Virus record (IMG/VR): IMGVR_UViG_3300025127_000146 | Location: 1-31,265 of that record | DNA length: 31,265 nt | Reading direction: 5' to 3' (one strand) | Source of the DNA: a virus | Shown: positions 1 through 31,265 of the stretch, one piece after another | How positions within the stretch are numbered: position 1 is the stretch's first letter | Layout: each line of letters begins with the position of its first letter | Position numbers and translations under genes: made by a program | The notes under the pieces: generated by a model | The model's database searches: none | Told to the model about the DNA's origin: nothing | Seen by the model: only the letters and a program-made list of their open reading frames with translations

Positions 1-2
1 TT

Positions 3-191
3 GAATGTATAACACTTTATGAGGCAGTCCCGTTTTTTCCAGATAGGTACATTCCAGAAGTTTCTAGCATTGTATCTACTGCTGTTATTGGCTTGGTCGC
101 TGCCAGTTCTCCACTTTTACTTAATATCGTCAAACCATTAATTAAGAATATCGTAAAAAAACTTACAAAGAAAAAAGATAAGGTAGAATAA
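3..191 (+). CDS. C-terminal end of a small membrane protein (5' truncated)
   Basis: An open plus-strand frame enters from the left edge and stops at TAA 189-191, leaving 62 residues. A hydrophobic stretch (VSSIVSTAVIGLVAASSPLLL, split by few polar residues) is followed by a Lys-rich tail (KKLTKKKDK), the pattern of a single-pass inner-membrane protein with a cytoplasmic basic end. A strong terminator follows at once, so this is probably the last gene of the late operon that wraps round a circular or permuted map. Function is not recognised; a lysis-related membrane protein is possible but unproven. The opposite-strand frame here is probably a shadow. Confidence 0.55.
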   Translation, partial: ECITLYEAVPFFPDRYIPEVSSIVSTAVIGLVAASSPLLLNIVKPLIKNIVKKLTKKKDKVE

Positions 192-196
192 TTATT

Positions 197-237
197 AGAC
201 AAGTCTTACCACAGCCCGTGGCTTGTCTTATTTTTTT
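197..237 (+). terminator. Rho-independent terminator
   Basis: AGACAAG (197-203) pairs with CTTGTCT (222-228), with an inner CCAC/GTGG pairing, followed by a T-rich run at 229-237. It lies just after the stop of the partial gene ending at 191. On the minus strand the sequence after the hairpin is not U-rich, so the plus direction is favoured. Confidence 0.8.
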
Positions 238-275
238 GCGATGGCTAATATAAAAGTGGTGGTCATAAACCGACT

Positions 276-352
276 CCTCACACACACTTCAGAGTAGGTA
301 GGTTTTCATTGTTTCCTATCTACTTTTCTTTTAATATTTTGTGGGTGTGAGG
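276..352. repeat. Nested inverted repeats at operon junction
   Basis: Outer arms CCTCACACACAC (276-287) and GTGGGTGTGAGG (341-352) pair with one mismatch. Inside, GTAGGTAGG (294-302) pairs with CCTATCTAC (315-323) with one G-T pair, followed by TTTTCTTTT. The inner hairpin could be a second plus-strand terminator, although it contains the stop codon of the minus-strand gene ending at 320. The outer arms suggest a larger structure or a protein-binding site. Confidence 0.5.
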
Positions 353-1111
353 TAATACTTGATTTGCTTTTGGCACTAAATAAACATCTTTACAAATATT
401 GTAAAAAGGGCTATCCGTAGTCAGCATTATTCCCTCCTGTTTCAATTTGCCACATTCCCGAATCCTTGCGATCTGCCAGTCAAGTCTCTTATTCTCCAAC
501 ACTTGTTTTTGTATATTTATCTGTGTATCAGCAGCAGATTTACATTGATTCTGTAAGCCACGATCTAATGGAATACTAAAACTTGCAGAAATTCCAAAAT
601 TTAACGCATAACTGTCTTTATTTGTTCCTGAATAGTTTTTTTGATTGAAAAGTACATTCCCAGGGTTGTCAGGTACACCATCATCATTCGCATCGGTTGG
701 ATCATAAAAAGGTGTCTCATAATAATCCCGATAAGGTTTTTGGTAGTTTGCTCCAAATGTAGTGAATGGGCTTATGGTTAATGTCGGGCCTTGACATACA
801 ATATTTCCACCATATTGATTAGTTGTCATATTGCCCGTTAACGATTGGATTGCCATATTCGTGACGCTTCCGTTGTTTGATTGACTTACTGCATTAGCTA
901 ACACCTGTGTTGGTGATAACAGAATTATTGAGAGAACACTGAGGTACTTGTGACCACAGATTGAGACTCTATATTTCTTTGGATCACAGTGACGTTTGAA
1001 ACCCCTCCAGGCGCACGATAGGTTTCCGTAAACTGAAATGCGTTTCCAGAATTTGGATTTGTTAGGCTGAACACTGGTTTGTTTCCGTTTGATAGATCTA
1101 ATCCTGTCCAT
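320..1111 (-). CDS. Putative exported protein, start uncertain
   Basis: The open frame gives 263 residues from ATG at 1111, but the first 50 or so overlap the upstream gene in another frame and look like read-through. A signal-peptide-like stretch begins near residue 57 (SVLSIILLSPTQVLA followed by NA), so the real product is probably about 200 residues. If so, translation would start near the upstream stop (925-927), at a non-ATG codon (ATA, ATT or CTG), by coupling. The mature part has Asn/Tyr-rich segments, an aspartate-rich stretch resembling a Ca-binding loop (DPTDANDDGVPD), and a helical, Cys-containing C-terminal half. It ends the minus-strand secreted-protein cassette. Family is not recognised. 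Confidence 0.6.
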   Translation of the reverse strand: MDRIRSIKRKQTSVQPNKSKFWKRISVYGNLSCAWRGFKRHCDPKKYRVSICGHKYLSVLSIILLSPTQVLANAVSQSNNGSVTNMAIQSLTGNMTTNQYGGNIVCQGPTLTISPFTTFGANYQKPYRDYYETPFYDPTDANDDGVPDNPGNVLFNQKNYSGTNKDSYALNFGISASFSIPLDRGLQNQCKSAADTQINIQKQVLENKRLDWQIARIRECGKLKQEGIMLTTDSPFYNICKDVYLVPKANQVLPHTHKILKEK

Positions 1112-1365
1112 GTATAGCTTTGACCATTTACTGTCCCATTAACATCCGTTGTATTTGGAGCGACTGATCCATTGGTTGTGACTCCCAATCCAGTAACAGT
1201 GTACTCATAAGAATCACCGTGATAATCTGTAGAAGTAATAGTCTCACTGATTGAGGTCGTTGTATTTGTGGTGCTACTAAGTGTCCCCGTTGTGAAATTT
1301 GGTACAACAGGCTGTGATTTAACAGGTATGGCATACAACAAAAGCAGCAATAAGAGCTTTTTCAT
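925..1365 (-). CDS. Putative secreted Thr/Ser/Asn-rich protein
   Basis: The 146-residue protein starts with a clear signal peptide (MKKLLLLLLLYAIPVKS). The rest is almost entirely Thr/Ser/Asn/Gly/Val with no Cys, typical of an extracellular beta-rich or surface protein. Its start lies 3 nt after the stop of the upstream gene (1369) and its 3' end overlaps the next gene, so it belongs to a tightly coupled operon. No known domain is recognised. Export through the host Sec pathway is inferred from the signal only. Confidence 0.75.
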   Translation of the reverse strand: MKKLLLLLLLYAIPVKSQPVVPNFTTGTLSSTTNTTTSISETITSTDYHGDSYEYTVTGLGVTTNGSVAPNTTDVNGTVNGQSYTWTGLDLSNGNKPVFSLTNPNSGNAFQFTETYRAPGGVSNVTVIQRNIESQSVVTSTSVFSQ

Positions 1366-1368
1366 AAA

Positions 1369-1875
1369 TCATCTTATAGTTAGCTCCGTTACAAACTGTC
1401 CTGTAACTGTTGAACCCGCCCCACCTTCATTGATTCCAGTGATTGCATGAGCAGATGTAGGTGTTCCACCTGACCCTGTACCAGAACCAGCAACAGTTGA
1501 AATTACACTACCAAAGTTAGGGACTGTTCCAGCAGTAATGGTGCTGTTGCTACTTGGAATTGTGTCGGCTGCTGTAAATGATTCCGATAATGACCACGTT
1601 GTAGCACAGGCAGATGGTGTGGCCCCACAACCATTTATGGAATAATTACCAGCACTAAGAGTTACTGCGTTGTTGCTTACAGATAAACCCCCTAATTGAT
1701 CGTCAGTATTACTCGTTCCAATATTCTGTCCTTGAGCAGAATAAGATGCTCCCATTCGTGTTGCCTGTGTCATAGCAGCGTCAACTTTTACACTTACACT
1801 TGTAGTAAATTTTGAAGTTATATCAGCATAAGCTGGTGCTGATACTAAGAATAGAAATGGGATTAGTTTTTTCAT
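1369..1875 (-). CDS. Putative secreted protein with Sec signal peptide
   Basis: The 168-residue product begins MKKLIPFLFLVSAPAYA followed by D, a near-ideal signal peptide with an AYA cleavage site. The mature part is Ser/Thr/Gly-rich, includes two Cys (NGCGATPSACATTW) that could form a disulfide, and ends in a short beta-like segment (VTGQFVTELTIR). The start ATG overlaps the stop of the upstream membrane-protein gene by 4 nt. Possible roles are a surface or conversion factor, or a virion accessory protein. Function is not recognised. Confidence 0.8.
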   Translation of the reverse strand: MKKLIPFLFLVSAPAYADITSKFTTSVSVKVDAAMTQATRMGASYSAQGQNIGTSNTDDQLGGLSVSNNAVTLSAGNYSINGCGATPSACATTWSLSESFTAADTIPSSNSTITAGTVPNFGSVISTVAGSGTGSGGTPTSAHAITGINEGGAGSTVTGQFVTELTIR

Positions 1876-2282
1876 TTTTTTGTAGGATCAACTTTGATAA
1901 CGTCAGGTTTTGTTGTGACGATCTCTAATGGCTGTTTTATTATGATAGTTTGAGTACCGCCACCAGAGTTACCGACAACACCGTTTTCACCTTCTTCTTT
2001 CTTTTTCTTCTTTGCTCCCTGCGCTGCATTAACGCTTATCCCTAGACCACCAAGAATATTACCTAGTAAACCAGCAGCAAAAGTACTATCGACTCTAGGT
2101 TGGTCTGGTATGTCTATACCGAACAATTTATTTGGTAATTTTATATATCCAAGTGATAAGACTAATAGACACCAAGTCAATATAAATGCTTGTGCAACTG
2201 TAGAAACTAAAAACGTAATTTTTTCCTGATAATCAGGCTTATCATCTTCTAATTCCTTTGTTTCTTTCGGTTTCTCTGCCAT
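1872..2282 (-). CDS. Membrane protein heading the secreted-protein cassette
   Basis: The 136-residue protein has an acidic/basic N-terminus (MAEKPKETKELEDDKPD), one strong membrane segment (residues about 22-47, ITFLVSTVAQAFILTWCLLV onward), a second weaker hydrophobic stretch (about 89-107, FAAGLLGNILGGLGISV), then a run of Lys (KKKKK) and a polar tail. Two hydrophobic segments with a charged tail would also suit a holin. Being first in an operon of exported proteins suggests a membrane partner instead. It diverges from the plus-strand gene at 2329 across a 46-bp AT-rich gap. Confidence 0.7.
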   Translation of the reverse strand: MAEKPKETKELEDDKPDYQEKITFLVSTVAQAFILTWCLLVLSLGYIKLPNKLFGIDIPDQPRVDSTFAAGLLGNILGGLGISVNAAQGAKKKKKEEGENGVVGNSGGGTQTIIIKQPLEIVTTKPDVIKVDPTKK

Positions 2283-2328
2283 AACTGGGGTTTATTAGTC
2301 ATACTATACATAAATATAGCTTAAATCA

Positions 2329-2490
2329 ATGCCAGAGGTACACGCAGCACTGATTGGGGCAGCAGCCACCGCCTTCCTCATGGTTTTATCAAACATAAGC
2401 AACAGAAGAGAAAGAGATATTAGAGAAATTTTTAACCGAATCAATCAGCTGGAGAAAGCCGTAAGTCGTATTGAGGGGCAGAATCGCTAA
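2329..2490 (+). CDS. Small single-pass membrane protein, holin-like topology
   Basis: The 53-residue frame has an N-terminal membrane segment (HAALIGAAATAFLMVLSNI, residues 5-23) followed by a highly charged helix ending in a leucine-containing coiled-coil-like stretch (IFNRINQLEKAVSRIEGQNR). Short N-out helix plus charged cytoplasmic tail is the layout of small phage holins or spanin-like proteins, and the gene starts a plus-strand mini-operon. No endolysin is visible nearby, so the lysis role is only a suggestion. Confidence 0.6.
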   Translation: MPEVHAALIGAAATAFLMVLSNISNRRERDIREIFNRINQLEKAVSRIEGQNR

Positions 2491-2524
2491 TCTTTGGTAT
2501 GTTTGGGAAAGAACACATTCTTTT

Positions 2525-2686
2525 ATGTCTAAATTTTTAATCAACCTGTTTATCAAGTTCGGTAAGTCGCAGAGTCTACGCAAAGCGTGTTTGTCCATCT
2601 TACAAGACTTAGCAGCCAAGTCAGATAATGACGTAGACGATGCCATCGTCAAGATGCTGGAAGAAAAACTCTTCCCAGTAAAATGA
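2525..2686 (+). CDS. Small hypothetical protein
   Basis: ATG at 2525 gives 53 residues beginning MSKFLINLFIKFGKSQSLRK and ending EEKLFPVK. An upstream in-frame ATG (2471) would add 18 residues that overlap the preceding gene, so the internal ATG is preferred. The N-terminal third is amphipathic and the rest is an acidic helix (DLAAKSDNDVDDAIVKML). The stop overlaps the next start (ATGA). Function is not recognised. Confidence 0.6.
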   Translation: MSKFLINLFIKFGKSQSLRKACLSILQDLAAKSDNDVDDAIVKMLEEKLFPVK

Positions 2687-2955
2687 AAAAAAGAAAATTT
2701 CTAAACATCGAGATAGAAGATGCTCCATTGGAGCTGGAGCTATCGGTGGAACAGAGATGCCGTGACATCTTGGCCTCTGATGACATCTACAGCGTCAAAA
2801 GGTACTGCACTCATTTGGTGAGGCATCAAATGAAACAGGATGTATTTCTTGCATCCTTACTTGGCCGTCTTGTAGAGCTTGAGGCTGCTAATGCTGCACA
2901 TCAGGTAAGAAAAGGTAAAAAAGGATTTATGAAACGCTTTCTTCGTATTCCTTAA
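2683..2955 (+). CDS. Small hypothetical helical protein
   Basis: The 90-residue product has an acidic N-terminal segment (NIEIEDAPLELELSVEQ), then mixed-charge helices, then a basic C-terminus (VRKGKKGFMKRFLRIP). Its ATG overlaps the stop of the preceding gene by 4 nt, indicating coupled translation. Its 3' end overlaps the convergent minus-strand gene by 29 nt, marking the junction between the plus mini-operon and the minus early region. No domain is recognised. Confidence 0.7.
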   Translation: MKKRKFLNIEIEDAPLELELSVEQRCRDILASDDIYSVKRYCTHLVRHQMKQDVFLASLLGRLVELEAANAAHQVRKGKKGFMKRFLRIP

Positions 2956-3202
2956 GTTCTTCTGGTTTAAAATTTTTTACCAGTAATTTTGGTATTTTAT
3001 CAATCTCATAATTATATTTAAGGATTGCTGTTTTTATATGTTCTGTAACCCAAGTGCCGCTGTTGGCAGCTAATTCTGCTTTATTTCTTGAGTTAATATT
3101 TATCCTATGTTCTATTCCCTTCAGTTGTATATCAAGTAAATTTTTTTGTAGGTTTTTTATTCTTATCTCCTTCAGTTTTCTAAGTTTTAAAGAATCACTC
3201 AT
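2927..3202 (-). CDS. Small charged helical hypothetical protein
   Basis: The 91-residue product is Lys/Glu/Asn/Ile-rich and predicted mostly helical (LRKLKEIRIKNLQKNLLDIQ at the N-terminus). It is last in the minus-strand early operon and overlaps the gene upstream (stop at 3195) by 8 nt. No family is recognised. Confidence 0.6.
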   Translation of the reverse strand: MSDSLKLRKLKEIRIKNLQKNLLDIQLKGIEHRININSRNKAELAANSGTWVTEHIKTAILKYNYEIDKIPKLLVKNFKPEELKEYEESVS

Positions 3203-3341
3203 TTTCCAGTTCCGCTATCCTTTTATTTATAGCATCATATCTTACACAATATTCCTTAAGATCTAACCGTTCAAACCAGAATTTTTTCTGTAATTCTGCA
3301 AGCTGGTTATAATAATTTTTTATTAGGTCTTTATTTTTCAT
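3195..3341 (-). CDS. Tiny hypothetical protein (48 aa)
   Basis: ATG at 3341 gives 48 residues (MKNKDLIKNYYNQLAELQKK to RIAELENE), a charged helix with coiled-coil character. Its start overlaps the stop of the 72-aa gene upstream and its stop overlaps the start of the next gene. That overlap style matches the rest of this operon and is the main support for it. Confidence 0.55.
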   Translation of the reverse strand: MKNKDLIKNYYNQLAELQKKFWFERLDLKEYCVRYDAINKRIAELENE

Positions 3342-3549
3342 GTAATTCATATCTGGTAATCAATGCCTCTACAACATCTTCGGGCAGTACTTGTTTTAAT
3401 AATGGATCAGACCAACCTTTAGGAGGTAACTGTATTACCTGACCAAACATATCTTCATCTTTACGTTGCCATGTGACCTCCCACAAAATAGCACCACCAA
3501 GCATGATTTCATTATTTGGTTTTGCAGAGACTTTCATTTTTTGCTCCAT
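3331..3549 (-). CDS. Small hypothetical protein (72 aa)
   Basis: The product begins MEQKMKVSAKPNNEIMLGG and contains a Trp-rich, beta-like middle (AILWEVTWQRKDEDMFGQV) and an acidic helical end. The mix of aromatic and charged residues looks like a real folded protein. It overlaps both neighbours by about 10-16 nt. Function is not recognised. Confidence 0.6.
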   Translation of the reverse strand: MEQKMKVSAKPNNEIMLGGAILWEVTWQRKDEDMFGQVIQLPPKGWSDPLLKQVLPEDVVEALITRYELHEK

Positions 3550-3617
3550 AATTTTATGAGAAGTTCAAGTTCAGCAACTCTTTTTTTTGCTGCTGCGATT
3601 TTTTCGGCTGTTGTCAT
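3534..3617 (-). CDS. Possible micro-ORF (27 aa)
   Basis: ATG at 3617 gives 27 residues (MTTAEKIAAAKKRVAELELL and on), a helical leucine-containing peptide that bridges the 63-aa gene upstream and the 72-aa gene downstream. It is supported only by the overlap pattern and its helix-like composition. It could be a translational-coupling leader or chance. Confidence 0.3.
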   Translation of the reverse strand: MTTAEKIAAAKKRVAELELLIKLWSKK

Positions 3618-3762
3618 TTTTCAATAGTTTTTCTAATTCTGGATAATAGTAATAATGTAGAATATGAAAAAAAACATCTACCTCATAATTTCTACAATCC
3701 GAAGTTAATGGATGTGATCGCAAGATTCTTGGCTGATTAGTGCCACTTGTAGTTATTTGCAT
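3571..3762 (-). CDS. Small hypothetical protein (63 aa)
   Basis: The frame starts MQITTSGTNQPRILRSHPLT, has an aromatic middle (FFHILHYYYYPELEKLL) and a basic tail. It lies 61 bp downstream of the SSB gene. No family is recognised and the low-complexity tail lowers confidence. Confidence 0.4.
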   Translation of the reverse strand: MQITTSGTNQPRILRSHPLTSDCRNYEVDVFFHILHYYYYPELEKLLKNDNSRKNRSSKKKSC

Positions 3763-3823
3763 AGTTATAAAAAGGGGACTTACATCATAGAGAACACTAC
3801 AACCCTACGAATGCCCCTATAAA

Positions 3824-4144
3824 TCAGGCTGGGATTGCTTCTGAGCTTCTACTCTTTACAGGTAATGTAAAGTCATTTACTCTTACCTGAATGGATGCTC
3901 CAGGGCTGCCATCTCTTTTCTCAAAAGTATTCAAATTACCAGATCCTGTCACGGTAATCTGATTGCCTTTATTTATATACTGCATGACAACATCTCCTCG
4001 ATTGCCCCATACAGTGCAATCAATTGAAACAGTCACATCTTGTATGTCTGTTAGTAGTCTGAAGTTTGTTACTTTAGTACCTTGAGAAGTTTCCTTCTGT
4101 ACTGGATCTGAGGCTAGGTTGCCAACGGCTGTAATGCTTAACAT
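3824..4144 (-). CDS. ssb: Single-stranded DNA-binding protein, OB fold
   Basis: The 106-residue protein begins MLSITAVGNLASDPVQKETS, the typical SSB opening (beta strand, then GNL..DP). It continues with the core features TKVTNFRLLTD, a TVWGNRGDVVMQYINKG segment and VTGSGNLNTFEKRDGSPG, equivalent to the conserved G-x-L-x-T-x-x-x-x-DG region. It lacks the long acidic C-terminal tail of bacterial SSB, as many phage SSBs do. It sits downstream of the Rad52 and RecE genes, so it most likely coats ssDNA during phage recombination and replication. Confidence 0.88.
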   Translation of the reverse strand: MLSITAVGNLASDPVQKETSQGTKVTNFRLLTDIQDVTVSIDCTVWGNRGDVVMQYINKGNQITVTGSGNLNTFEKRDGSPGASIQVRVNDFTLPVKSRSSEAIPA

Positions 4145-4154
4145 AATAATTTAA

Positions 4155-4349
4155 TTAGTCAGGGTTGTTAGTTTTGTTCTGCCAATCCTCAATATCTAAT
4201 CGGTTGTACCGAATAGTGTTATTAAGGATGACAGTCCATTTCGGGCCACTGGGATGACCCTTGCGAGTTTTGGTTCTCCAAAGTCGCACAGTTTGAGGTT
4301 TTACACCAAGCTCTTCAGCCAATTGATCTGAGGTTATAAGTTCATTCAT
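4155..4349 (-). CDS. Small HTH protein, excisionase/MerR-like
   Basis: The 64-residue protein contains a winged helix-turn-helix (SDQLAEELGVKPQTVRLWRT) followed by a short wing (GPKWTVILNNTIRYNRLDIE), the layout of excisionase-type or helix_turn_helix_17 proteins that bind and bend DNA. Its ATG overlaps the Rad52 stop by 4 nt. With no integrase in the window, a transcriptional or replication-accessory role is as likely as excision. Confidence 0.8.
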   Translation of the reverse strand: MNELITSDQLAEELGVKPQTVRLWRTKTRKGHPSGPKWTVILNNTIRYNRLDIEDWQNKTNNPD

Positions 4350-4981
4350 GAATCCTCCTTCTCTAAAATAAGTGTCAGTAATCCATCTCTTTGATCTTCA
4401 CTAATAGCATTAGTTTCATATCGTTTTGAAATGTTTTTCTTTAACAAACCGAGCTTGTCTTTGTTGCCTGGTTTATTAATAAAGGCTTCACATTCTTTGA
4501 TGAACTTATCACTTTCAGATCTATCAATTGGTTTATTACTTGAGACAGTTGGTTTACTATCATCAGGTTTCAACCATGCCTTGTCCTTATCGTATAAGGA
4601 CAGGCCAAATTGATCTCCAAATTGCATCAGCGCACGTTTTCTTGCATCGCTTTCCGCTTCCTTAATTGCTGATTCATGCTTTTCACCGATACTGCCCATG
4701 CGACCATGGCCAGCACCTGTTCCTTCTCTGACAATATCATCACCGACAGTAATTCTTACCTTTGCGATATAAGAAACACATTTTGGATCTTCTGCAACAA
4801 GGCCAGTTTCTATTGTTTCTGATGACCAACCATCAAAACCGAAGATGCGGTTGGCTTCCTGTATAACGTGCCAGCTTTCAACATAAGCTAACTTCTGACC
4901 ACCGCCACCTGGTCTGAAGGTGACATTGTCTTTGTTAATTTTTTGGTTAAGCAGTTTTTTCTGCTCTTCATTAAAACTCAT
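4346..4981 (-). CDS. Rad52-type ssDNA annealing protein
   Basis: ATG at 4981 gives 211 residues. It is preferred over the ATG at 5056 because it overlaps the exonuclease stop as ATGA, as elsewhere in this operon. The N-terminal half has the Rad52/22 signature: AYVESWHVIQEANRIFGFDG, then WSSETIE, a beta sheet (YIAKVRITVGDDIVREGTG), GHGRMGSIGEKHESAIKEAE and SDARKRALMQFGDQFGLSLY. The C-terminal part is a charged linker and helical tail. It probably anneals complementary ssDNA exposed by the neighbouring exonuclease, as Red beta or RecT do, for end repair and genome recombination. Confidence 0.9.
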   Translation of the reverse strand: MSFNEEQKKLLNQKINKDNVTFRPGGGGQKLAYVESWHVIQEANRIFGFDGWSSETIETGLVAEDPKCVSYIAKVRITVGDDIVREGTGAGHGRMGSIGEKHESAIKEAESDARKRALMQFGDQFGLSLYDKDKAWLKPDDSKPTVSSNKPIDRSESDKFIKECEAFINKPGNKDKLGLLKKNISKRYETNAISEDQRDGLLTLILEKEDS

Positions 4982-5781
4982 TTTTCTAAGGGGGTTGAAA
5001 ATGCCCATCGGGGCAGGGATAAAGATTGAACTCCTGTTTGACACCAGCTTGGCCAATCATCAAGCAGGCGACATTCGGCAATCTTATCTAAAGCTTCTCT
5101 AGACAGTTTTTGCCCTTCTTGCAACGCATCATCATCAAGCTCCCATAAACCAACATCAAATGGATATTCAGATTGCACTACGAGAAAGATAAATCTCTTT
5201 GCTGATGGAATTCCAGATAAATAATGAGCGCATTGAAGATGATACTTAAAATTTGCTACTGCCTTTGCAAAATCTCTGGGGTTTGCTCCTGTTCTACTGG
5301 TTTTAAGATCCACAATAGTTTCCTTGTTTAACCAGTCAGGTCGGCACTTGCAGGTCAAGCCAGAGGTGGTATCTTCCCACCAATATGATTTCTCTGCAAT
5401 ACCAAAACTCAACAACTTCTTGGCATGAGGTTCTGCAAAAACCGCATCTCTCATCTTGATGGCATTTGCCATATCAGATTCGGTAACGGCAGTCATGCCC
5501 TTTTCTTCAGCTTCCTTTGCCTCTTCCTTACCTTTTTTGGTTGTCCTGGAAGATACTGCAACAAATCTTTTTGCCAATTCATCAGGTTCAAGAACCGCAC
5601 AATGAGTCAAAGTTCCCAAGAGCATTGCACTTGTCGGTTTATGTTCTGGTCTTTCAGGATTTAGAAAAGAGTTCCAGTAAGCCTTAGGGCCATGAGATAC
5701 CATTACTTTTTGCATTGATGCTGAGATTGCAGAATCAGCATGGTATTTTTCATTTGAAATTTGAATTGATCCTGTTGTCAT
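4978..5781 (-). CDS. RecE-type exonuclease VIII-like PD-(D/E)XK nuclease
   Basis: ATG at 5781 gives 267 residues and overlaps the upstream stop as ATGA, so it is chosen over the longer frame from 5835. Visible motifs fit the RecE C-terminal nuclease: AMLLGTLTHCAVLEP early, CKCRPDWL (Asp near residue 149), IVDLKTS (Asp 158, Lys 160) and HLQCAHYLSG (Gln/Tyr motif near 183-187). The enzyme should resect 5' strands of duplex ends to give 3' tails for the adjacent Rad52-type annealase. The pair forms a complete two-component recombination system. Confidence 0.9.
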   Translation of the reverse strand: MTTGSIQISNEKYHADSAISASMQKVMVSHGPKAYWNSFLNPERPEHKPTSAMLLGTLTHCAVLEPDELAKRFVAVSSRTTKKGKEEAKEAEEKGMTAVTESDMANAIKMRDAVFAEPHAKKLLSFGIAEKSYWWEDTTSGLTCKCRPDWLNKETIVDLKTSRTGANPRDFAKAVANFKYHLQCAHYLSGIPSAKRFIFLVVQSEYPFDVGLWELDDDALQEGQKLSREALDKIAECRLLDDWPSWCQTGVQSLSLPRWAFSTPLEK

Positions 5782-6062
5782 GAGTCTGTGTACCTCTTTG
5801 TGTGAGGGCCATATTGCATCATTATCCGTGGCCATGTTTTCAAAATCAGTGCCTTGTCCTGTGGCATTGCAACAAGACCTGCCTGTGCTAATCGTTTTAA
5901 AAATGGTGATGCGTCAGGTGAATCAATTACAGATGCAAATGTATTGAAGATTTCTTTATCGGTCATGGTTAAAATTGGGTTGCCGAGGTCGGAGCGTTCA
6001 GGGGTTGGTCGCTTCTTCCTCGGTTGTTTATGGAAGCGCAGACCAAGATCATATTCACTCAT
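5778..6062 (-). CDS. Hypothetical protein (94 aa) upstream of RecE
   Basis: The start at 6062 (MSEYDLGLRFHKQPRKKRPT) shares its A with the stop of the preceding micro-gene (TGATG) and is preferred to ATG 6086. The protein is basic at the N-terminus and helical later (TDKEIFNTFASVIDSPDASP). Its stop overlaps the nuclease start. No domain is recognised; position suggests an accessory to recombination. Confidence 0.6.
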   Translation of the reverse strand: MSEYDLGLRFHKQPRKKRPTPERSDLGNPILTMTDKEIFNTFASVIDSPDASPFLKRLAQAGLVAMPQDKALILKTWPRIMMQYGPHTKRYTDS

Positions 6063-6199
6063 CATCTTTTGGCAAGCTCCTGGCAAGCAGCCTCGACATT
6101 ATATGTAAAGCAATCTATCTTGGTAGATTGAAGTAGTGAATCTGAAATAGCAAAATATCCAATGCCGAATATGCAGATGTAAAGAAATAAATGTTTCAT
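6062..6199 (-). CDS. Tiny membrane or exported peptide (45 aa)
   Basis: ATG at 6199 gives 45 residues: a hydrophobic N-terminus (MKHLFLYICIFGIGYFAISD), then a polar end with two Cys (DCFTYNVEAACQELAKR). It is the first gene after a promoter-like element and overlaps the next start by one base. The N-terminus could be a signal peptide or a membrane anchor. Function is not recognised. Confidence 0.55.
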   Translation of the reverse strand: MKHLFLYICIFGIGYFAISDSLLQSTKIDCFTYNVEAACQELAKR

Positions 6200-6223
6200 G
6201 GGGTTGGGTTTCAGGGGCTTTCT

Positions 6224-6252
6224 AATAATAACTAACGGTCAACACTTGTCAA
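6224..6252 (-). promoter_or_regulatory. Sigma70-like promoter, copy 3 of a repeated family
   Basis: On the minus strand TTGACA (6252-6247) is followed by AGTGTTGACCG and, 16-17 bp on, a TATTAT/TTATTA -10-like box. The -35 lies inside the 3' end of the methyltransferase gene. The TTGACA-nn-TGTTGA core is shared with the promoters at 7443-7472 and 8672-8701; the -10 is weaker here. Confidence 0.55.
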
Positions 6253-6871
6253 CCTTAAAAAGATTGAGTTGCTCAACAGGTATGGGAAGTCTTGACTCAT
6301 TTCCCCATTGCTCTGCCATGGCAGAGGCGATACCAGTATAAAATTTACTTCTCTCATGGCCTTTTCCACTTCCTAAATACCAGATTCTTTTTGAAATCTT
6401 ATCTGGAAGTTGCTCTGTCTCTTTGAGAACGTTGTTTGTCTCTTTTAACAAAGGTAAATTTTTCAACCACAGACAAGTCTTTTTATATTCAGTATGACCA
6501 AACTGATAAGGATTTATTGTCTGATCTGCCTGTCTTATATGGGAAGAGATCACAGAGACAGGATTTTCAATACATATATGGTCAATTGGTGCATCCATAA
6601 GTTTTTGTACAAAATCCAAGGCATCCTCACGCAGTTTTATAGGTTTTTTGCCCTCGGTAAACCATCTCGCACCCGATACAGATAAATGCGTACAGGGGGG
6701 ATGAAAAACTGCAAGCTGCCAGTCCATGTCTAAATAATCAAGAACATTTCCTTTAATATGATTACCCTTTGATTCTGAATCTAAAATGTCACATGACCAA
6801 GCGTCATGTCCTCGAACAGCAAAGGCATCTCTTACAATGCCCGAATATTCGCAACCGACAAGTACTCTCAT
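6239..6871 (-). CDS. DNA cytosine methyltransferase-like protein
   Basis: The 210-residue protein opens MRVLVGCEYSGIVRDAFAVR, a cofactor-binding motif I, followed by an acidic second strand (WSCDILDSES). HPPCTHLS (residues 57-64) is the motif IV Pro-Cys pair that carries the catalytic Cys of C5 methyltransferases, and CIENPVS (100-106) is the motif VI Glu-Asn. The protein is shorter than typical C5 enzymes and no target-recognition domain is obvious, as in small phage homologues. It could protect phage DNA from host restriction. It overlaps the upstream gene by 4 nt. Confidence 0.8.
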   Translation of the reverse strand: MRVLVGCEYSGIVRDAFAVRGHDAWSCDILDSESKGNHIKGNVLDYLDMDWQLAVFHPPCTHLSVSGARWFTEGKKPIKLREDALDFVQKLMDAPIDHICIENPVSVISSHIRQADQTINPYQFGHTEYKKTCLWLKNLPLLKETNNVLKETEQLPDKISKRIWYLGSGKGHERSKFYTGIASAMAEQWGNESRLPIPVEQLNLFKVDKC

Positions 6872-7248
6872 TCAAGTCCTTCATATAGCTTATCAAGATC
6901 ACCTTCTCTTTCTATATCTTCTCTGATTCTTTTTTCGTGAAACTCATAAAATGGGTCTTTTAAAAGTTCGTTGTATGTATTATCCTCCCTAAATTCCCAA
7001 AAATTTATTTCATCAATATTACAGTTAGTTTTTTTCATTATCTTATTTAATAAGGCATCATGGTCTTTTGCTTTCCATAGTTTTGATTTTACAAGTTTTT
7101 TGCCATCAACTTCTTCATTGATAGCTTTCCACAATGCTGCTGTAGCAAATTGTTGATTTTCTCTCTTCCTATCATTTTCGTACAAGTCATGAATGTCTCT
7201 TTCATTGCTTGTAAGTTCAATCTGGAAAACTTCAAAAGTTGGTGTCAT
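6868..7248 (-). CDS. Hypothetical acidic protein (126 aa)
   Basis: The protein is strongly charged (ERDIHDLYENDRKRENQQF near the start, IREDIEREGDLDKLYEGLE at the end) and predicted helical. Its stop overlaps the methyltransferase start as ATGA and its start follows directly on the 55-aa gene. It has no recognisable domain. Pairing with the methyltransferase suggests an accessory or host-takeover role, which is not shown. Confidence 0.65.
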   Translation of the reverse strand: MTPTFEVFQIELTSNERDIHDLYENDRKRENQQFATAALWKAINEEVDGKKLVKSKLWKAKDHDALLNKIMKKTNCNIDEINFWEFREDNTYNELLKDPFYEFHEKRIREDIEREGDLDKLYEGLE

Positions 7249-7416
7249 TTACTTGGCCTCCTTTTTTGCTTCATTATTTTCTTTGCAGAATCTTTTTATG
7301 GCTTCTTCCCTTGTAAGACCTTCTGCTTGATATTTTTTTAAAACTTCTTCAATTGCTGAAAAAAAATTTTTAGTTGTTGGGCTGTTTGCAATTTCTTGGC
7401 TGTAATCGTGTTCCAT
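7249..7416 (-). CDS. Small hypothetical protein (55 aa)
   Basis: ATG at 7416 gives MEHDYSQEIANSPTTKNFFS to EAKKEAK, a helical charged protein. It is the first gene behind the promoter at 7443-7472, and its final codons contain AAGGAGG, a strong Shine-Dalgarno for the next gene. Function is not recognised. Confidence 0.65.
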   Translation of the reverse strand: MEHDYSQEIANSPTTKNFFSAIEEVLKKYQAEGLTREEAIKRFCKENNEAKKEAK

Positions 7417-7442
7417 TTGTTTTTGTGGGTTGCTATACCCAT

Positions 7443-7472
7443 ATTATAAGCATAACTATCAACAACTGTCAA
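7443..7472 (-). promoter_or_regulatory. Sigma70-like promoter, copy 1, with conserved leader
   Basis: On the minus strand TTGACA (7472-7467) and TATAAT (7448-7443) are separated by 18 bp. The sequence GTTGTTGATAGTTATG between them and the leader GGTATAGCAACCC are nearly identical in the promoter at 8672-8701. It drives the 55-aa, 126-aa and methyltransferase genes. Confidence 0.85.
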
Positions 7473-8265
7473 CAGACCTATTGCTGTGTTTTATGTACTC
7501 CAGAACAAATAATACATCTATTGGCCAATACCAGTGTTTAATGTATCTTGCAACCAATAATACTGTGGTTGGCCTACTGCTGTATTCTTGTCACCATTTG
7601 TATTTCCAAGAGCTGTGTTTTATCAACCACTTGTATTTCCAAAAGCAATATTATTGTTACTAGTTGTATATACCAAAACCCTTGCAAACATTAAGATTAA
7701 GAATTTATTACCGATAGCTGTGTTCCTGTAACCAATAGTATTTCCTACAGCAGTATTATTAACACCAGTGGTAATTCCTATTGCTGTGTTTTGGTTACTA
7801 CTCGTAATTCCAACAGCAGTGTTTTAGTAACCATTAGTAATTCCTACAGCAGTATTATATGCACCACTTGTATTTCCTATAGCAATATTATTGTTACCAG
7901 TTGTATTTATAAAAACTCTTGCAGCTATTGAGGTTTTACACACACTACCAATTGCTATGTTTTATGTACCATTAGTAATTCCAATAGCTGTGTTCCAACA
8001 ACCATTCGTATTTTCTATTGCTGTATTATAAAGACCATTGGGATTTCCTATTGCAGTATTATAGTCACCACTTGTAAGACTAGAAACTATTGCAATAACT
8101 AGATTTATACAAAATAAACCTACAGCAGTATTATGTGTACCTATAGTATTTCCAATAGCTGTATTTTGGTTACCAGTTGTAATGCCAACAGCTGTGTTAT
8201 GTGTACTAATGGTATTTCCTACTGTTGTGTTTTAGTACAAGTGGTGACAGTAACATTGCTGTTGG
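7471..8265 (-). repeat. Non-coding NTAVG-type repeat array 1
   Basis: This 0.8-kb stretch between a promoter and a terminator has no convincing gene. Read on the minus strand it holds about 19 units whose core translates as N-T/I-A-V/I/F/L-G. Most are 33 nt (NTAVG plus six codons, often NTNGxx or ITTGxx), and roughly every third to sixth is long (72 nt). Most of the core stays in one frame, but TAA stops break it at the codon before the core Asn in several units. At both ends there are plus-oriented units (about 7503-7580 and 8236-8265). The peptide motif resembles repeats in phage tail-fibre proteins. Confidence 0.85.
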
Positions 8266-8277
8266 ATTGTGAAAACG

Positions 8278-8302
8278 CAAAAAAAAGACCCCTAAGGGTC
8301 AT
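8278..8302 (-). terminator. Rho-independent terminator
   Basis: On the minus strand GACCC-TTA-GGGGTC forms a hairpin (8300-8287) followed by a run of T (8286-8278). It lies about 20 bp after the stop of the 108-aa gene and separates it from repeat array 1. Confidence 0.85.
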
Positions 8303-8318
8303 GTATTAAGTTAACTAA

Positions 8319-8645
8319 TTATTTAATTAACTCCTTTAATTTTTTATTTGCCTGGTCTACACAACCAATACCGTCATATTGGTAACGACCTAAAGTTAAA
8401 TTTTCTTTTAGCATTTCTTGGTAAGGATCAGCGTCTTTAGGTAATTTTTTATAAACACAGATGGTTACTCTTTCCCAATCTGGGTTGCGTTTAGCTCCTT
8501 GGTGATGACCGAGGTGATGATGATAAAAAATTTCTTTTGTTTTGCCTGTAATTTGATAATGTCTGTTGTCTTTATCATTGGCTCTAAAAAATACTTCTAC
8601 AGCATTATTTTGTTTTAATAATGTTTTAATTTTGAATCCATTCAT
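8319..8645 (-). CDS. Hypothetical protein (108 aa)
   Basis: The start at ATG 8645 (MNGFKIKTLLKQNNAVEVFF) is preferred because the longer frame from 8672 would begin inside the -10 box. The protein contains a His-rich segment (IFYHHHLGHHQGAKRNPDW) and a mixed alpha/beta remainder. It is a single-gene unit with its own strong promoter and terminator, suggesting independent early expression, as for a host-takeover or regulatory protein. No family is recognised; the His cluster could bind metal. Confidence 0.7.
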   Translation of the reverse strand: MNGFKIKTLLKQNNAVEVFFRANDKDNRHYQITGKTKEIFYHHHLGHHQGAKRNPDWERVTICVYKKLPKDADPYQEMLKENLTLGRYQYDGIGCVDQANKKLKELIK

Positions 8646-8671
8646 TTGATTAGTGGGGTTGCTATACCTCA

Positions 8672-8701
8672 ATTATAAACATAACTATCAACAATTGTCA
8701 A
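8672..8701 (-). promoter_or_regulatory. Sigma70-like promoter, copy 2, with conserved leader
   Basis: On the minus strand TTGACA (8701-8696), 18-bp spacer ATTGTTGATAGTTATGTT, TATAAT (8677-8672), then a leader containing GGTATAGCAACCCC before the ATG at 8645. The -35 overlaps the stop of the VRR-NUC gene. It matches the promoter at 7443-7472 almost base for base. Confidence 0.85.
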
Positions 8702-8937
8702 CAAGGTTTCATTACTTTTACATCGAATCCCTTTTCTTTCAACTCTTCAATCCTATACTTCTGGATTTCACTTAATCTTCCCTTCTCGCTCTTGACCTCT
8801 ATAAATTTAACCTCATCTGGTTTCATACAGATCAAATCCGGCAAGCCAGCCTTGTTGCACATAATTAACTTGATTACTGTCCATCCTTCTTTTTCGTGCC
8901 TGTCGATCAGCTTCTTCTGATATTGAGCCTCTGTCAT
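8698..8937 (-). CDS. VRR-NUC domain nuclease
   Basis: The 79-residue protein shows the compact PD-(D/E)XK fold of VRR-NUC enzymes: a helical start (MTEAQYQKKLIDRHEKEGW), strand and GLPDLICM with the metal-binding Asp, then KFIEVKSEKGRLSEIQKYRI with the E-x-K pair and the conserved Q, ending in GFDVKVMKP. In phages this family is usually paired with an SNF2-type helicase and acts on DNA junctions or replication intermediates. Here its start lies inside the 3' end of such a helicase frame. Confidence 0.9.
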   Translation of the reverse strand: MTEAQYQKKLIDRHEKEGWTVIKLIMCNKAGLPDLICMKPDEVKFIEVKSEKGRLSEIQKYRIEELKEKGFDVKVMKPC

Positions 8938-10150
8938 TTCTATAATGATTGATCGTGTAGCTTTCCTTTGATTGTACTACCTGATAAACTTTTGGCTCGA
9001 TTCCCTTCTCTGCAAAAATATAATGTATTTTATTCTTTCTTTCCCTACCAAGAAAACTTGCTCTTTCTCTTCCCTGTAAATAACTAAGTGCAGAATAATC
9101 TATTCCCAAAAAAATCAGGTGATCGGCACTACTTAAATTTACACCCTCACGACAACTTTTGACCTGACCGATAAAAACAGAATCGCTTACAGCATTAAAT
9201 ATATCTGGATCATCTGTTGCCCTAGCACCAAAACTTTCTCTGAGCATTTTGCCTTCAGCAATAAAGCAATATAATATGGCAATCCTTCCACTGAAGTTAT
9301 TTTTTATATATTCAATCTTGCTTTTATCAAAAACTACAGCACCATGATTCTCCGTGATCACATGGCCATTATAAATCTGCCTTAATTTGCTCATAACTTT
9401 AGCCCCTGTATCTGCCACGACTGATCTTCTACCTGGTTTACCAATAACACCGTTTTTTAATATCCGATAGGCAAGACGATAAGTTCTTCTCGACATCTTC
9501 ACAAGATGCACTTCCTCCTCAACCTCCTGAGTAAAACCAGCTTCTTTCTGAGTCATCTGCACAGTATAAGGTTCAATATCTTTTAAAATTCTGCTTTGCC
9601 TGGCCTCTGAATAATCTTTGATAACAACACCAGTTCCAACTCTTTTCTCCTTTACATCAACATAATCACTAGCCCACCTGTAAAAGTTCTGATATTTACT
9701 CCATAAAAAAGGTGTTAAAGACCATTGATGATAAAGCTGACTAAAACTTTCAGGGCTTGGTGTTCCACTCATCAAAATAATGCTGTTATATCTAAGCTGC
9801 AAAATATTCTGATATCGTTGAGATGGTTTTGGAAATGCTCCCACACTATGGGCTTCATCAACAATGATCATGTTCCAGCTTGTACCCTTGAAATTTTTTA
9901 ACTGTTCAAAGTTAGTTATGGATACTACCCTCTCAAGATTCATCTTTTCAACATCACTTTTTATACTAGGGATTGCTTTTTTCTTAGTAATTACCAACAC
10001 CTTTTCAAGTGCCATATTTCTGACAACAGATAAGGCAACAAGTGTTTTGCCTGTCCTACATTCACCACTTAAATATGCACATTTCTTGATCTGACAAAGT
10101 TTTGTCAACTTTCTGCTTGCTGCTTTTTGATATTCTCTTAATTTAACCAT
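8813..10150 (-). CDS. SNF2-type DEAH helicase
   Basis: The 445-residue protein has LREYQKAA (Q-motif-like) at the N-terminus, Walker A GECRTGKT (29-36), motif II IIVDEAH (95-101), motif III LMSGTPSP (127-133) and a helicase C-terminal half ending with FLGIDYSALSYLQGRERASF (motifs V-VI). This is the phage SNF2/superfamily 2 helicase type that translocates on duplex DNA and usually accompanies VRR-NUC. The last 42 or so residues overlap the nuclease gene in another frame and look less conserved, so the extension may be recent. It is divergently transcribed from the RHH regulator. Confidence 0.88.
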   Translation of the reverse strand: MVKLREYQKAASRKLTKLCQIKKCAYLSGECRTGKTLVALSVVRNMALEKVLVITKKKAIPSIKSDVEKMNLERVVSITNFEQLKNFKGTSWNMIIVDEAHSVGAFPKPSQRYQNILQLRYNSIILMSGTPSPESFSQLYHQWSLTPFLWSKYQNFYRWASDYVDVKEKRVGTGVVIKDYSEARQSRILKDIEPYTVQMTQKEAGFTQEVEEEVHLVKMSRRTYRLAYRILKNGVIGKPGRRSVVADTGAKVMSKLRQIYNGHVITENHGAVVFDKSKIEYIKNNFSGRIAILYCFIAEGKMLRESFGARATDDPDIFNAVSDSVFIGQVKSCREGVNLSSADHLIFLGIDYSALSYLQGRERASFLGRERKNKIHYIFAEKGIEPKVYQVVQSKESYTINHYRNDRGSISEEADRQARKRRMDSNQVNYVQQGWLAGFDLYETR

Positions 10151-10152
10151 TG

Positions 10153-10169
10153 ACCATACTGTATATGGT
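10153..10169. promoter_or_regulatory. Palindromic operator candidate in the divergent promoter region
   Basis: ACCATA-CTGTA-TATGGT is a 6-bp inverted repeat with a 5-bp spacer, lying in the 58-bp gap between the divergent helicase and RHH genes. A ribbon-helix-helix protein encoded beside it would be the natural ligand and could regulate both directions. The -10-like TATAGT near 10185 could serve the plus-strand genes. Confidence 0.45.
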
Positions 10170-10208
10170 GCTATCTTACCCTATAGTTACACATAAACAA
10201 CCCTAGAT

Positions 10209-10352
10209 ATGGAACAAGAACAAACTTTAAAGACAATTAATATTCAACTCTCGCAGGGTCAGATAAAATGGCTTGATGATAACAAGGGATCTGAATCAAG
10301 ATCCTGTTTACTCAGATTAATAGTTTCTGAAAGAATGGAGCAGGCTGCATAA
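10209..10352 (+). CDS. Ribbon-helix-helix (CopG/Arc-like) regulator
   Basis: The 47-residue frame contains a strand (TINIQLSQGQIKWLD) followed by two helices (SRSCLLRLIVSERMEQA), the ribbon-helix-helix layout in which the beta strand enters the major groove of operator DNA as a dimer. It lies 2 bp before the primase gene and next to a palindromic site, so autoregulation of the replication operon is likely. It is shorter than most annotated genes. Confidence 0.75.
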   Translation: MEQEQTLKTINIQLSQGQIKWLDDNKGSESRSCLLRLIVSERMEQAA

Positions 10353-10354
10353 CA

Positions 10355-12418
10355 ATGGACATAAAAGAAGAACTGCTTGGTCTTCCCAAGCACTGGGGTT
10401 TTGTTGCCGTTCAAAATAAAAGACCCTATCAGAACGATTGGCAGAATAATCCACTTACACGCTCACAACTGTTCAAAGAAATATCTTCCAAAAAATCTAC
10501 AGGTATCGGTGTTTGCTGTGGAACTCCTTCAGGTGGCTTACTTTTTCTCGACCATGACGGGCCATCAGCTGCAAAAATATTAGGTGAATGGGGTTTTTCT
10601 CTTTCATCATTACCACCATCATGGATGGTCACTTCAGGTCGTGTTGGTAGATTTCAAATCATTTACCAAGTTCCAGAAAAATATTGGTCAAAAATAAAAA
10701 CACGAAAATTTCAGACAGGTGTAAAAGATGAAGATGGTTCTGTTGAACAGATCGAGTTGCGGTGGAATGGTACGCAATCAATAGTATCTGGTAAACATCC
10801 AAAGACTGATGGCTACAGATGGATGGAAAATCGTTCACCAAGAGATTTAGAAATCGCAGAAGCTCCCTTTGCCATAATTGAAAAAATGATGGAGCAAAAG
10901 AAAAAAACACCACAGATACAAACATTAAATTCAGATACAGATAAGGCACGTTCACTTCTCCAATCAATAAATCCTAATCGACTAGATGACTACGACACAT
11001 GGGTCAAAATTGGTATGGCTGCTCATTCAGTCGGTGATAATTCTCTACTCCACGATTGGGAACAGCTATCTCAGAAGAACAGCAAGTATCAATCAGGAGA
11101 ATGTGAAAAGAAGTGGGCATCATTTAAATCATCTGGGGTTTCACTTGGCACTCTCCAAAAGTTTGCCTCCGAAGATGGTTGGACTCCTCCTCCTAGATCC
11201 TTCCCCACTTCAATAAAACCAGCAGAAGAGCCAACTCCAGTTGCTCGTAAATTAGAACAACTTACATCACAGGAACTTATAAACTTATTACGCAATCTAA
11301 AACAGGAAATAAGATTCAATACCTTTTCCCATTCAATAGAAATGGATGGCAAAATAATAAAAAATATTGAACTTTTTTACCTGACACTCGCAGAGCTTGG
11401 TTATAAAGTTCCAAAAGAAATGGCAATTGATTGCCTTCTTAAGGTAGCCCATGAAAATGAATATGATCCTGTAAAGCTATATTTAGATCATTGCTACAAC
11501 GAGATAGAACCAGAACTTTATGGCATTGAAAGATTGGCCTCGACATATTTAAGACCACAAGATCAAAAACTGAAAGAACCGACAATATATGATGTGATGC
11601 TTAAACTTACTCTTATAAATGCAGTAAGGAGAGTTTTTATTCCAGGTTGCAAACATGACACAGCAACTGTCCTTCAAGGTTCACAAGGCATAAAAAAATC
11701 ATCATTCTGGCAAACATTGTTCGGGCCTTTCTTCTCAGATGCCCTCGGTGATATTTCTTCAAAGGATGATCTTCTTGTCCTACATCGTTCTTGGGGAATG
11801 GAATGGTCAGAAATTGATGGAGTCACAAGTCGCAAACACGCTGGAACAATAAAAGCCTTTCTATCAAGATCAACTGACCTACTCAGAGTTCCATATGGTA
11901 AAGCAGTTGAAGAATGGCCAAGAAGAGGAATAATAGTTGGATCAACTAATAAAGAATCTGGATTATTAATAGATGACACAGGTAACAGAAGATTTATGAT
12001 TTGTCCCTGTACTTCAAAATCTATTGATCTTGATTCACTTCAACTTGAACGTGATGCTCTGTGGTCAGCTGGAGTTCATCTTTTTAAAAATAATGAACCG
12101 CATTATCTCTCTTATGAACAGGAAAACCAGATTGAAAAAGAAAACCTTTCTTATATGGTCGATTCTCCCTGGCTTTCTGTTATAACCAACTACCTGAACG
12201 ATCCAGCTAATGCAATGAAGGATATAACAATAGAACTTCTTTTAGCCGAAGCGATAGAGAAACCAATCGAAAGACAGACGAAATCTGACACAATGACTGT
12301 CTCATCAATTCTCAAATCCTTACATTATGAACGTAAAAGAAAACGTGTGGCGGGAACACCTAAATGGGTGTGGTTCTCACCTGTTCTCACCCCTGTTCTC
12401 ACTACTGGGAACGGTTAA
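10355..12418 (+). CDS. Primase-polymerase / VirE-type helicase fusion
   Basis: The 687-residue protein joins three parts. Residues 1-180 resemble bifunctional primase-polymerase (KHWGFVAVQNKRPY, GIGVCCGTPSGGLLFLDHDG with the metal-binding D-x-D, then VTSGRVGRFQIIY). Residues 190-280 match PriCT-2 (SLLQSINPNRLDDYDTWVKI, EKKWASF). The C-terminal half is a VirE-like P-loop ATPase with Walker A GSQGIKKS (about 442-449), Walker B-like WGMEWSEID (about 479-487) and the family motifs IIVGSTN and DDTGNRRFM. It should prime and unwind DNA at the phage origin. Its last codons are built from GTTCTCAC repeats. Confidence 0.9.
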   Translation: MDIKEELLGLPKHWGFVAVQNKRPYQNDWQNNPLTRSQLFKEISSKKSTGIGVCCGTPSGGLLFLDHDGPSAAKILGEWGFSLSSLPPSWMVTSGRVGRFQIIYQVPEKYWSKIKTRKFQTGVKDEDGSVEQIELRWNGTQSIVSGKHPKTDGYRWMENRSPRDLEIAEAPFAIIEKMMEQKKKTPQIQTLNSDTDKARSLLQSINPNRLDDYDTWVKIGMAAHSVGDNSLLHDWEQLSQKNSKYQSGECEKKWASFKSSGVSLGTLQKFASEDGWTPPPRSFPTSIKPAEEPTPVARKLEQLTSQELINLLRNLKQEIRFNTFSHSIEMDGKIIKNIELFYLTLAELGYKVPKEMAIDCLLKVAHENEYDPVKLYLDHCYNEIEPELYGIERLASTYLRPQDQKLKEPTIYDVMLKLTLINAVRRVFIPGCKHDTATVLQGSQGIKKSSFWQTLFGPFFSDALGDISSKDDLLVLHRSWGMEWSEIDGVTSRKHAGTIKAFLSRSTDLLRVPYGKAVEEWPRRGIIVGSTNKESGLLIDDTGNRRFMICPCTSKSIDLDSLQLERDALWSAGVHLFKNNEPHYLSYEQENQIEKENLSYMVDSPWLSVITNYLNDPANAMKDITIELLLAEAIEKPIERQTKSDTMTVSSILKSLHYERKRKRVAGTPKWVWFSPVLTPVLTTGNG

Positions 12419-12565
12419 AATCCTTGCTATCACTATCTTATATATATATGTTCTCTATGTTCTCTATGTTTTATATATAAATATAATAATAGGTAATATA
12501 TAGGTAAATATAGGGTTAGGTAAGTTTGTAGCATTTCTGGGAACACTTGGGAACGTGGGAACACC
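12373..12565. repeat. Iteron-like repeats around an AT-rich tract, candidate origin
   Basis: GTTCTCAC occurs three times (12373, 12383, 12395) at the end of the primase gene, followed by GTTCTCTAT twice (12450, 12459). Then come TAGGTAA-type repeats (12491-12532) in a nearly G/C-free tract, and inverted copies GGGAACAC/GGGAACGT (12539, 12549, 12557). Short repeats flanking an easily melted tract beside a replication initiator are typical of phage origins. This also accounts for the 217-bp gap before the terminase genes; no gene is seen there. Confidence 0.5.
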
Positions 12566-12635
12566 TTGCAGTCTTAAATGAGTCTCAAATTACACAAATA
12601 TTCATATTCTCGCTTTTCCGTGTAACATCTATGTA

Positions 12636-12956
12636 ATGGCTAAAAAAGGCACAAAAATAGAAACACTGATCAGGTCACGAGAACTTGGCAAGATTATTGC
12701 CAAAGGTGGCCGTAGATCCGACTGTATAGAATATGCCTCTAAAAAATGGGGGGTTGGTTATAAATCTGTAGATAAATATTTAGAGATCGTCAGAGCCGAA
12801 ATGAAAGCGGATTGGGATATGGAAAGACCTGAAATGGTGGCGAATCTTTTAGCGCAGGCTGCAACGCTACAAATGGAAGCAAGAGAAAAAGGGCATTTGC
12901 ATATTGCTCTTGGTGCAATCAACACAGCAGCTAAACTTGCACAGATTATTTCGTGA
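12636..12956 (+). CDS. terS: Terminase small subunit
   Basis: The 106-residue protein has a basic N-terminal helix-turn-helix-like region (GRRSDCIEYASKKWGVGYKS, VDKYLEIVRAEMK) and a C-terminal oligomerisation helix (ALGAINTAAKLAQIIS). It lies directly upstream of, and overlaps by 4 nt, the large terminase gene. By family role it recognises the packaging site and regulates the motor. Sequence matches small terminases in general layout only, so position carries much of the call. Confidence 0.8.
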   Translation: MAKKGTKIETLIRSRELGKIIAKGGRRSDCIEYASKKWGVGYKSVDKYLEIVRAEMKADWDMERPEMVANLLAQAATLQMEAREKGHLHIALGAINTAAKLAQIIS

Positions 12957-14299
12957 GCATTCTAGATACAGTTCAACCTGGAAAAGTTTTATATCAAATT
13001 GGTGCTTATGATTTACCAACAGCAAGTGAAGCAATAGAGCGCATTAATCAGGATTTACTTCCGCATCAATCAAAGTTTTGTGATGATCTCGATCATAGAA
13101 AATTAGCTCTTGTCTGTGGATTCGGTGCTGGTAAAACAGTCGGTTTAGTTGCAAAAGCAACGATACTTGCAGCAATGAATATTGGTCATGTATCAGCACT
13201 CTTTGAGCCAACTCATGCGATGCTGGTCGATATTCTTGTGAGAACTATGAATGAACTGTTAGACCAATGGCAGATTCCTTTTTCTTATAGAGCATCTCCT
13301 TTGCCATCCTTTACTTTGGAATTTAAAGAAGGTACTCACACAATCTTGTTGAGAACCATGCTTACTTATCAACGATTACGAGGCCAGAACCTCTGTGCAA
13401 TTGGATTTGATGAGGCAGATACTGTGCCAAAACGAGAGGCAGAAAATGCTATGAATATGGCACTTGCAAGACTCAGATCTGGAAATGTTCAACAGTTCTA
13501 CGCAACAACAACTCCTGAAGGTCATGGCTGGGCATTTGAAACTTTTGAAAAAAATAAAAAGTCCGACACAGGATTGATCCAGGCAAAGACTGCTGATAAT
13601 CCTCACTTGCCCGATACATTTATTCCATCTTTGTATGAGAATTATCCACCGCAGTTAATAAAGGCTTATCTTTTGGGACAGTGGGTCAACCTCACAAGCG
13701 GTCAGGTTTATAACAGGTTCTCCAGGGAGCATCATGTCATCAATAAAATACCGTTTGATATCAAGATGGAGACTTTACTTTGCGGTATAGATTTCAACGT
13801 AATGAACTGCAACTGCGTCATCGGAGTGAGAGATGGTGACAAGCTGGTGATTATTGATGAAATATCCAAACAAAAAGATACAGATGCGTTGGCACAGGAG
13901 ATACTTAGACGTTATCCTTCAAACAGAATATTAGTTTACCCTGACGCTAGTGGTTCAGCACGTTCAACGATTAACGCATCAAAAACAGATCTCGCAATAC
14001 TCCAAGGTTACGGCTTCGGTTCAATGGCTCTCAAGAGCAACCCCTTTATCAAAGATAGAGTTGCAACCGTCAATGCGTTATTACAAAACGGCAAAGGGGA
14101 AAGACGTTTGGCGATTCATGCCAGTTGCACTCGTTTGATTGAGTGCCTCGAATTGCAGAGCTACGATGAAAAGACAGGCGATCCAGATAAACAGAATGGA
14201 TATGACCATATGAATGATGCCTTGGGGTATTTAATTTATCGTGAATTTAATTTGCTTTATGGTAGGGCAGGCAAGCGAACAGGGATTAGAATATATTAA
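12953..14299 (+). CDS. terL: Terminase large subunit (packaging ATPase/nuclease)
   Basis: The start is GTG at 12953, overlapping the small subunit stop. The 448-residue protein has an ATPase domain with Walker A GFGAGKT (56-62), Walker B AIGFDEAD (149-156) and coupling motif YATTTPEG (183-190). The RNase H-like nuclease domain follows, with acidic positions in CGIDFN (Asp 280), VYPDASG (Asp 331) and GYDHMNDALGY near the C-terminus. It pumps DNA into proheads at the portal and cuts concatemers. Length is typical. Confidence 0.95.
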   Translation: MSILDTVQPGKVLYQIGAYDLPTASEAIERINQDLLPHQSKFCDDLDHRKLALVCGFGAGKTVGLVAKATILAAMNIGHVSALFEPTHAMLVDILVRTMNELLDQWQIPFSYRASPLPSFTLEFKEGTHTILLRTMLTYQRLRGQNLCAIGFDEADTVPKREAENAMNMALARLRSGNVQQFYATTTPEGHGWAFETFEKNKKSDTGLIQAKTADNPHLPDTFIPSLYENYPPQLIKAYLLGQWVNLTSGQVYNRFSREHHVINKIPFDIKMETLLCGIDFNVMNCNCVIGVRDGDKLVIIDEISKQKDTDALAQEILRRYPSNRILVYPDASGSARSTINASKTDLAILQGYGFGSMALKSNPFIKDRVATVNALLQNGKGERRLAIHASCTRLIECLELQSYDEKTGDPDKQNGYDHMNDALGYLIYREFNLLYGRAGKRTGIRIY

Positions 14300-14325
14300 A
14301 AGTAATGGTACTATGAGGAAAAACC

Positions 14326-15720
14326 GTGTATAGCTCTCTGAATATTTACAATCAGCCTGTAACACTAGCTCCTACAACGGTTGCAAGTCCTAATGCTGCC
14401 TATCAGAGAATGGCAAATTTCTGGGGTCTGGTTGAAGATTTGAAAGAGGGAACATATAAGATTAGAAGTGAACATAGAAAATATTTAAATCAAGAGCCAA
14501 GAGAAACTGATGATGCTTATGATACAAGGCTTGCAAGGTCAACAGTAGTGCCATATCTGCAACGTATCGAAAAGATGTTGTCAGGTATGTTGGTAAGAAA
14601 ACCAATCAGACTTGATGATGTTTCAGATCTTGTTCGTGAGCAGTTATTTGATGTTGACCTTGAGGGTAATGATCTTAATGTTTGGTTATATCAAACAGCT
14701 AGGGTTGCGATTTCTTTTGGTCATGTCGGTGTTTTAGTTGACGCACCGAAAGATGGAGAAAAGGCAAGACCATATTGGGTTACTTATGCTCCAAAAGATA
14801 TTCTTGGTTGGAGGACAGAGATTATTGACGGTGTAAGAAAATTGACTCAACTGCGATTAATGGAACAGGTTGTTGAATCTGATGGTAAATATGGAGAAAA
14901 GATTGTAAAACAGATCAGAGTATTAGAGCCTGGGCGATATGAAATCCATAGGAAAAACAATAAAGGTGAATATAAATTACATGATGAAGGAGAGATGAGC
15001 ATAAAGGATAAGATTCCTTTTTCTGTTGCATATTCAAACAGAGTGGGAATGTATGAAAGTCGCAGTCCTTTATATGACATAGCAGAACTAAACCTAAAGC
15101 ATTACCAGATACAGAGTGACCTTGATAATATTCTGCATATCAGTTCTGTTCCATTACTTGCAGTTTTTGGTTATCCAAACGCAGATGAGATAACAACAGG
15201 GCCGAATGAAGCATTATCATTACCACCTGAATCGAGGATGGAATATGTCAGCCCATCGGGTGACAGTTATGACAGCCAGTTTACAAGATTGAAAGATATC
15301 GCAGAACAGATTAATACATTGTCATTAGCTGCGGTACTTGGGCAGAAGTTGGTGGGTGAGTCAGCCGAGGCCAAAAGAATTGATAGATCACAGAACGACA
15401 GCACGATGATGGTCATTGCTCAACAGATGCAAGATCTGATTGATAACTGTCTTAAGTTTCATAGCGAATATCTTAATGAGCCTAATGCTGGCAGCAGTTT
15501 TGTAAATAGAGATTTTGTAACAGCAAGATTAGAACCACAGGAAATTCAATCATTACTTGCATTATTTACTGCTGGTACTATCAGCCAAGAAACATTGCTC
15601 ACACAACTTAGCAGTGGTGAGATTCTCGGTGATGATTTTTCAGTAGAGGAAGAAGTTGAGGCAACACAAGCTGGTGGGCTGATTGAAATGGAAGCCTCAA
15701 CCCAAACAGATGAATCATAA
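14326..15720 (+). CDS. Portal protein, DUF4055 type
   Basis: The start is GTG at 14326 behind GAGG. The 464-residue protein shows the features of DUF4055 portals: YDTRLARSTVVPYLQRIEKM and LSGMLVRKP early, ISFGHVGVLVDAP, RPYWVTYAPKDILGWR, then a helical wing and GDSYDSQFTRLKDIAEQINT with QKLVGESAEAKRID. It should form the dodecameric ring at the capsid vertex through which DNA enters. It lies between terminase and the Mu F-like gene, the expected place. Confidence 0.92.
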   Translation: MYSSLNIYNQPVTLAPTTVASPNAAYQRMANFWGLVEDLKEGTYKIRSEHRKYLNQEPRETDDAYDTRLARSTVVPYLQRIEKMLSGMLVRKPIRLDDVSDLVREQLFDVDLEGNDLNVWLYQTARVAISFGHVGVLVDAPKDGEKARPYWVTYAPKDILGWRTEIIDGVRKLTQLRLMEQVVESDGKYGEKIVKQIRVLEPGRYEIHRKNNKGEYKLHDEGEMSIKDKIPFSVAYSNRVGMYESRSPLYDIAELNLKHYQIQSDLDNILHISSVPLLAVFGYPNADEITTGPNEALSLPPESRMEYVSPSGDSYDSQFTRLKDIAEQINTLSLAAVLGQKLVGESAEAKRIDRSQNDSTMMVIAQQMQDLIDNCLKFHSEYLNEPNAGSSFVNRDFVTARLEPQEIQSLLALFTAGTISQETLLTQLSSGEILGDDFSVEEEVEATQAGGLIEMEASTQTDES

Positions 15721-15723
15721 TAA

Positions 15724-16914
15724 ATGGCAGTTCCAGAAGCTTTTTATCGTGAAGCGATTGATTTGAACAGATACAGCAATAAGGTTCAGTTTCAAATTGC
15801 TAGTCAATTCAATGAGGTAATTTTAGATGTATTACGAAAGATAAGAGATCTTGAGGGCAACAGCCCAACTACAACTGCAAGACTGCGATCAATATTGGCA
15901 CAAATGGTTGATAGTTTAAAAGGTTGGGAAAATGAAAGCGCAGTTTATATGATTGATGAATTGCAAAACTTAGCAGAATTTCAAGTTGGTTTTGTTAAGG
16001 ATCAATTGCAAAGAGTTTTACCAAAAGGAGAGTTTCAGGTAAACACAGTTGCTGTTTCTCCTGACTTTGCAAAATCTATTGTCACAAAAGATCCGACTGC
16101 TATGACCATAAGATTAAGAGATAAAGATGGTGTGTTTAGATCTGCTCAGTTTGCATTGACTGCAAAAAGAGGATCGGAAATATCATTACCAAATGGCAAA
16201 AATGTAAAAAAATCATTTAGAGGTATTGCTGAAGATTCTGCTTCAAGACTTTCAAAAGCAATCAGACTTGGTGTTTTGGAAGGTGAATCTTTACCAAAGA
16301 TTGTAAGAAGGTTAAAAGGGCCAAACCTTAGATTTAATGCCAAACCACAAAATGCAATCGCATTGAACTCTGCTTTAAAAAATTCAGAGGGGATGCTTTT
16401 ATCAAATAAACAAATACAAACTGTTGTAAGAACAACTGTAAACCAGGTACAAAATGCAGCAAGTCAGGCGGTATATGCAGCAAACAAAGATATCACTGGA
16501 AGGTATCAATATGTGGCAACGCTTGATGCAAGGACAAGTTCTATCTGTCAAAGGTTAGATGGTCAATTGTTTAGATATGATCAAGGGCCTGTTCCTCCAC
16601 AACATTTCAACTGCCGATCAACTACTGTTCCTGTTATTGATGATGATGATTTGGCAAGGGCTTTTCCTAATACAAGACCAAGTGCAACAGGTCGTGTTCC
16701 TCAAAACACAAACTATGCAAACTGGTTGAAAGATAATCCTGATGTACAGGACAAGGTATTGGGGAAAAAGAAAAGATATTTCAATTATTTGATGAGTCCT
16801 AAAAGAGGTACAAAACAACTAAACGCCACAAATGCCTTAAAAAAAATTATCCGTGAAGATGGAACAGAGCTAACATTGAAGGAACTAGCTGCAAAATACA
16901 AAGATGCCAATTAA
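15724..16914 (+). CDS. Mu F-like minor head protein
   Basis: The 396-residue protein has a helical N-terminal half and a C-terminal Mu F domain: QTVVRTTVNQVQNAASQAVY, then YVATLDARTSSICQRLDGQL, PVPPQHFNCRSTTVPV with the conserved Cys/His pattern. In SPP1 and Mu such proteins bind the portal and aid head assembly or DNA injection. The N-terminal half has no recognised domain. It overlaps the following micro-gene by 11 nt. Confidence 0.9.
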   Translation: MAVPEAFYREAIDLNRYSNKVQFQIASQFNEVILDVLRKIRDLEGNSPTTTARLRSILAQMVDSLKGWENESAVYMIDELQNLAEFQVGFVKDQLQRVLPKGEFQVNTVAVSPDFAKSIVTKDPTAMTIRLRDKDGVFRSAQFALTAKRGSEISLPNGKNVKKSFRGIAEDSASRLSKAIRLGVLEGESLPKIVRRLKGPNLRFNAKPQNAIALNSALKNSEGMLLSNKQIQTVVRTTVNQVQNAASQAVYAANKDITGRYQYVATLDARTSSICQRLDGQLFRYDQGPVPPQHFNCRSTTVPVIDDDDLARAFPNTRPSATGRVPQNTNYANWLKDNPDVQDKVLGKKKRYFNYLMSPKRGTKQLNATNALKKIIREDGTELTLKELAAKYKDAN

Positions 16915-17035
16915 AAAAGGAAAGTCACAAAAGACAATCACTGGCAATATCAGAATGTTGATGAAAGAAGGCAAGTCAAGATCACAAGCTGTGGCGATAG
17001 CTTTATCAACTGCTAAAAAACGCAAAAAGAAGTAA
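16904..17035 (+). CDS. DUF6496-like small basic protein
   Basis: The 43-residue protein MPIKKGKSQKTITGNIRMLM to TAKKRKKK has the pattern of DUF6496-like phage proteins: KKGKS at the start and an S-R-S-Q-A-V-A-I-A-L motif near the end. It starts inside the Mu F gene. Its last 27 nt are duplicated, with four mismatches, at 17464-17490 on the far side of repeat array 2. Its function is unknown; a DNA-binding or virion-internal role is guessed from charge. Confidence 0.75.
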   Translation: MPIKKGKSQKTITGNIRMLMKEGKSRSQAVAIALSTAKKRKKK

Positions 17036-17040
17036 TTACA

Positions 17041-17450
17041 ATAGGTACATAAAACACTGCTGTTGGTTTTGTTGCGAGAAACTAAAATACCGCAGTAGGA
17101 AATACGATAAGTACATAAAACACTGCTGTTGGTTTAATTTATATAAAGCTAGTTATTGCAATGGTTTTTACTCTTACAAGTGGTTACTATAATATTGCTA
17201 TTGGTAATTACTATTGGTATATATAACACAGCTATTGGAAATACCAAAGGTTACTAAAACACAGCAGTAGGAAATACAAGCGGTACTAATAATACAGCAG
17301 TTGGTTAAATTGCATGAAACTAAAACACAGCAGTTGGTTGTTTTACACAAAAGGTAGTTATTGCAAGACTTTTAACTACCACAAGTGGTGAGCATAATAT
17401 TGCTATTGGTAAATACCATTGGTAACGATAATACTGCTGTTGGCTAAAAG
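17041..17450 (+). repeat. Non-coding NTAVG-type repeat array 2
   Basis: About 10 units whose core reads N-T/I-A-V/I-G on the plus strand fill the 410 bp between two small late genes. Spacing is again 33 nt or about 72 nt. The long unit (LIYIKLVIAMVFTLTSGYYN) closely matches one in array 1 (LFCINLVIAIVSSLTSGDYN), so the arrays share ancestry. TAA stands before the core Asn in five units. One-base insertions near 17206 and 17411 shift the frame, so the array cannot be read as one protein. No start codon and ribosome site for it is evident. Confidence 0.85.
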
Positions 17451-17463
17451 CTTTGTTTTAAAA

Positions 17464-17490
17464 ACAGCTAAGAACCGCAAAAGGAAGTAA
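17464..17490 (+). repeat. Duplicate of the DUF6496-like gene 3' end
   Basis: These 27 nt read T-A-K-N-R-K-R-K-stop and match 17009-17035 (T-A-K-K-R-K-K-K-stop) at 23 of 27 positions. The two copies flank repeat array 2 in direct orientation, as if the array had been inserted at, or exchanged through, the end of this gene. Confidence 0.75.
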
Positions 17491-17515
17491 TATAAAGACA
17501 GCTACTTTTATTGTC

Positions 17516-17584
17516 ATGCCTTCACACTACGGATCAATGAAGCCAAAGGGTAAAAAGAAAAAAAAGAAGGGAGGTAAAAAATAA
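17516..17584 (+). CDS. Lys-rich micro-protein (22 aa)
   Basis: MPSHYGSMKPKGKKKKKKGG then KK is a short polybasic peptide with a fixed N-terminal MPSHYG motif, which I recognise as recurring in marine phage structural regions. Its stop overlaps the next ATG (TAATG). Its role is unknown; electrostatic binding to packaged DNA is possible. Confidence 0.6.
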   Translation: MPSHYGSMKPKGKKKKKKGGKK

Positions 17585-17685
17585 TGGGATATACATTTAA
17601 AGTCCAGACTTATGATGAGTCAAAACCAAAGGTTGAAAACTGTGAAGTGAAACCTAAAACTACTAAGAAAAAATCCAAAAAGTGA
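17584..17685 (+). CDS. Small protein with Lys-rich tail (33 aa)
   Basis: MGYTFKVQTYDESKPKVENC followed by a Lys/Thr-rich tail, 33 residues. It begins at the A shared with the stop of the previous gene, and its stop overlaps the GTG start of the next. The coupling of four successive reading frames supports it. Function is unknown. Confidence 0.55.
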   Translation: MGYTFKVQTYDESKPKVENCEVKPKTTKKKSKK

Positions 17686-17909
17686 CTAAAAAAAGAAGGC
17701 GAGTTCCAAAAGACAAAAAGACAGGTGTTCCTAAAAAATATCTGTCTGGAGCAAAGAATAAGAGAGCGAAAGCTGCTGAGATCAAGAGAACTGCCGAAGC
17801 CTACAGAAAAGGAGAGTTTATTGATATAAAGGCTGTATCTAAATCACGCACCAAACAAAATGTCACAGGCAAAAAGAAGAAAACCACTAAGCGAAAGCGT
17901 AAAAGCTAG
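17682..17909 (+). CDS. Basic protein, DUF5872-like
   Basis: The start is GTG at 17682 and gives 75 residues. The segment VPKDKKTGVPKKYLSGAKNK followed by RAKAAEIKRTAEAYRKGE is the DUF5872-type pattern. The tail is almost all Lys/Arg. The last 50 nt overlap the following gene in another frame. Function is unknown. Confidence 0.7.
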   Translation: MTKKRRRVPKDKKTGVPKKYLSGAKNKRAKAAEIKRTAEAYRKGEFIDIKAVSKSRTKQNVTGKKKKTTKRKRKS

Positions 17910-18120
17910 TCTTAAGAAAAAGGCAGAAGGCACTCGCTTTTTTTATGGTGAACTTGCAGAAGTTTATCGTAAGGGACAAGGTGCATATCTTTCTGCTGGA
18001 TCTCGTAATGTGCCGATGGGTGCGTGGGCAATGGGCAGGGTAAATAGTTATATGACAGGTAAAGGTGGAGCAAGAACAGCAGACGCTAAAATTTATTCAA
18101 AATATCAAAAGAAAAGATAA
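17860..18120 (+). CDS. DUF5824-like protein
   Basis: The 86-residue protein carries AEVYRKGQGAYLSAGSRNVP then MGAWAMGRVNSYMTG and ARTADAKIY, the pattern I associate with DUF5824 phage proteins. It is basic overall and overlaps its neighbour by 50 nt upstream and by one base downstream. Molecular role is unknown; the conserved Gly/Ser/Trp segment suggests a folded domain, not just a DNA-condensing tail. Confidence 0.75.
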   Translation: MSQAKRRKPLSESVKASLKKKAEGTRFFYGELAEVYRKGQGAYLSAGSRNVPMGAWAMGRVNSYMTGKGGARTADAKIYSKYQKKR

Positions 18121-18272
18121 TGGCTCCACTAACAAAAAAACAAAAAGAAACCTTGAAAGCTCATTCAGTGCATCATACTAAAAGGCACATGAATTACATG
18201 GTTAGAAAAATGCGTGAGGGCATGAGTTTTGCGAGGGCGCATAGAATGGCACAGGAGAAGATAGGCAAATGA
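18120..18272 (+). CDS. Small His/Arg/Met-rich protein (50 aa)
   Basis: ATG at 18120 gives MAPLTKKQKETLKAHSVHHT and then KRHMNYMVRKMREGMSFARA, ending HRMAQEKIGK. It is helical and basic. The start shares a base with the previous stop and the stop overlaps the next start (ATGA). This pattern recurs as a small unknown in phage structural regions; no function is known to me. Confidence 0.65.
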   Translation: MAPLTKKQKETLKAHSVHHTKRHMNYMVRKMREGMSFARAHRMAQEKIGK

Positions 18273-18568
18273 CATTAAGTAAAAAAGAAAAGATAGAACG
18301 TAAGCTGAAAAAGTATGGCTTAACAGAAGTTAACAAAGCAAAACCAACTCCAGGCCATCCAACAAAATCTCATGTTGTGCTTGCAAAAAAGGGTGATGAG
18401 GTTAAATTAATCAGGTTTGGACAGCAGGGAGTCAAAGGTGCTGGCAAGAATCCAAGAACAAAAGCAGAAAAACAGAGAAGAGCTAGTTATTACGCAAGAC
18501 ATAATGCCCAGAACCCAAATCCAACGATATTTTCCCCGTTATTTTGGTCACATAAGGTCAAATGGTAA
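18269..18568 (+). CDS. DUF5754-like protein
   Basis: The 99-residue protein matches the DUF5754 pattern: LKKYGLTEVNKAKPTPGHPT, KSHVVLAKKGDEVKLIRFGQ, QGVKGAGKNP, then RRASYYARHNAQNPNP and a closing aromatic stretch (FSPLFWSHKVKW). These proteins occur in phage head regions; function is not established. It precedes the scaffold gene by 39 bp. Confidence 0.8.
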   Translation: MTLSKKEKIERKLKKYGLTEVNKAKPTPGHPTKSHVVLAKKGDEVKLIRFGQQGVKGAGKNPRTKAEKQRRASYYARHNAQNPNPTIFSPLFWSHKVKW

Positions 18569-18607
18569 TTTTCACGATAATATTATAAATAAATATTACG
18601 ATTTTTT

Positions 18608-19279
18608 ATGTCAGACGAACCAATCAAGCCAAATCCTTCACAGACAGAAGTTGATGCTTTGAAAGCAGAAGTTGAATCAATGAGAAAGAAAAATGCTGAA
18701 TTATTAGATGATTATAAAAAAGCAAAAGAAACAGCAAAAGCTGTACCCCAGGATGTTGATGTAAATGCCTTGATTGCATATAAACAGAAAAAAGAACAGG
18801 AAGAACTTGAAGCACAGGGTAAATATGAAGAGGCAAGAGAAAAACTTGCAACTCAATATCGAGAGCAAGAGGCAGCCAAAAACAAAAGGATTCAAGAGCT
18901 TGAGCAAAGACAAAGAGAGCTTGAAGTGGAAGCCCCTGCTGTCAGTGCATTAGCTGATGTAGTACATGACCCACAATATGTCTTGTCAAGAATAAACAGA
19001 GATCAACTTGCAAGAGAAGCTGATGGCACTGTTGTGATTGTTGATGGTTATAACAGAACACCTGTGAAAGATTGGGCGCAACAGAAAATGCCTCAGTGGG
19101 TACAGAAAAACCCAAGACCACAGGGCGGAGGTGCTACAACAACCAAAGTAACTGCTGATGTAATTACAGGGGAGGCCAACCCATTTGCCAGAGAATCTTT
19201 CAACCTAACAGAACAGGCAAGATTATATAGAACAGACATAAATAAATATAATATGTTAAAAAACGCAGTTTCTAGTTAA
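18608..19279 (+). CDS. Capsid scaffolding-like protein
   Basis: The 223-residue protein is a long charged coiled coil (residues about 12-120, with ALKAEVESMRKKNAELLDDY and REKLATQYREQEAAKNKRIQ). A small folded middle follows (VVHDPQYVLSRINRDQLARE) and a C-terminal segment typical of these proteins (GEANPFARESFNLTEQARLY). Lying immediately upstream of the major capsid gene, it should act as the internal scaffold during prohead assembly. No protease domain is seen. Confidence 0.8.
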   Translation: MSDEPIKPNPSQTEVDALKAEVESMRKKNAELLDDYKKAKETAKAVPQDVDVNALIAYKQKKEQEELEAQGKYEEAREKLATQYREQEAAKNKRIQELEQRQRELEVEAPAVSALADVVHDPQYVLSRINRDQLAREADGTVVIVDGYNRTPVKDWAQQKMPQWVQKNPRPQGGGATTTKVTADVITGEANPFARESFNLTEQARLYRTDINKYNMLKNAVSS

Positions 19280-19293
19280 TATAGAGTCAACGT

Positions 19294-19319
19294 GGTTGTG
19301 CCATGTCAGAGGTTGTGCC
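19294..19319 (+). repeat. Short direct repeat in the capsid gene leader
   Basis: GGTTGTGCC occurs at 19294-19302 and again at 19311-19319 in the 68-nt gap before the capsid ATG. It could be part of a leader structure or a regulatory site; chance is not excluded. Confidence 0.35.
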
Positions 19320-19347
19320 TCGAAGTGAACATATTACTTAAATTCTC

Positions 19348-20637
19348 ATGGCTACATTGAGGTCGGATTTAATAATACCTGAAGTGTTCACCCCCTACTT
19401 AATTGAAGAGACAACTCAAAGAGATGCCTTCCTACAGAGTGGGGTAGTAACACCTTTGGCAGAATTAAATCTTTCAGCAGAGCGTGGAGGAGATTTCGTT
19501 AAGATCCCTCGTCTAGATTGGGGGCTTATGTTGGTAACAGCATAATGAAACAAGGTGAATTGCTGGGAGTCCACCATTAAAGGATAATCAGCAGCCAAGC
19601 CAGCCTACAAGCTGGAAGGTTCAGAGACTAGAAGCCGACAGGAAACTGAGTAATGCTTCCACGAGTGCCTTGCAACCCTCTGGGTTGAAGATATAGTCCG
19701 ACCTACATCAATGGAAAAGATGTAGAACCGAAAGATAAAGAGCTTTCGGGATAACAAAGTGTTCTACAAAGCAAACCTATCTGGAGACTTTGAAGTTCTC
19801 ACAGATTCATTATCATTAACACCTGGCAAGATCACAGCTGACAATCAGATTGCAGCCGTGCTACACCGTGGACGAGCATTTTCTTCTCGTGATTTAGCAG
19901 CACTTGCAGTTGGTGGTGGCCCAGATCCAATGGCTGCTATCGCTCAGAAGATGGCTGCTTATGTTAACAACCAGAAACAGAAAGATTTATTCTCCTGTCT
20001 AACTGGTGCATTTGGTTCTATCAATGCAAACGACAGCAACTCTGCTTTGTTTGATTTAACGATTGATTCAGAATCAGGTGATACTCCAACAACATTAAGT
20101 CCTCGTCATATTGCGAAGGCAAAATCCTTACTTGGAGATCAAGGATCAAAACTAACAACAGTTGCGATGCACTCCAACGTTTATGGAGACTTGTTAGAGC
20201 GAAATATGATTGATCGCATCTACGACAACACAGGCGCACCTGACACAGGAGCGACAGGTGGTAGTACTGTCAGAGCATTTGATGGCCCTAATGTTGTTGA
20301 AACATTTGGAGGTCTTAGAATTATTGTTTCGGATGATGTTCCAACAACAGGTTCTGGTGCTTCTACGGAATTCAGTACGTTCTTTTTTACAGAAGGAGCA
20401 GTTGTAACAGGAGAGCAGGCTCCAATCAGAACACAAACAGATAGAGACATCCTTGCTTTAGAAGAAGCAATGGCTGTGGATCTCCACTACATCTATCATC
20501 CTGTAGGTCTTAAATACGCTGTTTCAACAGTAAACCCAACAAGAACTGTGTTGGAAACTGTTGCTTCATGGTCGAAAGTTTATGAGACTAAGAATATAGG
20601 AATCGTCAGGGCGACCAACGTATCCAATATGGATTAA
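19348..20637 (+). CDS. Major capsid protein, split by a group I intron
   Basis: Coding sequence is 19348-19509 joined to 19762-20637, 345 residues. Exon 1 ends SAERGGDFVKIP and exon 2 begins FYKANLSGDFEVLTDS. Joined, they restore the continuous beta-strand segment (D-F-V-K-I-P-F-Y-K) seen in this capsid family, followed by SLTPGKITADNQIAAVLHRG and MAAYVNNQKQKDLFSCLTGA. Without splicing, exon 1 would end after 65 residues at TAA in the intron. Position after the scaffold and before a decoration-like gene fits the main shell protein, presumably of HK97 fold. Confidence 0.9.
19510..19761 (+). ncRNA. Self-splicing group I (IA-like) intron in the capsid gene
   Basis: All core elements can be drawn. 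P1: exon TCCCT (19505-19509) with GGGGG (19520-19524), the splice-site U pairing with G. P2: 19526-19533/19538-19545 with a GTAA loop. P3: CAAGG (19551)/CCTTG (19668). P4: GCTG (19562)/CAGC (19589). P6 extension: CCAGC/GCTGG. P7: GACTA (19626-19630)/TAGTC (19694-19698) inside GTTCAGAGACTA and AAGATATAGTCC. P7.1-7.2 with a GAAA loop (19631-19659). P8: CAACCC/GGGTTG. P9: CTACATC/GATGTAG, plus a further hairpin. The last base is G. The P7.1-7.2 elements place it in IA. It has no endonuclease ORF. Confidence 0.93.
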
Positions 20638-20671
20638 CCGAAAACCCTTGCTATAACTAGGATTTTAAATC

Positions 20672-21037
20672 ATGGCTTCTATTTTTGAAATTGGTGCTGG
20701 TAGTTTAATTGGCCCAACAGACGGTGGTACTGTAACTCAGGCTACTAACAAATCAACAGGTGTAACTCTCAACACTGAGAGTGGACAGATAACAATGAAC
20801 AACGCTGCATTAGCTGATGCTGCTGAAGTATCTTTCACAGTTACAAACAGCAAAGTCGCTGCAACAGATGTTGTCGTTGCTTGTCATGGTTCTGCTGGAA
20901 CTGCTGGTGCTTATATCGTAAGTGCTAACGGAATTGCGGCTGGATCATTCAAGATCACAGTTTCTAACGTATCAGGTGGATCTTTAAGTGAAGCTATCGT
21001 TATTAATTATGTTGCTCTGAAGGGAGCATCTAGCTAA
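20672..21037 (+). CDS. Capsid decoration-like protein
   Basis: The 121-residue protein is Ala/Gly/Ser/Thr/Val-rich and predicted all-beta (GVTLNTESGQITMNNAALAD, VSFTVTNSKVAATDVVVACH). It lies directly behind the major capsid gene. Such small beta proteins often cap the shell as decoration or cement proteins. The assignment rests on position and composition, not on a specific motif. Confidence 0.65.
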   Translation: MASIFEIGAGSLIGPTDGGTVTQATNKSTGVTLNTESGQITMNNAALADAAEVSFTVTNSKVAATDVVVACHGSAGTAGAYIVSANGIAAGSFKITVSNVSGGSLSEAIVINYVALKGASS

Positions 21038-21175
21038 ATGGGAATGTTCGCTTTCAGGCGAATGAGAGTGAGGAATGAGGCTGCTCAAAAGGCAGCTTCA
21101 TTGACTCCCACTCTTGAAAAGCCAAAACCAAAACCAAAGCCCAAAAAGGTAAAACTCAATGGCGATAACTCTTGA
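21038..21175 (+). CDS. Small basic Pro/Lys-rich protein (45 aa)
   Basis: ATG at 21038 follows the preceding stop directly. The product starts MGMFAFRRMRVRNEAAQKAA and ends in a Lys-Pro repeat (KPKPKPKPKK). It overlaps the next gene by 17 nt. The Lys-Pro tail recalls linkers in small phage head proteins; function is unknown. Confidence 0.55.
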   Translation: MGMFAFRRMRVRNEAAQKAASLTPTLEKPKPKPKPKKVKLNGDNS

Positions 21176-21719
21176 TGCTACTGTTGGTGGTGCTAACGCA
21201 AACACTTATATAACTCTTGCTGATGCAAACTCTTTTATTGAGGGGCTAGTTCTAAGTGATGACACCGCAGCTTGGGATAACTCATCTACTGACAACAAAA
21301 ACCGCGCGCTTTTTACAGCAGCCCAGAGAATAGATAGAGAAAAGTTTTTAGGGGCTAGGGTAGATGATACCCAGGCACTAGAATGGCCTAGATCGGGAGT
21401 TCGCAAGCCAGATACTTATACCAACCTTTATGGATTATCTTTTCCAAACAGATTAGTTGCTGATTACTATACGGATACTGAGATCCCAGATCGAGTAAAA
21501 AATGCACAGGTTATTTTAGCTGTATATCTTAACAACAACAGGAACGGGTTAGAGTTGAGTGGTCTGGAAGATTTTGCAACAGTTAGTATCGGTAATATAA
21601 ATGCAACCCCTAGATTCTATGGGGCAGTTGGTATTGATCGAATCCCACCTATAGTTGATCATTACCTAATGGGTATTAGAATAGGTGGAAGAGCAAACTT
21701 ATCAATCAAGAGGTCTTAA
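21159..21719 (+). CDS. Head-tail adaptor (DnaT-like connector)
   Basis: The 186-residue protein begins with beta strands and ANTYITLADANSFIEGL, then NKNRALFTAAQRIDREKFLG, the recurrent opening of phage connector proteins often annotated DnaT-like. A helical core follows (DRVKNAQVILAVYLNNNRNG) with a C-terminal loop. It should bind under the portal as the first connector ring. Position after capsid and before other connectors agrees. Confidence 0.8.
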   Translation: MAITLDATVGGANANTYITLADANSFIEGLVLSDDTAAWDNSSTDNKNRALFTAAQRIDREKFLGARVDDTQALEWPRSGVRKPDTYTNLYGLSFPNRLVADYYTDTEIPDRVKNAQVILAVYLNNNRNGLELSGLEDFATVSIGNINATPRFYGAVGIDRIPPIVDHYLMGIRIGGRANLSIKRS

Positions 21720-21720
21720 A

Positions 21721-21960
21721 GTGAACTACGGCTACCAATACCCAGCAGGGATAATCATTACAGATACAAATGCCCATACTGGCAGATTCGGTAAGGTGCA
21801 TTGTCTGACAGATGCTGAAGCTACTTTTGTTGCCGAGAACTTAACAGAAAATGGTTCTTCGACTATCAACGGCATCACAATGAAGGCATCATCTGAAGTT
21901 GAAGGTGTAATCACAAGTATCACTCTTGCAAGTGGTCAGGTCATAGCTTATTCATTATGA
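21721..21960 (+). CDS. Small hypothetical head-region protein (GTG start)
   Basis: GTG at 21721 gives 79 residues (after Met, NYGYQYPAGIIITDTNAHTG to SGQVIAYSL). A longer frame from 21685 would overlap the connector gene. The protein looks like a compact beta sandwich, with TSITLASGQVIAYSL at the end. It overlaps the next start as ATGA. Similar small beta proteins are carried in many phage head modules; the role is unknown. Confidence 0.65.
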   Translation: MNYGYQYPAGIIITDTNAHTGRFGKVHCLTDAEATFVAENLTENGSSTINGITMKASSEVEGVITSITLASGQVIAYSL

Positions 21961-22310
21961 GTCTTGCCAACGCACTGAAAAAGGCAGCATCAAAGACTCT
22001 GAGCAAACTTGGAGGTGATGTAACTATCAGACAGGTAACGGCTGGCAGTTATAACACAACCACTGGAGCTATTACAGAATCCACATCTGATACCACCGTC
22101 AAAGGGGCGTTAACAAATGTAAACAGATCTGAGGTAAATGATCTGATTGAATCCCAGGACAAGAGACTGACAATATCAGCAGGGGATTTGACCTTTGTAC
22201 CAACTACGAAAGATAGAGTTGTTATAAGCAGTGTTGAGTTTAAAATTATTCAAGTTGTGACAAATGAACAAAATAATACAGCAATAAGTTTTGATCTTAT
22301 CTTGAGGTAA
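21957..22310 (+). CDS. Head closure / head-tail joining protein
   Basis: The 117-residue protein has a helical N-terminus (SLANALKKAASKTLSKLG) followed by beta strands (DVTIRQVTAGSYNTTTGAIT, KRLTISAGDLTFVPTTKDRV), the layout of gp16/FII-type stopper proteins that close the portal after packaging. Position between the adaptor and the gp10-like neck protein fits. Confidence 0.75.
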   Translation: MSLANALKKAASKTLSKLGGDVTIRQVTAGSYNTTTGAITESTSDTTVKGALTNVNRSEVNDLIESQDKRLTISAGDLTFVPTTKDRVVISSVEFKIIQVVTNEQNNTAISFDLILR

Positions 22311-22312
22311 CT

Positions 22313-22651
22313 ATGGCAAGAGAAATAAATTTAACTGACATCGGTGATCATTTTGGTGAGAAGGTTCAAAAGACTGTCCGTAAAGCAACTTTCAAAGCAG
22401 AAAAAGACATAAAAGAATTTACACCAGTTGATACTAATAATTTAAGAAGTTCATTCCAAAGCGAAGTCAAGCCTTATATCGGTGAAGTCTTTACAAATGT
22501 AGAATATGCAGAGCCTGTTGCTTATGGAACTAACCTCCCTCCAAGCTGGGGTGGTCAATACAGAACAAGACAGCAGACAATTAAAGGTTATCCAGAACTT
22601 ATTGCAAAGCAACTGGAACAATTTATTGCAGATGAATTTAGGAGTTCATAA
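22313..22651 (+). CDS. HK97 gp10-like tail completion protein
   Basis: The 112-residue protein contains FKAEKDIKEFTPVDTNNLRS and NVEYAEPVAYGTNLP, the hallmark of the HK97 gp10-like family (T-P-V-D-T/G-x-L-R-x-S then Y-A-x-x-x-E/A-x-G). These proteins complete the tail or neck and join head and tail. Its stop shares a base with the next start. Confidence 0.88.
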   Translation: MAREINLTDIGDHFGEKVQKTVRKATFKAEKDIKEFTPVDTNNLRSSFQSEVKPYIGEVFTNVEYAEPVAYGTNLPPSWGGQYRTRQQTIKGYPELIAKQLEQFIADEFRSS

Positions 22652-23073
22652 TGGCAGCAATTGATTTGAACACTGTAAGATCAACGATTGAAGGAAGGCT
22701 TGCAACAGAACTTGCATCAAGTCCAGCTATTCCTGTTGTATTTAATAATATGGCATTTGATTCCACTACAGAAGATACTTTTGTTCAATGCCAGACAAGT
22801 TTTGGCTCTGGTAGTTATTTAACAATGGGTGGATCTGCTAATTCTACAAATAGTGTTGTTGGACTAATACTTTTAAATATATTTACAGAAGAAGGTATTG
22901 GGGCAGGGTCAAACCTTACGATTGGCAAAAGGTTGCGTGACCTCTACAATAATATTACAGTTTCAAATGTTATTTTTGATTCACCAATCGGGCCTGAAGT
23001 ATTAACATCAAGTCCCGAAGGTAAGTTTCAAACACAAATTAGGATAACTTTTGAAATATATGAGGATCTTTAA
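22651..23073 (+). CDS. Tail terminator protein (gpU-like)
   Basis: The 140-residue protein begins with helix ITVxxR-like IDLNTVRSTIEGRLATELAS, then strands IPVVFNNMAFDSTTEDTFVQ and a glycine-rich loop. It ends GKFQTQIRITFEIYEDL. This matches the alpha/beta pattern of tail terminators (gpU, DUF4128-like) which cap the tail tube at its head-proximal end. Position before the tail tube gene agrees. Confidence 0.8.
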   Translation: MAAIDLNTVRSTIEGRLATELASSPAIPVVFNNMAFDSTTEDTFVQCQTSFGSGSYLTMGGSANSTNSVVGLILLNIFTEEGIGAGSNLTIGKRLRDLYNNITVSNVIFDSPIGPEVLTSSPEGKFQTQIRITFEIYEDL

Positions 23074-23075
23074 TC

Positions 23076-23228
23076 ATGCCAAAACTTGAAATCACAGAAG
23101 AAATGCTTGACGCTATTGAAGCTGTCAAAGGTGTAAGAGATTCTAGAATGTGGGATCCTAATTGTAAAAGATATATGGAGAATCAAGAAAATTCAAAAAA
23201 AGATGTAAAAAAGACTGAAAAGAGTTAA
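23076..23228 (+). CDS. Small hypothetical protein (50 aa)
   Basis: ATG at 23076, two bases after the tail terminator stop, gives MPKLEITEEMLDAIEAVKGV and on to a Lys-rich end (KKDVKKTEKS). Acidic helix first, basic tail last. Function is unknown; its place between terminator and tube genes is common for tiny accessory ORFs. Confidence 0.6.
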   Translation: MPKLEITEEMLDAIEAVKGVRDSRMWDPNCKRYMENQENSKKDVKKTEKS

Positions 23229-23257
23229 TATATTTATAAATCTTTCTTTTTTTTGTT

Positions 23258-23677
23258 ATGGCTGCTGTAAAAGGTGATGTCGGTAAAATAATGTTCCATA
23301 ACGCTGCTGGAACAGAAGCTGATATATCAGGTCTTAGAAATTGGTCTTTATCAATTACTAAGGACACTCAAGAAACCACAGTTCAGGGTGATACTTCAAA
23401 AACTTTTGTTGGTGGCCTTATCTCTGGTGAAGGTTCAGCAACTCTCATTTATGACAATGCTGGTAACTCTGATTACTTGGCATTCGTTGAAGATATTTTA
23501 ACAACTGGTGATGCTGGTGATGCGTTGTTTGAGTTGTTTCCAGATAGTTCAGCAAGTGCTAAAAAATTTGGTTTTTCTGGAATAATTACAGGTGCTGAAT
23601 ATGGAGCAACAATTGGTGAGATCCAAGAAATAAGCATTTCTTTCCAGACAACAGGTGCAATCACTTCAGATATATAG
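23258..23677 (+). CDS. Major tail tube protein
   Basis: The 139-residue protein starts KGDVGKIMFHNAAGTEADIS then GLRNWSLSITKDTQETTVQG and DTSKTFVGGLISGEGSATLI, the pattern of small siphovirus tail tube proteins (W-S-L-x-x-x-x-D/x-x-T-x-x-G-D-x-x-K-x-F). It ends with a C-terminal strand (EIQEISISFQTTGAI). Its stop is TAG. Hexameric rings of this protein should form the tube. Confidence 0.88.
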   Translation: MAAVKGDVGKIMFHNAAGTEADISGLRNWSLSITKDTQETTVQGDTSKTFVGGLISGEGSATLIYDNAGNSDYLAFVEDILTTGDAGDALFELFPDSSASAKKFGFSGIITGAEYGATIGEIQEISISFQTTGAITSDI

Positions 23678-23707
23678 TAAATTTTAAATAACTAACCCCA
23701 CATAAAC

Positions 23708-24237
23708 ATGGCAACAAAAAGAACCGTTGATCTCATCACTGAGGCTTTCAGTGATGTAATGACCGCAAGAAGAAAATATGAACTAAAAAAACCTAATGGT
23801 GATTTATTAAAAGAAATATATTTTCCACCTTTAACAAGATTTGATAGAAAAAAAGCTCAAGTTGCTGCTGGTACAGATGATGCTTTGACAATATCTACAA
23901 GACTTCTTTGTCAAATCGCAGAAAATGAAGATGGATCTAAAGCGTTTGCTTCTGCTGATGCGGAAAATCTACAGAGATTTTTACCAGAAAGTGTATTGAA
24001 TGAACTTGAGCTATTTATGATGGATATACAAGTTGATTTAGATACAGCAAAAAACGAATCAGGCGAGATAACTGGTTAAACTTCGAGTTTTTTCTCGCAT
24101 CAGAATTAGGAAAATCTGTTGAAGAATTAAGGAAGTCAATGACAGAGGAAGAGCTTGTTCATTGGGCTGCATATTATGAAGTTAAAAATGACAGGGAAAA
24201 ACAAGAAATGAATCGTCAAAAGAACAAAACAAGGTAA
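23708..24237 (+). CDS. Tail assembly chaperone with -1 frameshift product
   Basis: The zero-frame product ends at 24079 (123 residues). A -1 slip at A AAA AAC (24049-24055) joins 23708-24055 to 24055-24237 and gives about 176 residues. The new frame reads RDNWLNFEFFLASELGKSVE, then ELRKSMTEEELVHWAAYYEV, a typical chaperone C-terminal extension. This mirrors lambda G and GT, where a minor frameshifted form binds the tape measure and the short form covers the rest. It sits between tube and tape measure, as expected. Confidence 0.9.
24049..24055 (+). promoter_or_regulatory. Programmed -1 frameshift slippery heptamer
   Basis: The heptamer A AAA AAC lies in frame (gcA AAA AAC), the X-XXY-YYZ form. 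The zero-frame stop follows 24 nt later and the -1 frame stays open to 24237. This is one of the strongest known bacterial -1 slippery sequences. Confidence 0.88.
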
Positions 24238-24262
24238 TATATAATAAAGGTTATTTGTATTT

Positions 24263-26161
24263 GTGGCACAATCAACAGTCAGATTAATAGTTGATGCACA
24301 AAATGCAATCAGACCACTGCAACGTGTAAATGAACAGACGAAAGCTTTAAGCAGTAGCACAAATAAATTAAAAGGAAGATTGGAAAACAGTGGGAAACAA
24401 TTTAATAAATTTGGAAATAATGCAAAAAAAGCGAGCGTTGGTGTAGGTGCTCTTACAAAAACTGTTCGTAATCTTGTTGCTGCTTTTGCAGTAATACAGA
24501 CTGCAAAGTTTGTTTTTTTTAAGACAGCAGAATTAGAAACACAGAGAGCAAGTCTTGAACAATTAACTGGATCACTTGAAAAAACTAATAAAATAATTTC
24601 TGACTTACAAGAATTTGGTGCTGTTACTCCTTTCACCAGTAGTGAATTGATAGAACAAACAAAAAGACTTAAAGCTTTCGGTTTTGAAACTGAGGAACTT
24701 GTCGACACTACAAAAAGACTTGCAGATGTAGCTGGTGCTACAGGTGCTGACTTAACAGGTATTGCCACAGCCTTTGGACAAATAAGAGCAAAAGGTAAAT
24801 TACAACAAGAAGAAAATTTACAGTTATTGGAAAGAGGAGTAAATATTACTGACGAACTGAAAAAGATAACCAAGTTGCAAGGTGATGAATTTGAATCTGC
24901 AATGCGTAAAGGAGAAATAGGCGCAGATCTTGCGAATCAAGCTTTAATTAATTTAACAAGTCAAGGAGCTATTTTTGCTGGTGGTGCTACAAAACAGGCA
25001 GACACTTTAAATGGTAAATTATCAACTTTACAAGATACGATTGACACACTTGCAAGAACCATTGGAACAGAACTTGAAGATGAAATTAAAGCAATATTAG
25101 ATATCAGTATTGCAGCTGTAAAACAAATATCACAACTCATTGAGAGTATTGGCCTTGTAAGTAAACTTGGCAAAAAAGATATGATTAAAATAGAAACAGA
25201 GGCAAGAACTTTTGCAACAGAGGAAGTAAGTAAAGATTTTGGTTTTTTTGAAAGAAGATTTAATAAAGATGCAAGAAAACAGTTTCAAGAAATATTTAAT
25301 TTAAAGAAAAAAGAACTTGTCACAAATGCACTTACAACAAAAGAATTAACAAAGCAAGAAAAAAAACAAAAAGATATAGAAAAAACTGTTGCGGATTCAA
25401 AAAAATTAGCAGGAGAAATTAAAAAAGATACAGAGGGTACAACAGTTGCTTTTACAGAATTAATTCCGATAACAAAAACTTTTAATGATGCTTTAGGTCA
25501 ATCTGATACTTTTCTAGATTCCATAAATGGAAGTGCTTTCCAATTGTCTGAAGGTATTTTTCAAATCACAAGTGAGGCAGATCAATTAAAAGAAAAATTC
25601 AATGAAATCGGGCAAAGTGTAGAGCAGGGAATAGTATCTGGTTTAACTGATGCTGTTATGGGAACAAAAACTCTAGCTGAAGCTGCAACAGGTGTTCTAA
25701 ACAATTTAAAAAGACAGTTGGTGGAAGTTGCCATGCAACGTGCGGTTTCTGGTATTGGTGACAGTATTGGTGGATTTCTAGGCGGATTATTTGGCGGAAG
25801 AAAAAAGAAAACTGCACCTTTTATTACTAATACTTTTCTTGGTGGAGGAGGCAGTAGCTTTTTAGGCTCTGGTCTTTCTAGTATATTTAGAGCTAATGGT
25901 GGGCCAGTTTCTGCTGGAAGATCTTATGTTGTAGGAGAACGAGGGCCTGAGTTATTTACTCCAAGATCATCAGGTATGGTTACAGCAAACGATAAAATAG
26001 GTGGAGGAACAACAAACATGGTTACAGTAAACGTAGATGCTTCGGGTTCTTCAGTACAGGGTAACAGTGCAGACGCACAGGCTTTAGGCGCAGCGATAGG
26101 GGCTGCTGTACAGGCACAACTGATAAAAGAAAAAAGACCTGGAGGTTTGTTAACTAGATAA
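24263..26161 (+). CDS. Tail tape measure protein
   Basis: The start is GTG at 24263, 632 residues. The N-terminal half is the tape-measure domain: ATGADLTGIATAFGQIRAKG, QEENLQLLERGVNIT and ANQALINLTSQGAIF. The middle is coiled coil (TKELTKQEKKQKDIEKTVAD). The end has the repeated family motif NGGPVSAGRSYVVGERGPEL followed by FTPRSSGMV. Tail length scales with this protein, at roughly 0.15 nm per residue, so a tail near 95 nm would be expected. It also is thought to pass into the host membrane at injection. Confidence 0.93.
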   Translation: MAQSTVRLIVDAQNAIRPLQRVNEQTKALSSSTNKLKGRLENSGKQFNKFGNNAKKASVGVGALTKTVRNLVAAFAVIQTAKFVFFKTAELETQRASLEQLTGSLEKTNKIISDLQEFGAVTPFTSSELIEQTKRLKAFGFETEELVDTTKRLADVAGATGADLTGIATAFGQIRAKGKLQQEENLQLLERGVNITDELKKITKLQGDEFESAMRKGEIGADLANQALINLTSQGAIFAGGATKQADTLNGKLSTLQDTIDTLARTIGTELEDEIKAILDISIAAVKQISQLIESIGLVSKLGKKDMIKIETEARTFATEEVSKDFGFFERRFNKDARKQFQEIFNLKKKELVTNALTTKELTKQEKKQKDIEKTVADSKKLAGEIKKDTEGTTVAFTELIPITKTFNDALGQSDTFLDSINGSAFQLSEGIFQITSEADQLKEKFNEIGQSVEQGIVSGLTDAVMGTKTLAEAATGVLNNLKRQLVEVAMQRAVSGIGDSIGGFLGGLFGGRKKKTAPFITNTFLGGGGSSFLGSGLSSIFRANGGPVSAGRSYVVGERGPELFTPRSSGMVTANDKIGGGTTNMVTVNVDASGSSVQGNSADAQALGAAIGAAVQAQLIKEKRPGGLLTR

Positions 26162-26737
26162 ATGGCAACTTTCCCTTCTATTCAGCCCACTTATGGGATG
26201 AGAAAAACAAGCGCACCAAGAATCAGGTCAACAAGACTTGGTGATGGGTATGAGTTCAGAGCATTGTTTGGGCTTCCACTGACTCAAGATCCAAAAATAT
26301 ATGACCTTACTTTCAATGTTTCAGAAACGCAATCTGATGTCATAGAAGGATTTTTGCGAAGTCGCGTAAATGATCAGGCAAGTTTTACCTTTACGCCTCC
26401 AGGCGAGGGCTTCACAAAAACAGGTACATATAGTCAAAGTGGAACTACTGTCACCATAACCATTACAAATCATGGTCTTGCAATCGGTGATGTCGTGACC
26501 ATTGACTACACTTCAACTGCAAGTGGTTCCCCTACAGATGGTGATTTTGCAATAGCCACAACTGCTGATGACAATACATTCACGGTGACGGCAGCTTCCT
26601 CTGCAACTGACAGTGGTAATGTATCGGTTACATTATCAGGGGCTGGAAAATTTGTCTGTCAATCATGGACAAAGACCATACCATATAACAACAGAGCAAT
26701 ATTAAACTGCACTTTCAGGGAGGTATTTGAACCGTAA
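26162..26737 (+). CDS. Minor tail protein M-like with inserted beta domain
   Basis: The 191-residue protein has gpM-like ends: GYEFRALFGLPLTQDPKIYD and FTPPGEG before, and GKFVCQSWTKTIPYNNRAIL after. Between them, about residues 80-155, lies a Thr/Ser-rich beta insert (YSQSGTTVTITITNHGLAIG then DVVTIDYTSTASGSPTDGDF) not present in lambda gpM. It should be part of the distal tail tip beside L. Confidence 0.85.
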   Translation: MATFPSIQPTYGMRKTSAPRIRSTRLGDGYEFRALFGLPLTQDPKIYDLTFNVSETQSDVIEGFLRSRVNDQASFTFTPPGEGFTKTGTYSQSGTTVTITITNHGLAIGDVVTIDYTSTASGSPTDGDFAIATTADDNTFTVTAASSATDSGNVSVTLSGAGKFVCQSWTKTIPYNNRAILNCTFREVFEP

Positions 26738-27316
26738 ATGGGATTACCTACAGCAGAACTACAGGCATTAACAAACAAATCTGTTATTGAACTTTATACA
26801 TTGACGTTGGTATCTGCATTACATGGATCAACCGATGTGACAAGGTTTCATTCGGGAGTTGGTATGAACAGTAACGCTTCTATAATTTGGCAAGGTAATA
26901 CTTATGATAAATTTCCAATACAAGCTGAAGGTTTTGAATATTCTGGCCGTGGGTCGCTTCCGAGACCGACCATAACAGTTTCAAATGTACTTGGAACTAT
27001 TACAGCATTGATGGCAACAGTAAATGCCACAACACCATTCAACGACCTACAGGGAGCAAAATTTGTACGCATACGCACTCTCAGCCAGTTCTTGGATGCT
27101 GCCAACTTTCCATCAAACCAAAATCCTTTCGGCACACCAGACAGCACGGCTGAACTGCCACAGGAAATTTATTTCATAAATAGAAAAATTGTAGAAAATA
27201 GAGATATTGTACAGTTTGAACTCGTATCAGCACTTGATCTTCAGGGAGTTCGTGCGCCAAAACGTCAGGTCACAAGAAAAGATTTCCCAGGTGTTGGTAC
27301 TTTTGTAAACGCATGA
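26738..27316 (+). CDS. Minor tail protein L-like, lacking the Cys-rich end
   Basis: The 192-residue protein has the gpL features VIELYTLTLVSALHGSTDVT, SIIWQGNTYDKFPIQAEGFE and GRGSLPRPTITVSNVLGTIT. It ends shortly after LDLQGVRAPKRQVTRKDFPG. In lambda L the region after this carries four Cys that hold an iron-sulphur cluster; here there is no Cys at all and the next gene begins by overlap. It probably is a natural short form of the tail-tip protein. Confidence 0.85.
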   Translation: MGLPTAELQALTNKSVIELYTLTLVSALHGSTDVTRFHSGVGMNSNASIIWQGNTYDKFPIQAEGFEYSGRGSLPRPTITVSNVLGTITALMATVNATTPFNDLQGAKFVRIRTLSQFLDAANFPSNQNPFGTPDSTAELPQEIYFINRKIVENRDIVQFELVSALDLQGVRAPKRQVTRKDFPGVGTFVNA

Positions 27317-28020
27317 CTTGGAAAACTGATGCTGCAAAACACGCTGAAGAATGTATGCCAAAGGAATCCTGTGGGTTGCTTGCAGTTATAAAAGGAAAGG
27401 AAACATATTGGCCTTGTAAAAATATTGCAGAATCTGGATTTGAATATTTTATTATCGACCCTGACGATTGGGCAGAATGTGAAGATACAGGAGAAATAAT
27501 CGGGATTGTTCATTCTCATCCTTATGAGCCACCACAACCATCTGATAATGACAAAGCAAGTTGTGAGTACTTAGATTTACCTTCTCATATCTATAGCGTA
27601 AGAATGAAAGAATGGTGTTCTTTTGAACCTAGTGGCTGGAAAGCACCTTCACTTATCGGTAGAAGTTTTATCTGGGGTGTACATGATTGCTGGTCAATCG
27701 TCACGGATTGGTTTAAAGAAACAAAAAACATCGATATTCCATATTGGAAAAGACCAAAAAAAATAAAAGATTTTATCAACAATCCAGAATTTGAATATGC
27801 ATTACCAAAATTAAAATTTATAAAACAAGATACTAAAGATAATATACAAGTTGGTGATGTTTTATTGTTTCAATCAACTTCAGGTAACTTAGATCATGTT
27901 GCAGTTTATATTGGTGATAATATGATTTTGAATCATAATATAAGAAGATTAAGTTGCCGAGAGCCTTTTGATTTAGGTTATCAGCAAGCACTTAGAGAGG
28001 TTTACAGGTATGCAGCTTAA
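27313..28020 (+). CDS. Tail assembly protein K-like: JAMM plus NlpC/P60
   Basis: The 235-residue protein fuses two domains. Residues 1-100 are JAMM/Mov34-like, with CMPKESCGLLAV supplying the Glu and IVHSHPYEPPQPSDNDKASC the H-x-H...S-x-x-D metal site. Residues 100-235 are NlpC/P60-like, with GVHDCWSIVTDWF (catalytic Cys), NLDHVAVYIGDN (His) and LNHNIRRLSCRE. As in lambda K it should act in tail-tip maturation and possibly in local peptidoglycan cleavage at entry. Overlaps L as ATGA. Confidence 0.92.
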   Translation: MTWKTDAAKHAEECMPKESCGLLAVIKGKETYWPCKNIAESGFEYFIIDPDDWAECEDTGEIIGIVHSHPYEPPQPSDNDKASCEYLDLPSHIYSVRMKEWCSFEPSGWKAPSLIGRSFIWGVHDCWSIVTDWFKETKNIDIPYWKRPKKIKDFINNPEFEYALPKLKFIKQDTKDNIQVGDVLLFQSTSGNLDHVAVYIGDNMILNHNIRRLSCREPFDLGYQQALREVYRYAA

Positions 28021-28693
28021 AACGATAAAAGTATATGGAAGATTAAGAAAATTTCTTGGTTCATCCTATTTTGAGGCAGCCGTATCAAGTCCAGCAGAGG
28101 CGATTCGTTTTTTGATGTGTAACTTTCCAGAAGTCGAGGCACACATGAGTCAGCAATATTACAAGGTAAAAATGAACAATATGGATGTTTCTCTTGATTT
28201 TTTATCCATGAGTGGAAAAGGTGATATTCAGATCATACCCATTGCAACAGGATCAATCCCTGCGATAGCTGCTGTTGTCGGTGGTATTGGTTCTGTTGCC
28301 ACTGCTGCGGTTGGTGCTGTTTCTGCGGTGGCTGGTGCTGCGATAACAACTGCTGCTGCCGTTGGTGGTGCGGTTGCCACTGTTGCCTCAACTGTTGCTG
28401 CTGTTCCAGTGGTTGGCAGTATCGCTACGGCTGTTGTCACGGATTTGGCAATAGGTGGTATAACTTCTTTATTAGCACCGACCCCTGCGCCTTTTGAATC
28501 TCCAGGTAATGTTGGTGCTTCAGAAGCAGATGGGGCATTAGATCCACAAATGGCAAACTCATACTCGTTTTCAGGCATCCAGAACGTCAGTGTCAGTGGT
28601 GTCAGCGTAGCCATAATATATGGAGAAGTGTTTACTGGTTCAGTGGTGATCAGTTCTGGAGTTGATACGGTACAGGTGGAGGGAACTACATAA
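28010..28693 (+). CDS. Tail assembly protein I-like
   Basis: The 227-residue protein starts like lambda I with a beta-grasp-type region (TIKVYGRLRKFLGSSYFEAA, SSPAEAIRFLMCNFPEVEAH). A long Ala/Gly/Val hydrophobic segment follows (residues about 80-150), then a beta C-terminus (VSVSGVSVAIIYGEVFTG). The hydrophobic part may insert in a membrane during infection or pack inside the tail tip. It overlaps K by 11 nt and the J start by one base. Confidence 0.85.
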   Translation: MQLKTIKVYGRLRKFLGSSYFEAAVSSPAEAIRFLMCNFPEVEAHMSQQYYKVKMNNMDVSLDFLSMSGKGDIQIIPIATGSIPAIAAVVGGIGSVATAAVGAVSAVAGAAITTAAAVGGAVATVASTVAAVPVVGSIATAVVTDLAIGGITSLLAPTPAPFESPGNVGASEADGALDPQMANSYSFSGIQNVSVSGVSVAIIYGEVFTGSVVISSGVDTVQVEGTT

Positions 28694-31265
28694 TGACAAT
28701 TCCAGCTTTTGATGAGAATACAAGACTTACTGATCCAGCAGTTACAGATGATGTCCTTGCTTCAAAACAGTTTCAGACATTAGTTGAATTGCTTGGAGAA
28801 GGTGAGATTGAGGGGTTCCCAAGTGCTGCTGGTCTTACTCAGGGAACAACTGCCTATAACAATGCAGCTTTGAAAGATGTATTTTTAAACGGCACTCAGG
28901 TTTTACAATCTTCAGCAAGTAATACAAGTCCAGCAGATACAGATTTTAACTTCCCCAATGTTTCATTTGAACCAAGATTTGGTACTTCCAATCAAACTGC
29001 AATACAGGGTATTTCTGAAATAGAAACAGAAAATGCTGTCGGTGTTGCCGTTACAAAAGCAAGTCCTGTATCAAGATCCATAACAAATACATCTGTCAAT
29101 GCCGTTAGGGTAACTCTTGGCTTTCCATCCCTGCAAAAGTTTGAAGATGATGGTGATATAAATGGTGCGGAGGTTGCCATAAATATTCAAACCATTGAAA
29201 ATGATGGCACTACAACAACTGTTATAACAGACACTGTAAAAGGAAGAACTGCAAGCACATATTTCAGGGATTATAAAATCAACTTTGCATCTGGTACTTC
29301 TTTTCCTGTAACGATCAGAGTGAACAGAACAACGGATGACAGCACAGATACAACCTTACAAAACAGTTCATTATGGTCATCTTTTACAGAAATAATCAAT
29401 GAACAAAAAGCTTATGCAAATTCGGCTCATGTTGCGATAAGGTTTGATGCTCAGACTTTTCCATCCATCCCAAAACGGATGTACAAGGTCCGTGGAACAA
29501 AAATAAAAATCCCTCACAATGGAACGGTTCAATCTGATGGCTCAATCTCATACTCTGGAACTTTCAACGGTACGTTCAAAACAGATAAAGAATGGACAAA
29601 TGACCCAGCATGGATTCTTTACGACTTATTAACAACATCAAAAGGTTTTGGTGATCAGATAGATACAACACAATTAGATGTTTTCAGTTTTTATTCAGCT
29701 TCTGTTTACTGTGCAGAACAGGTTGATGATGGATTTGGAGGAACAGAACCAAGATTCAGTTGTAATGTTGTTATCCAAAACCAGAAACAGGCATACAATC
29801 TTATAAATGATTTATGTTCTGTGATGCGTGTGATGCCTTTTTATTCGGCAGGCACAATATCAATTACACAGGACAGACCAACAGATCCAAGTTATTTATT
29901 TAACCTGTCAAACGTAACAGAACAGGGGTTTACATATAGTAATTCATCAAAAAATTCAAAAGTAACAGTTGTTAATGTTGCATATTTTAATAATGAAACT
30001 CAAGAAATAGATTATGAAACCGTAGAAGATACTGCATTACAGGCAAAATATGGGGTTGTTACAAAGAATTTAAGAGGTTTTGCCACTACATCGAGAGGAA
30101 TGGCTTCTCGTCTTGGAAAATGGTTTCTCTACACACAATCAAATGAGGCTGAAATTGTAAACTTCACCACTACTCTTGAATCAGGTACTTTGGTAAGACC
30201 TGGGGCAGTGATAAATATTGCTGATCCATTAAGGGCGGGTGTTAGAAGAGGTGGTCGTATAAAAACAGGAGTATCTACAACACAGATAATCGTAGATGAT
30301 GAAAATAATACAGATTTGGCAACAACAGATTCTGCAACATTATCAGTGATACTTGCAGATGGCACACTTGAAACAAAAACAATAGATTCTATTTCTGGAA
30401 CAACAATAACAGTATCTTCTGCTTTTTCATCAACACCACCGTCAAACAGCGTCTGGGTTATAGAAAATACAACGGTTCAGCTTCAAACCTTCAGAGTGAT
30501 CGGTGTTACAGAAGTTAATCAGCTTGCATATCAGATCACTGCCGTTGCTCATAATTCATCTAAATACGCAAATGTCGAAGATGGCACGGCATTAGCAGCA
30601 AGAACAATTACAACACTTACATCAATAAAACCTTCTCCAAGTAACTTGCAGAGTTCAGAGCAGATTGTTGTGTTGAATAACCGTGCTGTATCAAAACTAT
30701 TTATACAATGGCAGCCTGTAGCTGGTGTAACGGAATATATGGTGCAATATAGATTTCAGAATGAAAACTTCATATCAGAAAGAATTACAAGGCCAGATTT
30801 TACTATCTTTGAAACAAAAAATGGTATTTATGAGATCAGAGTCTTTAGTTTCAACGCATTAGGAAAACCAAGCATCACCCCAGCAACAACATCAATCACA
30901 ACTGTCGGTAAGACAGCCCTGCCAGAAGATGTACAAAATTTAAGAATAGAACCGATATCAGATCAGTTTGTAAGATTACGTTTTGATAAATCAACATCTG
31001 TTGATGTGGTGCATGGTGGAAACGTGGTAGTCAGATCGTCAAACCTTACTGATGGTACTGGTACTTTTACAAATGCCGTTGACGTGATCCCTGCCCTTCC
31101 AGGTAGTATCAGCGAAACGATTGTACCTAATATTGTAGAGGGAGAATATATTTTAAAATTCAGAGATGATGGTGGCAGGCTAAGTTCTGGTGAGACATCA
31201 GTTTTAGTTACAAGTCCTGACCCTTTACCAAAATTAACAGTTTTTACAGATAGAGAAGATACAGA
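28693..31265 (+). CDS. Tip attachment protein J-like (3' truncated by window)
   Basis: ATG at 28693 opens a frame of 857 codons that runs off the right edge. N-terminal motifs ASKQFQTLVELLGEGEIEGF and YKVRGTKIKIPHNG, then TDKEWTNDPAWILYDLLTTS and KGFGDQIDTTQLDVFSFYSA, are typical of the J/Phage-tail_3 family. From about residue 640 there are fibronectin type III-like repeats (KLFIQWQPVAGVTEYMVQY, YEIRVFSFNALGKPS). It should form the distal tail hub and contact the host receptor, directly or by fibres encoded beyond the window. Confidence 0.92.
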   Translation, partial: MTIPAFDENTRLTDPAVTDDVLASKQFQTLVELLGEGEIEGFPSAAGLTQGTTAYNNAALKDVFLNGTQVLQSSASNTSPADTDFNFPNVSFEPRFGTSNQTAIQGISEIETENAVGVAVTKASPVSRSITNTSVNAVRVTLGFPSLQKFEDDGDINGAEVAINIQTIENDGTTTTVITDTVKGRTASTYFRDYKINFASGTSFPVTIRVNRTTDDSTDTTLQNSSLWSSFTEIINEQKAYANSAHVAIRFDAQTFPSIPKRMYKVRGTKIKIPHNGTVQSDGSISYSGTFNGTFKTDKEWTNDPAWILYDLLTTSKGFGDQIDTTQLDVFSFYSASVYCAEQVDDGFGGTEPRFSCNVVIQNQKQAYNLINDLCSVMRVMPFYSAGTISITQDRPTDPSYLFNLSNVTEQGFTYSNSSKNSKVTVVNVAYFNNETQEIDYETVEDTALQAKYGVVTKNLRGFATTSRGMASRLGKWFLYTQSNEAEIVNFTTTLESGTLVRPGAVINIADPLRAGVRRGGRIKTGVSTTQIIVDDENNTDLATTDSATLSVILADGTLETKTIDSISGTTITVSSAFSSTPPSNSVWVIENTTVQLQTFRVIGVTEVNQLAYQITAVAHNSSKYANVEDGTALAARTITTLTSIKPSPSNLQSSEQIVVLNNRAVSKLFIQWQPVAGVTEYMVQYRFQNENFISERITRPDFTIFETKNGIYEIRVFSFNALGKPSITPATTSITTVGKTALPEDVQNLRIEPISDQFVRLRFDKSTSVDVVHGGNVVVRSSNLTDGTGTFTNAVDVIPALPGSISETIVPNIVEGEYILKFRDDGGRLSSGETSVLVTSPDPLPKLTVFTDREDT

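Follow-up and report, generated by a model that had tools for sequence, protein, structure and literature searches.

Genome context and the repeat arrays of the window

The window, by which we mean the whole stretch of DNA analyzed, is a 31,265-base IMG/VR virus record that stops inside J. Its large terminase shows 51% identity to those of the Prochlorococcus siphoviruses MED4-184 and MED4-117, so that the virus is probably a cyanosiphovirus, with a putative host. No reverse-transcriptase (PF00078) match that would point to a diversity-generating retroelement was detected in this incomplete record, although the positive controls were. Two genes are of interest with respect to repeat sequences:

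4346-5056, minus strand: Rad52-type single-strand annealing protein, a candidate agent of repeat exchange
4978-5835, minus strand: exonuclease VIII-like PD-(D/E)XK nuclease (PHROG 412), the probable partner of the annealing protein

The first of two tandem-repeat arrays, array A, lies at a locus (site A) with the following features:

7414-7471, minus strand: 58-bp direct repeat bearing a promoter (83%; partner at 8643-8700)
7443-7472, minus strand: perfect sigma-70-type promoter (12/12), bordering array A on the 3' side
7477-8266, minus strand: array A, delimited by direct reading of units and by a position weight matrix
8287-8300, minus strand: intrinsic terminator, a hairpin with an 8-T run, on the 5' side of array A
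8319-8672, minus strand: 117-aa gene of unknown function, upstream of array A
8643-8700, minus strand: upstream copy of the promoter-bearing 58-bp direct repeat
8701-8672, minus strand: second perfect 12/12 sigma-70-type promoter, before the gene preceding array A

In array A, an inverted first unit (8266-8236) at the 5' end is followed by about 22 direct units, the majority 33 nt long; three 39-nt inserts create 72-nt composites, and the last element, at the 3' end, is a core (7477-7490). When the units were made into a position weight matrix, it matched 22 times on the minus strand of the array, with 33-nt spacing and periodic 39-nt steps. With the threshold set at a score of ≥20, the window contains 15 matching places on the minus strand and 9 on the plus strand, whereas first-order Markov controls (n = 100) average 0.06 per genome; since these very arrays served to train the matrix, the score gives rarity rather than independent discovery. 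Unit-boundary coordinates are conventions, and unit counts are non-independent, the units being related. The promoter at 7443-7472 faces outward from the array and reads into the gene that follows, and the two copies of the 58-bp repeat bracket the gene at 8319-8672, the terminator, and the array. The terminator is also found at loci L006 and L095. The 117-aa gene gave no match in Pfam or PHROGs; its homologues occur on the array-bearing loci L006, L095, and L096. L022 and L028 lack both the array and this gene at site A and have a single copy of the promoter repeat. As a separate observation, site A as a whole (window 6860-8940; L022, L028, L006) is a small accessory-gene site made of promoter-gene-terminator modules, in which near-identical perfect promoter copies (TTGACA-18-TATAAT) precede different genes in each relative.

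The second array, array B, lies at site B, which comprises:

16904-17035, plus strand: small 43-aa gene (PHROG 2423), function unknown, with its stop codon directly against array B
17037-17443, plus strand: array B, 11 recognizable units with 39- and 34-nt irregularities, running through all three frames
17462-17487, plus strand: diverged second copy of the 3' end of the 43-aa gene, beyond array B (first copy at 17007-17032)

The 43-aa gene follows a Mu F-like head gene, and array B starts right past its stop. Arrays A and B are 75% identical over 289 nt, and both are sense to their neighboring genes. The duplication at site B spans 26 nt and is about 80% identical rather than exact; it is therefore either old or a product of recombination between alleles.

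Coding capacity and codon-like variation

Six-frame translation of arrays A and B yields stops in all frames, no start codon, and nothing beyond the repeat units, with neither a Peptidase_S74 domain nor an N-terminal attachment segment. The 123 distinct standard 33-nt units contain 51 in-frame stops, against 42.2 ± 3.5 after column-wise permutation of letters; the real count was not exceeded in 498 of 500 permutations. TAA is the commonest in-frame stop within the arrays and occupies codon 11 in 37 of these 123 units. There are also irregular units of 34, 49, 51, 67, and 100 nt and others, several of which break the frame and some of which are conserved in place. Given stops at or above the chance level and irregular units that shift the frame, the arrays are non-coding: arrays A and B encode no protein, and stops are not avoided in them. 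Coding under another genetic code was considered and rejected, since TAA also serves 17 of 28 genes as their regular stop and the 34-nt units break the frame.

These results uphold most of what an earlier sequence-only reading had described. It had proposed a real, non-coding array between a terminator and a promoter, all of which were located, with the bounds now at 7477-8266 on the minus strand. The nearly unbroken minus-strand frame that it noted can be read directly from 8266 to 7477, with TAA stops and no usable start, and its claim that no protein of normal length could issue from the array agrees with the stops in all frames, the missing start, and the frame-breaking units. Its minus-strand N-T-A-V/I-G units stand, but its tally of about 19 became about 22, of mixed lengths (33, 34, and 72 nt, the last being 33+39), and it had overlooked both array B and the inverted first unit of array A.

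The core of the unit reads AAY ACW GCW RTW GG (the 14-nt core AAYACWGCWRTWGG) and is about 99% conserved at most first and second codon positions. Between pairs of arrays that are 88-93% identical, core differences affect third codon positions most (16.0%), then first (6.5%) and second (2.5%) positions, in line with the codon-level conservation claimed earlier. These differences fall in columns that are also polymorphic among units; much of the core variation may thus reflect old variants traded among arrays and not fresh mutation. Rare core variants number 17, 11, and 17 at codon positions 1, 2, and 3, a spread that fits little present constraint, in a test blunted by the scoring of only C and G as rare at the third position. 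The core conservation, together with the recurrence of the same pattern in other phage groups, hints at some constraint on the arrays. Third positions are nearly all A or T (no GCG, no GTG, and a single ACG in 311 units), and in phage genes G-ending codons make up 8-11% for those same amino acids. The value of this A/T restriction as proof of a signal in the DNA is weakened by the fact that A-T changes are also the commonest at fourfold sites of this family's TerL (41%).

Distribution and probable movement among phages

At site B, the flanking genes of about 40 same-family loci without an array are about 180-245 nt apart, with legible sequence on both sides, against 559-1377 nt in array-bearing loci; the latter came from a pattern search, so that their counts give no frequency. 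In a terminase-based sample, arrays were seen only in L006 and L007, very likely one virus, at site A. The third site is the spacer between terS and terL, where the array is reversed and adjoins the terS stop codon (L090, L096, L100); no duplication beyond that of shuffles was found at this site. The same array thus occurs at different sites, with relatives that have empty ones, as befits an optional element. An array of about 790 nt at site A of L006 shows 90% identity to its counterpart at site B of L091 and 93% identity to that of L100, despite TerL identities to the window of 97% for L006 and 36% for L100 (partial). These sequence comparisons are best explained if the array has moved horizontally from one phage to another that is only distantly related. 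Array A is also 90% identical to parts of the arrays in L087 and L092, closer than it is to array B (75%). The end points of arrays recur at all sites, the start lying within a linker and the end on a core.

Short arrays of two to four of the same units occur in spacers of other phage groups, often near terminator-like hairpins. These groups are as follows:

L101 and L113
L102, L104, L110, and L116
L105 and L108
L107
L120 and L123

Near-palindromes such as CGAACAATTGTTCGG lie near or between units in the short arrays of L120, L123, L113, and L104. The array is antisense to its neighbors in L090, L096, L100, L101, L102, L104, L110, L113, and L123; the idea that arrays are always sense to transcription, which holds in the window, was dropped in view of these nine loci. 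The array-bearing relatives outside the window are all metagenome assemblies, mostly short, and short-read assemblies probably break at arrays, so that the present array counts are minima. The two-unit pattern had no match in genomes of 84,980 bacterial and archaeal species, and blastn against 50,697 deposited phage records found no array. A cyanophage P-SS2 match to the L113 region was set aside; it contains no repeat units and is probably just a terminator hairpin. In the part of the literature that was covered, no description of such arrays was found.

Relationship to coding NTAVG fibre genes

Relatives were searched with the repeat peptide, with stops read through, which separated non-coding arrays from intact genes. 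Intact NTAVG open frames of 579-957 codons were recovered in G004, G006, G010, and G011, with a 17-residue unit, N-T-A-V-G-x-x-A-L-x-x-N-T-T-G-x-x, and the one gene tested has a Peptidase_S74 domain (PF13884). In G004, G006, and G011 the gene directly follows the J homologue, which in G011 is 77% identical to that of the window, so that the coding gene sought after J by the sequence-only reading does exist in relatives. As the record ends inside J, the window's own fibre gene would lie outside it. The arrays share with these S74-bearing tail-fibre or tail-spike proteins the N-T-A-V/I-G and then N-T-x-G core, the tandem repetition, and the phage family. They differ from them in having no start or S74, many stops and frame breaks, other sites, and an 11-codon unit, which equals the 17-codon fibre unit minus six codons. 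We also observed intact frames of up to 884 codons in L109, L111, L115, L093, L094, and L124 with the 11-codon coding repeat NTAVGNTTGDN, which in unit length is nearer to the arrays than is the family's own fibre gene.

Silent cassette stores are known in the form of vls and pilS, and arrays A and B resemble these in being arrays of variant units that look like part of a surface-protein gene. If they acted likewise, their units would be donated by gene conversion to the NTAVG fibre gene and vary the receptor-binding protein. In favor of this, relatives have a coding gene of variable unit number after J, the phage encodes an annealing protein and an exonuclease, and units are shuffled between arrays. 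This is nevertheless improbable. The arrays and the four fibre genes share 22, 32, 30, and 51 14-mers, against 26.3 ± 7.6, 30.3 ± 6.1, 31.9 ± 8.9, and 37.1 ± 8.9 after synonymous shuffling, and their longest common DNA words are of 18-21 nt. Sharing of 14- and 17-mers is not above the shuffles in three of the four genes, and the fourth stands about 1.6 SD above for 14-mers; since shared words are about as frequent as in synonymous shuffles, there is no sign of DNA exchange between array and fibre gene in the relatives' genes (that of the window phage being outside its record). Moreover, the units are of 11 rather than 17 codons, the arrays almost never have G at third positions while the fibre genes use GCG, GTG, and ACG, and stop-filled donor units would kill the fibre. 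Arrays also occur in records in which no coding NTAVG gene was detected (e.g., G017), possibly fragments. Unlike vls and pilS, the arrays bear no trace of exchange with a coding gene, have units with stops, and occur in distant phages as a unit.

That a former NTAVG fibre gene, or a fragment of one, has rotted in place at each site is less probable still. The codon-like polymorphism and the existence of coding relatives of the repeat, including the 11-codon versions of L109, L111, and L115, speak for such decay. Against it, the arrays sit at at least three unlike sites, in both orientations and with recurrent end points, lack the N-terminal and S74 segments, have TAA at the same codon across distant phage groups, possess a core more conserved than that of the coding gene, and are 93% identical between phages at 36% TerL identity; around an array, the fibre gene's own ends and neighbors were seen at no single site. 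Of the two explanations offered by the sequence-only reading, then, the silent store fails on the lack of a shared-word excess and on the 11- versus 17-codon units, and decay in place on the unrelated sites, the two orientations, and the 93% identity in distant phages. It had also suggested comparing strains for shuffled units, and units are indeed shuffled between them. It would have abandoned its view had there been neither a coding gene nor codon bias; both are present, yet neither of its explanations is supported.

Protein-binding and RNA-structure readings

Direct repeats in the form of iteron arrays are found at replication origins and partition sites, and the present units, being directly repeated, conserved, non-coding, and roughly 20-35 nt long, invite the comparison. 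Each 14-nt core would then be a putative site for a phage or host protein, multiplied by the array, and the candidate roles of the binder would be replication, segregation, packaging, or transcription. A DNA-binding role of this kind would explain the conserved core, which is strongly conserved across several phage groups and accepts either of two letters at only a few positions (Y, W, W, R, W); the arrays are, in addition, independent of orientation and always in spacers, some of them in the terS-terL gap or next to terminators. Still, we consider it unlikely. Most family members have no arrays at the surveyed sites, which argues against an essential role, arrays have as few as 2-3 copies or as many as about 29, the spacings of 33, 34, 39, and 72 nt are poorly phased with the helix, and no binding protein was identified. 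Iterons thus differ from the arrays, which are mostly missing from relatives at the surveyed sites, lie at unrelated positions, and vary hugely in copy number.

A transcript of the array might alternatively fold by pairing of A-type (ACAGCAGT) with T-type (ACTGCTGT) units, the two types being reverse complements of each other along 8 nt; to the eye, some hairpins of the 72-nt units seem to be compensated, and the folding energy of array A is below that of 20 of 20 shuffles (z = -2.1). Against this, permutation of columns or whole units leaves the mean folding energy of 12 arrays unchanged (z around 0), the column permutations having been examined on both strands. The consensus fold is weak, the arrays have no Rfam match, and in several phages they are antisense to neighboring genes. 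A structured RNA is accordingly a poor candidate, as improbable as the silent store.

A probable tandem-repeat cassette of marine siphophages

We favor, at a probability of roughly 0.55, the reading that marine siphophages share a non-coding tandem-repeat cassette, which passes horizontally between them and settles in gene spacers, and that arrays A and B are two of its copies. The comparisons establish that this cassette is optional, has consistent ends, occupies several unlike sites in both orientations, and has its units and blocks rearranged between arrays. Judging by its pattern, the unit may have originated in a coding repeat, rich in A and T, of the N-T-A-V-G-N-T-x-G adhesin or fibre type, an ancestry that would have left the codon-like pattern in the arrays. 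Homologous annealing between units could let the arrays grow, shrink, and exchange blocks; plausible agents of this are the Rad52-type annealing protein and exonuclease VIII that the phage encodes. The cassette would persist mainly since spacer positions tolerate insertion, and perhaps also by offering homology for module exchange.

Among dispersed non-autonomous repeats of prokaryotes, which are non-coding and located in spacers, REP/BIME and MITE-like elements come closest. The arrays are like them in lying in spacers at several sites, with optional presence and consistent ends. They are unlike them in consisting of tandem 33-nt units in variable number, in being found, with the patterns used, in virus records only, and in having no inverted repeat of a known transposase, no target duplication, and no identified helper enzyme. 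In the searches made, no mobility enzyme, terminal inverted repeats, or exact target duplication were identified for the arrays. We would tentatively suggest, as a possibility that we rate well below even, that they represent an undescribed class of phage-specific mobile DNA, in which a non-coding tandem-repeat cassette moves between sites and distant marine phages with no mobility gene of its own and keeps a protein-like codon pattern by selection independent of translation.

Phage genomes are usually considered too compact for dispersed non-coding repeats, and this rare element has found its way into several groups of marine phages, exactly in their spacers. If confirmed, this would point to a mode of mobility or exchange in ocean phages that is invisible to gene-based surveys, with the arrays giving genomes that are otherwise unrelated a stretch of homology in common. 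The finding also cautions against annotating such arrays as fibre pseudogenes.

Two further features were encountered in the course of the comparisons. The contig carrying L044 and L052 (IMGVR_UViG_3300030376_002052; 55,807 bases) has two terminase genes and two J homologues and is perhaps two joined genomes or a chimera. In the window, a group I intron (Rfam RF00028, 78.8 bits) at 19500-19725 on the plus strand interrupts the apparent major head protein gene; the array-bearing loci L088 and L097 align up to 19508 and again from about 19762, without the intron.
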